A model generated the notes under the pieces. It was given only the letters and a program-made list of their open reading frames with translations, had not been told where the DNA came from and made no database searches. This document shows, one piece after another, positions 1-62,656 of a stretch of 62,656 bases of DNA (position 1 is the first letter of the stretch; each line of letters opens with the position of its first letter). The stretch is from Stentor roeselii (lineage: Eukaryota; Ciliophora; Heterotrichea; Heterotrichida; Stentoridae). The position numbers and the translations under genes are program-made. The stretch spans positions 1-62,656 of the forward strand of contig RSEH01000271.1 in NCBI GenBank assembly GCA_006503475.1. Reading direction: 5' to 3'.

Positions 1-102
1 ATGAATACCCCTTATACCCTTTAAACTTCCTCAAAAGTAAAATTGCCAAAGAATGTAAACTTCTTCATCACCTCCAAACAACACCTCCAACAAAATATTT
101 AA

Positions 103-795
103 TCAATTAAACAACTCGAAACCCACAGGTTTCGCATTATGTCTAAAATAATATCTTCTTTTACAGTCCTTCATTTTATTAATCTTTAATCTTTTCCCCG
201 TTTTCAAGCTCAAATCAATAGCTTCTGCTAAACAAGCCTGATAATTCTTAAAAACCCTTGATTTCGGTTGGCACTTACTAAGTTTTAAAGGCAGATGTCG
301 TGTCGAGAAGTTAGAAAGCGGGTCATAAATGTTTGGAATTCGATAAGCTGAAGGTTTTTTTTCAAGTCTCTTCTGAGAATGAACAACTTCCAAATGGTCT
401 TTTCCGTAATCTGAACTTTTTTTTAATACTCTCATTCGATCTAGTTGTTTTTCAGGAAGAAAACCTCCACTATGACATCTTCTCGGCTTTTTTACTTCAA
501 CGTGAATGGATATTTTGGCTAAGTCGTCAACAGAAGGGTCCTTTTCGGGGTTTACTACATTTGGCAAGTAGCTCAAGGCAGAGTGCCTTTTACGATGGGA
601 TTTAGATGATGATAAAAACTGACTTTTTACTTGTTGGTGAATCGGGAAGCCCATGTCTGGTTTAAACTCAATTTTGTGGTTTGTTGGAAGTCTCAGAGAA
701 GATTTCTTCTTTGAGGGAGTGAAAAATAGGTCTGTTGTTCCTACTTGAACTGAAATTTCGTTTGATGTTTTATCTTTAGGGTTGGATATTTGCAT
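103..795 (-). CDS. Hypothetical basic protein
   Basis: A 230-residue open frame runs from an ATG at 795 to a stop at 103. I do not recognise it. It is rich in Lys, Arg and Ser, has no hydrophobic segment long enough to span a membrane, and has no obvious coiled coil. Its middle carries several short basic, proline-containing stretches, and the C-terminus (about residues 185-225) is strongly basic. It looks like a largely disordered nuclear or cytoskeleton-associated protein, but this is inference from composition only. Its base composition matches the coding DNA nearby rather than the AT-rich spacer on its upstream side, which supports a real gene. Confidence 0.6.
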   Translation of the reverse strand: MQISNPKDKTSNEISVQVGTTDLFFTPSKKKSSLRLPTNHKIEFKPDMGFPIHQQVKSQFLSSSKSHRKRHSALSYLPNVVNPEKDPSVDDLAKISIHVEVKKPRRCHSGGFLPEKQLDRMRVLKKSSDYGKDHLEVVHSQKRLEKKPSAYRIPNIYDPLSNFSTRHLPLKLSKCQPKSRVFKNYQACLAEAIDLSLKTGKRLKINKMKDCKRRYYFRHNAKPVGFELFN

Positions 796-1682
796 AATAT
801 ATTGAAATTTGAGATTTGGATTATATTTTAATTAAGGTATAATTTCGATGATAGTGTTATTGTAAATAGTGAAGAATGGTTTATGGTTGGAGAATAGAAT
901 TATAAACAGAAGGCTTTTAAGATTTTTGATAATGATTTCTTTTATAACACTTTTAAATATAACAATTTATATTTCTATTGATTTTGTATTAGTCGCATTT
1001 CATGGTAACTATAAGTTAAATAAAAAGAATGCATAAATGCTATTGAGGTAAAGATACCATAAATCTTATTATTAAAGGAATTATTTCTAATATCATCAAC
1101 TAGAAATTCTTTGTTTGATATCCTATCATAAAAAATAGATATATATGTTAAGATTTTTAATAATCTATTACTAATGTGTTATTCTAATCATAAATGTTTC
1201 TTACAGGAAGTTGAGATAATCCATAACTACCTTTAGAAATTCATTCATAAATTTAAATAAAGATCGTGAATTTATATATGAAAGAATCATCCTCTGATAT
1301 TAGTACAGAATTAATCAAGGAATGAGTGAGACTGATGTATTCTAAGGTATATCTGGTCAGTGGAGATAGTAATAAACAAAATGTTTTTCTGAAGGCATTA
1401 TCTAATAAGTTAACTATCTGCATAAAGAAGATGTAAATTCTGATGCTTGAAATGTAAATAATTCTTAATGGCTTAATATCAATAATTGTGTTTAACAACA
1501 TAGTCAAAGTCAATTTATTGATATAAAGCTTTACTTATACCTTAAAAATATATACGAAGAATAGATATTTAATCAACTTTAAATAACTAAAAATCCTTAT
1601 TTCATGAACATTAAAATTTGAATTACTAGATTTAACATGCATCAAAAGCTATAAATAAATAGTTTAAAACTAATATCTTGAT
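796..1682. other. AT-rich spacer with a possible gene relic
   Basis: No intact gene is visible in these 887 bases. Around 1278-1500 on the plus strand, one frame begins with ATG and reads like protein but is cut by several stops. Short phrases such as VYLVSGD recall beta-propeller or Kelch-type repeats. A competing 86-codon minus-strand frame over the same bases has no recognisable content. I read this as a decayed fragment, with low confidence. Confidence 0.3.
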
Positions 1683-3194
1683 CTATTCAAAACCTCTTCT
1701 AAGAACTTCTAAAGTTTTAACCCAAGGCATAATTTTATCATCATAGTAATTAAACGGGTAAAAACATTCATCAACTTTCTCATAAATAAAAACATCATCA
1801 GGCCTAGTTTTTGGATAAGAAATCTGATTATAAAACTTTTCAAGACTTTGAATATGATCAATTTTCTTTTTACTATGATCCACAAGCGATTCCATTCCAT
1901 TCTGATTATTTTTCATTTCATCAAAAGAAACCTTTTTAGTAGTATCATAAAAAAGCGCCCTGTTCACTATCCCTCCAAAAATCTTCTCAATAATTTTGAA
2001 CTTAATTGAAATTTTTTCAGTTACAACATAAATCAAAACACTGATAACAGTAAAAACAGCCAATCCAAACGAAAGACTGACCCAAAACAACACATCATAA
2101 GTATCATCAAAAGCTTTAATCGTGTAATGCTTAGCTTTAGTCAGTTCAGAAGCCTCAACACAAAGAAAAAGATAATGAGTAAGATTATCATTATCAAAGA
2201 AAGGTCTGATTTCATGTTTTATCAAAACAAGGCTAACTTTTCGAGGATCAACAAAAGAATAAGTTGATCCAACAGTCAAGTTTTTAAGATTTTCCCAGTC
2301 CTTAATATCAAGTCCAGTATTAGCCTTATCAAAAATCTTGACAGTAGCATTCCCCTGTTCTTGACGTTTCCAATAAACAGGAAGAGTTAATATCATTCCA
2401 GCTCGACTTACTAAGATCCCGAAGCCATTTCCCAAGATACTCATCCCTGAGATGCTTTTAGTGATCTCTGCCAGAGTCACATCAAGAGCAGTGGCACCAA
2501 AAGGTTTATTTTCTTTATCAACTATAGCCTGTGAAATAGTTATAACAAACATGCGAGTAATAAAGTCGACATAAGGCTCAGTAACAATCAAGTACCCCAC
2601 CTCTTGAATAGCTTGATAATACCATTCTCTGACTAATGGGGTGTAAGGTCGTGTCCTTCTCCTTCCAGGATATCCATTATAAATCTCATCAATTTCATAA
2701 CCACTATAGTATCCCAAATATTCAGATCTGTACATCAAAGGATAGAAATAGTTAAAACAACTTGCTTGGTTTATTATTTCCCAACCTTCTGAAGAAATCG
2801 TATTTCTTGAGTAATAAACTCCAGTTGTATAGGTCCTGTTCACGTATTTTGAATGAATTTGAGGCTCGGTCTCAACGAATGGGTTTTTTAAGTACTCGTT
2901 ATTAAAATTGTGGAAAATCTCGGAGGATCTTTTATTTGAAGATACTAATGACATGAAATTCTGGATTTCATTTGAAATGTATCGGCTTTGAACTGAACCT
3001 AAGGCTTTTAGCTGTTGTTGGATTTTTTCATTTAGAACTTCATCTGATTTCTTTGTTAGGTATTCGCGAAGCCAGTCTAGTTGCACTTTAGTTATGATTA
3101 TTAGCACTAGGCAGATTAGTAATGTACTGCAAATGAATGATAGCTGAAGTTGTCTTCCTACTGAGAGTTTCTTGTATGAGCTCCACAGACCCAT
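1683..3194 (-). CDS. dCache-domain two-pass receptor with intact amino-acid-binding motif
   Basis: A 503-residue membrane protein. Residues 1-20 are basic, 21-38 form the first membrane segment, about 45-370 form an extracellular sensor, and about 370-395 the second membrane segment. A cytoplasmic tail of about 108 residues follows. The sensor has the features of a double Cache (dCache_1) domain. The ligand motif known for amino-acid-binding dCache domains is present with near-canonical spacing: Y184, R189, W191, Y192, Y208 and D238 (local sequence YTPLVREWYY, then EPYVD, then ALDVTL). No kinase, cyclase or methyl-accepting domain follows. The tail ends near a conserved FNYY patch shared with the next gene. 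Known relatives include bacterial chemoreceptors and the alpha2delta subunits of calcium channels. A role in amino-acid or amine sensing is inferred. Confidence 0.75.
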   Translation of the reverse strand: MGLWSSYKKLSVGRQLQLSFICSTLLICLVLIIITKVQLDWLREYLTKKSDEVLNEKIQQQLKALGSVQSRYISNEIQNFMSLVSSNKRSSEIFHNFNNEYLKNPFVETEPQIHSKYVNRTYTTGVYYSRNTISSEGWEIINQASCFNYFYPLMYRSEYLGYYSGYEIDEIYNGYPGRRRTRPYTPLVREWYYQAIQEVGYLIVTEPYVDFITRMFVITISQAIVDKENKPFGATALDVTLAEITKSISGMSILGNGFGILVSRAGMILTLPVYWKRQEQGNATVKIFDKANTGLDIKDWENLKNLTVGSTYSFVDPRKVSLVLIKHEIRPFFDNDNLTHYLFLCVEASELTKAKHYTIKAFDDTYDVLFWVSLSFGLAVFTVISVLIYVVTEKISIKFKIIEKIFGGIVNRALFYDTTKKVSFDEMKNNQNGMESLVDHSKKKIDHIQSLEKFYNQISYPKTRPDDVFIYEKVDECFYPFNYYDDKIMPWVKTLEVLRRGFE

Positions 3195-3482
3195 TTTTAG
3201 AGGAACTTTTAATTTTAACTGGAAATATGAGGAAAAATTGATAATTTCTTATACAATTTTGAAATTTATTGATTTTCATGAGTTTTGTGGATTATTTACA
3301 TAGAAGTTAATGAATTTCGAACTTAATATGAAAAGTCGTTTGGAGAGGAAAAAAAATTTAATTATATGATTCATGTGATACAAATCATTTAAAGTATCAT
3401 ATCCTTGAAGCTTTTTGGTCCAATACAATATCAGATCCATCTCTCAACTCTATATAAAAAAAAAGTTTCATAATTAATAATA

Positions 3483-4997
3483 TTAATCCGCTCTATTGAA
3501 CCTTAACTTAGGAATCGAATCTTTCCATTTAAAGCTTTTGCCTGAGTAATAATTAAAAGAATAAAACTCATTTTCCCAAACCTGATACAAAAAAACATCT
3601 CCAGGTTTTTGATAGTCCCAGGCATGCGAGACATATCCATTTTCAACTTCCTCTAACTTATTAAGTTTCATTTTACAAGCATCATAAAGAGTTTGAAAGT
3701 CCTCACTAAACTCCTTAAGCATTTTCGATTCACTTCTGTTATAATCTCCAAACAAAATAGCTTTATTAATAAATTTCTGAATAATTCCCTTAATCATCTC
3801 AAGTTGAATTTTCTGTGAACGTGCAACAGACAAAATCAAAGAAGATGCTAAACAAAAAGTAAAAAGTCCACAAGCAAGAATAGCCCAAAAGAGATTTTTA
3901 TAAACAAAAGAAAATTCTTCATTAGTGCTGCTTGAGAAGTCCTGTAAAGTTTTTATCTGAACACAAGCAAGAATATAATGAGTAAGTCCAAGGTACTCAG
4001 AATAAACTCCTTGTTTAACCATCAAAAACTTCTCATCTTCACTATCAGTGAAATGATGACGACTTCCATCTTCACTCATTTTAATTTCTTCCCATTCTTT
4101 CGAAGAGATTCCTGAATAACTCTCTGAAAAAATCCTGGAATAATCACTAGTCGCTTTCAACTCCCAATCATCAGGAGTGTTCATAACAACCCCTTCTTTT
4201 CCAACTAAAAGCAAAAATCCTTTATCGAGAATCATGGAATCTGTAACTCTTGAAACAGCATATTGCAAACTTCCGTTTAAAGCAATAACACCTTCGACTT
4301 TATCGTTTAAAACAATTACTTTTGAAAAAGCTGAGAACCAGCCACTGGTCTTATCGAAATAAGGCTCTGTAATAGTAAATTCCTCTGATAAGTTAATTGC
4401 CTTGTGATACCATTCCGCATTTAAAGGTGTATAATCAGCTTTTCTAGGAGATTCAGGGTAAAAGTAAAGAATTTCATCAATTTCATACCCTTGTAAAAAA
4501 CCTGTCACTGAGGTAGAGTATAAACAAGAGTAAAAAGTATTCAAACAACTTTCATTTAAGATTTTTTCTTCACCTGACGACGAAAACGAATTTCTGCTGT
4601 AATAAGCTCCATTTGCATAGTTAACTTTAAGCGACTTCGATGAATCCACAGCTATATTCTCACTATGATCGAAAGGATCAATACCCTCATAGTAAAACCC
4701 ATTAATAACCGTATCCAGATAGTGTAAATTTCTAGTCCTCACCACAAAACTATCAAGTTCAGCAGCAACAAACTCAGCTTGGACCTTAGCAAGAGCTCGC
4801 ATATTAAAAACAATTCTATCCTCAACAATTTCATCAGTACTTCTAATGACCTTTCCCCGAAGCCAATCAAGTTGAAACTTGGTGATAACAATCAAAACCA
4901 CACAAATCATCGAAGCAGAAAAAACAAAAATAAACTGCATTTGTCTTCTCAATGACCAGGTCTGAAAGTTCTCAACAAATTCTCGGAAGATTTTCAT
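3483..4997 (-). CDS. dCache-domain two-pass receptor, paralogue lacking key binding residues
   Basis: A 504-residue tandem paralogue of the gene just downstream, with the same layout: membrane segment at about 22-40, extracellular dCache sensor, second membrane segment at about 375-398, cytoplasmic tail ending near FNYYSGK. Shared landmarks include GYEIDEI and YTPL-x2-EWY. At the ligand site it keeps Y189, W196, Y197 and Y213. The arginine is replaced by A194 and the aspartate by N241. The usual amino-acid contacts are therefore missing, and it probably binds something else or has lost ligand binding. It could act as a partner subunit of its neighbour. Its ATG faces that of CFAP299 across 11 bases. 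Confidence 0.73.
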   Translation of the reverse strand: MKIFREFVENFQTWSLRRQMQFIFVFSASMICVVLIVITKFQLDWLRGKVIRSTDEIVEDRIVFNMRALAKVQAEFVAAELDSFVVRTRNLHYLDTVINGFYYEGIDPFDHSENIAVDSSKSLKVNYANGAYYSRNSFSSSGEEKILNESCLNTFYSCLYSTSVTGFLQGYEIDEILYFYPESPRKADYTPLNAEWYHKAINLSEEFTITEPYFDKTSGWFSAFSKVIVLNDKVEGVIALNGSLQYAVSRVTDSMILDKGFLLLVGKEGVVMNTPDDWELKATSDYSRIFSESYSGISSKEWEEIKMSEDGSRHHFTDSEDEKFLMVKQGVYSEYLGLTHYILACVQIKTLQDFSSSTNEEFSFVYKNLFWAILACGLFTFCLASSLILSVARSQKIQLEMIKGIIQKFINKAILFGDYNRSESKMLKEFSEDFQTLYDACKMKLNKLEEVENGYVSHAWDYQKPGDVFLYQVWENEFYSFNYYSGKSFKWKDSIPKLRFNRAD

Positions 4998-5008
4998 ATT
5001 AGCTATAA
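4998..5008. promoter_or_regulatory. 11-nt bidirectional intergenic spacer
   Basis: Only ATTAGCTATAA separates the start codons of the divergent dCache gene (minus) and CFAP299 (plus). It contains the palindrome TAGCTA. Its first ten bases recur exactly just before the ATG at 14995, and a one-base variant (ATTAGTTATA) lies at 33221-33230 upstream of the ATG at 33234. All transcription and translation start signals for both genes must lie here or inside the neighbouring coding sequences. Calling it a core promoter element is inference. Confidence 0.4.
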
Positions 5009-5728
5009 ATGGACAGAGAATACGACAAAGAAGGTCTTGACAACTCTTTAGATAACTTCGACACTTATGAAGACTACCTCAACTCTCATATCACCTCCAT
5101 CGATACTTACTACCTTGAAGACGAAGAACTTGCCAGGCAGTTAGTCGAGTTGGGAGTCCAGGGCAAAGGCGAAATTCTTTCAAAAGAAGAGTTCGACCGT
5201 CGCAAAAGAGAAAATGACATCGCGAAAAAGGCGAAACAGGAAAATATCCCGAAAAAACTTGCAAGTGCTGAAAAAGACCTATCAGGGTATAAGTTTTTAC
5301 AGGAATTAGCAAATCGTGAAGAATCCGTTAGAAACGGTCGACTAACAACGATTATTTTCATTAGAGATGTCATTCATAAAGGAGATAAAAGAAGAGAAAT
5401 CTCAGGGTATATCGACTATCATTACCGCCTTAAGACTGAGAACTTCGAGGATTATTTTTTAAGGAAGAAAAAACTGCTCCCGACGCCGAAAGATTTAAGT
5501 TATTATTATTGGGACGGGCAGAAAACTTATATCAATGAAAGCCCGAATTTTCGAGTTGACACTTATACCAAAGGAGGACTCAAGTTTAAAAATAAGAGGG
5601 ATAGGAAAATTATTAATGTCGACCCTGATGCACCGAATCCTGGAGATAATACAAAAAGATATGAAATTGAAACTGATGAATATGCCCAAGTCGTTATTTA
5701 TGATCACTCTACTAGGAGGAAAAATTGA
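5009..5728 (+). CDS. CFAP299: Cilia- and flagella-associated protein 299
   Basis: A 239-residue protein matching the CFAP299 (C4orf22) family over its whole length. Diagnostic stretches are YYLEDEELARQLVELG near residue 35, IFIRD near 115, EISGYIDYHYRLKTE near 130, and a C-terminal block with KRDRKIINVDP and QVVIYDH near 198-235. The length matches the animal protein. It is a conserved ciliary protein, also linked to spermatogenesis in mammals; no enzymatic activity is expected. It is the first of four plus-strand genes separated by only 8-33 bases. The gene stops with TGA, one of the direct signs that this organism uses TGA as a stop. Confidence 0.93.
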   Translation: MDREYDKEGLDNSLDNFDTYEDYLNSHITSIDTYYLEDEELARQLVELGVQGKGEILSKEEFDRRKRENDIAKKAKQENIPKKLASAEKDLSGYKFLQELANREESVRNGRLTTIIFIRDVIHKGDKRREISGYIDYHYRLKTENFEDYFLRKKKLLPTPKDLSYYYWDGQKTYINESPNFRVDTYTKGGLKFKNKRDRKIINVDPDAPNPGDNTKRYEIETDEYAQVVIYDHSTRRKN

Positions 5729-5751
5729 TAGGATTAATAATTTCTGGGTTA

Positions 5752-7587
5752 ATGGCTGAAGAAAATAGAAAAAACTTCGAGCTACTTTCGCAGGAGGTGC
5801 AGAATAATAGACATTCCGCGGTTTTTCAACTTGCTTCTTCCAGTAGGCTTTAGGTAGTGATTTCTGCTGGTGTTGATGACTTGGATTTGAAGAAGGTGCT
5901 TACTGTGTCTTTAATCAATTTGGGAAAGTTTGATGAAGCTTACTCGAGCAGCCAAAACCTCTCAGGTCTCGAGTTCGAGCGTGCCTATTCTCTCTACAAA
6001 CTTTCCCAATTCGATCAATGTCTTCGAGAAACCCAATCAAAACCAGAAAAAAACTTCCGCTTACTAAGAGCTCAAACAGTAACCACTACTCAGCTATTCA
6101 AATTATCACGTACCCAAGAAGCTATCAATGAATACGAAGAGTTAATAAAGCAAGACCCTGAAACTTCCGACTTAAAAGTGAACCTTTCAAGTACTTTAAC
6201 AATTCCAGGTTCTTTCGAGCAATCTTTAAACCATTCTCTGTTAACTTCAACAAATGACTGGGAACTTCTTTTTAACAAATCATGTGCTTTGGCTGAACTA
6301 CGACGATACTCAGAAGCCTTGAACAGCCTTCGAGCAGCGGAAAGAATAGTGACTCAAGACCAAGACCTTCAAGAAGAACTTTGGTTGATAAAAGGACAGC
6401 TCGGGTACATCTTCCAGTGCATGCAAGAAAAGACCAAAGCTATCGATATCTATGAAGAAATACTTAAAAGTAAAGCCGATGGCAACATCAAAGCAGTAGC
6501 GAAAAATAACCTCGTTGTCTGTAAAGGACTTGACTCTAATCAAGGACTTAAGATTCTTCATGAAAGCCTTTCAGAGGATAATAAACTTGTCAGTTTACAA
6601 CGTTTGGGAATTCTTCAGAATATAGGAATTCTTTCTTATAAAAAAAGAAAAATCAATGAAAGTCAGGAAAGTATTCGCGCTTGTGAAGAAATTGACCCGG
6701 ATAATGAAAGGTTGGGATTTTTTAAGACTTTTGTACTTTTTAAAGAAAAAAAACATGAAGAATATAAAAATTTCTTGATTAGTAAAGATAAGCCCTGGGC
6801 TTATGCCCTGCTTATGAAATTGCTTCTTGAACAGAATAAGTTGAAAGATGCGGAAGATGTTTTTGAGTCGATGACCAGAGCGAAGAAACAGGCTTTGGAT
6901 GTACAGGACTACTCGGAAATCAGCGCTTTGCTTGAAAAGGCCGGCATGATGAACAAGGCTTTGGAAACTCTTCAGTTGGCTTGCAAGGACAGTAAAGACC
7001 GAAGCCTGGTGATCCGCCTAGGAAACCTTCTCCGAAAAACAAACCAGTCTGAAAAAGCCATTCAAGTCTTCGAGGACTTTTTATCCACATCTCAAGACCC
7101 ATTAATAATCGCGAACCTAGTCCTTTCGTCAGCAGAGTCCCGTCCAGACCTTGCACGAAAATGGTCATCAAAGTTAAGCCAAGTGAACATAAAATCTTTA
7201 TACAACAGCGCGAACGCCATCGAGTCCCTCGATGAAATAATTGACAAGCTCGAATTCTCCAACTTGCAAGGCAGGCCAAAAGCCGAGGAAAAGGTTTTGA
7301 CCGATTTAAAGAAAAAGAAGAGAAAGCGAAAGCCGAAGTACCCAAAAGGCTTCGACCCTTCCAACCCAAACAACAAAAAACCAGACCCTGAGAGGTGGCT
7401 GCCTAAAGAAGAAAGGAAAGAATTCAAGAAAAAAGGGAAGAAAAAGCAGGTCAAAATGAAAGGACCTCAAGGAATCGTCTCCGCTGAAGCCCAAGGACAA
7501 GAAATCGGCGGCTTTTCAAAAGGACCGTCAACGGCTCACACGCAAGCTGCGGGCGAAGGGAAGAAAAATAAGAAAAGGAAGAAGTAA
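5752..7587 (+). CDS. SRP72: Signal recognition particle subunit SRP72
   Basis: The coding sequence joins 5752-5842 and 5858-7587 across one 15-nt intron, giving 606 residues. The start is the ATG at 5752, which begins MAEENRKNF. Without the intron the frame would begin at a non-ATG codon after an in-frame stop. Residues 1 to about 490 are helical TPR-like repeats; phrases such as FERAYSLYKL align with the animal SRP72 N-terminus. The C-terminus is Lys-rich and carries the family signature PDPERWLPKEER near residue 545, the region that binds SRP RNA together with SRP68. The protein acts in co-translational targeting to the ER. It begins 23 bases after CFAP299. Confidence 0.92.
5843..5857 (+). 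other. 15-nt intron in SRP72
   Basis: GTAGGCTTTAGGTAG. It begins with GTA, ends with TAG, and has T9-A10 like the other four introns in the window. It splits a codon after its first base; removal restores ATG followed by ATTTCTGCT in the long SRP72 frame. Retention would terminate the protein inside the intron. Confidence 0.88.
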
Positions 7588-7595
7588 TAGTTAGA

Positions 7596-9497
7596 ATGAT
7601 TCATGATAAAAAAACGAAAGACTCTTACCAGGCAAAAATGCTGAAAGGCATCAAAAATAAACAGGATACTCTTGTTGTTAAGGCCCAGATGGACTTTCAG
7701 TTTGAAAGTCTTGCGAATCACTCTGAACAGGATTTCGACTGGCTTGAAACAATTGAATTGAAAAAAGAACTCAATAGACTTCTCTTGGAAAATCTAAAAA
7801 AAAACAAGCAACTCAGTTGTTTTAGGGAAAATGTTGAAAATCTTAAAAAAATTCAAGTTGATAGAAAAAAATCGGAAAGTCCTGGTTTTAGGGAAAATTC
7901 TTTAATTTTGGTCTTTCAAAATATTCAAGAAGAAAAAGAAGAAAGTTTGAAATTAAGAAGGAAAATTAATAAACTACAGGAATCTATTGGACAACTGAAA
8001 AGAATGAATCAAAATGCGAAAAATAATGCTGAAATGTTTAGGGAAAAAGTTAACAGCTCGAAAGAACAGAAAAATTTTTTGGTTAATGCTGCAAAGGTAT
8101 CGAAAAGTCTCTCTTATAAATTTCAATGTTCTAGAAATGAACTTAATAATGCTTTTGAATTGAATGTTACTAGACTTGGAGATGAGATGAATAAAATTAA
8201 AGGGGATTCTATTAAACTTTGCTCGAAAATCGCAGAAAAAAGAGTAGAAAAAAAAGAAAAGTCCTTGCAGAAAGAGATTGTTTTAGAGAAACTTAAGTCT
8301 GAAGTTGATAAAAGTAATGAGGTTAAAATGGCTCGAGGACAAGTGAATACGAGGTTGAGTCATTTTCAGTTTTACTTTTCTAAGGTTTTGAAATTTATTG
8401 GATTGACTGAAGGTTTAAGTGTTTATGAATCAACTGTGCGGATCATTGAATGGCTTAAAAATGCAGAAACTCTTTCATCTTCCTTAACTCTGAACTTTTC
8501 AGACAAATCAAGTTCCTTGAAAAAACTAAACTCAGACTTCGAACAACTTCGTAAAGAAAAAGATAAAATAGTCCTTAAAACCAATTATATAATCCACCAG
8601 CCCTCCCAAAACTTCGAAAAAGCTCTAAACAACAACTACGAAAACTTAATCTTAAAGATATTTTCAAATCATTCCTTCATCATCGAGCAATTTTTCCGAA
8701 TTTTCACCAAAGCTGAAAAATTTTCAGTCTTTTCAGACCCAAGTTTGATAGAATCCAAATACAAGCTGGAAAATCAATTATTCAAAAAAACCACCGAAAA
8801 TCCAAAAAATTTTTCAATAAAACCTGAAAAATTCCAAATAATTCTGGAAGATAAAACAATAGACTCAAATCTAGATTCTCCTCTTTTAACTTTCTTTTTA
8901 TCTTCATCAACAACAAAATCCTTTTTAAAAAACCATGAAACTTTCAACATTTTTCAATATTTCGATCATCTTCACAGTCATCTCCAAAAAACCATCTCAA
9001 AAAACCTGAAATGTTTCAAAGACCTTTTAACCAAAATCAAATCTTCAACAGTTTCAATGGAGCATCTTTTAAACCAGCCAAAAAGTGAATTAAACAAAAA
9101 GTCCTTGAAGTACCTTGTAAAATTAAGAACTCTTTCAAGATCCCAGCCTCGAGTAAGTTTTTTATCAGCTGGAGACCTGAAGCCAGGCCTTCCAGACCAA
9201 ATAAAAAAAAGACAATCAGAGTTTTCAAGTTCTTTCAAGATGCCTGATCTTCTAAACTCAATTCAAAACAGCAGAAATTCCAGTCTCGTTAAAGAAATCA
9301 CGTCAATCGATGATAAAATCAGGTCCTTGAAAATCATCAAAAAGCGAATCTCAGCTCAAGGCACCTTCGAGACCAGTCCTTTGAGGTTCTCAAACAAGTT
9401 CCTCGCAAAAAACGACTCAGCGAAAAGACTTTACAAGGTTTCAAATAAATTGATAAATTTTCACTCAGCGGCTCATAGTAGAAAGTCTTCATGTTAG
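7596..9497 (+). CDS. Long coiled-coil protein
   Basis: A 633-residue protein that I cannot assign to a family. Residues about 45-260 are dense in Lys, Glu, Leu and Asn with heptad-like spacing, so an extended coiled coil is likely. The second half is Ser/Lys-rich and Phe-rich, with another helical stretch near 470-520, and ends in a basic tail. There is no signal peptide or membrane segment. Its ATG lies only 8 bases after the SRP72 stop on the same strand. Such proteins in ciliates are often cortical or basal-body components, but nothing in the sequence proves this. It ends with TAG. Confidence 0.8.
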   Translation: MIHDKKTKDSYQAKMLKGIKNKQDTLVVKAQMDFQFESLANHSEQDFDWLETIELKKELNRLLLENLKKNKQLSCFRENVENLKKIQVDRKKSESPGFRENSLILVFQNIQEEKEESLKLRRKINKLQESIGQLKRMNQNAKNNAEMFREKVNSSKEQKNFLVNAAKVSKSLSYKFQCSRNELNNAFELNVTRLGDEMNKIKGDSIKLCSKIAEKRVEKKEKSLQKEIVLEKLKSEVDKSNEVKMARGQVNTRLSHFQFYFSKVLKFIGLTEGLSVYESTVRIIEWLKNAETLSSSLTLNFSDKSSSLKKLNSDFEQLRKEKDKIVLKTNYIIHQPSQNFEKALNNNYENLILKIFSNHSFIIEQFFRIFTKAEKFSVFSDPSLIESKYKLENQLFKKTTENPKNFSIKPEKFQIILEDKTIDSNLDSPLLTFFLSSSTTKSFLKNHETFNIFQYFDHLHSHLQKTISKNLKCFKDLLTKIKSSTVSMEHLLNQPKSELNKKSLKYLVKLRTLSRSQPRVSFLSAGDLKPGLPDQIKKRQSEFSSSFKMPDLLNSIQNSRNSSLVKEITSIDDKIRSLKIIKKRISAQGTFETSPLRFSNKFLAKNDSAKRLYKVSNKLINFHSAAHSRKSSC

Positions 9498-9530
9498 AAA
9501 AGTCTTATTGATAATTTTATAATCTTTACA

Positions 9531-10061
9531 ATGGAGTATATTGACTACAAGTCCTTCATGAAGAAAAACTGGCAAAAAGACCATAAGTCACATCAAGAAA
9601 GACTGAAAGAAATCTCTTTTATACCCAGTAACAGAATCGATAACAAGCAGAGCGAATTTCATAAAAACGCTCCTTGCAGAAAAAAACCAAAAAAAAGCGA
9701 AATTGAGAAGTTGCAGGCTGATCAAATCTTAGTCAACACCCTTAGAGATATTTTTAATAGGGACTATACGAAGGGCTTGAAGGAAAGAGTGAATAATATC
9801 AAAAGTTTAGCAAGTCTTCCTAGGAAGTTCAAACCGAAGTTCACTGACAGAGAGTTAATTGAAGGAAATATGATGATTCAGGCAAAGTTAAATAGAGTCA
9901 AGTCGAATTTTTCTATCAAGGACTGGAAAAAACAGTATAAAGAAGCTAAGGTGTATGGTAAAATGATAGCAAAGCCCCATGTTGACAAAAAGTTGCCTTC
10001 AATAGAACATTCTCCATCATCTAAAAGAACTTTAATTGAATCCTATTCAGTTAACTTCTAA
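9531..10061 (+). CDS. Small basic protein, possibly CFAP97-like
   Basis: A 176-residue basic protein starting MEYIDYKSFMKK. Residues about 105-150 (EGNMMIQAKLNRVKSNFS, then KDWKKQYKE) resemble the short helical hemingway/CFAP97 domain, where an N-x2-I/L-x3-L-x-R-I/V pattern is followed by a W/Y-containing helix. The match is short and weak, so the family call is tentative. The rest is Lys-rich and probably disordered. It starts 33 bases after the coiled-coil gene. If the assignment holds, it would be a second ciliary gene close to CFAP299. Confidence 0.6.
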   Translation: MEYIDYKSFMKKNWQKDHKSHQERLKEISFIPSNRIDNKQSEFHKNAPCRKKPKKSEIEKLQADQILVNTLRDIFNRDYTKGLKERVNNIKSLASLPRKFKPKFTDRELIEGNMMIQAKLNRVKSNFSIKDWKKQYKEAKVYGKMIAKPHVDKKLPSIEHSPSSKRTLIESYSVNF

Positions 10062-10160
10062 AATTAATGAACTTAAACCTTTCCTCCATTCAACCCTCTT
10101 CACTTCAAAATCTTTCCATTGAATATCAGTAATTTAAACTTTCCTAATAAAACCTCTGAA

Positions 10161-13100
10161 ATGGACGAAGGAAATGTTTCATTTGAGGACTGGACCTACC
10201 TTCAAAAATGCCTGAAATACGAGAAGATCCGCGTTAATCATGGTAACACCCATTCAGATGAAAACGAGAAGAAAGACCTTCTGAACCAATTAGACAACCT
10301 TTTAAAAGAGTACTACTCAAGTCAACTCATTATTCGAGAATCACAACAAGAGTCTTCTAACAAACATAAAAGACTTCTGCCTGATGCCCACTCGTTTTTA
10401 GCAGACAACTTCAGATATGCCGAGCAAATGGTTTTCATGATCAGGTCAAATCCTGAGATTTTTAACTTCATTTCGCAGGCTTGTCGCCAGCCTAAAGACG
10501 GTGCTGGGAATTTGATTGAAAGCTTTGGGTATTCTTTTTTCTTAGACTTGATACATCCTGAGAATACTGAATTGGAATTGGTCAATGTCATGCATCGACT
10601 TATTCATTCGGAACTTGAGTTTTTGGTGGAGACTAAAGGAAATATCAATAATTTGTTGAATGAAAATTTTGTGCTCAAGAATATGATGAGACTTTATATG
10701 AGAAGGAAAAATCAGAGAAAGTATATGAAACTTGTGTTTAGGAAACCTTTGAGAGAGATTATTCATGACCAAGAAACCATAAAAGAACTTCGTCTAGAGC
10801 CTCGAGCGATATACAAGGCAGAAAATGAGAGGATGATGAAGTACAACAACGAAGAAGTAGTCCCAACTCCTCAAAAAAAGAAAAGTTTCTTCGGAGGTAA
10901 CTCAAAAAAACCAAAGCCAGTAAAAGAGTCTCCAAAAGTCGAAGTAACAGAAGAAGAAGCCTTAAGCCACCCACAAGTAAAAAGCATCATCGAAGCCCGT
11001 AGTGAAATAATCATCAACCATTGCAAGTCTCTTCTAAACGCTTTATACAAAAACGTGCGAACAATGCCTTTCGGTCTTCGAGGAATCTGCAAGAAAATGG
11101 CTCAGTGGATTGAAAACTTGGAGTCAAAACAAGACGAAAAAACGATTTTTAACCTTTTAGGGATATTTTTATTTACTTCCTGGTGGATTCCTGCAATTTT
11201 AGACCCTATCAAGAGTGGTTTGCTTCAAAATGTGATAATCAACCCAGGGACTCTTTCATGTTTAAAGACAATTGCGACGATATTAAAGAACCTGTTCAAA
11301 GAGACCTTTTTTGACGAGCCTCATTATTTTGTAATCAACAAATTTATACTAGAAGAAAAGGAAAGATTAAAGCAATTTTTTCGAGAAATCATCAGTTTCG
11401 ACGAAACCAGCTTCACCAAATCAAAAAACAAGAAAAACCGTCATTCAGAAGCTTTAACAATGGATAAAACTTCAGGTTCCATGTTTAATTACTTTATGAT
11501 GACTTCTCGAAGGGTAAACGCGCCTCAGTTTTCATTTAATTCTCAGACGATCAAGCAAATGCAACATATGAACGAAATGAAAGAGTTCCGTATTACCACC
11601 GTGATGCTTTCCCTCGATGAAATCAGATTTCTCGCAAGGCTTTTCGAGGAAAACGAAGAAAAAATGATTCAAAAAGGATGGAACGATTTATCAAGATACG
11701 CGAAAAATCTTCGAGCAGCTGAAAGAAACAACTCATTATTCCAGGCAAGTTTCTTAAGAGAACAAGGATTTACCGAAGAGGACTCGCTTTACTTGCTGTT
11801 CATCAACAAGAAACTCGGCCCTGGTATCGACAGCGAAGTGGTCTACACCCCGAAGCATAACTTTTCAACTAACCCTGAAGAAAACAAGCTGCTGACAAAG
11901 GTAATCGACGCCACTAAGAACCTTGTCACTTTTCTTGATATGTCGATTTTCTTTGACCCTAGTCGAGAATGGTCTTTGTTTGACGTGGTGGAGTTCGTAA
12001 TTCAATTTTCTTATCTTTTTGAAAATAAAAAGGCTAACATGCAAAATGCGATTCCCATGAAACTTCTTGCACAGTTCTTAGCGGTTTATTTGAAAACTAT
12101 TCCTCAGGCTTATAAATCTCATAATTTCCGAAAGCTCTACACAGCGCTTATTAAGGACTATGAAGATCGCTTTGAATTTAAAAGACGTTTGGCGAATCGT
12201 AATAAGAAACTTCTGTTGTTAGCAGTGAACTTCATGGAAAAGCATATAACTGATATTAAACAAGAAATTCGTGTCTTTGAGTCAGTGAAAAGAAAAGAGT
12301 TTTTCTTAAGATTTATTAAAAAAGGTAAAGTCCCTGCTTGTCTCTTGTCAGTTAGAGATAATAGTGGAAAGTTAACTATTCAGGTCTTTCCTCAGTCTTC
12401 ATGTCCTCACTCGAAGTTGGCTTCTGTGAATGAGTTCGTCATGGGAAAAAAGATTCCAACGAAAGGAGGCCACCCGAGTGAATTGACTCATGTTAACAAT
12501 ATTGAAGAATTTTACCAGAAGTTCATGAAACTCGACCAGGTGGTCAACAGTACTGAATGCGAAGATGACCCTTTTAAAGTAGGAGACGCGTTTTTCGAGT
12601 ATATGAATATTATCAAAGGCATCATCTTTGAAAACTTGAAAAAAGAAGATGATACTGAAAATGCCTGTGAAGAGATTGAAAAGTATATCACGAGTTGCAT
12701 GTATAAAGATATATTTCCTCAGGCGTCTTCTATTGAAGATATGAATTTGCATACCAAAGCGCTTGAATTGGACTGGATTAAACCTGAACATCTTGATATT
12801 GTGCCGGCGAATCGAAATGAAGATATGTGGAAATTGGCTATTGAAGCTATGGAATTGATGGAAACTTATAGGGCTCCTGCTGAAAAACTTAATTGCTTGC
12901 TTGATTGCATGTCAATCATCGTTAATGTGCTTACTTTGGTTTCAGCAGGACAAGGGGTGAGCACCGACGACTCATTACCAATCATTATTTACATAGTAAT
13001 CAAAGCGAAGCCAAACCGTTTATACTCCAACTTAAACTACATCTCCAAATTCCGACATTCCAGCAAGATGATCGGTCTAAAAGGATTCGTTTTCCAGCAA

Positions 13101-13217
13101 TTTCAAAGCGCCGCAGCATTTGTCCTAACAGCAGACCATTCATGTTTAAGTATCAGTTTCGAAGACTACTCCAGAAATGTTCAAACAAGCCGAGAAAAAC
13201 ACGGAATTTCTTCTTAG
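10161..13217 (+). CDS. RasGAP-VPS9 protein, GAPVD1/RME-6-like
   Basis: A 1,018-residue protein. The start is the ATG at 10161; the same frame is open a little further upstream but has no ATG there. Residues about 60-420 look like a RasGAP domain of the IQGAP/GAPVD1 kind, including MPFGLRGICKKMAQW and LGIFLFTSWWIPAILDP. The C-terminal 110 residues are a VPS9 domain, with DDSLPIIIYIVIKAKP and a following helix ending in FQSAAAFVL. VPS9 domains activate Rab5-type GTPases by nucleotide exchange. This domain order is typical of GAPVD1/RME-6, which work in endocytosis. I do not see a clear catalytic arginine finger in the GAP part. The middle has a Lys/Pro-rich linker near residue 230. Confidence 0.82.
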   Translation: MDEGNVSFEDWTYLQKCLKYEKIRVNHGNTHSDENEKKDLLNQLDNLLKEYYSSQLIIRESQQESSNKHKRLLPDAHSFLADNFRYAEQMVFMIRSNPEIFNFISQACRQPKDGAGNLIESFGYSFFLDLIHPENTELELVNVMHRLIHSELEFLVETKGNINNLLNENFVLKNMMRLYMRRKNQRKYMKLVFRKPLREIIHDQETIKELRLEPRAIYKAENERMMKYNNEEVVPTPQKKKSFFGGNSKKPKPVKESPKVEVTEEEALSHPQVKSIIEARSEIIINHCKSLLNALYKNVRTMPFGLRGICKKMAQWIENLESKQDEKTIFNLLGIFLFTSWWIPAILDPIKSGLLQNVIINPGTLSCLKTIATILKNLFKETFFDEPHYFVINKFILEEKERLKQFFREIISFDETSFTKSKNKKNRHSEALTMDKTSGSMFNYFMMTSRRVNAPQFSFNSQTIKQMQHMNEMKEFRITTVMLSLDEIRFLARLFEENEEKMIQKGWNDLSRYAKNLRAAERNNSLFQASFLREQGFTEEDSLYLLFINKKLGPGIDSEVVYTPKHNFSTNPEENKLLTKVIDATKNLVTFLDMSIFFDPSREWSLFDVVEFVIQFSYLFENKKANMQNAIPMKLLAQFLAVYLKTIPQAYKSHNFRKLYTALIKDYEDRFEFKRRLANRNKKLLLLAVNFMEKHITDIKQEIRVFESVKRKEFFLRFIKKGKVPACLLSVRDNSGKLTIQVFPQSSCPHSKLASVNEFVMGKKIPTKGGHPSELTHVNNIEEFYQKFMKLDQVVNSTECEDDPFKVGDAFFEYMNIIKGIIFENLKKEDDTENACEEIEKYITSCMYKDIFPQASSIEDMNLHTKALELDWIKPEHLDIVPANRNEDMWKLAIEAMELMETYRAPAEKLNCLLDCMSIIVNVLTLVSAGQGVSTDDSLPIIIYIVIKAKPNRLYSNLNYISKFRHSSKMIGLKGFVFQQFQSAAAFVLTADHSCLSISFEDYSRNVQTSREKHGISS

Positions 13218-13226
13218 TTAAAGTAA

Positions 13227-14984
13227 ATGGAAATGGAAGAAGTGATGACTGGGCAGGAGCTCAGCGGGTATTTTCGACTGAAAAGAAAAGTCTTCTGGGC
13301 AAGAAGGTTCATCGTCGTGAAGTCCGGCATCTTGTATTACTATAAAAACCCGACCTCAACCACTCCAAGAGGAATTTTTCATCTTTTAGGAAGAAAAGTA
13401 AATCGGGATAGCAAAGACCTGATCCTTGAGATACTCAAAGGACAAGGCGACTCTTTGAAAATTCAATTCACAAGTGCAAGTGAGTTCAATGTTTGGCTTA
13501 ACTACCTCAGTCTTTCCATTATGAGTGAAAAAGCACCTGCGCAGGTCTGTCCTTATGAAGAAATGGTCAAAATCTCTCAACAGGAAAATCAGAAACTTAT
13601 TCAACAAATCCCTCAAAGTAACTTTTTACCTGCTCTTAAAAGTAAAATTGATGAAATTAAAGGAAGATCTTATTTATTAGTTGGAACTCGAGGAAGTAGT
13701 TTATTTTCTTGCACATGTGGGAAAGTTGAGGAAAAAAAGGAAAAAAATAATGACTGGAGACTTCTTTCTCTTGCTTTTTTCGCTGTTGTGTTGATTATTG
13801 ACTGGGCAATTGGAAGAATTCTTTCACTTTGCTTCATCGCTGCTTTTGCGATTTATGTCCATCTTAGTCACAACAGGGTCAAAGACGTTCCAACTGTCGA
13901 GTCAAAAATTTACTTTAAAAATACTGGACTGTTTAAAGCAGGTGTTGGAGAAATTTTAACTGCTTTGTTCGACACGGTCAGTCGATCTGCCTGGGACCCT
14001 TACTTGACAGATGCTTCAGAATCATCAGTGATTCGCCTTACTTACCACTTCAACTCATCAACAACTACCCAAGAAATGAGCAGAAGTCTTTTAAAAGACG
14101 GGTCAATTTTTTACATCGTTGAAAAAACTGGACTAGAAGTCAAAAACCTCTTCGCTATTGAAAGTAAAGATAAAAAAGGACAGTTACAAACTTTAATCAC
14201 TCATTACGGCGCAATGGACTCGAAGAATTCGCCACTTATCGGAAATGCAGATCTTTTGAATTGTTTGAAAGTCTTTGTAGAGTCGAATACAGTTTATGTT
14301 AACACCCAGCCGATCATCGCAGGGGACAAGTCTTCAGATGAAGAAGACCAAACTGAATCAGGGTCGATTCTAGAAAACGAACCAAAACATTTATATGCGA
14401 ATGAAGCTAAAAGGGTTGCTGCGGAAGTTGAAGAGTTCCTGAATACTAAGGAAGGCTGGGAAAGTCTTAAGTTAAGTAGCTCACTTGTCAAAGGATTTCG
14501 GAAAAAAACTGATGCAGGGTTTTTCGTTGTCAAAAGTGAAGGGGAAATCAAGAGAAGTCCTGAAGAAATCCTTATTTGTCTGAAGGATCTCAGCAGAAAA
14601 CAGGCTTATGACTTGACTTTTGAAAGTGGATATACAGTTGAAACTATTGACTTGAGTACTGAGATTGTTTATCAGAAGTATAAAGGAAAATTAGGAGTCT
14701 CTGCTAGGGACTTCTGCCTGCTTCAGACTAGAGTTGAATATCCTGATGGACGTGTTTTGGCTTTAGCTACTAGTATCAGTCATCCTAAGTGTCCTGAAAC
14801 GAAATGTGTCAGAGCTCATTTGTATTTTGGAGTGCATCTGTTGACTCCTGTTTCTAGTCAAATCACTTTAGATACTTATATGATTTATGTTGATATTAGG
14901 GGCAATATTCCCAAGTTTTTGGCTAATACTGTCCAGGTGGACCAGGCCATGTTGGTTGAGAATCTTAGAAACTTCTTGAATTAG
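13227..14984 (+). CDS. PH and START domain membrane-linked lipid-transfer-type protein
   Basis: A 585-residue protein starting 9 bases after the previous stop. Residues about 8-98 form a PH domain (GYFRLKRKVFWARRFIVV, then LYYYK, ending with a Trp-containing helix). Residues 178-213 are hydrophobic and could form a membrane hairpin. Residues about 225-370 look like a START-type fold (LFDTVSRSAWDPYL). Residues about 405-580 form a second, clearer START domain (YKGKLGVSARDFCLLQTR, and a C-terminal helix). PH-START proteins carry or sense lipids at membrane contacts; the ligand here is unknown. The tandem START arrangement with a hydrophobic hairpin is uncommon. Confidence 0.75.
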   Translation: MEMEEVMTGQELSGYFRLKRKVFWARRFIVVKSGILYYYKNPTSTTPRGIFHLLGRKVNRDSKDLILEILKGQGDSLKIQFTSASEFNVWLNYLSLSIMSEKAPAQVCPYEEMVKISQQENQKLIQQIPQSNFLPALKSKIDEIKGRSYLLVGTRGSSLFSCTCGKVEEKKEKNNDWRLLSLAFFAVVLIIDWAIGRILSLCFIAAFAIYVHLSHNRVKDVPTVESKIYFKNTGLFKAGVGEILTALFDTVSRSAWDPYLTDASESSVIRLTYHFNSSTTTQEMSRSLLKDGSIFYIVEKTGLEVKNLFAIESKDKKGQLQTLITHYGAMDSKNSPLIGNADLLNCLKVFVESNTVYVNTQPIIAGDKSSDEEDQTESGSILENEPKHLYANEAKRVAAEVEEFLNTKEGWESLKLSSSLVKGFRKKTDAGFFVVKSEGEIKRSPEEILICLKDLSRKQAYDLTFESGYTVETIDLSTEIVYQKYKGKLGVSARDFCLLQTRVEYPDGRVLALATSISHPKCPETKCVRAHLYFGVHLLTPVSSQITLDTYMIYVDIRGNIPKFLANTVQVDQAMLVENLRNFLN

Positions 14985-14994
14985 ATTAGCTATA
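14985..14994 (+). promoter_or_regulatory. ATTAGCTATA element before ATG
   Basis: This ten-base string directly precedes the ATG of the C2-domain gene and is identical to the spacer between the divergent dCache and CFAP299 genes. It lies at the very end of the preceding gene's 10-nt spacer, so its position is fixed relative to the start. The role is inferred. Confidence 0.35.
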
Positions 14995-15960
14995 ATGAGT
15001 AAGAATAATTTTGGGGCTATCGTCCTCCGAGTAAAAGTATTCGAAGGTTCTCTCTTCAGATCCGTAGTCCGAATGGGTAACATGAACCCATACGTAGAAG
15101 TCCTTTGGAACGACGTGACCTGGTCAAGCAAAGTAGCAAAAGATCAAAACACTAGTCCAAAATGGGAAGATTTCCACACCTTTGAAGCAAGCGAGGTAGG
15201 TCCAGCCGTGATGCGAGTTCTTCACCACAACCTTCTTCTTCCAGCTCAAGAAATCGGTGTCTGTGTCGTGTCAAGCGAGGAGCTGTTGAAGGGCAAGACG
15301 AAAGAATGGCTGGAAATCTTTGCCGAAGGCAAAGTGGTAGGAAAGATAAAGGTCACTGTCAACGCCTACGAAGAAAAGCGAACAGATCTAAGCACCCAGA
15401 ACACGAGTTACGCTTACGTCGACCTCCGTGAAGAGTACTTCCGACGACTCAATGAACTGGAACTAGAAAAAGAAGAACTCGAGTTTTACCGCATGCAGTA
15501 CAAGAAAAAAACACAAAAACTCCAGCAAGATAAAAAACATTACAAGTCCACTTTAACTGAAATCGTCAAAAGAAAGACCCCTCAACATACAGAAGAGTCT
15601 TCAGATGACGACTTTCATGGCAACCCACTTTCAGGTCCGACAAAGACAAAAAACCTGTCAATTGAAAATCAGAAAAAAATCATGTACAAGACTTTAAACA
15701 GCCAAGTCGCTTTAGACCTTCAAAAAATGCGAGAAATGAGAGGCAAGAAAAAGTCAATAAAAATTTCCAGTACTTTTGGAGGAGCTTCTGAAAGTTCTCG
15801 AGTTTGTGAAGAAATTGAGTCAGATACTTTAGAACTTCGTTTTGACTATTCAAATGAATTCGAGACTCCAAAACGTCTTGAGTCTCCAAGCCAGGTGCAT
15901 TACAAGACGATGGGAAACAGTAAAAGCAGTAGAAACTACGACAGGAGACTGTTTGATTAA
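14995..15960 (+). CDS. C2-domain coiled-coil protein
   Basis: A 321-residue protein. Residues about 8-125 have the beta-sandwich pattern of a C2 domain: VLRVKVFEGS, a loop with GNMNPYVEV, then SPKWEDFHTF. Few of the acidic loop residues needed for calcium binding are obvious, so calcium-independent membrane or protein binding is possible. Residues about 140-185 form a Glu/Lys-rich coiled coil, followed by a Ser/Lys-rich tail. It lies 10 bases after the PH-START gene on the same strand. Both carry lipid-related domains, but no shared complex is shown. Confidence 0.75.
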   Translation: MSKNNFGAIVLRVKVFEGSLFRSVVRMGNMNPYVEVLWNDVTWSSKVAKDQNTSPKWEDFHTFEASEVGPAVMRVLHHNLLLPAQEIGVCVVSSEELLKGKTKEWLEIFAEGKVVGKIKVTVNAYEEKRTDLSTQNTSYAYVDLREEYFRRLNELELEKEELEFYRMQYKKKTQKLQQDKKHYKSTLTEIVKRKTPQHTEESSDDDFHGNPLSGPTKTKNLSIENQKKIMYKTLNSQVALDLQKMREMRGKKKSIKISSTFGGASESSRVCEEIESDTLELRFDYSNEFETPKRLESPSQVHYKTMGNSKSSRNYDRRLFD

Positions 15961-15985
15961 TTTAATAATATAAATAGAGAAGATA

Positions 15986-16270
15986 TTAACTATACTCTGT
16001 CTTCTTTATTATAGAGTTGCAGGCACTGCAGTAGACTGTCGCGACTTGGAACGAGTTGATGCATAAAGGAGCGAGACATACGCCGAACCAACAGCCGATC
16101 ATGCAGACTCCTCCTCCGACGAGCCAGGTGAGGGTGGTGGGCTCGTAGATTCGATTAGGCGTGATTGACTGCTTGCAGTGACTGCAGTACTCCCCTTCAT
16201 CAATCACTCCGATAAGCGGCGTGTGAAGCGCCGGTTGAATCAATGACTTAGAAATATCAGTGTCACTCAT
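15986..16270 (-). CDS. LITAF-like zinc-ribbon membrane protein
   Basis: A 94-residue protein with the LITAF layout: a first CxxC (YCSHCK near residue 29), a hydrophobic segment of about 25 residues (WLVGGGVCMIGCWFGVCLAP), and a second CxxC (YCSACN near residue 80). In the LITAF family the two CxxC knuckles fold into one zinc site and the hydrophobic part inserts into the cytosolic face of endosomal or lysosomal membranes. Family size and motif spacing agree. It lies between two plus-strand genes, with 25-29 bases on each side. Confidence 0.82.
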   Translation of the reverse strand: MSDTDISKSLIQPALHTPLIGVIDEGEYCSHCKQSITPNRIYEPTTLTWLVGGGVCMIGCWFGVCLAPLCINSFQVATVYCSACNSIIKKTEYS

Positions 16271-16299
16271 TTATTTATTACAGTCTTCTAGTAAAAACC

Positions 16300-18066
16300 A
16301 TGGCTAAAGGTAAAACTTCCAGAAGCACCTGGCAAATCGTCAAGTTTTGTGCACCTTTCTCTTGGAATAGAATTTCTTGTAAAGATCGATTTATTTTCAC
16401 ACTTTCTGTTTTACTTTTAACGATTTCTAGTGTGTTGTCTATTGTTTCGAATGTGGTACTTAAGGAGATTATCAATTATTTGGTGAAAGGTGATGTTGCT
16501 TATTATTATATTGCGGTTTACTGTGCGTTTTACTTTGGAGCTGAATGTTCGAATAACTTGAAATCGTTTTGTTTTATTTATGTGGAAGCGAAAATACAGA
16601 CTCAGCTCTCGTCACTTGTCTTTGGACATGTCTTGGGACTCAGCATGCCTTATCATCTCTCCAGAGAGACTGGAAAAGTGTTGAAAGAAATTCAAAGAGG
16701 GTCGATTTCAGTGCCGCAGGTGATTCGAACAGGTCTTTTTTATGTCTTTCCGATTTTTTTGCAGTTGGCTCTTATCGAAACTTACTTGATGGTCATCTTT
16801 GACTTGACATATCCGATTATCCTGATGTGTTCTGTGGTTTTTTATATTGTTTTTACTATCATTGCTAGTGAATGGAGAAGTTCTATTCAGAGGCAAGTTA
16901 ATACCTCGGATAGCAGTTTTTTATCTAAAGCGACCGACGCTCTTTATAATTGTGAAGCAGTTAAAATTAATAATGGAGAATCGCATGAGACTAGTCGATG
17001 TGCAGAGGCTTTTTCGCAGTTTCGGGCAGGAAAAGTAAACATGCATAAGTCTTTAGTGGTTTTGCATATTGGGCAGGAGTTTATTGTGACTTTGGGTAAC
17101 TTCGTGTGCCTTTCGCTACTGGCCTATGAGACTATGCAAGGGAAGAAGCAAGCTGGGGATTTTGTTATGATGCAGGGATTTCTATCGCTGTTGTATTCAC
17201 CGCTTAAGAATATGGGGAATTACTATGAGTCGATTAAACAAGCGCTTATTGACTCTGAAGGAGTGATGAACCTCCTGGACATCCCTCAAGACATAAAAGA
17301 CGACCCAAACTCGATCCAATTACTCGAATGTTCAGGCCAAATAGACTTCAAATCCGTATGCTTCCGGTACCGACCTGAGCTGCCTCTGGCTCTAAGCTCG
17401 ATCAGCTTCTCGCTCCGCCCTGGCGGAGCTTTAGGTATAGTAGGCCAGACCGGTTCAGGTAAAAGTACAATATCAAGACTTTTATTCCGATTATACGACA
17501 TATCCAGCGGAAGTATCTCAATCGACGGTATCGACATCCGAAAGATCTCATTGGACTCTCTACACTCTCAAATCGCGATAGTCCCTCAAGACTGTTCCTT
17601 ATTCAACGAGAGCATCGCTTACAACATCGGCTACGCGAATACTTCAAATCTCGACCAAATCAAATGGGCGGCGGGGAAGGCTCGAATCCATTCACTCATC
17701 GAGTCCCTTCCTCAGGGGTACTCAACACTCGTCGGAGAAAAAGGCATCCGCCTGTCAGGGGGCGAGCGTCAAAGAGTAGCAATCGCGAGGGCATTGATCC
17801 GAAAGCCGAAAATCCTTTGCTTTGACGAAGCGACCTCTTCTTTAGACCTGCTGACAGAAGAAGAAGTGCATTCGAGTCTCAAGTCCTTGAGCAAGTCGTT
17901 CACTTCAGTGATCATCGCGCATCGGTTGAGTTCAGTGACGCATTGCGACCAGATCCTCGTGTTGGAAGCAGGAAGAGTCATCCAAGCAGGGCGTCATGAT
18001 GAACTTGTATTGGAACCTGGAAGGTACAGCGAGATGTGGAAGCAGCAGCTGGAGCATATTAAATAA
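16300..18066 (+). CDS. ABC half-transporter of the ABCB (ABCB6/ABCB7/HMT1-like) type
   Basis: A 588-residue half-transporter: six predicted membrane helices in residues about 30-320, then one nucleotide-binding domain. Walker A GQTGSGKST lies near residue 382, the signature LSGGERQRVAIARAL near 485, Walker B ILCFDEATSSLD near 504, and the H-loop IAHRLSS near 538. The membrane domain carries ETGKVLKEIQRG and ALYNCEAVKINNGE, resembling the mitochondrial ABCB7/ATM1 and vacuolar ABCB6/HMT1 branch. Substrates there are glutathione or metal conjugates, or haem-related compounds. The N-terminus is short and shows no strong mitochondrial targeting signal, which slightly favours a vacuolar location. 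It converges on the next gene with 4 bases between stop codons. Confidence 0.88.
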   Translation: MAKGKTSRSTWQIVKFCAPFSWNRISCKDRFIFTLSVLLLTISSVLSIVSNVVLKEIINYLVKGDVAYYYIAVYCAFYFGAECSNNLKSFCFIYVEAKIQTQLSSLVFGHVLGLSMPYHLSRETGKVLKEIQRGSISVPQVIRTGLFYVFPIFLQLALIETYLMVIFDLTYPIILMCSVVFYIVFTIIASEWRSSIQRQVNTSDSSFLSKATDALYNCEAVKINNGESHETSRCAEAFSQFRAGKVNMHKSLVVLHIGQEFIVTLGNFVCLSLLAYETMQGKKQAGDFVMMQGFLSLLYSPLKNMGNYYESIKQALIDSEGVMNLLDIPQDIKDDPNSIQLLECSGQIDFKSVCFRYRPELPLALSSISFSLRPGGALGIVGQTGSGKSTISRLLFRLYDISSGSISIDGIDIRKISLDSLHSQIAIVPQDCSLFNESIAYNIGYANTSNLDQIKWAAGKARIHSLIESLPQGYSTLVGEKGIRLSGGERQRVAIARALIRKPKILCFDEATSSLDLLTEEEVHSSLKSLSKSFTSVIIAHRLSSVTHCDQILVLEAGRVIQAGRHDELVLEPGRYSEMWKQQLEHIK

Positions 18067-18070
18067 TTAT

Positions 18071-19675
18071 CTATTGTAAAGATATCTCGACTACCTTGCC
18101 GGTTTCAGGACAAATGGAAAACTTCAGCTGCGGCTTTTCACCTGACATCAGCTGCTTGGTGAAACGCTTCACGTTTACTTTAGAGATTATCAACTCGTCT
18201 TGAGTGAATAAAAACTCTTCGCCGCTTTCTTCACAGATTAAAATTCCTGCACGTTTTTGGATACTGAAAAATTTCACTTGACCTGATTTTTCTTGGGGGG
18301 TTAAAGGATTTAATGTGAACTTTCGGATGAAGTTAGTGTTTATTGGAGGATTTGTGTCGTCTTCGGAATGGAGTTCTAATAGACTGGAACTTAAGGGAAG
18401 GTTGTTGCATTGGGATAGGTCTTCTGATTTGAATTCCATTCGAGGGATTATCAGGATATTTTTACCATGACTCGATGGACTACAAGGATTTGACTTATCA
18501 AGACTTTGGTTTTCAATCGAACTGACTTCATGATCAGGAATACTTTCAATAATTTCTTTCATCTCATCATTAAGTATCTCACATACACGTATAGTTCCAT
18601 GATTCACATCAACTTCTTGCCACTCATTAAACCCTGAGTCATTTTCAGGGTCTTCCAGTTCTTCACTTTGATAGAACTCATTTGAAGACCCTTCCGATTT
18701 TTCAATTCGAGCACTTTGATTTTCTTCAAATGAAAAATTTTCAGATATTTCTTCTGAGATTTTTTCAATTATATAGTTTTTGTTACCTGTGCGGAAATCT
18801 GGACTACTGGAACTTGACTGCCATTTATATTGAATGACTTCAGGAAGACCTGGCCTTTGAAAAAGAGGTTTAAAGAAATTTTTTATGTTTTTGCAGTCAT
18901 CTTCATGAAGTTTTAACTGATCTAGTTTTTCAAGACCATCTTGAATTGATTTCAACTCGTAAGGAGCCAGGAGGAGTTTAAGGAAAATCACTCCAAGACT
19001 CCAGACATCGTTTTTTAAGTTGACTTCGAAGTCAGGTGGGTCAAACTCGGACATTTTTTGAACCATTGCTGAGACACTGATTTTAACTGAATTGTTTACT
19101 AAAAATACGTCTTTTTCTGTGAGGTGCTTCAAAATCACCCCGAGTTTGTGAAATTGCATTATTCCTTGCATGATTTGTTTTATAAATGTGAGAGCTGGTC
19201 CGAAAGGAATTTTGTTATTTGAGGTGACATCATCTAAACTTTTCTCACCACAAGGATCTGTGACGATTTTTACGTAGTCTTTATCTTCGCTTACAAAAAG
19301 AACTTTAACGATGTTTTCTTGGCAGAATTGGGAGACTTTCAAGGTATTTTCGATTAACTTCTCGCAGTCAGTTTGAAAAAGTGTTGATTTTTTAATTATT
19401 ATTGCTTCTTTGAGCTGTCCAGAGTTACTTTGAATGCAAGAATATCTGTTAATAGTCGAATACGAGCTAATCTTCCCCGTCAAACTGTAGCTTAAAGTAT
19501 CTGGCGATGTCGGAGTCGAAGTCTTCTGATTTTCAAACCTAAGCAGCTGAATATCTGGAATATAATTAACCTGAATCGTATCAATCAGCGAGTCTTGCTT
19601 ATTCAGCTGTTCTTTCGACAGTTCAACTGTCACCTGGTCGTTGTTTGATACTGTGGAACTTTGGCAGCAGCCCAT
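18071..19675 (-). CDS. Lipidated pseudokinase with C-terminal cold-shock-like domain
   Basis: A 534-residue protein. It starts MGCCQSS, a classic N-myristoylation and palmitoylation signal. Residues about 80-275 have a protein-kinase fold: an IIIKK-type lysine strand, the helix FIKQIMQGIMQFHKLGV, and the DVWSLGVIFLKLLL helix. The catalytic loop reads ILKHLTEKDVFL, so the HRD aspartate is gone. The DFG position reads VSA. It should not phosphorylate. Residues about 290-455 are acidic and Ser-rich. Residues 464-534 resemble a cold-shock domain (GQVKFFSIQKRAGI, EEFLFTQDELI, GEKPQLKFSI), though the nucleic-acid-binding aromatic residues are partly replaced. This combination is not one I know. Confidence 0.75.
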   Translation of the reverse strand: MGCCQSSTVSNNDQVTVELSKEQLNKQDSLIDTIQVNYIPDIQLLRFENQKTSTPTSPDTLSYSLTGKISSYSTINRYSCIQSNSGQLKEAIIIKKSTLFQTDCEKLIENTLKVSQFCQENIVKVLFVSEDKDYVKIVTDPCGEKSLDDVTSNNKIPFGPALTFIKQIMQGIMQFHKLGVILKHLTEKDVFLVNNSVKISVSAMVQKMSEFDPPDFEVNLKNDVWSLGVIFLKLLLAPYELKSIQDGLEKLDQLKLHEDDCKNIKNFFKPLFQRPGLPEVIQYKWQSSSSSPDFRTGNKNYIIEKISEEISENFSFEENQSARIEKSEGSSNEFYQSEELEDPENDSGFNEWQEVDVNHGTIRVCEILNDEMKEIIESIPDHEVSSIENQSLDKSNPCSPSSHGKNILIIPRMEFKSEDLSQCNNLPLSSSLLELHSEDDTNPPINTNFIRKFTLNPLTPQEKSGQVKFFSIQKRAGILICEESGEEFLFTQDELIISKVNVKRFTKQLMSGEKPQLKFSICPETGKVVEISLQ

Positions 19676-19723
19676 TTATTACTATTTAACCTTAAACTGA
19701 AATTAAGGACTAGTAAATCTCGA

Positions 19724-20083
19724 ATGAATGGGAAACTCGCATCCAGGAAAAGTGCCAGGAAAGGAAATGAAGTATGTAAAAGTCCTGATTTCGATCAAGA
19801 AAACTGGATTTTTGATGAAAAAGTTTTAAAATATTTGACCCCAAAAGCAAAAAGAGACTTCGATCAGTCCAAACCCCGACTTGGAATGCTTGGGAATGAT
19901 GGGGTCTTCTTGTTTAGGTATCTTGATGAAAAAAGATCGGCTCATAAGTTTTTACCTCCTTTGAAACCCACCTTGCATCGGCCGAGACATGTTCAAGATA
20001 AAAAACCCGCCCAAATGAAAGGTCCGAGTATTTTGACCATCACTTTCAGTAATAATAAACTGGGCTCGTTTAGAGGTGATTGA
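19724..20083 (+). CDS. Hypothetical small basic protein
   Basis: A 119-residue frame starting at the ATG at 19724 (MNGKLASRKSARK). The frame is open back into the neighbouring gene's start, but only from non-ATG codons. It is rich in Lys, Arg, Pro and Asp with no membrane segment. A central patch, FLFRYLDEKRSAHKFLPP, is the most ordered-looking part. I do not recognise the family. It diverges from the pseudokinase gene with a 48-base spacer. Confidence 0.55.
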   Translation: MNGKLASRKSARKGNEVCKSPDFDQENWIFDEKVLKYLTPKAKRDFDQSKPRLGMLGNDGVFLFRYLDEKRSAHKFLPPLKPTLHRPRHVQDKKPAQMKGPSILTITFSNNKLGSFRGD

Positions 20084-20396
20084 ATGGTTTGAGTTTTTTT
20101 AAATAATAATTATTTGAACTGGTTCTTCATTCGAATTGTTTAAGGGTTTGTTTGTATTTGGAATGTTGATGGAGTTGGTAGGGAAATGTTTGAGATGGAT
20201 TGAATTTATGGATTTTGAAATAATTGGAAATTTTTATGTTTTGGGGAAAAATTAAGATTTTAGTGGAAATTGAGAATCTTATTTTTTTTTGTTTTATAAG
20301 ATTTTTAATGGTTTATGTTTTTGAAGCATTGAGGGTACTTTGTTTAAATATGAAGAATACTACAGTGAGTTTTTTATATTACTGGACCATTATATA
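20084..20396. other. AT-rich spacer
   Basis: About 310 bases with long T and A runs and no open frame that reads like protein. Nothing recognised. Confidence 0.6.
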
Positions 20397-20600
20397 ATGG
20401 ACAATATACTCGACTCAAATAATGAGATAACAATATTCCCACCTGGTCCCAAATCTCCCTGCTTTAGAAATGCCTTCAATGGAGTTGACTCACAAGGATC
20501 AGCTGGTAAGTCGAAATTTAACTTTGGAAATGCTGAAGAAGATTCTTCTGTTCCCGACTCGAAAAGAGAATCTGAAATAAAGCTAGACATAGCTCTCTAA
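20397..20600 (+). CDS. Possible 67-residue acidic protein
   Basis: A short frame from ATG 20397 (MDNILDSNNE) to TAA. It has a proline-rich start (FPPGPKSPCF), then a Ser/Asp/Glu-rich tail. Its base composition is richer in G+C than the spacers on both sides, which suggests coding DNA. The opposite strand is also open for 66 codons over the same bases, so the strand is not certain. No family recognised. Confidence 0.4.
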   Translation: MDNILDSNNEITIFPPGPKSPCFRNAFNGVDSQGSAGKSKFNFGNAEEDSSVPDSKRESEIKLDIAL

Positions 20601-20686
20601 CCTCCTCTAACTAACCCTAACCTCTCCAACACCCTCATCAGTAATTCCCCAAATACTAATCCGAAGAAATCTCTCCCATTCAATAA

Positions 20687-22024
20687 ATGGCTGAAATTCT
20701 CGACGTGAAAGCTCGTGAAATTTTAGACTCCCGAGGGAATCCAACAGTAGAAGTAGACTTAACAACTTCCTTAGGTACCTTCCGCGCTGCAGTTCCAAGT
20801 GGTGCATCAACCGGTATATACGAGGCGCTGGAGCTTCGTGACGCAGACCCGAAGCGATTCTTAGGCAAGGGTGTTCTAAACGCAGTAAGAAACGTAGAAC
20901 AAACGATCCGCCCGGCAGTGATCGGCAGAAGCGTCGCCGACCAGGTGGCCCTCGACAAGTTCATGGTCGAGGAACTTGACGGGAGCAAAAACGAGTGGGG
21001 CTGGTCGAAGGCCCGTCTGGGGGCCAACGCGATTCTCGCTGTTTCCCTCGCCGCTGCAAGGGCAGGCGCCGCTCACGCAGGGGTCCCTCTTTATCAGTAC
21101 ATTGCAAGACTCGCTGGCAACTCTGAGGAAAACTTCGTCTTGCCCGTGCCTGCTTTGAACGTGATTAACGGCGGGTCTCATGCTGGAAATAAGCTGGCAA
21201 TGCAGGAGTTCATGCTTTTGCCGACTGGAGCAGCGAGTTTCAGAGAAGCTTTGCAAATCGGCACTGAAGTTTATCATCATTTGAAAGGAGTCATCAAGTC
21301 GAAATATGGACTTGATGCGACTAATGTGGGAGATGAAGGAGGATTTGCACCGAATATTCAGGATAATACTGAAGCTCTTAATTTACTTATTGAAGCCATT
21401 AGTAAAGCGGGACATACTGGAAAGGTTCAGATTGGAATGGATGTTGCAGCTTCTGAGTTTTATAAGTCTGAAGAGAATAAATATGACCTGGACTTCAAAA
21501 CTGCCAACAATGACGGGTCGAAAAAATTAACTGGAGCGGAACTTGCTAATGTTTATAAGAATTTCGTTTCACTTTACCCTGTCATTTCTATCGAAGACCC
21601 CTTTGACCAGGACGACTGGGAGACCTATGCAAGTCTCACTGAAGCTCTTGGAACTAATGTTCAGGTCGTTGGAGATGACTTGCTTGTTACTAATCCCACA
21701 AGGGTACAAAAAGCTATTGATCAGAAAGCTTGTAATGCACTTTTGTTGAAAGTTAATCAGATTGGAAGCTTAACTGAAAGTATTGAAGCTTGCAAACTTG
21801 CTCAAAGTGCTGGATGGGGAGTCATGGTCAGTCATCGAAGTGGAGAAACTGAAGATAATTTCATTGCTGATCTTGTTGTTGGACTTGGAACTGGAGAAAT
21901 TAAAACTGGAGCGCCTTGTAGGTCGGAGAGACTTTGCAAGTATAATCAGTTGTTGAGGATTGAAGAACAACTTGGAAGTAGAGGGACTTTTGCTGGAGCG
22001 AAGTTTAGGAACCCTAAGGCTTAG
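20687..22024 (+). CDS. ENO: Enolase (phosphopyruvate hydratase)
   Basis: A full-length 445-residue enolase. It interconverts 2-phosphoglycerate and phosphoenolpyruvate in glycolysis. Landmarks: [15 protein letters not shown] near residue 10, the mobile loop [16 protein letters not shown] near 38, [11 protein letters not shown] near 213, the metal-ligand regions [11 protein letters not shown] and [11 protein letters not shown], the catalytic-lysine strand LLKVNQIGS, and [11 protein letters not shown] near 375. All key residues appear in place. Codon choice in the first third is richer in G and C than in most neighbours, as expected for a highly expressed gene. The preceding bases fit the AATAAATG start context common in this window. 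Confidence 0.97.
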
Positions 22025-22288
22025 TAAGATTAAGGATTTGGGTTGAGGTTTTAGTGGTTTTAGGGTTTTATGATTACAGTAGAAGAGAGTGTCATGGATT
22101 GAGGGTAGCTAAACTACAAATCATTCTTAATTTATCTAAATAAAGATTTGGATTAAAACTTAGATTTATGGGAAGTATCATTGAAATGATACAAGTCTAG
22201 ATTTTTCGATATCATTTCTCTAAATATTTAACAAATTCTAACCAAACATCAAAAATTAAACTATTAAATAAAATCCTATAAAGAGTAA

Positions 22289-23248
22289 ATGGAAGAAACT
22301 CATCTCTATTGTCCTTGGGATGGAAAAAGATACATAAGTAACTCCTGTAGTCACTGTGGAAGATCTCGTTTTATCAAAAAGCCTCAATGGAAGAAAGTAC
22401 TTTATGAAAAGCAGCCATTTGATGATACATATGTGAGTGAGTCTTTTTTGAACTCATTGATTCCTAAAGAGAATTCTCAAAAGTATGAGTATTCAACATT
22501 AGTTGAAAGCACTGTCGAAATAGCATACGCTTTCAATTCTTTGATACTTTTTTTACTAGTTCATGAAGTGGCTCACAAAGAGCTTGTAAGCGATAAAGTC
22601 CTGATGATATTAATGTTTTCCGTTTTAATAGCCGGTTACTGCTTATATATCCTTCTCATCAATCCCGACCTCAGATCTCTAAAGCCAATAAGAGTAGGTT
22701 TCTTATTACTCGGAATGCTTTACACCCTATGTCCAGTCCTATCAACAATAAACAAAAACTATGCAGACGACACAATATTCCTAATGACTTTTATCTTCTG
22801 TGTTCTTCATCTTGTCTTCTACGACTACTCCTTTGTAAAAAATGCTCTAGTGAAAGACAAACGCAAGATCCCCGACGCAAAGTCTTTAAACTTTTCCCTA
22901 ATCGCAGTAGTTCTACTAAGTTCCCGACTAAACTCAATGGACTTCGTATACTGCTTGCATTGCGTGGGTTTTATGTAAATTCTATTCAGGATTTTCGGTT
23001 TTTCTCTCTACCTTCGCAGTGCGATTTTCCATTACTCTAAAAAAGTTTATTCATTTCTAGGAATAGTCCTCTGCCTGACTAACACCCTGGTAGTCCTGAA
23101 GTTTTCATCACTTCTCTCCATGTTAGTACTCCTCACCTATTTCTTCATCCGATACCTGGCGCCCCTATGGCTTCTCTCAGTATATTCCTACAAAAACGAG
23201 ATCAAAGGTCCCTGGGACCTTCCCGAGATAAAATTACGTTACCACTAA
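22289..23248 (+). CDS. PIGC: GPI-GlcNAc transferase subunit PIG-C (GPI2)
   Basis: The coding sequence joins 22289-22974 and 22990-23248 across a 15-nt intron, giving 314 residues. The family is clear from KVLYEKQPFDDTYV near residue 36 and the C-terminal motif IKGPWDLPEIK. Between them are about eight hydrophobic helices. PIG-C belongs to the ER enzyme that adds GlcNAc to phosphatidylinositol, the first step of GPI-anchor synthesis. Without the intron the protein would lose its last two or three membrane helices and the GPWD motif. The N-terminus carries an extra cysteine cluster (C8, C20, C23) that I do not associate with the animal protein. Confidence 0.92.
22975..22989 (+). other. 15-nt intron in PIGC
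   Basis: GTAAATTCTATTCAG. It interrupts a codon after its second base. Removal rejoins ...GGTTTTAT with GATTTTCGG and opens the frame to the PIG-C C-terminus. It matches GTA-N5-TA-N2-YAG. Confidence 0.92.
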
Positions 23249-23279
23249 TCCATGATTTCTAATAAAATGTTCAACATAA

Positions 23280-23987
23280 ATGTTTAATTCCTACCTCTAC
23301 ACCAAGCAGCAGCAAAAAGCGAAAGAAAAGTCCTTCAACATGGAGAAGTCAGTTCGACAGCTCGAAGTCCAAAGTCAAGTGCGTGACAAGCTTTTAAAGA
23401 AATACAAAATCCGCTTAGCTAAAAAAGTAGTGGATTTAATAGAAAATCCAGTTCCGATCAACAACCGCGACAGGTCCCCGTCGCCGAAGTACTTCGGCGA
23501 CAGTATAATGAGACAGCGTCCTCGTGATACGAAGTCGCGAATCCATGACGCGATTTCTCACAACACCCTGTTGGACCTTTCGCCGTTAATCATAACAAAC
23601 CCTGATTTTCGCCCGAGACAGAAAGAAAAAGAAATTCAACTAAGCATGAAATTTACTCCAAAGGACAGGTTTGAACGACTGGTTGACAAGTACTTCTCAG
23701 ATAATTCTTTTATTTCCACATGGGAAGTCTCGTCACAGTCAACTTCGCCAATTCGAAGCAAGACGAAAAAGTTGTATTATAAAACAATTGAAACCACTGC
23801 TTTGAATGTATCACCTGAAACTTGCAGTAAGGAAAACTCGAAGGCCCTTCTTCGGAAAATATCAGAGGAAAGCTTGAAAACAATCACTGATGAAAATTTA
23901 GGGATTCTGGCACAGGAAGCAATGGAAAAATGTCGACTTCGCTTGAAGAAAGACACTCGGATTGTTTCAGTGAATAGAAAGGTTTAG
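23280..23987 (+). CDS. Hypothetical basic protein
   Basis: A 235-residue protein, basic in its first half, with a helical start (residues 8-55, KQQQKAKEKSF onward) and a likely disordered Ser/Thr-rich centre. No family recognised. An alternative start (MEKSVRQ) lies 20 codons in. Its TAG stop interlocks with the stop of the convergent neighbour: the two coding sequences share four bases. Confidence 0.65.
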   Translation: MFNSYLYTKQQQKAKEKSFNMEKSVRQLEVQSQVRDKLLKKYKIRLAKKVVDLIENPVPINNRDRSPSPKYFGDSIMRQRPRDTKSRIHDAISHNTLLDLSPLIITNPDFRPRQKEKEIQLSMKFTPKDRFERLVDKYFSDNSFISTWEVSSQSTSPIRSKTKKLYYKTIETTALNVSPETCSKENSKALLRKISEESLKTITDENLGILAQEAMEKCRLRLKKDTRIVSVNRKV

Positions 23988-24361
23988 TTAATGTTTCTAT
24001 TTATGAAGTAGTACTTGCAGTAGATGTAAAGCAGTGGGTTGTAGATTTCATCGATGTGGTACTCGACGAAGAGGTACTCTCCAAGTTTAACAGCAGCTAC
24101 TCCGAAGATAAAGCGATTCATGAGTAGTACTCTTGATAAAGCTGTATCCCATGCAAGAAAAGTAGCAGTCAAGCCAGCAATAATGCCTTGTTTCTTGTAA
24201 ATCTTCCTCTGTTCGAAGAGAGTGTCGATGAAATCTGACTCGATAATATCCTGATAGCTTAAAAGATGTTTATAACTTCTCAATTCAAAGAAATTAATCA
24301 AGTCTCTTTTCGTCAATAATTCAGGAGACTCAGCAAAAGTGTCGACTTCATCTTCTTTCAT
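23984..24361 (-). CDS. Hypothetical small membrane protein
   Basis: A 125-residue protein. An acidic N-terminal third (DEVDTFAESPELL) is followed by helical charged sequence, then hydrophobic stretches at about 69-90 (GIIAGLTATFLAW) and 95-125 that may form one or two membrane helices. The size and layout would suit an organelle membrane protein, but I do not recognise a family. It converges on its neighbour with a 4-base overlap and ends 15 bases from the channel gene's stop-side flank at 24377. Confidence 0.55.
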   Translation of the reverse strand: MKEDEVDTFAESPELLTKRDLINFFELRSYKHLLSYQDIIESDFIDTLFEQRKIYKKQGIIAGLTATFLAWDTALSRVLLMNRFIFGVAAVKLGEYLFVEYHIDEIYNPLLYIYCKYYFINRNIN

Positions 24362-24376
24362 AATAACACTATATCA

Positions 24377-26305
24377 TTAATTTAACTCAGTAATATCTAG
24401 ATCTTGTACACTTCTGGAAACACTGAATCTGTACTTCCTGCTTTTTCTTTCATCTCGGGCATTTATCGACTCTTCTGAAGTAAGAACTCTGCGGATTCCA
24501 TCTATGATTTCATTATTCACTGTAAGTGAAGACTGTTCATCCTCCGAGGCCTGTCGACTGAAATGCTCGATTTTTTCATTCCCGAGGCTTTTTTCCAGTT
24601 CTTTCCTTCGCTGGTACCCTGGCTGGACCTTAACATGACGGTTGATGTTATGTTTTCGGTAAGTCCTCGGATTGACCGGCCGTGACTCGTTCTTGTTCCT
24701 GATCCAGGTCTGAGGAATGTTAAGCGCATGAGGAGTGATTCGTGACTCTTTACATTCTAAAGCCACATGACCCAGTTTTGAACATAAATAACAATGAAGG
24801 CCAAGTACGTGAAAGTCATTATAAATACAGGCTGATTCTATTTCTTTCGTCTTTTGAGCTGCCATTGGAAACTTCAAAAGAATCACATCAAGTTCATCTC
24901 TTTCAAATGTCAAACATTCTACAATGTCAGCACATCGGATTGTCGCTGTTCGAGGCTTTCGAGTGAAAAAACCAACTTCTCCGAAATAATTCCCAGAACG
25001 CAAGTTTTTGAATAAGGTTCGAGTTGGACTATGAAAAACTTCAACATTTCCTGAAATTATGAAAAACATTGAAGAACTGCTTTCACCTTCTTCGAGGATT
25101 ACGTCGCTAGGACTGAAAATTCTATTTTTGAAAAAAAAACTTAACTTTTGGATCACTTTTCCTTCGTAAAGTTTTAAAAAAATTCTGCATTTTCTTATCA
25201 ATTTTCCACCTGCTGTGTAGCCGAAGAGCTCTTCACGTAAAGGGTCGCTTAAGAGGTTAAGGATCTGTTCTTCTTTTAAAGTTGATTTCATGGTTTTGTG
25301 GGTGTATTCCAGGTATTTTCGAAGTTTAAACTTAAGAAACATCGGCAGGTCCTTTTCTTTCATGTAGATGTTTAGTGTGATCATTTTTTCCTGGTATTTG
25401 ATGAGAGCTTGTCGAGATTCTGAAACAAGGTTAAGGATAGATGTGAGGTTGAATGAGAAGAGAATGACTCCGATGAAGAGAATGATGAGACTCACGATTA
25501 CCTCTTGAGTGCCTACTGGGGTGTAGTCCCCGTAGCCTAAGGTAGAAGTAGTGGTCACTACATAATAAACTGATTTGGTGAAAATCACTGGCATGTCCCA
25601 AGTACTTTCATTCAAAATCCAAGTCCCATATTGTTTGTCCACATCTATCATCCCGATGTAGGCCCAAAGACATGAAAGCCAGTGAATCGTCAAAGCTACT
25701 GTAATAAATATTTTGAAGTAATAAAGCACTTTCATCAAAAAAACGTCCTTTAAAATTAACTGAATCGTTGCAAAATGCTTGTAAACTTTATGCACTTTTA
25801 GAAGCTTGATGGAAAGAAAGTATGGAAAAAATGTGAAAAAGTTCTGAAAGTAGGTAAATGGGATTATTGAATACAAGTCAATCAGCAGGTCTCCTTTGAA
25901 GTATTTTTTCAAAATGCTGATTCGGTTAGTCAGCAAGTGACCTTGACGATAGATTCCTGTATTGAGTCTAACAAAAATATCTAGTAAAAAGAAAATCGAG
26001 ACTGCTAATTCTATTTTTATACAGTTTTGCACAGTTTCTTGTGGAAATGATATAATGATGGGGATGATTATGCTGTCGACTAAAATCCCTGAGGACATCA
26101 AACTGTCCCATATAAGAAGCAGCTTGTTTTCTGGATTAAAGATCTGCTCATCCTTTTCTTGGGTTAGGTAAAAAAAGTTCATTTTCTGTGTACCGTAGTC
26201 ATATATTGTGAATCGAGTTTCTGTCTTGTTAAAGTTTACTGTAGGTGATGAGAGCTCGAGCAACGAATGGCGGCTCCAAGCATTATTACGAGGATTTATT
26301 TTCAT
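24377..26305 (-). CDS. Cyclic-nucleotide-domain K+ channel with CCHC zinc knuckle
   Basis: A 642-residue six-helix channel of the EAG/HCN/CNG superfamily. S1-S4 fall in residues about 65-185; S4 is weakly charged (KLLKVHKVYKHF). The selectivity filter TTTSTLGYGD at 251-260 is that of a K+ channel. A C-linker and cyclic-nucleotide-binding domain span about 300-480. Its phosphate-binding cassette reads FGEVGFF...PRTAT, keeping the Glu and Arg used to hold cAMP or cGMP. At C505-x2-C508-x4-H513-x4-C518 there is a CCHC zinc knuckle, a motif normally linked to single-stranded nucleic acid binding. The tail is basic and Ser-rich. Such channels probably set membrane potential and ciliary responses; voltage dependence may be weak. 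Confidence 0.87.
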   Translation of the reverse strand: MKINPRNNAWSRHSLLELSSPTVNFNKTETRFTIYDYGTQKMNFFYLTQEKDEQIFNPENKLLLIWDSLMSSGILVDSIIIPIIISFPQETVQNCIKIELAVSIFFLLDIFVRLNTGIYRQGHLLTNRISILKKYFKGDLLIDLYSIIPFTYFQNFFTFFPYFLSIKLLKVHKVYKHFATIQLILKDVFLMKVLYYFKIFITVALTIHWLSCLWAYIGMIDVDKQYGTWILNESTWDMPVIFTKSVYYVVTTTSTLGYGDYTPVGTQEVIVSLIILFIGVILFSFNLTSILNLVSESRQALIKYQEKMITLNIYMKEKDLPMFLKFKLRKYLEYTHKTMKSTLKEEQILNLLSDPLREELFGYTAGGKLIRKCRIFLKLYEGKVIQKLSFFFKNRIFSPSDVILEEGESSSSMFFIISGNVEVFHSPTRTLFKNLRSGNYFGEVGFFTRKPRTATIRCADIVECLTFERDELDVILLKFPMAAQKTKEIESACIYNDFHVLGLHCYLCSKLGHVALECKESRITPHALNIPQTWIRNKNESRPVNPRTYRKHNINRHVKVQPGYQRRKELEKSLGNEKIEHFSRQASEDEQSSLTVNNEIIDGIRRVLTSEESINARDERKSRKYRFSVSRSVQDLDITELN

Positions 26306-26592
26306 TAATAGCCCGAATTATTAAGGAATCTATTTATTTATCATCCAAAATCCATTGAACTTACCCATCTCTTTAAAACTGAGGACCTGTAAAAAGTGAT
26401 GGCTTCTTTAATACCCTAGTGAATTCAACATTTTTCATAAATGGCTAAAACAATAGTAAGTAAAATGGTTAATTTTCCCTTCATCAAAAAAGCCTTCGAT
26501 ATATAAGCCTCTTTAATCCTTCCTTATCCAACATAAATCATACCAACTCTCTATTCACCCAAACCTCAAAAAAAAATGTTTATAAAAACATA

Positions 26593-27630
26593 ATGGAAGA
26601 TTCAGAATACAACAATCGATTCCTCTCAGATTTCGATTCAAACTCTCTAGAAATAGGTGAACCCTCTCGAGTAAAAGAAGGTCGTGAGTCCTTCATGGTC
26701 TACCCAATCCTTCAAAACTCTTCAATCTCATCACATCACCGATACCGTGACTTCGAATGGCTGCGTCGCGAGCTGAACCAAAAGTACCCCGCCTGTTCAA
26801 CTCCCTCTCTTCCCGACAAAGAAGGAGTATCAAGTTACTGGACCAGTCAAGATTCCTTATTTTACAAATTTCGCCGTCATGGTTTAGAACAGTTTTTAAG
26901 AAAAATCGCGAATCATCCAAAACTTTGCAAATCTTCTGAATTTCAAAGTTTCTTACAAGATGATGAACTGAAATTCGCAATTCGTGTGAAAAATTCAGAA
27001 AGTGCTCAAGGGTGGTACGGGTACTTCTCTAATCTTGGAGCTTCTATTGCAGGAGCTGTCAGTACTTATATAGGCAATGAGTCTTCTGCTCATGATCAAG
27101 AAGACTTCGAGTTTTCCAGTCATCGGAATGAAATCGCTGCTGTTTTAGTCCAACAGGAAACTTTATGTCAACAGGGAAGAAGTCTTGTTGCAAGTGAAGA
27201 AAGTGAAATTTCTGCTAGTCAAGCACTGGGAAAAGCTTGTGAAAATATGGCAAAGGTAGAAAAAGAGTCACTTAGTGAAAAGTTGAAGATCTTGGCTGAA
27301 ACGCATTTGCAAATCGCTGAGGTTCAGAAGGGGAATATTGATAATCTTAAGGAAATCGTTGGGGAACTCATGGAGGATAATAAAAGAGCGACTCAAGGTC
27401 TTATTGAAGCTCTTGATAGAAGAAGTAGGATTAAGACTGAACAGGAACATCTTAGTCAGTTTGACTTGAGGGAATTAGACTCTGATATAAGAGAGGAAAT
27501 TAAAAGATTTAATCAAGAAAAGAACTTTTTGAGTCAAAAGGTTTCTAGAGAACTCGTTTTGTATAAACAAGAATTGAGTGAAAAGATCTCTGAGATCTGG
27601 ACAGACACTTATAATAGAATAAAAGATTGA
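26593..27630 (+). CDS. PX-BAR sorting nexin
   Basis: A 345-residue protein. Residues about 20-125 form a PX domain: RYRDFEWLRRELNQKYP, the PSLPDK loop, then FRRHGLEQFLRKIANHP. PX domains bind phosphoinositides, usually PI3P on endosomes. Residues about 150-345 are a long helical region consistent with a BAR domain that bends membranes. The order and size match SNX1/2/4/5-type nexins, which act in endosomal sorting and retromer-like coats. Its TGA stop directly abuts the stop codon of the convergent SmD1 gene with no base between. Confidence 0.85.
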   Translation: MEDSEYNNRFLSDFDSNSLEIGEPSRVKEGRESFMVYPILQNSSISSHHRYRDFEWLRRELNQKYPACSTPSLPDKEGVSSYWTSQDSLFYKFRRHGLEQFLRKIANHPKLCKSSEFQSFLQDDELKFAIRVKNSESAQGWYGYFSNLGASIAGAVSTYIGNESSAHDQEDFEFSSHRNEIAAVLVQQETLCQQGRSLVASEESEISASQALGKACENMAKVEKESLSEKLKILAETHLQIAEVQKGNIDNLKEIVGELMEDNKRATQGLIEALDRRSRIKTEQEHLSQFDLRELDSDIREEIKRFNQEKNFLSQKVSRELVLYKQELSEKISEIWTDTYNRIKD

Positions 27631-27948
27631 TTATCTAGCTTTACTTGGCTTGATTTGCTTAACTTTCGCAGATGTTGTCTTAGTCTTGATTTTCGGCGCG
27701 TCATCAGCAAGTAAAGTTTCTAAAGGAAGACTATCAGGAAGTAAGAAAAGACGAATATTATTCCCTCGAATAGTAAGATGCTCCATCATAATCGGATTTT
27801 TCTTCTTTAAAGTCAGTTTGACAGTCTTCAGATGAGTGTTCATGTTAATGTCAACTCCAATGACAGTCCCTTGGACAACAGTCCCATTTTTCAGTTCAAT
27901 GGTGACAGTCTCATTGACGAGCTTCATCAAGAACCTGACAAGTTTCAT
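27631..27948 (-). CDS. SNRPD1: Small nuclear ribonucleoprotein Sm D1
   Basis: A 105-residue SmD1. It starts [20 protein letters not shown] and carries Sm1 and Sm2 motifs ([27 protein letters not shown]), nearly identical to the animal protein. SmD1 is one of the seven Sm proteins that ring U1, U2, U4 and U5 snRNAs in the spliceosome, here one that must handle 15-nt introns. The usual C-terminal Arg-Gly repeat tail is absent; a short Lys/Thr tail ([15 protein letters not shown]) takes its place. It diverges from the next plus-strand gene across 29 bases. Confidence 0.95.
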
Positions 27949-27977
27949 TATATTGTAAAATCTTTCATAATATTACC

Positions 27978-29000
27978 ATGGAAGCCAATAATCTCGTCTC
28001 TTCTCGACAGCCGATTGAGTGCATCGACCTTGAAGACAAAGCGACTTTTGCTGTGATTTATGAGAAATTCGATATGTTTCGAGAAGTAGAAACCAATGAT
28101 CTCAACGATTCTGTCAAATTTGCTTATTTGGAACACTTGTTAAGGCTTAGTACTGACCCGGTGGAAACGGAAAATGCTATTAGAAAGTTTAAAGAACCTC
28201 TTAAGTCTAAGTTTCAGACACTTTATGACTCCAGGTTGCAGTTGTTGCAAGGAGTCATTCATGGACTTGATGTTTTAGTCGTCAAGAATGATCTTCAGGG
28301 AGTTTTGGCTGAAATGGTGAATTTTAATTATGTTTGGAATGGATCTAAGATTAATGTTCAGAGAACTGACTTTGGCAAACAGGGAAAACTTGGGATTTGT
28401 TATACTTTTTCATTTAAGTCTAAGGTTTATATCTTGTATACACCGCAGATGACGTATATTGATGGATTTGATCCTTTTTCTGGGGCTACGAAAATTCCTA
28501 TTTTGTCGAATAACATGATTAAGGGCATGTCTAAAGACTTTTTTACTAATGCAGCTGTGACTGTTGAGATACAAACTGATTCGAATTTTAAGAGAGTTGA
28601 CACTAGAGGTTCAGCTGGATTAAGCAGTCCAAGGGGCAGTTTCAGAAGTAGTCTTAAAGGAGATCTATTGTCAAGAGATCATAACAAATCACCGATTCCT
28701 AAAGAAAATATTCAAAGAACAGTCATAAAAAAGAAGTCTTCTAATAAACTAAACCTTGATGAGGATGCGAAATCTCAAGGCAATGAAAACGAAATCATTG
28801 AAAGTCAAGAAAATTCTCAAGATCTTGAAGATCTTGATGAAGAACTTGAAGACGACGAGGAAAGTTATCAATCAAGCTTTGAGCAAAATCTTGATATTAA
28901 TAAACCTCAGGAAAGAACTTGGGAAAAATTTCAAAAGAGAGCACTTGAGAAACAAAAAGAAAGAGATCAATGTGGACCTGGTGATTGTCTTAGTTTTTAA
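27978..29000 (+). CDS. Hypothetical protein with acidic C-terminus
   Basis: A 340-residue protein I cannot assign. Residues 1 to about 100 are helical and charged. Residues about 110-200 look like a compact beta-rich domain (LGICYTFSFKSKVYILY, then YIDGFDPFSG). From about 200 on it is Ser/Lys-rich, then very acidic (about 265-305), ending GPGDCLSF. There is no signal peptide or membrane segment. It shares a 29-base spacer with SmD1. Confidence 0.65.
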   Translation: MEANNLVSSRQPIECIDLEDKATFAVIYEKFDMFREVETNDLNDSVKFAYLEHLLRLSTDPVETENAIRKFKEPLKSKFQTLYDSRLQLLQGVIHGLDVLVVKNDLQGVLAEMVNFNYVWNGSKINVQRTDFGKQGKLGICYTFSFKSKVYILYTPQMTYIDGFDPFSGATKIPILSNNMIKGMSKDFFTNAAVTVEIQTDSNFKRVDTRGSAGLSSPRGSFRSSLKGDLLSRDHNKSPIPKENIQRTVIKKKSSNKLNLDEDAKSQGNENEIIESQENSQDLEDLDEELEDDEESYQSSFEQNLDINKPQERTWEKFQKRALEKQKERDQCGPGDCLSF

Positions 29001-29088
29001 TTTAATGATAGATTAACTCGAAATTTAACTTGAAAGAAAGGTGAGAATATTTATTATTTTCTAATTAAAAAGTTCTAGATAAATAAAG

Positions 29089-29790
29089 ATGAGAGCGAAT
29101 GACAAGACTTTCAGTCCAAGGGTCTTCTATTTATGGGTGGTATTTATTTTGTTGCAATTATTGATTGTGATAGGAATAATCAGCACTTATTTCGTGGGTA
29201 ACTGGGTATCAGGTCCAGGATTTACCGCAGGATTACGAAAAATTGAATACAATAATAAAGTATTAAGCATATTCGACGATATTGACAAGATCTGTAAATC
29301 CTCTGAAGGTTCATTTCACTGCAAAGCATCAAAGCGTCTATTAGAAGGAGAAAAGGCCTATATGACATTGACCATAATTTCTTGCATATTTACAACATTC
29401 TGGATTTTTTGTTCAATTCTTTTATCATTTCAAAGAAACTTCTACCTCTCCGGGTTCCTCTTCGGTGTTTTATCGCTTTTTTTCTACATTATGGGCATTT
29501 TTGTCTGGATATTCCAAACAGGAGTAGGACGTAATGGATGTGATTCAAGTAAAACTCCTTCATCATCGCATTCTCTATGTTTTGAAAGTGGTTTCAAATA
29601 TAATCTGTATTTGGTTGGATATATTCTAATCATTTTTTACATTTTCTTCATGTTAGGCGGAGTTACATTGAAGAAATTGAACCTCGAATACATGACTCTT
29701 ACTGAAGGCGCACAGGGAATGCCTTCAAGAGCACTTGACGAGACTTGTGTTCATACAAACAACCGATCAGAAATGATTTCTAGTAATTAA
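29089..29790 (+). CDS. Four-pass membrane protein
   Basis: A 233-residue protein with four predicted membrane helices (about 12-36, 91-113, 121-147, 173-195). A first extracellular loop of about 55 residues contains two cysteines (CKSSEGSFHC), and a second loop has two more (GCDSSK...LCFE). This layout resembles claudin/PMP22-type or tetraspan proteins, but no signature motif such as the claudin W-GLW-C-C is complete. The cytoplasmic tail is Thr/Ser-rich. Role unknown. Confidence 0.65.
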   Translation: MRANDKTFSPRVFYLWVVFILLQLLIVIGIISTYFVGNWVSGPGFTAGLRKIEYNNKVLSIFDDIDKICKSSEGSFHCKASKRLLEGEKAYMTLTIISCIFTTFWIFCSILLSFQRNFYLSGFLFGVLSLFFYIMGIFVWIFQTGVGRNGCDSSKTPSSSHSLCFESGFKYNLYLVGYILIIFYIFFMLGGVTLKKLNLEYMTLTEGAQGMPSRALDETCVHTNNRSEMISSN

Positions 29791-29849
29791 CTAGTAGCTT
29801 AACACTAAACCTCTTCAATTCATTTAATTTGACTTTCCATTTCTCTATA

Positions 29850-30329
29850 ATGACCTCCAAGACTGATGCTGAACTCGCATTGCTTCAGATGGATTTAAAT
29901 GAAATTAATGAAGAAATCGAAATCACCCAAAACTATCTTCAAGATCTCAGACTCAGTCTTTCATCTTCTAAAGAAAGTCCAGCACCCGGAAACCCTGAAG
30001 AACTGGAAGGCCTGGTCAAGAGAAAACTGAAAAAATTCGACGAGTACATCGAACTGTGCAAGCAGGAGTCTCAACAAAAGGCTTATCTTTCTTCACTGTT
30101 ACAAGAAAACTCGAGGCCACTTAACCCTTACAAGCTTCCCAATTCAATATTTTCAGAAAAATACGAAATTTCAGCGAAGTCTCAAAGACTTCAAGCGAAA
30201 ATCCGTGCAATTGAAAGTGAAATCTTAGAGCAAAGGTCAAGAATTCCTAGAATTTCTTTTCCAAGTTTAAACCTTTTGCTGGTTTTATTTCTTTTTTTAG
30301 GATTTTTTATTTATTTCAAGTTTTTTTAA
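29850..30329 (+). CDS. Tail-anchored coiled-coil protein
   Basis: A 159-residue protein from the ATG at 29850 (MTSKTDAELALLQMD); the frame is open slightly upstream but without ATG. Two helical coiled-coil regions (about 3-35 and 45-135) are followed by a single hydrophobic C-terminal segment, LNLLLVLFLFLGFFIYF, ending KFF. This is a tail-anchor layout, as in SNAREs and ER or Golgi tethering proteins. No SNARE motif is certain. Its stop lies 20 bases from the stop of the convergent TPR gene. Confidence 0.65.
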   Translation: MTSKTDAELALLQMDLNEINEEIEITQNYLQDLRLSLSSSKESPAPGNPEELEGLVKRKLKKFDEYIELCKQESQQKAYLSSLLQENSRPLNPYKLPNSIFSEKYEISAKSQRLQAKIRAIESEILEQRSRIPRISFPSLNLLLVLFLFLGFFIYFKFF

Positions 30330-30349
30330 AGACTTTGAAATTTGGTAGC

Positions 30350-31432
30350 TTATTTATTAAGACTGATATTATTGAGGATGTTTTTCATATGGTCATCCAT
30401 TTTGAGACTGGCATTAGCGACGCCGAAGTTACACCTTGCGCTTTCAAGCATGTCCTTATCCTGTATTTCCTCAGCGATTTTCATAGCACGATAGAAGTTC
30501 TTAGTACTGGTGTCATAATCACCTACACTAAGACTGATATTTCCAAGTTGATTATAAGCACCACTTTCACCTTTCCTATTTTTCAATTCATGACTTAAAG
30601 TGAGGTACCTTTCAGCGAACATCTTCAGTTTTTCATTGTCTCCATTCATAGCAGAATACCCGATTTGGCCCAAGTTTCCAATAGCGACGCTCTGCCCAGC
30701 GACACTTGACATCTGAATCGCATACCTCAGGGCGAACTGATGATTGATAGCAGCGCGTTCATTATCCCCAAGTCGGTTATAAATAAGTCCCAAGTTGATA
30801 TGTGCCAAGAACTTTCCAGGAACATCAGCGATTTCTTTATGCTTGGTGTGATAATTGATGGACTCCTGCCAATGTTCCTTGTTTTCCGGGTCGTTTTCAG
30901 CAAGGTGGTGATAGTCCACTCCGATGCAGTTGTAAGCCAGGGCCTCCCCGTGAGAGTCGCCGATTGACTGACAGACTGACAAGAACTTTTCATAAGCGGC
31001 GATTGCTTTAGAGTAGTTCTGGATGTTGTCATATAAGACGCCCATGCTGTAGTAAGCACGACCTTCGTCTCTTGTCTTGCCAGCTCGCTTACAAGCAAAG
31101 GCCAACATGCTGTAGTCCTTCAGCCGTTTGGAGATTGTTGTCTTCTTTTCTAAGTCCACTGTCTGCGTGAAGGAACTGTTCGGGTTCGCCTTGGATGAGG
31201 GGGAAATAGGACGAGGCTGCACGTATCGTCTTGGAGTGTTGAAGTAAACTGGAAGCTCGATTCGTTGAGGCTTTGTTAGCTCGTGGGGAATACCCGCTGA
31301 ATGACCTGATAAGTGACCTGACATGTTGTCTTCAGCTAAGGTTCTAGAAGGGTACTTCGGAACATATGCTCGGCCTTTGTTTGGAAGGGACCTGGAACGG
31401 TCTGAAATTTGACTTTGGTTAAACTTTGACAT
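30350..31432 (-). CDS. TPR-repeat protein, TTC29/GPSM-like
   Basis: A 360-residue protein. Residues 1 to about 95 are disordered and basic. Residues about 105-345 contain six or so tetratricopeptide repeats with clear signatures (GRAYYSMGVLYDNIQNY, AYNQLGNISLSVGDYDTS). The repeat style, with longer repeats of roughly 40 residues, resembles GPSM2/LGN and the ciliary TTC29 family. In a ciliate an axonemal role is plausible, but the match does not decide between families. It faces the coiled-coil gene at 31556 across 123 bases. Confidence 0.7.
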   Translation of the reverse strand: MSKFNQSQISDRSRSLPNKGRAYVPKYPSRTLAEDNMSGHLSGHSAGIPHELTKPQRIELPVYFNTPRRYVQPRPISPSSKANPNSSFTQTVDLEKKTTISKRLKDYSMLAFACKRAGKTRDEGRAYYSMGVLYDNIQNYSKAIAAYEKFLSVCQSIGDSHGEALAYNCIGVDYHHLAENDPENKEHWQESINYHTKHKEIADVPGKFLAHINLGLIYNRLGDNERAAINHQFALRYAIQMSSVAGQSVAIGNLGQIGYSAMNGDNEKLKMFAERYLTLSHELKNRKGESGAYNQLGNISLSVGDYDTSTKNFYRAMKIAEEIQDKDMLESARCNFGVANASLKMDDHMKNILNNISLNK

Positions 31433-31555
31433 TTGAATATAATGGAAGTTTGAATAATTATAATTTAAGATAAAAAATTCTTGAGTTTTTTAAAGTTGAA
31501 ATTTTAGAAGGTTTTTTTTAGTTTGTCTTTAAACCTTCAGACTTTTATTCAATAA

Positions 31556-33214
31556 ATGTCTCATAGTTTAACATCTCATGAAGATTTAACTCCATACATT
31601 GAGGAGCTTTTAAGACTTTCGAATCAGACACAAACTGGTCTTGAACGTCGTCGCAGTTTCGCTGCGGAGCCTGAAACAATAATCAAGGAGCTGTTGACTG
31701 AGTTGATGACCTGCCGAAATAACGCTCAGAAGGCTGAGACTATTGCTAAAAAGTTCTTGGAAGCTTATAACACTTCAGTGGAGGACCTTGCGCGACTTCG
31801 AAATAAGATTCGAGAACAAGGGGATGACATTGGCGAACTTAACACTTTAATTCAAAGGTACCAAAAAGAAATCGAAGTAAAAGACAACCGGTTTGAAAGT
31901 CTCACTCTTGAAGCCACTGACATGGAAAGAGCTTTGAAGATTATCAACGCTGAATGCAGTCAGCTGAAAAAAGAAAAAGAAATCATCAAAAAAGAACTTC
32001 AGAGTAAAGAACAAATGCTTGTTGCAAGAGAAAATGCAATTCAACAGAGAAAGAACTTTTTAGTCGAAGTGGAAAAAGAAAAGGAAAAAGACAGGGAAAA
32101 GGAAGTTGATAAAACTCTTCAAATTAAACATGATCAGCTTTTGCTTGCGAATAAAAAATACCTGGCTGATGTTCAAGACTTGAATAGTCGCATTGAAGAA
32201 CTTGAAGCACTTTGGAACCTGGACAAGAAGGAAAATGAAAAAATGAAAAAAAGTGTTGGGACTTTAAGAGATGAGCTTTTTAGCAAGAAAATTGAATATG
32301 AAGAACTTTTGCAGAAATATAGAGAATGTAAGGACCGTGTCTTCTCGTTGAAAGAAGAACTCATGATGGAAAAGGCACATAATGAAAGTTTGCTTAAAGA
32401 AAATGATAGACAAAAATCCAGTAGTTTCAAAGTTGACTTCGACAACTTTGAAGATCAATCAAGTCTAAAAACTGAACCTTTTCGCAGAAGTCGAACTGAA
32501 ATACTTTCTGATTTTCTTGGTGAACTGGAAGATAGTCATAAGGACGAGGGAGGCTTTTTCACTCTGAACACAGCCACTTCATCTTCTCCGAAGTTTGTGT
32601 TGATTAATACAAAGAAAACAGAGCTTTTGAAGCCGATTTCAGTGATTCCTCCGAAACAAGTCCTGACAACTTCAACTTTCAAACAATTCAACCGTTCTGC
32701 GAAGGTGTTAAAGTTGACTTCAGGGGACTTTTTCTCATTTAACCTGAAAACTCTTCTCACAGAAGAAAATCAAGAAAAAATTAAAACCCAAATTCCAGAA
32801 TTTTCAGAATCTTCAGAACTCGGCCTTCACCCAAAGTTCCCTTCAGAACCCTTGGAACTTTCAACATTTCCAACAAAACTAAAGTCAACCACCCTTCAAA
32901 TCATAAAACTCGACGAAATTCACTTGGCTCGTGTTCCAATCTTCAACTTCGACGATGCAGCAAGTGAAGAGTCAACTGAAACAGTCGCAAGTCGAAGCCG
33001 GAAGATGTCAGTCGTCGAGAATCGAGACCCGATCAAGCAATTCTTCATTTTTACTTGTCAAGCAGCGAAGCTGAACAGTGTGAATAAGGACAAAGTGGGG
33101 ACTATTCCAGTCAACAAGTTGTATGAGCGGGTCCTGCAACAAGGAGTGCCTTTTAACCTCTGGTCGGAGTACATCAATGAGTATTTAAACTCAAGAGTCA
33201 AGGGAAAAGTTTAA
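31556..33214 (+). CDS. Coiled-coil protein with C-terminal helical domain
   Basis: A 552-residue protein. Residues about 45-300 form an almost unbroken Glu/Lys-rich coiled coil. About 300-470 is Ser/Phe-rich and likely disordered. The last 70 residues (IKQFFIFTCQAAKLN onward) look like a compact helical domain. Such a layout is common in centriole- and axoneme-linked proteins. I do not recognise a specific family. It ends 19 bases before the TRIAP1-like gene. Confidence 0.75.
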   Translation: MSHSLTSHEDLTPYIEELLRLSNQTQTGLERRRSFAAEPETIIKELLTELMTCRNNAQKAETIAKKFLEAYNTSVEDLARLRNKIREQGDDIGELNTLIQRYQKEIEVKDNRFESLTLEATDMERALKIINAECSQLKKEKEIIKKELQSKEQMLVARENAIQQRKNFLVEVEKEKEKDREKEVDKTLQIKHDQLLLANKKYLADVQDLNSRIEELEALWNLDKKENEKMKKSVGTLRDELFSKKIEYEELLQKYRECKDRVFSLKEELMMEKAHNESLLKENDRQKSSSFKVDFDNFEDQSSLKTEPFRRSRTEILSDFLGELEDSHKDEGGFFTLNTATSSSPKFVLINTKKTELLKPISVIPPKQVLTTSTFKQFNRSAKVLKLTSGDFFSFNLKTLLTEENQEKIKTQIPEFSESSELGLHPKFPSEPLELSTFPTKLKSTTLQIIKLDEIHLARVPIFNFDDAASEESTETVASRSRKMSVVENRDPIKQFFIFTCQAAKLNSVNKDKVGTIPVNKLYERVLQQGVPFNLWSEYINEYLNSRVKGKV

Positions 33215-33220
33215 TGGTTC

Positions 33221-33230
33221 ATTAGTTATA
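33221..33230 (+). promoter_or_regulatory. ATTAGTTATA element near the TRIAP1-like start
   Basis: This differs at one base from ATTAGCTATA at 4998 and 14985 and lies 3 bases before the ATG. Its recurrence in three very short spacers is the only evidence for a role. Confidence 0.3.
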
Positions 33231-33233
33231 ATA

Positions 33234-33449
33234 ATGGCAGATGAGCCTTGCAAGAGTCTTAGGGAAAAGTATGACGCGTGCTTTCAGAGATGGATCGATA
33301 ATGAGTACTTTAAAGGCAAAGTCACTGCACCTATGATTCCTTGTAAGGATGATATTAACGAATTCCATGATTGTATTAGACGCGACTCGAAATTAGCTGT
33401 TTATTTGGAAAAATTGGAAGAGTATAAAAAACAGTTTCCTTTGGAATGA
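33234..33449 (+). CDS. TRIAP1: TRIAP1/Mdm35-like twin-CX9C protein
   Basis: A 71-residue protein with two CX9C motifs, C6/C16 and C37/C47, and the family pattern YDACFQRW between them. Mdm35/TRIAP1 lies in the mitochondrial intermembrane space. It is oxidised on import by Mia40, and it stabilises PRELI/Ups proteins that carry phosphatidic acid or phosphatidylserine between the two membranes. Length and motif spacing fit. A PRELI-domain protein, its expected partner, is encoded at 37087-37587. The gene is short but convincing because all four cysteines and the W are in place. Confidence 0.88.
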   Translation: MADEPCKSLREKYDACFQRWIDNEYFKGKVTAPMIPCKDDINEFHDCIRRDSKLAVYLEKLEEYKKQFPLE

Positions 33450-33858
33450 ATGAAGGGTTAAGTTTAAGATTAGGGAGTTTATGTTAATTATCAAGCATCT
33501 TTACTTTTTTGTTTAGATTTTATTTCGGAGGATCCTTTCTTTTTTGAAAGTTAGGCTTTTATTGATATGTTATGATAACTATAGGAAGTACATTTAAATA
33601 ACTATAAATGGATGGCATTCATTAATTCTTGTTTTTTTATCGATATTTAGAATATAGCACCTTCACTTTACCTTTAACCTGGAATGAAGAAAAGAGCAAA
33701 ATTTTTTTTATATATCTTGAATTGGGCAGGATTTCAGAGTAATTATTGAAATGAAATAGGTTTAGATAGTGATCAAAGAATTATTCACTGCATAATTCTC
33801 AATCATATAGATTTTCACCTATAAACATCCCAAATATCATTGTTCGATAGAATAGATC
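33450..33858. other. AT-rich spacer
   Basis: About 410 bases with no recognisable gene, relic or RNA. It is the last spacer before the gene-poor half of the window begins. Confidence 0.55.
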
Positions 33859-34482
33859 ATGGACCAAAATATAGTAGTATTTCGTTACCCAAGTTCATCA
33901 AAAGGTCTAAAATTCTTCAAAATCTCTTGTTTGGTGTACTGTTTGATTGAAATGGCCTTCATCGGCCTATGTGCAACCCAAGCACTTTTCCTGCAGTTCG
34001 AGGTATGCCTGGCATGTGTGAGTTTCCAAGCAGCAGTAATACTCACCTCATTTTGGATGCTTTACAAATCAACAATCCAAAGCATCAAGATCTGTCTATA
34101 CTTATCTCCAATAGTTTTGTTAGGTGTCATTGTTTTGTACCCGATGATTAACACCTGGTCTGCTGCTTCTCAAGCGTTATGCAAAGAAGTATTAAGCCAT
34201 TCTTCCAATAAAGCTGCAGTGACCAACTGCAAGTCTTTAGTGACTGCAAGGTCTATATTAAAGCTTGTTCTGATGGTTGAATTGGCGTTAAGATCCCTTT
34301 GGATCGTTATTTGCTTTGCTGGCTTTCGATTTAAAATTGCTTTAAATATTTTGATCGCACAGATCAGGGAACAAAGGAGGAAAGAAAGAGCTGAAGAAAT
34401 GAGACTTGCGAGAGAACGTGAGAGAAGAAGGAAGGAAAGAAGAAGGAAAGAACTCAAAGATAAGGTTTTGAATAGAGAGTAA
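33859..34482 (+). CDS. Four-pass membrane protein with basic coiled-coil tail
   Basis: A 207-residue protein with hydrophobic segments at about 19-40, 44-66, 76-95 and 130-165, then a strongly charged Arg/Glu/Lys tail (about 167-207, REQRRKERAEE onward) forming a helix. The loop before the last hydrophobic region has two cysteines (LCKEV, TNCKS). No known family recognised. It lies between two AT-rich spacers. Confidence 0.6.
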   Translation: MDQNIVVFRYPSSSKGLKFFKISCLVYCLIEMAFIGLCATQALFLQFEVCLACVSFQAAVILTSFWMLYKSTIQSIKICLYLSPIVLLGVIVLYPMINTWSAASQALCKEVLSHSSNKAAVTNCKSLVTARSILKLVLMVELALRSLWIVICFAGFRFKIALNILIAQIREQRRKERAEEMRLARERERRRKERRRKELKDKVLNRE

Positions 34483-34722
34483 TAAATGAAGTTTTTAATG
34501 ATTTGCTTCAATGAAAGGTTTTGAACAATTTGAATGTCGTTAGGTTTTTTAGGTTAACTCTAGAATTCATTCTTAGATGGAGAGTATCAGTAAAGTAAAT
34601 ATCAGATATTAATGTTTTAGATTTTTAGAGACTATCTCAAATGGCATTAATTAAACATATTCCAAAATAAGGCAAGCACTTACTTTTAGGTATTTTAAAA
34701 TAAGCAATTTTAGATAGTTCGA

Positions 34723-35440
34723 ATGAACAATCTTAATAACTAGTTGTATATTTTTGTTCTATTAGTATTTGCGCTTGCTCTAACTCAAGGACAATCGACT
34801 ACTATAACTGAGATTTTACTGCATGAATTGATTTTTTAACTTTGATTCCAATTTTCATTATTTGGCGCTTAAGTTTTAAGCATCAGAATAGTATAAAAAT
34901 TTTCAAAGTTCCTCGAAAATCTTGGAAATCGAATATGCGAGCTTCTTGCAATCAAACATCAGATAGTTTTGGTCATGGTATTACAAAGTTTGTATCCTGA
35001 ATGTGCAAAGAATATTTAAAAAATACAAAATTGATGATGAATGCAATAATTCTCCATGTGATAAAATCTGTGCTATTGAATATGATGATGATGATTTTTA
35101 ATGTTCTCCTTGCTTTCATTCAGAGTCTACCAAGACAGAACTTGCAGAGGTGATAAGCCTACTGCAATATAGAAATTGTAAATATAAGGCGTTAATTTTA
35201 TTTAAGGTTACTTCGATTATATGAATGGAAATAGGAAATGCGAAATTGAATTTAATGATGATAATTGATTTTAATAATTTTGGCTGCAAATGGTTGCAGT
35301 TTAACTCAATAGATGGAGTATTGCTGAGATCGAGAAACTGAAAGAAATATAAATTAACGCTTTTAGTGATTTGACTATCTTCAATGAGAATAGTGATAAC
35401 TTCTCAAATTAAGTATTCTAAAATTTTTCTTGTTTATAAA
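34723..35440 (+). pseudogene. Decayed gene for a secreted Cys-rich protein
   Basis: From ATG 34723 the frame reads MNNLNN, a stop, then LYIFVLLVFALALTQGQS, an excellent signal peptide with cleavage site. Protein-like sequence continues with further stops and changes of frame. Around 34976-35180 a second frame carries a cysteine series (DECNNSPCDKIC, then CSPCF). A third protein-like stretch runs at about 35280-35430. No 15- or 16-nt intron consensus explains the breaks. I read this as a dead gene for a small secreted protein. Confidence 0.5.
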
Positions 35441-35745
35441 GCAAATGAGCGGTGCAGCATGATTTTCAATTACAATCAATAGTGTTTAATTAAATCTATA
35501 AAACCAGCTTGATTACTCCAATAAAAAATCTTTATTCTTGGGAAGGTCTGAACTTTTATATAGAGGTTGCTAAGATATGAAAAAAAAAATGCCTAATGCA
35601 AAAGTAAAGACTTTCTTTGAAAAAATCTTGAATGAAATACTGAAAATCTTTTATATACCGTGAAATCAGATTATTTCAACTTTGCTACTTTTATCTAATA
35701 ACTAAATTAATCCCTATTAAAACAAAAACTATTATAACCATCTAT

Positions 35746-36408
35746 ATGAGTAATTCAAAAGATCAACTTATAAGAAAACTCTTAGGAGAAGGTGTAATCC
35801 AATCCAAAAAAGTAATTTCAGCATTAACTGAAATCGACAGAGGTTTCTTTTACTCCGGTTCAGGTATTTACGAAGACCGTCCCCAAAGACTAGGATTCCA
35901 AGCAACAATATCCGCCCCTCACATGCACGGATATGCCTTAGAATACTTAAAAGACTACCTCCTTCCAAACACCCGCGCATTAGACGTGGGCAGTGGCAGT
36001 GGTTACTTGACGGCCTGCATGTCTCACATGATGGACTTCACAGGAAAAGTGGTTGGAGTCGAGCACATTCCAGAACTTGTCAACAACTCGATCAGGAGTT
36101 TTGAAAGACATTTACCTGGAGTGCTAGGAAATTCAGTTGAAATCGTTGAAACTGATGGAAGACTAGGGTATTCAAGGCACGCTCCTTATAAAGCCATTCA
36201 TGTCGGAGCTTGTGTTGAAAGTATTCCTTCTGAACTCTTGAATCAACTGGACAATGATGGAAGAATGATGGTTCCAGTGGGAAAACATGGAAAAACTCAA
36301 GAAATTATCTTGGTTGATAAAGACTCTACTGGAAGGGTTTCTAGCAGATCAACGTTATCTGTTGTTTATGTTCCTTTGTGTGACAAGAACTTTCAGTTAG
36401 GAAGGTGA
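35746..36408 (+). CDS. PCMT1: Protein-L-isoaspartate O-methyltransferase
   Basis: A 220-residue PCMT. It methylates abnormal L-isoaspartyl residues using S-adenosylmethionine and so starts their repair. Motifs: the family segment GFQATISAPHMHGYALEYL near residue 48, the SAM-binding strand ALDVGSGSGYLTA near 78, VVGVEHIPEL near 102, the VETDGRLGY region near 129, and GRMMVPVG near 175. The length is close to the human enzyme. It is intact although its flanks are decayed DNA. It converges on the next gene with 7 bases between. Confidence 0.95.
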   Translation: MSNSKDQLIRKLLGEGVIQSKKVISALTEIDRGFFYSGSGIYEDRPQRLGFQATISAPHMHGYALEYLKDYLLPNTRALDVGSGSGYLTACMSHMMDFTGKVVGVEHIPELVNNSIRSFERHLPGVLGNSVEIVETDGRLGYSRHAPYKAIHVGACVESIPSELLNQLDNDGRMMVPVGKHGKTQEIILVDKDSTGRVSSRSTLSVVYVPLCDKNFQLGR

Positions 36409-36415
36409 AAATAAG

Positions 36416-36826
36416 TTATAATCGACGTTTAACTGTTTTTTTTATTAAAGTTTCTTGAGATACTCGCAGTTCTGGAGCTTTTTCGTGGATTTTTAATGGT
36501 TTTTTTAGGTTGTATCCGAAAAAATGCTTTTTTGGTTTTGATTTTTCGGTTAATGATTTTCTTGAAATTTTTGAGAGTTTTTGCTTGATTTCTTGAATTA
36601 TGTCGAATTTCTTGCAAGGACTTGACTCGTGTTGAGAACAAAGACTGGAATAGTAAAGAGCTCGATCTGAGACAGTTGATAAACATCGAGCGCTTAGGAA
36701 GCCTTTTTTCAGTTTTTGTTCTGGTCTTGGAATTATGGGAAGAATGAATAGTTCTGAAATTTTTGGATTTGGAGAATTATCTGATGAGGTTCGGAGTCCT
36801 CGGGTTTGATTGATTATTGATTGCAT
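36416..36826 (-). CDS. Hypothetical basic protein
   Basis: A 136-residue Lys/Ser-rich protein with no membrane segment. A helical basic part spans about 75-136. No family recognised. The AATAAATG start context and tight convergence with PCMT support it being real. Confidence 0.55.
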   Translation of the reverse strand: MQSIINQTRGLRTSSDNSPNPKISELFILPIIPRPEQKLKKGFLSARCLSTVSDRALYYSSLCSQHESSPCKKFDIIQEIKQKLSKISRKSLTEKSKPKKHFFGYNLKKPLKIHEKAPELRVSQETLIKKTVKRRL

Positions 36827-37086
36827 TTATTAGTAGCTTTGTAAGGACATAAAATTTCAAGTTTATTAAGATGGAATCTTGATAAACTGTTTAATCATCC
36901 AATTTTTTACTATTTCAACTCAATGACTTTCTCTTCGAGTATGTCCATGAGAGCTCTTCAAAAATTTCACCATTCACCTTACATTCGAAATCCAAGTTCC
37001 ATGATCATCATAAAATTTCCTCCTAATTTACAATCCTTCTAATTATCACTCATCTAAAAATTCTTAAAATTCTAAAGATAATTAAA

Positions 37087-37587
37087 CTAAAGTGCCTTAA
37101 AATCTATAAACTCGAAATTTGGAAATCGAGTCTTAATAATTTCTTCAAGCACTTGAAGTCCAGTTTCATTGTTTTTTTTAATAGTGCTAAACAATCGATC
37201 AATAAAAAGTCCCATGCCCATTGCATAATCAATCGTATAAGAAAGGGTGTACCGAGTTGAATTGAGATCCAGCATTGAATACCTGCAGATCTCACAAGAA
37301 GTTGTTAATGATCGGTAGTTTAAGTTGTTTGTAACAATGTATATCGTTTTCTTTATTGGGTCGATTATTGACTGCTCTAGGCCATGGATTGAAGTGAATT
37401 TTAGGAAGGATGAGGTCATCAATCTGCGAGTGATCAAACGGCCCTTTTCATCCACGTATCGCTCTAAAGTGTTTATTGAATTCACGTGGGATAAACGAGG
37501 ATGAGGGTATTTTGCCAGGTATGCTCGGAATATTCTTGCCCATGGATGATTAAAGGTATGGCTTAACTCGAATGAATTCTCTGTCAT
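37087..37587 (-). CDS. PRELI/MSF1-domain lipid-transfer protein
   Basis: A 166-residue protein that is almost entirely a PRELI domain. Landmarks: FNHPWARIFRAYLAKYPHP near residue 12, then NTLERYVDEKGRLITRRLM, IIDPIKKTIYIVTNNL near 80, and a C-terminal helix (TGLQVLEEIIKTRFPNFEF). PRELID/Ups proteins move phosphatidic acid or phosphatidylserine across the mitochondrial intermembrane space when bound to TRIAP1/Mdm35, a homologue of which lies at 33234. I cannot tell the PRELID1/Ups1 type from the SLMO/Ups2 type by eye. Confidence 0.87.
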   Translation of the reverse strand: MTENSFELSHTFNHPWARIFRAYLAKYPHPRLSHVNSINTLERYVDEKGRLITRRLMTSSFLKFTSIHGLEQSIIDPIKKTIYIVTNNLNYRSLTTSCEICRYSMLDLNSTRYTLSYTIDYAMGMGLFIDRLFSTIKKNNETGLQVLEEIIKTRFPNFEFIDFKAL

Positions 37588-37751
37588 TATTTTTATATGG
37601 GATCTTTAGTGTTTAGTTAAATAAAGGGTTTGAATTATGAAATATTTTCTTGGGGTAATGTTGTCGTTCAGTGAAGGAAGCTCTTTGAAATTTCAAGGAT
37701 GATTGATTAGATTATAAAAATGGTTGAAAAAGTAATTTTAATGTTTTGTGT

Positions 37752-38003
37752 GTTGGAGTAGCTATGGACAATCCTTCAACTTTAGCTCAACTCGGTATAT
37801 TACAATAAGAACACTTAGATAGTAGAGTATAAGTCAAAATCAATTCATAATTATAAGGAGGCTTATTCAAAGGATATAAATTATACTATAATAAACACTG
37901 ATTGATCTTTAATTTGAAAATTAAACTATAGACTAATGGAATTCACTTTAATAATGCAAATCTTGTTCAATACAAGTTAGGATTATTTCAAGATTCTGAT
38001 AGA
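37752..38003 (+). pseudogene. Relic, possibly of a mitochondrial porin (VDAC)
   Basis: One frame stays protein-like for about 84 codons but holds six stops: four TAA, one TAG and one TGA. It reads VGVAMDNPSTLAQLG, later VKIN, GGLFKGYKLYYNKH, and ends near NANLVQYKLGLF. Alternating beta-strand character and the final KLGLF resemble the C-terminus of VDAC-type porins. A further protein-like patch in another frame (GGYIKGHYNSKDDRYG) lies at about 38078-38180. Porin is a tentative reading; that it is a relic is more secure. Confidence 0.4.
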
Positions 38004-38389
38004 AGAAATAGTTTGATTGAATATTATATTACTTAATTTAATCAACATCATCTCATAGGAAATCAGACCAAACTGTAGGAGGTTATATTAAAGGTCATTA
38101 TAACTCTAAAGATGATAGATATGGTTTAAAACTTGGGCTAATTAAGAATCTTAGAAGAAATTCATTTTCAAATGTGGAATGGATGATCATTATATATTCA
38201 TTTCACAAATAATTAAATTTTGAAAGGTAATCATCTATAATCAAGCTTTAGTCAAATTGAATTTTTTTTCAAAAATCCTTTTGTTCAAGTGATATTTAAT
38301 TTTCATAAGCATCAAATGAATTTTCAAGAAATTGAAGGATTTGACTCATATAATTGTAGAACCTAATATGGAAATTTGTAGCACCTTAT

Positions 38390-40512
38390 ATGGAATTTAT
38401 AAAAATGAATTGTGAAATTTGCAGCCAGCAAGCATCATTCTTGTGCCACTGCTCCAGGATCTACCTCTGCCCTGCTCACTTCGGCCAGCACTTTATGACT
38501 GAAGGAAATCATAATTTCGAACGACGAATTATATCTCTAGAGCCCTTTGAAAATTCTATGCTAAAAAAAGAGCTCTGTCAAAGAATTAATTCATTGAAAG
38601 TCCTTGAATCAAAACTAATTCTTCAAACAAAAAAAACAAAAAAAATAATAAAACAATTAGAAGCCTTACACAGCTTAACTTTAAAAAATATAAATAAATT
38701 ACCAAAAGAATATGAAGAAATCCTTATAAAAACCAACTTTCCTTCATCAGAGATCGATTAAATCAGAAACATGATCAAAACTGATTTAATTCTTACTCAA
38801 CCAAATCCAAATAACCTTTTGAGTAGTATTCAAAATTTCTCAGAACTTTATCAATTTCGAACTTGACTCTGTTAAAGAAAGAACTTCTGCATATAAAAAA
38901 TATCTTCAATCTCACAATGGAGGCTTTGTCTGTTTGGCTGTTTCGAGTGATGGGAATAATCTCGTAACTGGGTCTCAAGATACTAGTATCAGGGTGTGGG
39001 ATCTCAGGAAGTTAAAACAAGTAGCATGCTATATTGAGCATAGTTCTGATGTTCGGTGCTTGGCCTTATCTAATGATTTTTGTTCTGCTATTAGTGGATC
39101 TGATGATAGGACTGTGATCCTATGGAATTTAAAAGAAAATGCTCAAAAAAAGTACTTTCATTACATTCTCATGCTGTTTTAAGGGTATCTTTCAGTATTG
39201 ATGAAAAGTTAATCATTTCTGGAAGTTTTGGAAAGGAAATTATTTTATGGAATATAGAGTTTAACTATCTTTTCAAAAAGATAATCACGAATAATCCAAT
39301 TCGTTCTGGTTTGGTATTTTCTCATAATCAGTATTTGTGTGCTGCTCAAAATTATATCGAAATTTGGGATTTAATTCCTTTCATACCATTCAATCAATCA
39401 AAGCACACAATAATAAAATCAATTCAATAGAAACAACAAAAAATAAAAAATTTATCATTACAGGATCTGATGACTCTCTTGTAAAAATCTGGAATAGTGA
39501 GACTTTGACAATTTATGCCTCGCATTCAGAACACACAGATGCAGTCTGGTCAATTTCAGTGACCCCAAACGACGAAGAGATAATTTCAGGTTCCCATGAT
39601 AATATATTAATTTTTGGAGTATAAGATCAAAAACAACTCTTCATAAACTCAACTTTCACAGCGACATTATTTTCGGAATAAAATCTAAAAACGATCGAAT
39701 CTTTACAGTTTCTCGTGACAGAAGAATAGGCATAACAAAATTATCTTCTAAACAGCTAGAATCTTATTTAACTTTGAAGCCATTTCGAGTAGGTTGTGAA
39801 ATAATCAAAGGAACTCTTATTGCCTCAGGAAGTTTGAATGATGTCTTGATGTGCGACATTATCCGAAATTCCGAAGAAACAGTTCTTAAAGGTCACCTCA
39901 ACCTAGTCTATCAAATCCGCCTCTCTTCCAAAAATGAATTTTTAATCAGCAGTGCAAGTGAAAATCAAAACAATTTAATTGTGTGGGATCTTAAATTGAA
40001 ATCAATCAAATCTTTTCTAATAGGCCATGAAGGTTCAGTTTTTTGTGTTGATATTTCAAGTGATGACTTAAACGCGTTATCTGGAGATCAATGTGGAGAA
40101 GTTATTCTTTGGAATTTGAAAAATTTTACCCAAGATATTGTTTTCGTTAGACATATTGGGCAAGTTTTTTCGGTCAAGTTCACAAAGAAGAAAACCTTTG
40201 CAGTTTCAGCTGGTAAGGATCAACATGTTCTAATTTGGGACCTAAAAAGGAAAAAACTGCAGGCAAGATTATCAGGGCATTATTGTTACATTGGTCTAGT
40301 GCTGATAACCAGAGGTGATAAATATTATTTGAAATAAATATTTATAGATTTAAGATAAATATATTGTCTCTGCGGATTATCAAGATGGAATTCGTATTTG
40401 GAATATTGATCAAATAAAGCAGGTACATAATTTCAGAAATATGGAAAAGTCTAAACGGTGGCTGGATGAAAATTTAGAGCTGAAGGGGCAGCTAATTAGA
40501 TTTTTACATTAG
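38390..40512 (+). pseudogene. B-box / WD40-repeat pseudogene
   Basis: The 5' end codes for a Cys/His-rich B-box-like domain (MNCEICSQQASFLCHC, then LCPAHFGQHF) and a coiled coil. WD40 repeats follow (VSSDGNNLVTGSQDTSIRVW, later FIITGSDDSLVKIWN). The frame is broken by a TAA at 38759-38761 and at least five frameshifts, near 38860, 39150, 39390, 39600 and 40340. The one near 39150 falls in a run of seven A. The last WD40 blade (VSADYQDGIRIWNI) is followed by a TAG at 40510-40512. None of the breaks fits the 15-nt intron consensus. Sequencing error could explain one or two of them, but not all. Confidence 0.78.
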
Positions 40513-41294
40513 ATTAGCTAAGTATCCTTATTATTAGATTCAAAATCAATAAAACCTGTATGAACCAGAATATTTTATATTGGCTTTAAATGTATATATT
40601 ATGGTAACTGGTGATAAATGGTTCAAGATTTAATTTAAGCTGTAATATAAATTTGAACTAAGATTATTCCATCACGAAATTTAACTTATGAATTGATTGG
40701 GTTACTTAAAGGTTATATTATTACAATTAAGCGGTAATTTTTTACACAATTATTTAGAATTGATATCATTTTATTCCCAAATTTTTATCGGTTTATTTCT
40801 GAGGTGATTTTTAATGATAATCTTATGCATCAATTAGAACTGCTATTTTTTCTAAAGCCTTCAATCCATAAATATAAAATACTCATAAATCAAATTTGAT
40901 ATTGGTATTTATATTTAGTGATAATTAATTTAGTAAATAAAAGCACATATTAAAAACTCATTTAAATCCAGTTATCATCAAATTTCTGATTATTGGCTAT
41001 AATATAATTTATCTTGTATTAAGAACATAACATAAGGATAGCAAATCAATCACTTTAGGTGTCATATGAATTAAGTTATGCTTTTTTGCTGTTAGTCTTC
41101 GTACTTAATCACCTAAACTCAATTTACTGAATAAAGTATTAAAGATTATATAAGTTAATTATAAATGATAGCTAATGATTTTTTTATTGATTTGATATGA
41201 AGAATACCTGCTTTTATAATCTAAATTCGACAGAGAATTTATAACAAATCCTTATCATTTTTCTGATTTTAAAGACTCTATACTATTTTCTTAC
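40513..41294. other. AT-rich spacer, possible further WD40 debris
   Basis: About 780 bases without a gene. Around 40595-40730 one frame gives a weak propeller-like phrase (MVTGDKWFKI) with several stops. It may be an extension of the pseudogene to its left. Otherwise nothing recognised. Confidence 0.4.
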
Positions 41295-44072
41295 TTAATC
41301 TATAATTGAACTTGAAATAGTCTCAGTAATTTCTCTCTCTACAAACTTGATAAGTTGATAAAAATATAAACGCTCTTCAGATTCGCATAGCATATTTCGG
41401 AGTATACTTTTTAGCCAATGCAAATTAATCCTATCTAGTTCTTCAATGTATGATTCTATATTTCGCTTTATTTCTCTAATATTCTTTAAATGAGCTAACT
41501 GAAGAAGAACTAAACCTAATGAGAAGACATCACATTTTTCGGGATCTATTACTGCACTTTTTTTTTCTTCTTCAGGAGACTTATATTCTTTAGATAATCT
41601 TGGCAGTAAATTGATTTCAGATTCATACCAATTATCATTTATTTTGATTGCTGCAAAGATAAAATCAGTAATTCCAATATTATAATTTTCATCAATTAGT
41701 AATGATAGTGAACTAATAGAACGATGGAGAATATTTTGACTTGCTAAAAATGCAAAAGATTCAACTAAACCTTTAACAATTATTGCTAATTGTGAATTTG
41801 GAAGTTCAAATTCACCTTTAGATTTTAGATGCTTCAATTCATTCATTATATCAAAAAGGGTCATATCATAATTGTTGATAACTATTAAAAAATCATTTCC
41901 TGATTTTACTGAACCAAAATATTCGCAAAAACAATTTTGGGGGTTTCTTGAAGTATTGAGAAGTTCATAGCACTTTGCTTCTTTTTCAAATTCTAATTCA
42001 ATTGTTTTTATAAGATCTTTACTTAAATTTTCATTAAATGTATATTTCTTTACAAGTACTTTTCTTGTAGAGTAAATTGATTCGAAGATTTTTATGCTAT
42101 AATATTTACTATTGATCGTTTTATTTAAATTATTTTCTGAAAGTTCTTGAATATTAATGAACGTTTTCATTTCAAATACATTCCAAGGGTTAAAATTACT
42201 AATCTTTATATTTTCAAACTCTCTTATTTTTTTTAGTTGTTTTAATGAAATCTCTATTTTTTTCTTTGTATCAAATTCACTAATCGAATCAACCAAAAAC
42301 ATCATAATCTGAATATCATATTTTCCTTCAATATCAATTCTTATATTTTCGTTTTTAGAATAATATTTTGTAATGATTCTGCTCGCATCATCATTTAGAT
42401 GCAGAAGTTTATAATTCAATTTTGTAAATTTAATAAGGTATGTAGATATGTCAAGAGCTATCTTCATTTCTTTATTTCTGTTGAATTTTAGTAGATATTT
42501 ACTAATAATTATTGATAGTTGCTCTTCAATTTTTATTTTACCTAGATTATATTTATGATAGTAATCACAAATTAATATCGCTACTTTTGCATCTTTATAT
42601 AGTAATTCAAGATCTTCTCTTTGAATTATGCAACTTAAAAGATTTTCATGTAGAATAAATAGCAATTTGTTAAAAAAGTTTATCTTCAATATCATCTCTT
42701 CGTAAATAGCTATAAGATATTTTTCATTCTCAGTAAAAAATACACCTTTAAGTTTGGAGGTATTATAACTTAAAATAAAATGTACTTTATCATCTGGATT
42801 TGGATGATAAACAATAATTTCATTATCATTATATCTAATTTTAAATAATCTATCTTTGGAATATATAGGGTTTTGAGTAATTGACTGCATTTTATAGTGT
42901 AGAGTTTTCATCCAGTTTCTAAAATGAATACTATTTGTTCCTTGAGTATCATAATTCAAATTGAATTCTTTTTTGTTCTTTTTTATATTCCAGATTTTTA
43001 TTTTACCTATTCCATTAAAACAATCGGATGATACAATAGCCAGATAATTTCGGTCAGGAGAAAAAGAACAGCAGTTTACAGCTTGTCCATTAATAGTTAA
43101 ATATTCTTTTTGTTCTTTTATATTCCAGATTTTTATTTTACCTTTTTTGTATAAGTTATCAGATGATGCTGTAGCCAGATAATTTCCATCAGGAGAGAAA
43201 AAACAGCAATTTACCAAACCTGAATCATCTTTAAGAGTAAACTCTTCACTTTTCATTTTTATATTCCAAATCTTAACCTCTCCATATGATCCAGTTACCA
43301 GATAATTTCCATCAGGAGAGTAGGAACAGCAGCGTATCAAATCTAAATGTCCTTTTAAAGTGAATTCATCCCTTTTCTCTTGAATATTCCAGATTATTAT
43401 ATTGTTGTCTGATGATCCAGTGGCCAAAAAATTTCCATCAGGAGAGAAAGGGCAGCAATATACAATACTTAAATACATGTTAATAATAAATTCTACTGTT
43501 TTATCTTTTAGATTCCAGATTTTTAACTCTTCATATGATCCAGTTGCCAGATAATACCCATCAGGAGAATAACAACAGCAAAATACCCAATAAGAAAATT
43601 CATTCAGAGTAAATTCTTCCCTTCGCTCTTTTATATTCCATATTTTAACTAGCTCATATGATCCGGTTGCCAGATAGTTTCCATCAGGAGAGTAAGAACA
43701 GCAATTTACCAAATCTGAACTTTGATTCAAAGTAAACTCTACTCTTTGATCTTTAATACTCCAGATTATTATTTCACCACCTGAATAAAAGTTAACTGAT
43801 CCGGTTGCTAGATAATATCCATCAGGAGAATAAGAACAGCAATATGCCGAGCCAAAGTGTTCATAGAGAGTGAACTCTTCTCTATTATCTTTTATATTCC
43901 ATATTTTTATTTCAACACCTGAATAATAGTTAACTGATTCCGTTGCAAGATAATTTCCATAAGGAGAGTAAGAAAGGGAATATACCCAATCTGAATGTCC
44001 ATTCAATGCTAATTCTGATCTTTGCTCTTTAATATTCCATATATTAATCTTCTTGTATGATCCATGTGCCAC
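41295..44072 (-). CDS. WD40-repeat / pseudokinase protein, 3' part of a split locus
   Basis: A 925-codon frame from ATG 44072. It begins in the middle of a WD40 repeat, and the same frame continues upstream for 12 codons to a TAA, beyond which the next WD40 frame continues. About nine repeats follow (residues 1-400). A central helical region spans about 400-640. A kinase-like domain spans about 645-920. The strand lysine is present (KVLVKKY near 672). The catalytic loop reads ILHRSISS, losing the Asp, and DFG reads DFI, so catalysis is unlikely. The conserved DVFSLGLVLLQLAHL helix remains. If the TAA is real, this piece would need its own start in mid-repeat, which argues that 41295-46061 was built as one gene. 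Confidence 0.7.
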   Translation of the reverse strand: MAHGSYKKINIWNIKEQRSELALNGHSDWVYSLSYSPYGNYLATESVNYYSGVEIKIWNIKDNREEFTLYEHFGSAYCCSYSPDGYYLATGSVNFYSGGEIIIWSIKDQRVEFTLNQSSDLVNCCSYSPDGNYLATGSYELVKIWNIKERREEFTLNEFSYWVFCCCYSPDGYYLATGSYEELKIWNLKDKTVEFIINMYLSIVYCCPFSPDGNFLATGSSDNNIIIWNIQEKRDEFTLKGHLDLIRCCSYSPDGNYLVTGSYGEVKIWNIKMKSEEFTLKDDSGLVNCCFFSPDGNYLATASSDNLYKKGKIKIWNIKEQKEYLTINGQAVNCCSFSPDRNYLAIVSSDCFNGIGKIKIWNIKKNKKEFNLNYDTQGTNSIHFRNWMKTLHYKMQSITQNPIYSKDRLFKIRYNDNEIIVYHPNPDDKVHFILSYNTSKLKGVFFTENEKYLIAIYEEMILKINFFNKLLFILHENLLSCIIQREDLELLYKDAKVAILICDYYHKYNLGKIKIEEQLSIIISKYLLKFNRNKEMKIALDISTYLIKFTKLNYKLLHLNDDASRIITKYYSKNENIRIDIEGKYDIQIMMFLVDSISEFDTKKKIEISLKQLKKIREFENIKISNFNPWNVFEMKTFINIQELSENNLNKTINSKYYSIKIFESIYSTRKVLVKKYTFNENLSKDLIKTIELEFEKEAKCYELLNTSRNPQNCFCEYFGSVKSGNDFLIVINNYDMTLFDIMNELKHLKSKGEFELPNSQLAIIVKGLVESFAFLASQNILHRSISSLSLLIDENYNIGITDFIFAAIKINDNWYESEINLLPRLSKEYKSPEEEKKSAVIDPEKCDVFSLGLVLLQLAHLKNIREIKRNIESYIEELDRINLHWLKSILRNMLCESEERLYFYQLIKFVEREITETISSSIID

Positions 44073-45890
44073 ATAATTTCCATCAGGAGAATAAGAGTAG
44101 CTATTTTTTTATTCTGAATATTGTTCAAATATAAATTGTTCTCTTTGCTCTGCTATATTCCATATTTTAACCTCATATGATACAGTCGCCAGATAATTTC
44201 CATCAGGGGAAAAAGAACAATCATTTACCCAATGTGAATATTCATCACTAATAAATTCTGTTTTGTATTTTTTTATATTCCAGATTATTATTTTACCTTT
44301 CTTAGTAATTCTATCAGATGATCCAATTACCAGATAGTTTCCATCAGGAGAGTAAGAACAGCCATTTACCCAACCTAAACCTCCATTGAGAGTGAACTCA
44401 TTTATGCGTTCTTTAATATTCCAGATTTTTATTTCACCTCCTGAATATAAATTATATGATCCAGTTACTAAAAATTTTCCATCAGGAGAGTAAGAACAGC
44501 AATATACCCAACCAATGTTTATCATCACTTTAAACTCCTCTCTTTGATCTTTTATATTCCAGATTTTAAACCCTTCGAATGAACCAGTTGATAGATAATT
44601 CCCATCAGGAGCGTAAGAACAGCAATTGACCCATCCTGAATGTGCATGCAGAGTAAACTCCTCTCTTTGTTCTTGTATATTCCAGATTTTAACCTCCTTA
44701 TACGATCCAGTTGCCAGATAATTTCCATCAGCAGAGTAAGAACAGCAAATTACCAAACCTAAATGTCCATTAAGAGTAAATTCTTCTTTTTTATTATTTA
44801 AATTCCATATTTTAACCTGTTTATAAGATCCAGTAGCCAGATAATTTCCATAAGGAGAGTAAGAGCAGCAATTTACCGAACCTATATGCCCAGTTAGAGT
44901 GAACTCTTCTTGTTGATCGATTATGTTCCAGATTATAATCTTTTTGTCTCTTGATCCAGTCGCCAGATATTTTCCGTTAGGAGAGTAAGAACAGCAATAA
45001 AACCAACATGAACTATTGTCCTGTCTTAGAATATGGACTTGTTCTTTTATATTCCAGATTTTTACCTCATTTAGTGATTCAGTTACAAGATAGTTTCCAT
45101 CAGGAGAGAAACAACAGCAATTTGAATTTACTTTTAAAGTGAACTCCTCTTTTTGCTCTTGTAAATTCCATATTGTAACCTCATTATATGATCCAGTTAA
45201 GAGATAATTTCCGTCGGGAGAGTAGATGCAGAATTTTAAATAAAATGAATCTCCATTCAGAGTGAACTCTTCTCTTTTCTCATTTATATTCCAAATTTTT
45301 ATTTCACTTATTGAATATATATTTTTTATTATAGTCACAAGATAATTTCCATCAGGTGAGTAAGTACAGCAATTTACCGAACCTGAATAACCGCTCAAAA
45401 TGAATTCTAATATTTTTTCTTTTATATTCCAAATTTCAATATCCGCTGTTTTTGATCCGATTGCCAGATAATTTCCATCAGGAGAGTAAGAACAGCAATT
45501 AAAATAATTAGACTTCAGAGTGAACTCTTCTCTCTGCTCTTTTATATTCCAAATCATAATTTCATTTTTAGATAATATTTTTATTGATCCAGTGGCAAGA
45601 TAATTTCCATCAGAAGAGTATGAACAGTAATTTACCGAACATGAATAACCGTTTAGAGTTAACTCTAATATTTTATTTTTTATATTCCAGATTTCAAGAT
45701 ATTTTTCTTCTGATCCGATTGCCAGATAATTTCCATCAGGTGAGTAAGAACAGCAATTAAAGAAATGCCCCTCAAGAATGAACTCTTCTCTGTGCTCTTT
45801 TATATTCCAAATTTTAACGTTATTCGATACAATAGCCAGATAGTTTCCATCAGGTGAGTAAGAAAAGCATTTTACATTGTTTAAATGTTT
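42935..45890 (-). repeat. Array of about 23 near-alike WD40-coding repeats
   Basis: Direct repeats of roughly 120-140 bases each code for one WD40 blade. On the plus strand each unit contains variants of TTTCCATCAGGAGAG and a string like TATTCCAGATTTT. The units differ mainly in length between these two blocks and in the stretch after them. Close DNA similarity across blades points to recent internal duplication or gene conversion. Confidence 0.85.
44109..44111 (-). other. In-frame TAA breaking the WD40 locus
   Basis: The codon sits exactly where repeats such as HSGW-VNCC have Trp. The next residues (KNSYSYSPDGNY) continue the repeat in the same frame and register. There is no GTA...AG sequence around it, so it is not an intron. 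It is either a recent nonsense mutation, a read-through site or an assembly error. Confidence 0.8.
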
Positions 45891-46061
45891 TTCCTCAAAG
45901 ATTATAATCGGCCATGAATATATTTGTGTGCTATATTCTGAATATCTTGAATAGTACTTATATAACTTCTTATTTGCTTTATCTTCTTCATCAATATTAT
46001 CCAATTCAGGAGTATTCAAATCTTCAGGCTTTTTTTTTGTTCGTGAACCAGAATTTCCCAT
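44109..46061 (-). CDS. N-myristoylated WD40-repeat protein, 5' part of a split locus
   Basis: A 650-codon frame from ATG 46061 (context AATAAATG). It starts MGNSGSRTKKK, a good N-myristoylation signal followed by basic residues, predicting membrane attachment. After about 65 residues, 14 WD40 repeats run to the stop. Each follows the frame CCSYSPDGNYLATGS, a variable gap, KIWNIKEQREEFTL, then a variable six-residue stretch. The repeats are unusually alike, also at the DNA level. Repeat 14 is cut by TAA right after QYSE, where other repeats carry the final W of a pattern like HSGW. The frame and repeat register continue unchanged past the stop. Confidence 0.75.
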   Translation of the reverse strand: MGNSGSRTKKKPEDLNTPELDNIDEEDKANKKLYKYYSRYSEYSTQIYSWPIIIFEEKHLNNVKCFSYSPDGNYLAIVSNNVKIWNIKEHREEFILEGHFFNCCSYSPDGNYLAIGSEEKYLEIWNIKNKILELTLNGYSCSVNYCSYSSDGNYLATGSIKILSKNEIMIWNIKEQREEFTLKSNYFNCCSYSPDGNYLAIGSKTADIEIWNIKEKILEFILSGYSGSVNCCTYSPDGNYLVTIIKNIYSISEIKIWNINEKREEFTLNGDSFYLKFCIYSPDGNYLLTGSYNEVTIWNLQEQKEEFTLKVNSNCCCFSPDGNYLVTESLNEVKIWNIKEQVHILRQDNSSCWFYCCSYSPNGKYLATGSRDKKIIIWNIIDQQEEFTLTGHIGSVNCCSYSPYGNYLATGSYKQVKIWNLNNKKEEFTLNGHLGLVICCSYSADGNYLATGSYKEVKIWNIQEQREEFTLHAHSGWVNCCSYAPDGNYLSTGSFEGFKIWNIKDQREEFKVMINIGWVYCCSYSPDGKFLVTGSYNLYSGGEIKIWNIKERINEFTLNGGLGWVNGCSYSPDGNYLVIGSSDRITKKGKIIIWNIKKYKTEFISDEYSHWVNDCSFSPDGNYLATVSYEVKIWNIAEQREQFIFEQYSE

Positions 46062-46776
46062 TTATTAACTTTGATTCAAGCAAAAACTATCAGAGTATTT
46101 ACTTCAATCAAGAATTCAAATTTTCTGAATTTTTTTGAAATATTGGATAAAACTCTGCTAAAACAATCTAAGATTCTTTAAACTATGCTACTTGAAATAG
46201 GGAAACCTTTTCAATAAAATCTATTTAAGGAATTCACCAAAATTCCTTTGACACAATAGAAATACTTATTCTGAACAAAAGAATTTGAAAAACACAACAA
46301 ATTAATCATTAGTTAAGGAATCTCTTCGAGTGCTTCTATGAAACTTATCAAAAATAATTCTTAGCAAAGGATTAATTATTTTATAGATGTGTTTGAAGCA
46401 AAAGAAAAAGTTATTTATAAGCCTGATTATTACTCATCAAATAGAATCAGTGAGTGATATAAAAATCTGAGGAATAGACTATTATTTATTTAGCTTTACT
46501 TAACATTTCGCAGTTCAAATTCTAAATATTTGACTTAGATTTACTTAATTTAATCATCTTTTCATTATAATGTAATAGAAAAGTTTTAACCTTCGAATAG
46601 TATTATAAAATTTTCAATATAGTTAATCTGGTTCTATTCCGGATTGTTGTTTTTACATATTTAGCTCTTATAAATTTAACAATGAAAATGAATCACTGAA
46701 GAGGTCCACGAATTTTTTTCTTAGATATATTTCATTACGAATTATTGAATATCTCCATAGTCTAGAGCTATTTTTT
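46062..46776. other. AT-rich spacer
   Basis: About 715 bases upstream of the WD40 locus. No gene or clear relic seen. The first 15 bases hold the AATAAATG-type start context of the minus-strand WD40 gene. Confidence 0.5.
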
Positions 46777-47112
46777 ATTTGGTTTCTAATGATTTTAATA
46801 GGCTAAAGGTTGTATTGAGATTGTCTTTCGATGTTTTAATATTGAATATGCTTGCAACTTTTTGAAGACCGTTAGAATCTGCCAGCTGAGAGGATGTCTC
46901 CCAATGATTTTATTTTGGAGATGTTGTCCTTGTTTTTGATTGAGTCATCTAATACTGAGAAATCAAATAATATTGTCTCAGATGCTACCTGATCAGAAGT
47001 GGCAAGATTTGAACACATTATTAATAGACTCGGACCAGCTATTGCTTTGAAGATATTTAGAGTGACTTGTTTTTCCGTGATGACTTTGTATAGGATTTTC
47101 TCTCTTATGCGT
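46777..47112 (-). pseudogene. Relic of a helical-repeat protein
   Basis: On the minus strand about 78 codons read cleanly (RIREKILYKVITEKQVTLN, then LLIMCSNLATSDQVASET). After a frame change another 30 follow (NGLQKVASIF, LLKSLETK). The helix-helix spacing recalls armadillo/HEAT repeats. More protein-like text with stops extends upstream to about 47370. There is no start codon, and no intron fits. It is probably a dead gene. Confidence 0.4.
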
Positions 47113-47752
47113 TAAATATATTTCTTATTATAAGCCAAGTAACTATAGCAATTATTATTGGTGAGGGACTCGAGGATAGATGATATAATTATTATTTTAG
47201 AAGTTTTGTGATAGTTATTTTTATCTTAAAAATTATTGAAATATTGGTATTTTGGGACATAGTTCGCAAAGTCAACATGGAGTCTTTAAGCAAGGGATAG
47301 GTAGTTATTCTCTTTATATTTAAATCATGAAATGATGTCTGTGAAGCTTGCGGCAAAATTTCTGAGCCAATACATGCATAATACTGAATAATTATATTGT
47401 GAGTGAAGAAGATGATAACCTATTAGATTATGTATCATGCGAATTTAAATGATTGCAAAAATGTCTTAAATATGAGTTCCATTTACAATTATAAAATTCG
47501 TTTGGGTAAGTGTAAAATAAATAAAAGCTACACCCTGATAAGACCTTAGAATTTTCAAGAAAGATATTAAAGAATGACTCTATAAAATAATTAAGGTGCT
47601 TATTTCGATTCGGAAATTCATACAAGAACAAATATTCCAAATCAAAGTATACAAGAAAAATGAAAGACATATAAAAGATCAAACTTAATCTCAATATTCC
47701 AATTGCAAATCAAAACTTAATCCTTAAACAAATAAATTTTCATAAAAGATAA
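47113..47752. other. AT-rich spacer with possible upstream part of the relic
   Basis: At about 47130-47370 (minus strand) two frames are partly protein-like but interrupted; they may belong to the relic on the left. An 88-codon minus-strand frame at 47428-47694 is hydrophobic and AT-driven, and I do not accept it as a gene. The last bases lead into the receptor gene. Confidence 0.35.
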
Positions 47753-50700
47753 ATGCTAGCCTTATGTCTAATTCTTCACCAGGTCAAATCAAATTTAGTA
47801 GAATACCGGTTCAGTAATTCCTTTGGGCAGAAATTCTGGGACTATTCAGGAAACAACAACCATGGTTCAAATAGCTTCGCAGTTTCTAATATAAAATCGA
47901 CTGATAGGGGAGTATACTTAAGCGAGGATAATAGTCAAATTGAGACTCCAGATAATCTGGCTTTGCCTTCAATTGTGACCTACTTGGGCTGGGTTATGCC
48001 TGAAGATTCACAATATAGACTATTTTATCGAGTAAAAAATGTATCAAATAGATATCACATCGGAAGGAAATCGATATCAAGCGCTGTTTATATTAGTGTT
48101 TTCTCGAATGGCAATACTGCAGAAGTAATTGGTCCAAATGATAGTTTTCCATCAGGACTATGGTCGCTAGTAGTTTTGACTTATGATCAAACGACATTCA
48201 AGGCATTTATCAATGGAAATCATAAAGCAAATCTTGTTCATAGTTTTACAACATCTTCAACAGATTTTCATACAGGAGTAGGAACTTACCTTCCCACACC
48301 ATTCACTGCTGTGAAAGGGTTTGTTTGGAATTTTATAATCATGACTGACACCCCGGACTACTTGAAATTCATGAGCTCTTCATCTTCAAATTGCTTAATT
48401 CCAGGAATTTGCTCGAGTTGTTCTGTGTCAATTGTTGATGATGATCTTGGAACCGGCTGCTTACCGACTAACATGGATCCATCAAAGAATTCTAAGGGAA
48501 TTTCTTGTGAGAGCTCATCAACTGGATGCTCTGTTTCAACTGAATATTTCTGCAGCTCATCTACTGTGGCTTGCTTATATGATCGAGTTACTAATAAATG
48601 CTATGAAAGAATGATAATATCGCCTTATAATATTACAAATGTTAAGTGCAAGTGTCAAAATGGTTATGTTAGCACAAATAATCAATGTTGCAATTCTGAT
48701 TGTGATACTTGCGATATGACAGGATTTTGTTCAAAATGCAAGGCTTCGAATAGTTTTCTTAGCTCTGGAGTTTGTAATTGTCTTTCTGGATATTTTCTAA
48801 GTACCCCCACCACATGTCTAGAATGCGGTCCTGGGTGTAAATCATGTTCCTCAAGTGATAAGTGTCTTACTTGTTTTGATAAAAATATGATTGAAGTTTC
48901 TGATGTATGCACTTGCAATTATGGATTTTACCACAAAAGTGATGATGAATGCGGGAGTTGCAATATTGGGTGCAAAACATGCTCTTCAACTAACCTTTGC
49001 ATCAGTTGTTGGGATAATATTAATATGATTGTATCTAACGGAGTCTGCATTTGTGTGATAGGAATATACAATCCTAGTTCAAAAAGTTGTGATCCTTGTA
49101 ATTCTGGGTGTAAATCTTGCTCGTCGATTGAGGTATGCTTGGAGTGCTGGAACATTAATATGGTAATAAGTGGTGCAAATTGCGTTTGCAAAGATTCATA
49201 TTACATCGTTAATTCAAATGATTGTAAAAAGTGTCTGACAAATTGTTTTAAATGCACATCTGAAATCAACTGCATCCATTGCAAAGATGGAACTTATCCA
49301 CCATTATGTTCTGATTGTCACTCTAAATGCGAAACATGTATAGGTCCTGAATTTAATGAATGTGTGACCTGCAAACATTTTATTTTACAAGATGTCTGCT
49401 CTGATACTTGTCCAGTCGGATTCATTCCATTGAACAAAAAATGTGAAAATAAAAATTTAGAATTACCTACCTTAAGTTACAAATTTGATGGTATAGGAGA
49501 AGTATTTTATGATTTAAATAATAATATTTCTGCACATATCCAGAAAAGTGATAAGAGAAACACGAGTGAACCACAACTAAGAGTAGCGTATGCCAGAGGG
49601 CTTTACTTCCCAACATTATCATGTCTGGAAATCACTGAAAACTCTAAAATATTCAACAATCGTTTTTCACTTAGTATCTGGTTAAGACCTAAAATTGATT
49701 CTGCTGTAATCATATCAAAATATAACGGCGATAAAACTCTTCAATATTTTACTCTATCTTATAATCAATCCTCTTTTAATACTGATATTTTTATAAGAAA
49801 TTCAATAAATTTCAACAGATTTTCTAACAGTCTAAAAACAGGTATTTGGAATCATGTATTTGTCTCAATAAATCAATCATCCGAAACTCTGCTGACTGTA
49901 TCAATAAACAAAATAATCGAATCAAGATTTCTAAGTTCTTTTCCATTCACAGATTCAGATAGTTCCTTTATGATAATTGGTTCAGATCTGAATATGCAAA
50001 ATTCATTCAAAGGATTTATTTATTCTATCGAACTTTACGCGATTTTCAAGAATGAAGATCTTTTCGCTTCTCTTTGCCAGTCTTGCGATATTTGCTTGAT
50101 AAGTGGGATTTGCCTTTCTTTATGTGAAATAGAAGAATATTTTGATGAAAAAACCAAATCATGTAAAAATTGTCCAAATGAATGCATTTGTCGAAACCCG
50201 AAAACTTGTCTTCAATGTTCTGATCAATTTTGTGAATTTTGTGAGAATTTCGAACAAAAAAGTTGTTACAAGTGTCCAACAGGCTTCGAACTAAAAAATA
50301 AAATCTGTGAAAAATGTAAAGACCAGGAATTTTATGATGAAAAGAAAACTTGTCAGAAATGTCCATCATTATGTCGCTCTTGTGTGTCTTCTTCGAAATG
50401 CTTGAGTTGTGAGGAAAATTCGATTTTAAATGATTCAAAATGTTTTTGTGAAAAAGGTTTTTCATTTGAAGGTACATGTAAAAGAAATTATTTCACTGCT
50501 GAACTTGACATATCAGAAGATAATTCAATTTCTTTGAGTTTTTCAGAACCTTTAGATAATCCTCTTGAAAAAGAACAGATTTTAGTAAAAATCGACGAAA
50601 AAAGAACGAAGTTTAAAGTTCAACAGAAGAATAGCGAAAAATATATTTTGATAATTAATGAAGATGATATTTTTCAAGACTCATTTCTTGTCATCTTGTT

Positions 50701-51997
50701 TCAGAAAGAGATGATTTCTGTGAAAAACTCTTTATTAAAACAAACTAGTCTTTCAGGAAAACTCTATCTGACAGAAAAATTAAAAACAAAGAGAGAGTTA
50801 GAAAAAAAAGCAGCTGCTGCTCAGAAAGTAGGAAATATTGGAGTAGTCACAGGAGTATCTGTAGGTCTTCTCGTTTCTCTTTCCACTCAAGATCCTTCAT
50901 CTCTGTTTGACTTTTTGAATACAGCAGAGATTTTTTATTCAGTTTACCTGTTTGAATATGAATTGAATCTGGTTCTCAGCAGTTTCCTTCTTGGTTTAAG
51001 GCTTCAGGACAGCCTTCCTAACTTGTTTTACTTTATACTTGACACTAATGAAGGGGTCGAAACATCGAGTACCTTGAAAAAATTCGGATTTACTTCAAAT
51101 TTGTTTATTATTAACATTGGAGTTCTTCTAGAAACCCTTTTATCATTTTTAGTTATCAGCATAATATTGGCACTTTTGAATTTAATATCTTTCTTCAGAA
51201 TAAAGCTAATCTCAATCATTAAAAACTTCAAGTTCGCGATTTTTCTTAGGTTTTGGATTCAATCGTTTTATGAGATGAGTACAGCTTTACTTTATTCCTT
51301 TAAGTATTCAAAACTGGAAAACAAAACACAATATATTGATTTTTCCTTTAGTGTATTATTTGCGGTATAAAATAATTAGGCTCTTGAAATTTCAGGACTT
51401 TTTCTAATGATCAATTTGTTAAGATTAAGAAAACACTTAAAAGATGATGATGAGCAAAATAAGCTGTTTTTAAGCAAGTTTGGAACTTTTTTTGAAGAGT
51501 TTAAAGAACGTGGGGTTAAAGATTGGATGTTTTACTTGATTTTTATATTTAGAAGAGTGGTGCTTGTAGTTTGTTACTATCTGGGAAAATATGCTGAAGT
51601 CCAGCTCGCGCTTTCATTGTTTTTTTCTTTATTGGTAATAACTACATAGACCTGTGTGTATTTTTTGATTGTTTGGCCAAATAAGCAGTTGATATTTAAC
51701 TTTTATCATATTTTAAATGAACTTTTGATTTCAGCTTATAATTTGATTCTGATTATTAGCTACGCTGATGGAAGTTTAACAGATTCTCTGCATAGAGCAA
51801 ATCTTTGTATTTATTTGGTTTACGCTGCTTGGGGATTAAATGTTTTTTGCAGCTTGATTATTATTTGTCAGAAAATCAGAGGAAAAATCAAAGAGTGGAT
51901 GGAAAAAAGAAAGGCGAATAAGGTTGAAAATAAATATATTAACAAAACAGCTCCAGATATTTTTACCTTTTACAGAAAACCGCATGTTATTGACTAG
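47753..51997 (+). CDS. LamG/Cys-rich surface receptor with multi-pass C-terminus
   Basis: The coding sequence joins 47753-51364, 51380-51634 and 51650-51997 across two 15-nt introns, giving 1,404 residues. A short signal peptide (MLALCLILHQVKS) is followed by a LamG/concanavalin-like domain (about 16-215). Next come Cys-rich furin/EGF-like repeats (about 220-570, many CxxC and GCKSCSS units). A second LamG-like domain spans about 575-780, and a second Cys-rich block about 785-910. After a beta-rich linker there are six to eight membrane helices (about 1000-1370) and a basic tail. Ciliates have large families of Cys-rich surface proteins, some with TRP- or polycystin-like membrane parts. A sensory or adhesion role is inferred. 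Confidence 0.85.
51365..51379 (+). other. 15-nt intron 1 of the receptor gene
   Basis: GTATAAAATAATTAG, between complete codons (GCG and GCT). Removing it passes an in-frame TAA and joins two membrane-helix coding stretches. It fits GTA-N5-TA-N2-YAG. Confidence 0.9.
51635..51649 (+). other. 15-nt intron 2 of the receptor gene
   Basis: GTAATAACTACATAG, between complete codons (TTG and ACC). Its last three bases are the only stop in this frame, and removal leaves a continuous hydrophobic helix. It fits the same consensus. Confidence 0.9.
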
Positions 51998-52866
51998 TTT
52001 AAGTTTAATTAGATTAAAAATTAATAATATTGCTCAGTATACCCTCGAAAAAGTTATTTATCTGACATAGATTAATTTCTGATATTTTGAGAGATTTTCT
52101 GCTTAAAATATTTAGATGAATTTTTTTTGTTGATGTATTATTGATCTAACAGTTTTATCATGAATATTTCTTGAAAAAAATTTATGTGAAAATTTTATAT
52201 TCATATTTGTCCTGATGAAAAAATTTTATAATATGATTTGTGAATCAGGTATGTTTTGATCACATATTGGTTTTAATATCAATTTTCAACTCTTCGCTTT
52301 GAACTATGCAATTTAATCTAATAAGTCTAAATAAATTCAGTTTATATTTGGTTAATCTTATAAATTAGGTCCAATTATTCAACTTTTCTTATTAATTTTT
52401 TTTATAAAGTTTTTGGTATAATTAGATTGATAATACCCTTGATTATCAAAATAAACACACTCATTAGTTCTAAAATCATCGATTATTATTATTGACCGAA
52501 AATTCGATTAACTGATGCAATCAAATCATTATCTTTTGCTTAGTTAAAAAGATATAAACGAAGCCATTGATTAATTTTTGTTATTAAAGGATCTTCATCA
52601 CTTAATGATTCACCTTTAAAAATCGAGATTTATTCTTTATTAATGAAATGCCAAATTTATCTAATTCAAGGAATTTTATAAATCAAAACGGTTTTAAAAT
52701 TGTGATCATATTAAAGAGAAATGCAAATTGACATGAGAATTCCTAAGAAGTATATTTAAAAATCTCAAAAAAACCTAAAAAAAGACTGAAATCGCTTGTA
52801 ACTCCAGATGTGATTGCACCCTTCTAAACAAAAAACAATTTAAGGTCTTAACTTGTTTACTACTCA
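51998..52866. other. AT-rich spacer
   Basis: About 870 bases, strongly AT-rich, with no gene or convincing relic seen. Confidence 0.55.
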
Positions 52867-52885
52867 ATCGGTCTATTAGACCGAT
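52867..52885. repeat. 19-nt perfect inverted repeat
   Basis: ATCGGTCTA, one T, TAGACCGAT. Nine-base arms with a one-base centre stand out from the AT-rich surroundings. It could be a protein-binding site or a remnant of a mobile element end. I saw no partner copy, so the role is open. Confidence 0.45.
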
Positions 52886-53179
52886 CATCAATAAACAACT
52901 TTCAGTTTCAATATTTTAAATTTTGTGAATAAAAGACACTGAATTGTCAAAGGAGTGATTCGTCTGGCTCCTCTCATTCAGACATCGCATGAGATGTTGA
53001 AGATGAAACAGCTGAAATGTTAATTTCAGATATGAGAAATAAGTATATTCAGACCATGAAGAATTTCTGATGTGAAGTGAGATTTGAAAAGCATTTAGAA
53101 ATGATGAGAGATGATTCATGAGGCACGCGTTAGGAAGTTAGAATTACCCGATATAAAAATTCACCACTGATAACTAGCT

Positions 53180-53724
53180 CTTGGACAAGCTACTTCGAGG
53201 CTTGGAAGTAAATCATCAGATTCATTTTTATGATCTCTTTCTGCAGAGTTTACTTTTTTAGCGATCTGAGTTTACTGGAAATATTTTTATAAAGACAATT
53301 ATTGGACCAAAGTCAAAGTTTCATCTTCAATTAAAACAACACTGATTGAGTCACTGTTCCATCAATGACAGAAAACAGATGATCATATTCTCAGTGTCAT
53401 TGAATAAAAAGTTTTTATTTGAAAAGGGACTATGACAATGATGAATCTCGCTAATACTCACATTGATATTATTGAAATATCTCTGTGTTGATTGCTACCA
53501 CGGCTTACCTAAGAAAAGATTTCAATCCTTGAACTTTGGATAACCATTCAAAAAAAGCTCGCATATGCCCAAATATTGATTGCGACTTTGAAATAAAGAT
53601 AAAATCCTCTAAAAGACTATCTAAGTTCGCACCTGGCTATCAACTTTCATTTACAGAATCTGAAAAGATTCGTTATTCTATTGAATCGATTCACTTAAGT
53701 CCTTGGCAGGTTGAGTTTTTCTAA
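53180..53724 (+). pseudogene. Unidentified gene relic
   Basis: Protein-like stretches in different plus-strand frames: LLDKLLRGLEVNHQIHFYDL near 53188, FTGNIFIKTIIGPKSKFHL near 53270, CVDCYHGLPKKRFQSLNFG near 53480, and a final 62-codon piece (ARICPNIDCDFEIKIK onward) at 53536-53724. Several stops and frame changes separate them, with no intron consensus. The cysteines in the last two pieces could be from a zinc-binding domain. The family is not recognised. Confidence 0.4.
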
Positions 53725-54195
53725 AACAACTCATAATCTTGTCAATTTTAGATAAGTTAATGTATGTGATATATATTTTTTTATGATAAGGATTTGCCCA
53801 ATCACCAAAATCGATATCCAAATAATTTCAAAAGGCAGGAATTTAAGGAATTGAAACTCATGTGATTTTATGCAAATATGATGATCGATTTTGAGATGCT
53901 AAATTGTTTCATATTAATTTAATTTTATGAAAAGAAGTCGTTCTATTAATAATCATTAGAGATTTTCAATTTTACAATAAAATTAATATTCATAACTTTA
54001 TAGTTTTACCATTTGTATGAAAACTAAGGGTTTATTGTATAAAAAATTAGAGGATTATTTTTTTATATAATTTTTATATAGATAATCAAATCTTAGATAT
54101 CATCGTACAATTATTGAAGCATTTCCGAATATTAATCTATAAAATATGATTAAAATAAATCAAGAATTAATATCAACTAAATTTATCTAAACTCA

Positions 54196-54876
54196 TTATA
54201 AATAATATTTTCTTGTGTGGTACAACAGCCCGAATAAATTAATACAAGAAAAAATTATTACTCCTGCACAAAAGATGAAACTATCCTTTAAATATTCTCT
54301 ATCAAAAAAAATAAAATATAATCCAATCATATCTAATAAATAAGTAATCCCAATTAAAAAGCCCATTAAAGAGATTTTTTTCTTTTTGTAATATTTTGAA
54401 ATCATAACTTGAAGTTCAATATTAACGAATACCCAGTAAAACATATATAGTTTAGAATAAATATTATCATCCAATTCTTCAAGTTTTGCTTTATAAATAA
54501 AAGCCTATATAATTCATACAATTATCAGGAAAATAATTAAAACAACTGCTTTTATTGAAAATTCTCCGGCTTTGTTTATAAATTTAAAATTTGATCTTGC
54601 CCAATAGGATAACGCTCCTTTTATAAGTATTAAGTATATAGATGAGATAATATATAAACCTTTAATAGAGTCAAGTTCATCTTTATAATAATTACCTTGT
54701 TCTTTTTTTCTCCAATCAAACGTTCTAACGTTTATATCAAATGCAATTATAAAAAACACTCCCAAAAATATCTTTGTAAATATAATATCTGCACTTATTG
54801 AATATTTATTTAGAGCCATCTCAATTCCTTTAATCGCAATAAGAAACACAATAAGATAAAGTGAATTCAGTAGCAT
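54196..54876 (-). CDS. Multi-pass membrane protein (intron-containing)
   Basis: The coding sequence joins 54876-54520 and 54504-54196 on the minus strand across a 15-nt intron, giving 221 residues. Hydrophobic segments lie at about 2-22, 30-50, 75-90, 100-122 and 140-215, so five to seven membrane helices are likely. The charged loop FDWRKKEQGNYYKDELDS follows the second helix. No family recognised. Codon usage is extremely AT-rich, like other genes in this half. The intron merges two short frames into one gene of sensible length. Confidence 0.68.
54505..54519 (-). other. 15-nt intron in the membrane protein gene
   Basis: Read on the minus strand it is GTATGAATTATATAG. It contains TGA and TAG in frame, so retention would end the protein. 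Removal joins LII to AFIYKAKLEE in phase 0. It fits the shared consensus with T9-A10. Confidence 0.88.
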
Positions 54877-54966
54877 TAAAATTCCGAAATAGATCCTTAA
54901 TATTCTTTACTGGTAAAATTTTAAGTTGTTTGTATAGAAATTAATATAAATAAAGCACAATATATT

Positions 54967-55809
54967 CTAAATGTCAAATACAATAGTTATAATGATTATA
55001 ATATTCATTGCAATAAGGATTCCTTCCACATCGGATTGTGTTTGCAAATCTTTTATGTTACTTCTTAATAAATTATTGTCAGTTTTTAATGAATAATTAT
55101 CAGTTTTTAATGAATTATTTTGATACTTTAATGAACTAATTTCGATTTTTAATGAGTTATCTTCAAATTTCACTGAGTTATTTTCAGTTTTTAATGATTT
55201 AATTTCAGTTTGTAAATTTAAATTCTGTGTCTCCGAATTTATTAAATTCACATTTGCCGATTCAATCGCTAAATCTTTTTCATTCAAATAATTTTCGAGA
55301 TTTTCTAAGAGAGTTATTTTCTCTAGCTGTAAATCCTTAATAATTTTTTTATTTTTCTCAATTTCTAAATTATTTGAGTATGTATTCTTTCTATCATATT
55401 GTTTATTATGTTTATTATTTTTTTCCAATTGTTCCAAGTCATTAATAATTTGTTGATATTCAATGATCTTATCTTCTTTAATTTTTAGCTTATTTTCATA
55501 ATCATTTCGAATTTTCCTATTATCATCTTGCAAATTCTTAATAACTCTCTTACTTTTCAGAACTATTTCCATTTCTTGTTGTGCTTTTAGTATTTTGGGC
55601 TGGTTTAATTCAATAAGATCATCGTAAAAATAGTTTCTTGGTAATTCCTTAGAATCGATACGAATTGGTTTCTTACAAATTGGACAATCTTTTGAAAAAC
55701 TGTAAGCATTGTTTATGCAATTAGAATGGAAAGTATGTCCGCATGACAGGACTTTAGAGGTATGCTGAGGAATCATATCACAGCAAATCACACATTCAGG
55801 AAACTCCAT
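54967..55809 (-). CDS. RING-H2 coiled-coil protein with C-terminal membrane anchor
   Basis: A 280-residue protein. Residues about 6-48 form a RING-H2 finger: CVICCDM, then CGHTFHSNCI and CPIC. RING fingers recruit E2 enzymes for ubiquitin transfer. Residues about 70-255 are one long coiled coil, including a run of seven-residue repeats of the type NSLKTDN (about 205-250) that is also repetitive in the DNA. The C-terminus is hydrophobic (ILIAMNIIIIITIVFDI), probably a tail anchor. It is plausibly a membrane-bound E3 ubiquitin ligase. Substrate unknown. Confidence 0.8.
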   Translation of the reverse strand: MEFPECVICCDMIPQHTSKVLSCGHTFHSNCINNAYSFSKDCPICKKPIRIDSKELPRNYFYDDLIELNQPKILKAQQEMEIVLKSKRVIKNLQDDNRKIRNDYENKLKIKEDKIIEYQQIINDLEQLEKNNKHNKQYDRKNTYSNNLEIEKNKKIIKDLQLEKITLLENLENYLNEKDLAIESANVNLINSETQNLNLQTEIKSLKTENNSVKFEDNSLKIEISSLKYQNNSLKTDNYSLKTDNNLLRSNIKDLQTQSDVEGILIAMNIIIIITIVFDI

Positions 55810-56126
55810 TTATTATAAACTCATCGACATTAGGAAAATTATCTATAATTTCAATAAACCAAATTGTCTATAATTTCAATAAATCGATTATAGTTGAATT
55901 TCAAGAGACAGGATGAATATCATTCAAAGACTATTCAAGAATATACTCAAATATCATTAAAATTATAATTTTTTGATTATTTTAGTATTTTGTTTTATGG
56001 TTTTTCGGTATAATTTTATGTAATCACTTGAAAGTGTAAACAATTTGTTTGAAGGCAGCTGAGTTAATAATCTCTTAGAATGATAGTAAGTTTTATTTAA
56101 TTATTGATTTTACTACCTATAAAAAG
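55810..56126. other. AT-rich spacer
   Basis: About 317 bases. A direct repeat of roughly 20 bases (variants of TCTATAATTTCAATAAA) occurs near 55842 and 55868. Nothing else seen. Confidence 0.5.
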
Positions 56127-56420
56127 TCCTCTGTGGAAGATATTTGGCATTTGGTATGTCAGATGGATCACTAAAGATCATAGAACTCCCCAATTATAAA
56201 CTATAACAAGAAATAAACATATCTAGGATCATCCACTCTTTGAATTTATCACCAAGTGGCAAGTATATCCTTACAAATATCAAGAAATTCTCCTAATTTA
56301 CAACTTTTCCAATAATTACATAAATTCCGAATTGTAACCTTGTTAAGCTCATCCCTTCAACCCCTTTTCACATCAGATGAGAAGTTTTTAGTAAATCCAG
56401 AACAAGAATCTTTTAATTAA
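56127..56420 (+). pseudogene. WD40-repeat relic
   Basis: From about 56129 one frame reads LCGRYLAFGMSDGSLKII, then a stop, then SLNLSPSGKYILTN, the B-C strand and next-blade pattern of WD40 repeats. After another frame change comes RIVTLLSSSLQP and FTSDEKFLVNPEQESF. Stops and frame changes show it is dead. It lies near the intact WD40 gene at 56659 but on the other strand and is not part of it. Confidence 0.5.
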
Positions 56421-56658
56421 ATAAATCATTTGACTATACCTAAAATATTTCAACAGTTAATTTTAGATAATAAATTATATTTATTTATATCATGCCAATA
56501 TTTATTGTGATATGTAATACGACAAAAGCAACAAACTAAAAAAATATCATTCAAAATAAGGTTTATTTAAGCTCGATATTAATTTAATGAATTGAACCAT
56601 CTTGTTCTGAACCCTTCCGAATAAAATCATCTTATGAATGTTATTTAATAAAACTATT
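56421..56658. other. AT-rich spacer
   Basis: Downstream flank of the WD40 gene at 56659. Nothing recognised. Confidence 0.5.
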
Positions 56659-59001
56659 CTAAACCTTAAAAACTCTAAAATCTCCTTCATTCGATGCAAC
56701 TAAAATAAACCTTCCACTCCTTGTGAAAGACAAAGATTGTATCGGTTGCTCAAAAACTTCAAAAGTTTTCAATTTTTCACATCTTTCTACTCCCCACAAT
56801 AAAACAATTCTATCATTTGACCCACTCACAACAAATCTGTCATCTTTAGAAAAAGCTGCAGCTGTAACCCAGGTCGAATGGCCTAAAAAACATTGAATTT
56901 CATTTCCATTCAAATCCCAAATTTTCACACAACCATCATCATCTCCACTAAGAATAAACTGAGAATCATGAGAAAAAGAAAGATTTCGTATCCAATTCTT
57001 ATGAGCCTTGAAACTTAAAATTTCTTTTTCTTTATCAACATCCCACAACTTTAAAATCTTTTCATCCCCACTAACAGCATATTTTTTATTTTTAGAAAAA
57101 CTGATAGGAACATATAATTTGTTGTTGTAATTTTCATTCATTTTTATATAATCTTGTATTTTCCAGTAATCACAATTGTTTCTATAAAATAGTGATAAAC
57201 GCTTTCCATCATAGAAAATTTTAGCAGGTTTCAGTTTAAAATCAATTATTAATTCATAAAATTTTCCTTTGATATTCCAAATCTTTAATATGCCCAGTTT
57301 ATAATTAAAAATATAATCTTCATTAATACACATCTTAAAATAACCAGGAATACTATAATCTAAAGTTTTAGAAAAAATATTCCATATGAAGGTTATGCAT
57401 TTGGAATCATTAGAATATCCAACAGTAATTAATGACTTATCATCTTTTGAAAAATATACAAAAATAATTTTTGGGAATATTTGCATCAAACTATACTCTT
57501 CACATTTAGCATCAATATTCCAGAGTCCAATATATCCATCTGCAAATCCAAAAGCAACATACCTGCAATCATTAGAAAATGAAGCATCTGATATTTCAAC
57601 TTTTCCTCTTTCAACTTCAAAAACTTTAAAATTTTTCATTATATTCCAGACACTAGAACAAGTAACACTGGTCAAGAGGGCAATAAAAGATAAGTCTTTT
57701 GATATAGGGAATCTTTCTGATAATAATGTTTTCAATTTATAAGTGTGAAAAATAAATTCCTCGGTTTTTAAGTTAAAAACTTCAATAGAGTACTCTGTAA
57801 CAAATAGCAAATGATTACCATCAACAGAAACTTGAATAAAACAAATTTTTTTTTTTTTTTGACAAAAAATAATTTCGATTTTTTCTTTTTTCATGTTAAA
57901 GATTTTCAAACCTTGAGAATAACTGTTCAGCCCGACATATTTTCCATCATCTGCAATTAAAACTCTTTTAATAAATTCATCTTGTAAATTACGGATATAA
58001 ATGATTTTTTCAGGTATCTTAGAAATTTTGCAAAGGTAAATATTACTTCCAATCAAGATCTTTCCATCAGGACTAAAATTTATTTTATGTCCAAATAGAT
58101 TATTAGGAAATATTCTTTCTATGTTTTTATTCTTGATGTTTAAGAGTTTTAAATAATCTTTACCTGCGATCGCTAGAGTTTGATTATCAGGTGAAAATAC
58201 CAAAGAACAAATTCTCTCTACAAACTTAAAAGAAAACTCTTTGCATCTTAAATCAAGATTCCAAATCGTTACAGTTAATTTAAAAAGAGTTGCAGCATAA
58301 ATGCTGTTATTTGAAATGATCACAGTTGTTATCTTGTTTTGTTTACCAAATAATTCAAATTCTTGTTTTCTTAATTCATAATTCCATACAATAATTGAAC
58401 CATCTGACGACCCACTGATGATAAATTTGCCATTAGCTGAGCATGCGATGGACATCACAGCTCTTTCATGTCCATTTAACGTGAATTCTTCTCTTTTATT
58501 AAAAAAACTCCAAAAAATTATCGAATTTTTTTCTGGGTAAGCTACAAAGTTTCCATCTGCAGAGAAAAAAGCCGTAAAGGACCTATCAGATGACATTGGT
58601 ATTATTGAATTTAAAGTTTTCTGTTTAAAGTTCAAAATTTCTATAAATTTTTGATATCCACATAGAAGAAACTTTGAATTTGGTGAAAAATTAAGAGACT
58701 TAATATCATTTGATGTTTCTAGATATGGCTCTAAATGGTTTTGTGGAATGTTTAGGATTTTCATTGATCGCTTGTCTGCGAAAACCACGAATATTCCACA
58801 AGGCGATACAGCCACTGAAAGAATACGATTTTCAGGAGTATGTGTTAGGATTGTCCAATCTGATTCATGCTGCTCTTTATGAGAGTTTTTTATTTTTTGG
58901 TATAAACTATTTTGGGCTTGATTTTGAAGAACTTGAGTATCTGGTATCTTTAGTCTTGAATTATAGGCAGTCAGCGATCTAGGAAACTGATATTCGTACA
59001 T
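56659..59001 (-). CDS. WD40-repeat protein, probably two beta-propellers
   Basis: A 780-residue protein. After about 55 residues, roughly 14 WD40 repeats fill the sequence to the C-terminus, enough for two seven-bladed propellers. Clear blades include FIISGSSDGSIIVWN near residue 193, FILSGDDDGCVKIWDLNG near 686 and FVVSGSNDRIVLLWG near 728. Unlike the 41-46 kb locus, the repeats here are diverged from each other, as in a conserved scaffold protein. No other domain or signal peptide. The role is unknown; protein-protein scaffolding is expected. It is intact, with the AATAAATG start context. Confidence 0.8.
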   Translation of the reverse strand: MYEYQFPRSLTAYNSRLKIPDTQVLQNQAQNSLYQKIKNSHKEQHESDWTILTHTPENRILSVAVSPCGIFVVFADKRSMKILNIPQNHLEPYLETSNDIKSLNFSPNSKFLLCGYQKFIEILNFKQKTLNSIIPMSSDRSFTAFFSADGNFVAYPEKNSIIFWSFFNKREEFTLNGHERAVMSIACSANGKFIISGSSDGSIIVWNYELRKQEFELFGKQNKITTVIISNNSIYAATLFKLTVTIWNLDLRCKEFSFKFVERICSLVFSPDNQTLAIAGKDYLKLLNIKNKNIERIFPNNLFGHKINFSPDGKILIGSNIYLCKISKIPEKIIYIRNLQDEFIKRVLIADDGKYVGLNSYSQGLKIFNMKKEKIEIIFCQKKKKICFIQVSVDGNHLLFVTEYSIEVFNLKTEEFIFHTYKLKTLLSERFPISKDLSFIALLTSVTCSSVWNIMKNFKVFEVERGKVEISDASFSNDCRYVAFGFADGYIGLWNIDAKCEEYSLMQIFPKIIFVYFSKDDKSLITVGYSNDSKCITFIWNIFSKTLDYSIPGYFKMCINEDYIFNYKLGILKIWNIKGKFYELIIDFKLKPAKIFYDGKRLSLFYRNNCDYWKIQDYIKMNENYNNKLYVPISFSKNKKYAVSGDEKILKLWDVDKEKEILSFKAHKNWIRNLSFSHDSQFILSGDDDGCVKIWDLNGNEIQCFLGHSTWVTAAAFSKDDRFVVSGSNDRIVLLWGVERCEKLKTFEVFEQPIQSLSFTRSGRFILVASNEGDFRVFKV

Positions 59002-59959
59002 TTATTTATATTATAGATAATCATTAAATATGATAAAGTAGACTATTAGAAAATTATGCAAAAAGCTTTAGACTGTTTTTGCTTTTTCTTTTGCATTAGG
59101 ATTATTATTCAATGATGAAAATGCATTTAGACTGCTTTGAATTCATATTAGAATTTTTTATAAAGTTGATAAAAAGGATGAAAATAGACTACTAAGTATT
59201 TTACTTCCTACAAAAAATGAGTTCCTTCGAAAGAATCCTTTATTTAAGAAATTATTCCTATAAAATAAACTAGTTAATTTTTTTCCTGTATAACCTATCA
59301 GCGTTTACATTATAATATAAAGAAGATGAAAATGAGAAATTTTATTTACATCTTTAGTCTAAATATATAATTATTACTTGCTAAAAAAGAACTTTCTATA
59401 ATAAAAAAATTAGACTATAACGCAATTATATTGTTTTAGCAACTTATAGTCAATAAACTGTTTTTAAGTATTTAAATATATAACTTGATTCACGTTTATT
59501 GAAATTAATTAATCTTTTGAACTAATTTTATCTTTCTTAGGTATATAAAAAAATAGATCGAGTTAACCCGAAAGAAATAATAATAAATAAATCAACAATA
59601 TCTATGTGAAAAGTTAATTATATTAAACAGTTTTATTTCCTAAAAAAGTAAGAAGAGTATGACTTAAAAAACAGACAAATTTAAATTTCTATTGAGAAAT
59701 AACCAAAATGATTACTAATTGAATTTCATATTTTAATACATTTTATGGCAGAGTTTGTCTTAACATTAAAATAATTTTGAATCCTGATCTTCAAAAGTGA
59801 TCAAGATAGTTATAAGAATATGAACTCCTATAAAATATTCTCAAATGTATTATAAATAAACTTTTAAGGCTACTTCAATAATTCTATTCACTTATACTTA
59901 TCTAATTTGTAAAAGCCAATATTTAAAATTTTTCATATACTCACTACTAATCTGAATTC
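59002..59959. other. AT-rich spacer
   Basis: About 960 bases, with no gene recognised. The right edge may contain the decayed 3' end of the ornithine decarboxylase relic. Confidence 0.5.
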
Positions 59960-60690
59960 TATAAGAAAAAACTAAAACCAATAAAAACTTAATTAGCTCA
60001 ATATATTTTTGATAGTAAAAATCCATCGAAACTTGAAGAAGACCCCATAGTTTAAGCACCAAAGTTCTCAAAAATAATCCAGTCTCCCACTTCAAGCACA
60101 GGCAATTCAAGTTGTTCAGAAACTCAATCAGCTCCATTACAAGTAGGTCACCAATTGATGCACTTATGAAGATTTTCAAAATTCTGAATATAAACCTGAA
60201 GTTTATTATTAATCAAAAAGGTATTAGGTTTAACCTCAACATGATAAAAATGAAAAGATTGAATGCACAGTAAATCTCTTCTCTAAGGTAATACATAATC
60301 TTTTCCACTTGGATGTTTTCATTATTTATTGAAAAGGCCTTGCCTTGACTGCCCAAAACTTTCTTGCTTCAGACATTAACAGCTAACGTGAAGACCTTTG
60401 CTGCAAAATACCTGCCAGGCTCCACTAGAGCCCTTAACCCATCCTCAAAAAAGCTTTCAAGAAAAACTCATGAAGTGGATCTTTATTAATTTTTGTTGTC
60501 CTTTCAGATAAAGTTATCTGGCCGGTCACTTTTGTTCAAAGTCAGTAAAATCACCTCCTAGATCAAGAAGGCTTAAGAATTTTTCATGTTCATTTTCACG
60601 AAATCGAATAATTCTTTGCAATTTTTATTGAATGGTAAAATGCTTCAGGGTTCCTGCATCTAGGATATGAAATTCATACCATAGCATCCA
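59960..60690 (-). pseudogene. Ornithine decarboxylase-like pseudogene
   Basis: On the minus strand, blocks in the order of a group IV PLP decarboxylase appear in two or more frames: WYEFHILDAGTLKHF (60690-60640), LLDLGGDF (60570-60547), VEPGRYFAAKVFTLAVNV (60425-60370), MYYLREEIYCAFN (about 60300), PTCNGAD (60147-60127), then LELPVLEVGDWIIFENFGA and SSSSFDGF (about 60110-60010). These match ornithine decarboxylase landmarks, including the catalytic Cys in PTC. Stops (TGA, TAA, TAG) and at least two frame changes break it. The N-terminal half, with the PLP lysine, was not found. It was an enzyme of polyamine synthesis and is now clearly dead. Confidence 0.82.
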
Positions 60691-61854
60691 TGCTCATGTT
60701 TTAGTAACTAAACTCCATTAGGCATGAATCCTGAAGTAGATTCATATAATATGGATTAATTATTGAATATTTGTGATTATTAGAGAGAAAATATATGAAT
60801 TAAAGTATATAATTCTTGTGAAAATAATCCAGGTAAGTGTAGAAAAGTTTTATATATTTCTTTAGGATGAAAAATGTAAACTTTACAAGGTTATTTAGAT
60901 GCATTATTAAGAAATAGATTTAACGATTTGGCTCAAATCAATCTGCTCATGACCCTTGATGATAATTTCTAGATTTCAAATAGATTAATTATAATTATTA
61001 TTTAATTGATGCCTTATAATGATTGAATGCATGCAGACATAGATACTGATACTCTAATTTGATTTACCATAAAATATTTAATTAATATGTATTAAAGATA
61101 AAGTAAAATTAAGCAAATATTTTATTTCAGTCTTATGTTTTGAAGTATTTCTTCATTATAATCCATAAACAAACTAAATGTTTGTCTTGCTAAAATCAGA
61201 GTCCGGATGTTTGGAAGTATCATAAGTAAGAAATTTTCTTTATATATATTTGAGTTTATTATGTTCTACTGAATTTAATGAATCAGTAATTATTTATTTA
61301 TTCTTAACTGTAATATTGGATTTATATTTATTGTTGATAATTTACCCTTGGCTTGTTCTAGTCTTGATCTTTATGTTATGAGTTGATGATGCAATTTTAA
61401 ATCTTTTTTGAACCATATCGTATTATTTTCTTAGTCTTTTAACTGGATTCATTATGATATAATCTTTCTTGGCTAAATCTCATCATTATTGACTAGTATA
61501 TATTCTATATTACCAATATATGATCTGAATTTTATTTATGATTATTATCTTAATGCATTATAATTTATAGGATGTTATTAAGTTTAATAAATGAGGAATT
61601 GCATTTCAAATATTTTTCAAATTACTTTGTCTATTTTCTCTATATTGCAACTCCTCATTTTAATGAATATTTCACTTTTTAATATATAATATTCAAATTA
61701 TACCTCAATAATTTTAGTTTCTTATTCACAAAACAATAAGAATTTTATGAATTACACATGATTATGCATTATTAGTGCAAAATACTAACAAAATCGAAAT
61801 CATTAAATGTATTTAAAATTATTAAAATCAAGATTTGATATACAATATTATAAA
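60691..61854. other. AT-rich spacer
   Basis: About 1,160 very AT-rich bases. The missing N-terminal part of the decarboxylase relic should lie here on the minus strand but is not recognisable. Nothing else seen. Confidence 0.45.
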
Positions 61855-62148
61855 ATGAAGTAGATATTATAAAACAAGTTTTAATCCAAAAAAAATCAAT
61901 AGACACTGAAGAATATCTATAGAACTCATGTTGGAGTCCCAGAAGAAATTCATCTAACTCTTGAAGATATACACAAATTCCCTAATTAAATCTCGAGGCC
62001 TTTTAAAAAAGCCTATGCTAATTTATTCAATGGTAAAAATTTCACAGTATATAAGAAAGGAAAAACTAGATCTATTAACATCAGAAAAAAATACAAAGAT
62101 CAAACATTCACCTTCAAGTTTCACATCAAATTATCGAAAATTGTTTGA
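61855..62148 (+). pseudogene. Single-frame relic with several TAA/TAG codons
   Basis: From ATG 61855 to TGA 62146-62148 one frame of 98 codons reads like protein without a frameshift (RTHVGVPEEIHLTLEDI, ISRPFKKAYANLFNGKNF, KYKDQTFTFKFHIKLSKI). It contains five internal stops, all TAA or TAG. There is no intron consensus. It is most simply a decaying gene. The lack of TGA and of indels is noted as odd but could be chance in AT-rich DNA. Family not recognised. Confidence 0.4.
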
Positions 62149-62536
62149 AAGGCAAATCAGAGTAAACTAATTGATACTTAGATGTAATTGATGATTAAAC
62201 AGAAAAAAAGATCAAATAATCAAATCCTCTATACATTAAATTCTAAGAATAATATATAACTGACAATTTTGGAATTGAAGTTTGCTGTGATGATTTGAAT
62301 CAAGATTAATTTAAACTGGCTTCATAAATCAACATTTGATTCAAAAGATAAACTGAGTAAATTCGTAAACTATTGAATTATTTGCCTACTCTTGGGACAA
62401 TCTTTAAGTTTTATTTATTGAATTTAGAAGAGTATTCAACTATTCTTACAATAGAAGATAGATAAATATAACTTTTGATTGTATTTTAGTATAAACTATT
62501 AAAGGTATATTTTGGCTTGAAAATCTAATTCTATAA

Positions 62537-62656
62537 ATGGCGAAATCTGGTTCATGCAGAGTAGCGGGAGAAGAAATACTCAAAATTCCTGGAGATAATG
62601 ATGAAATTGAAGGAGCTAAGGTTCAAAAGAAGATATATAAGNACTATAAAAGGTAT
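62537..62656 (+). CDS. Partial gene at the right edge
   Basis: An ATG in good context (CTATAAATGG) opens 40 codons that run off the window: MAKSGSCRVAGEE, later EGAKVQKKIYK. Codons are markedly less AT-rich than the upstream spacer, which supports a real start. One base is N at 62642. Too short to name. Confidence 0.6.
   Translation, partial: MAKSGSCRVAGEEILKIPGDNDEIEGAKVQKKIYKXYKRY

Follow-up and report, generated by a model that had tools for sequence, protein, structure and literature searches.

The genome of the ciliate Stentor roeselii contains dozens of related genes that encode arrays of WD40 blades, in one class joined to a pseudokinase. This large family, most of it subtelomeric, probably encodes diversifying intracellular recognition proteins that would sense pathogens or other non-self and may signal through the pseudokinase, an explanation drawn from one genome. 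Selection for amino acid change in the blades falls on codons of two loops, which largely coincide with sites defined in fungal self/non-self proteins. Diversifying recognition repertoires occur in animals, plants, fungi, and some bacteria, and we know of no molecular candidate in ciliates.

Gene architecture and the pseudokinase

The window (the whole 62,656-nucleotide stretch analyzed, from contig RSEH01000271.1) carries the WD40-array/pseudokinase gene on the minus strand at 41298..46061, from an ATG at 46061 (MGNSGS...) to a stop after codon 1588. On that strand, a conserved N-terminal leader (45909..46061, residues 1 to 51, ...KKLYKYYSRYSEY...YSWP) is followed by blades 1 to 14 (44139..45908; 38 to 47 residues each, with Pfam WD40 matches), blade 15 (44019..44138), blades 16 to 23 (43005..44018), a linker of ~300 residues with an approximate boundary (42108..43004), and the pseudokinase domain (41298..42107; Pkinase match at 1.5e-10, best stretch 41430-41939). 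The only internal stop in the frame is a TAA at 44109-44111 (codon 651), which the first-pass annotation had left unmentioned and which breaks blade 15 and may represent a truncation, a pseudogene, or an assembly error; no GT...AG intron of 15 to 16 nucleotides across this stop was found when the sequence was read by eye rather than systematically. The array of 23 blades (~45908-43005) is thereby divided into 14 upstream of the TAA and 9 downstream, the interrupted blade being counted among the 9. An alternative genetic code was rejected: the window has 28 open reading frames (ORFs) of at least 200 codons under the standard code, when TAA and TAG are read as sense, the majority of long ORFs gain only a few of these codons, and when TGA is allowed, the majority contain none. 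A second family gene starts at 62537..62656 on the plus strand (MAKSGSCRV..., 73% identical across 40 residues to the N-terminus of the family), points outward, and is cut by the contig end.

The first ~260 linker residues are shared with a second, truncated class of family genes that ends before the pseudokinase. The linker of the window gene may begin with degenerate blades, and in one paralogue (L055) a Pfam propeller model reaches ~90 residues beyond the last blade, with a score below the curated cutoff.

Judged by its sequence, the C-terminal domain is a pseudokinase, as the first-pass annotation had proposed; the catalytic residues are lost, and the domain is kept by selection. Pkinase matches reach ~1e-10, exceeding the gathering score, and the window copy has HRS in place of HRD and DFI in place of DFG but retains the VAIK-type lysine. 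The HRD aspartate is absent (HRS, HRF, HRC, or HRN) and the DFG glycine is missing in all 12 aligned C-termini, and the median omega over 55 pairs was 0.40 for the pseudokinase and 0.60 for the linker. Searches with the C-terminus returned only kinase models for the window gene, L014, and L050, and kinase and weak propeller models for L027. The kinase domains of LIMK1, IRAK4, and RIPK1 are among the best PDB sequence matches, and the family domain has the VAIK-type lysine, PEE, and DVFSLG in common with protein kinase domains; unlike known protein pseudokinases, it is fused to a hypervariable WD40 array. A single-sequence AlphaFold model of this domain (pLDDT = 35.8) was discarded.

Family size and position at chromosome ends

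The search for paralogues that had been suggested earlier, made with the family N-terminus as the query, returned 69 matches in the 44.4-Mb genome, which has a standard code and CCCTAACA telomeres. Leaders in the family genes are ~44 to 97 residues long. The matches are directed at the nearest contig end in 59 of 69 cases, an outward bias measured within the family. On contigs longer than 60 kb, 49 of 50 matches lie at most 30 kb from an end (21.4 expected).

Contig-end position alone was rejected as proof of telomere proximity, and eight telomeric ends bear the weight. Telomere repeats were present at 4 of 37 contig ends in one set (C161, C476, C122, and C413) and at 4 of 20 in another (C391, C288, C80, and C85); at all of these except C413 they lie on the end that a family gene faces, although for C288 the 100 bases read show a short, degraded repeat. 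At the telomeric end of C413, a pseudokinase fragment faces the telomere and an N-terminal fragment faces away, and C175 has a right-end telomere with a pseudokinase fragment ~21 kb off and directed at it. The small number of ends with repeats indicates that many contigs break inside or beside telomere repeats. Broken copies include the window gene with its TAA and the frames of C156, C83, and C257, so decay may be under way in some of the family. The C-terminus also has more distant relatives, at 25 to 36% identity, among them another WD40-pseudokinase (L023).

Blade variability and propeller structure

The first-pass annotation had described nearly uniform blades with variation focused on two loops, and column entropy in the minus-strand array agrees with this focus. 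Among 21 well-aligned window blades, entropy was 1.8 to 2.7 bits at D-A columns 6 to 11 and 2.3 to 2.7 bits at B-C columns 29 to 32, compared with 0 to 1.5 bits at columns 14 to 28, and the B-C insert, along with short deletions on the D-A side, makes the unit length vary from 38 to 47 residues. For the window copy, with a mean pairwise identity of 57% over the unit and 70% in the framework, "nearly uniform" is an overstatement, and the paralogues are tighter, with 72% mean pairwise amino acid identity over the unit among 190 blades and a spacing of exactly 42 residues in 213 of 241 blade-to-blade steps. These 190 blades include 180 with distinct combinations at six loop sites, compared with 19 combinations at six framework sites. 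Profile-model matches that did not cover columns 8 to 38 were excluded from blade counts.

The structure predicted for window blades 8 to 14 (pLDDT = 90.1, pTM = 0.89) is a canonical 7-bladed WD40 propeller, with a TM score of 0.90 to 5yzv and matches to the symmetric Wrap designs 7big and 7bie. In this model, the variable stretches occupy the connections from strand D to A and from strand B to C, in accord with their earlier assignment as D-A and B-C loops.

Site-wise selection on the blades

From 287 blades, 46 were omitted (43 with indels, of which 26 were from paralogues and 17 from the window gene, and 3 without anchor columns); first, last, and partial blades were then removed and window blades were set apart, leaving 190 internal blades from 28 ORFs. 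The paralogue loci analyzed are a part of those matched. Recombination blurs blade trees.

An absence of excess nonsynonymous change at the two loops had been named beforehand as the result that would argue for an ordinary scaffold, and across the family the excess was found. In a site-wise codon model, the posterior for beta > alpha exceeded 0.99 at only 4 of 42 codons, namely, 9, 10, and 13 on the D-A side and 29 in the B-C loop, with mean beta more than twice mean alpha at each. The next-highest posterior was 0.85, at column 4 outside the loops (likelihood-ratio P value = 0.045). Parsimony counting returned the same four codons and no others at P < 0.05, with only site 9 passing Bonferroni correction, and likelihood-ratio P values were modest at codons 10, 13, and 29 (0.003 to 0.023). 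When the two gene classes were analyzed separately, as disjoint gene sets covering 140 of the 190 blades, posteriors of at least 0.9 were confined to members of this set. The pseudokinase class (9 genes with 69 blades) gave codons 9, 10, and 13, with column 29 falling below 0.9, and the truncated class (10 genes with 71 blades) gave codons 9, 13, and 29. Codons 11 and 31 are variable but not significantly over neutrality, and codon 38 is conserved. The window copy, with 20 of its 21 aligned blades used, gave a weaker signal than the family (pN/pS of 1.28 for D-A, 0.92 for B-C, and 0.39 for the framework).

Newly copied blades could also diverge by drift after duplication, under relaxed purifying selection at unconstrained loops and with no role in recognition. 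Faster divergence of repeat copies, with both relaxed purifying and positive selection, is called universal in PMC5120217. Several family copies are broken, as drift would allow. Loop positions are, as far as is generally known, free in most WD40s. Relaxation alone would bring omega near 1, in contrast to the rates at codons 9, 10, 13, and 29, and among 244 blade pairs with at most 10 nucleotide differences pN/pS was 4.28 at the six loop sites versus 0.29 in the framework; in the 12 pairs nearest to each other (6 or fewer nucleotide differences), the framework ratio was 0.83 and not clearly below 1. Synonymous rates are ordinary at codons 10, 13, and 29, which argues that these codons are not mutation hot spots, and the selected sites fall within a set that was defined independently in the fungus Podospora. 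We consider drift an unlikely source of the pattern.

Comparison with known systems

The proposed analogy to fungal HET-type WD40 repeats holds at the level of single residues. The HNWD/NWD proteins of Podospora anserina (HET-D, HET-E, and HET-R; STAND/NLR proteins) and the Stentor family both have conserved 42-residue WD40 repeats and exchange repeats within and between genes. With the HET-E repeat taken from PMC12222747 for column matching, Podospora positions 10, 11, 12, 14, 30, and 32 correspond to family columns 9, 10, 11, 13, 29, and 31, with flanking V and D shared. Seven sites have high dN/dS in HET-D/HET-E; four of them are significant in the family, two (columns 11 and 31) are variable, and one (column 38, Podospora 39) is conserved. 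In the 23 ORFs with at least three usable blades (183 blades), the Podospora-derived set had a pN/pS(all) of 1.55 (1.36 to 1.75) versus 0.46 elsewhere; it exceeded the remaining sites in 23 of 23 genes, and none of 2,000 random site sets scored as high.

The architecture differs from that of HNWD/NWD, as the family array follows a short leader and precedes a linker and the pseudokinase. The family is also larger (69 N-terminal matches versus 10 HNWD/NWD members), ciliate, and largely subtelomeric. The genome has six NACHT matches, none at a family gene, and the family C-termini searched had kinase or propeller matches only. No HET domain occurs among the best 25 of 43 Pfam matches for the whole window protein, and the short leaders leave no room for an N-terminal HET domain, given its generally known size. 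In its way of working, the family would resemble HNWD receptors, but it does not belong to them.

Because HET-D and HET-E are known incompatibility determinants, the site-for-site parallel would also fit a role in allorecognition or mating compatibility, in which the propeller would tell self apart from other cells of the species, for instance during conjugation. We regard this as rather improbable, since ~70 copies would look more like a pathogen-sensing repertoire, and a pathogen role for the HNWD system itself is proposed by the Podospora authors in PMC2873952.

Bacteria and fungi possess highly repetitive WD40/WRAP propellers that, like those of the family, have near-identical, numerous blades, and some arrays carry stops and frameshifts; ~70% are bacterial, and fungi account for 84% of the eukaryotic ones, according to the main text of PMC9218822, in which "ciliate" and "Stentor" do not appear. 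Pseudokinase coupling and site-wise selection are additions to that picture. A ciliate parallel in kind is provided by the rapidly evolving LRR genes of Tetrahymena, described in PMC6564038 as a multigene repeat family with subtelomeric and pericentromeric enrichment for which unequal crossing-over is proposed. They differ in repeat fold and architecture, and "subtelomeric" there denotes germline chromosomes.

Blade exchange and a possible recognition repertoire

Of the 190 blades, 84 have their nearest neighbor within their own gene (8.4 expected); for the remaining 106 it lies in another gene, at the same index in only 13. Flanking DNA is common between copies, extending up to 859 bp upstream (72 to 82% in the longest matches) and in some cases downstream, suggesting segmental duplication. 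Such duplication, together with distant C-terminal relatives such as L023, would also be expected of an ordinary cytoskeletal or signaling WD40-pseudokinase scaffold expanded by neutral subtelomeric duplication. That account predicts no nonsynonymous excess confined to four top-side codons with purifying selection or no excess elsewhere, and the observed pattern makes it very unlikely, unless the pattern is a recombination artifact.

For diversifying recognition proteins, we suggest that copies at chromosome ends would have their blades reshuffled by gene conversion and unequal crossing-over. The propeller or propellers may bind variable ligands, either pathogen or non-self proteins or fast-changing guarded host proteins, and binding could be passed to the conserved dead kinase domain, whose role would be that of an allosteric switch or an adaptor and not enzymatic. 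Products of the truncated class may serve as decoys, partners, or regulators. More tentatively, and with somewhat more doubt than confidence, we suggest an immune-like repertoire independent of NLRs, in which ~70 mostly chromosome-end genes have blades shuffled and selected at the top-face residues used by fungal receptors and read out by the pseudokinase. If so, macronuclear chromosome ends would serve a unicellular organism as cassette sites at which receptors are renewed.

The family signature is as specific as that of Podospora, with matching loop columns and the rest of the 42-residue blade conserved, in a different architecture, suggesting that the high-identity WD40 blade is an evolvable-binder platform repeatedly recruited by eukaryotic lineages. 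A likely binding surface selected to change as in fungal self/non-self proteins suggests that a ciliate may own an immune or recognition repertoire, and the family offers a candidate mechanism, open to testing, by which a large cell living freely could tell apart intruders or conspecifics.

Leaders and membrane attachment

Membrane attachment, which the first-pass annotation had ascribed to the propeller, does not extend to the family. By hydropathy only, neither a signal peptide nor a transmembrane or GPI anchor was found, the leaders are hydrophilic, and the listed family ORFs contain no strong transmembrane segment (maximum 19-residue hydropathy mean of 1.73). Although their chromosome-end clustering and outward orientation resemble what is generally known of classical antigen families, these leaders and a C-terminal kinase-like domain that would be typical of cytosolic proteins make it highly improbable that the genes encode subtelomeric variant surface antigens, which the cell would display and vary in evading predators or parasites. 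Among the 28 leaders listed, 26 start with MA, MV, ME, MM, or MI, and an MG start occurs only in the window gene (MGNSGS) and C71 (MGSSGS). The start of C71 and that of the window gene, with its Ser6, fit MGxxxS, which we take to be the N-myristoylation motif.

Gene structure and reading frame

The window gene lies on the minus strand (46061 to 41298) and runs from an ATG through 1,588 codons to a stop, encoding an N-terminal leader of 51 residues, 23 WD40 blades, a linker of ~300 residues, and a C-terminal kinase-like domain. A single internal TAA at codon 651 (44109 to 44111) falls inside blade 15 beside an A7 run, with 14 blades before it and 9 after, the interrupted blade being counted among the 9. 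This TAA could be a sequencing error, decay, or phase variation. The frame is likewise broken in the blade ORFs of paralogues on contigs C156 and C83 and in C257, the latter seen in C-terminus matches, and such breaks, including that of the window gene, may represent errors or decay.

Stentor uses the standard genetic code, which fits the window (28 ORFs of ≥200 codons), and giving stops other meanings adds few such codons to its ORFs. UGA encodes Trp in Blepharisma (PMC9942806), unlike the reading of the window's ORFs. The same source describes the Blepharisma telomere repeat as permutations of CCCTAACA; the forward strand of the Stentor assembly has 220 occurrences of (CCCTAACA)3 and the reverse strand 327, against 0 for the reversed control. 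Repeat and code together point to a probable origin in a heterotrich that keeps the standard code, as Stentor does.

Other ORFs in the window include a large cysteine-rich one adjoining the gene (47753 to 51367, plus strand), which has repeats of the CxxC type and is hydrophobic in its C-terminal part; by eye, similar ORFs stand beside family genes in regions L015 and L019. A 780-residue ORF (56662 to 59001, minus strand) with two weak blade-model matches is a separate WD40-like gene.

A multicopy family near contig ends

The window gene is a member of a multicopy family rather than a lone gene. Searches of the 44.39-Mb assembly (522 contigs, the window being C198) gave at least 219 matches to an 82-residue blade query and 78, including itself, to a 569-residue C-terminus query. 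Among the latter, 11 others were near full length at 52 to 61% identity, more than twenty by our grouping covered mainly the first ~260 residues, and the rest were shorter or more distant, down to 25% identity. A 65-residue N-terminus query from the paralogue on C92 gave 69 matches, a number that includes some fragments and two mirrored ends of the single contig C509. The 28 regions that we fetched hold family genes, fragments, or relatives. All counts derive from one assembly, and blade counts may be affected by the assembly of repeats.

Of the N-terminal matches, 59 were oriented toward whichever contig end was closer (P = 1.4e-9); on contigs of >60 kb, 49 of 50 lay <30 kb from an end, against 21.4 expected, a pattern inflated by contig breaks in repeats, as telomere repeats occurred on only 8 of 57 contig ends inspected. 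The window gene is one of the 10 exceptions to outward orientation; a second family gene begins in the last 120 bases of its 62,656-base contig and runs off the end. In seven firm cases (C476, C288, C161, C391, C122, C80, and C85), the gene faces a contig end with telomere repeats, the matched 3' end lying about 1.0 to 12.5 kb from it. Upstream DNA is also common to copies: a comparison of 15 sequences gave hits in 45 pairs, the hits being up to 859 bp long and 72 to 82% identical in the longest.

The ends of C509 (163.5 kb; L117/L118) are inverted copies, with 2,469 identical bases and 99.1% identity over 2,873, each carrying an outward-pointing family gene; this could reflect either chromosome-end exchange or an assembly artefact. 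C281 likewise has family genes at its left (L011) and right (L012) ends, and these are closely related, with 90% identity over 1,442 bp, which fits exchange between ends.

Distant C-terminus relatives show ~25 to 36% identity. One, in region L023 (2682 to 6539), is a WD40-pseudokinase that starts MGNNQKKF and whose blades are not uniform; it is possibly near the ancestor of the diversifying family.

Blade anatomy

In paralogue ORFs, the blade-to-blade step was exactly 42 residues in 213 of 241 cases, with the commonest residues forming the consensus EEFTLNGHSxxVxCCSYSPDGNYLATGSxDKTVKIWNIKEQR and the highest entropy at columns 29, 13, 10, 11, and 31. The window gene departs from this pattern, with units of 38 to 47 residues, the 42-residue frame fitting only 4 of 21 aligned blades. 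The variable B-C insert described in the first-pass annotation is therefore mainly a trait of this copy; indels also led us to set aside 26 blades from paralogues.

In the structure predicted for seven window blades (pLDDT 90.1; TM 0.90 to 5yzv), the first blade has strands at columns 12 to 17, 23 to 28, and 33 to 37, and a further strand starts at column 42 and extends to column 5 of the next blade. These positions place columns 6 to 11 in the D-A loop and 29 to 32 in the B-C loop, whereas column 13 lies within strand A, as its second residue. In WD40 propellers generally, the D-A and B-C loops lie on a common face, as is also stated in PMC1805685.

Selection on blade codons

We analyzed 190 internal blades from 28 ORFs with our own grid codon script (FastTree tree, F3x4, kappa 2; posteriors per codon). 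P(beta>alpha) exceeded 0.99 at columns 9, 10, 13, and 29 (likelihood-ratio P values of 4e-6, 3e-3, 4e-3, and 2e-2, respectively); the next highest was 0.85 at column 4 (likelihood-ratio P value = 0.045). Parsimony counting on the same tree gave 2e-5, 0.02, 0.023, and 0.006 for these four columns and no other below 0.05 (column 4, 0.053). In disjoint gene sets, P reached ≥0.9 only at columns 9, 10, and 13 in 9 pseudokinase-class genes and only at columns 9, 13, and 29 in 10 truncated-class genes; column 29 had the highest beta in the pseudokinase class yet fell short of 0.9.

Because recombination blurs trees, tree-free pair counts were also made. pN/pS at six loop sites versus framework was 4.28 versus 0.29 for pairs with ≤10 nucleotide differences (n = 244), 2.04 versus 0.83 for pairs with ≤6 (n = 12), and 1.81 versus 0.41 for all 17,955 pairs. 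The 190 blades hold 180 distinct combinations at the six loop sites and only 19 at six framework sites. The window copy is weaker but similar (D-A loop, 1.28; B-C loop, 0.92; framework, 0.39). Codon-level analysis thus bears out, across the family, the nonsynonymous excess on the D-A/B-C side expected from the first-pass annotation, and the selection pattern supports a recognition role.

A blade's nearest neighbor lay in its own gene for 84 of 190 blades (8.4 expected; maximum of 22 in 500 shuffles), and the other 106, in other genes, shared the same index in only 13 cases. These figures are consistent with local amplification combined with exchange among genes.

Pseudokinase, linker, and truncated class

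The call of a pseudokinase made from the sequence alone holds up: the domain matches Pkinase at 1.5e-10, exceeding the Pfam gathering score, and all 12 aligned C-termini (11 from the family plus the distant relative L023) have S, F, C, or N in place of the HRD aspartate, lack the glycine of DFG, and retain the VAIK-type lysine. A catalytic kinase identity was rejected on the loss of that aspartate and glycine. Across 55 pairs, the pseudokinase half had a median omega of 0.40 and the linker half 0.60; the output part is thus held constant relative to the diversifying loops. Another class (9 ORFs so labelled, plus L016 by eye) stops just short of the kinase part, ending in ...KIGILL...IIS or a similar sequence.

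Comparison with known systems and proposed mode of action

In Podospora HET-D/HET-E repeats, high dN/dS is reported at positions 10, 11, 12, 14, 30, 32, and 39 (PMC12222747), and the original paper places its four strongest codons (7, 9, 25, and 27) in the d-a and b-c loops on the interaction face (PMC1805685). The printed HET-E repeat aligns gap-free with the family blade at an offset of -1 (H9/H8, V13/V12, P20/P19, D31/D30, and W37/W36). At the corresponding sites, taken from the paper though the family's variable columns had already been seen, pN/pS(all) was 1.55 (bootstrap over genes, 1.36 to 1.75) versus 0.46 elsewhere, was higher than at the remaining sites in every one of the 23 genes, and exceeded 1 in 22 of them; 0 of 2,000 random seven-site sets matched it.

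Identity as an HNWD receptor was rejected, with no NACHT and no HET found. The diversifying blade is itself already known; new here is an HNWD-style one in a different architecture and lineage. Among the papers listed by our searches of the open-access literature, a coverage mostly excluding subscription papers and preprints, none described such a ciliate family; of those listed, a Tetrahymena LRR family is the closest ciliate precedent (PMC6564038).

Hydropathy revealed no strong hydrophobic segment in family ORFs, and the protein is therefore probably cytosolic. One or more propellers would display the variable top face, each gene offering a different blade mosaic; ligand contact would alter the propeller-linker-pseudokinase arrangement and bring in downstream partners. 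The ligand class (pathogen, symbiont, or non-self) and the pseudokinase output are what we infer.

Elsewhere in the genome, a NACHT model gave six matches, in ORFs of 1,080 to 1,630 residues, a search that also gave matches in 11 of 14 control genomes (above cut-off in 3); the matches could thus be NLR-like proteins or P-loop NTPases of another kind.
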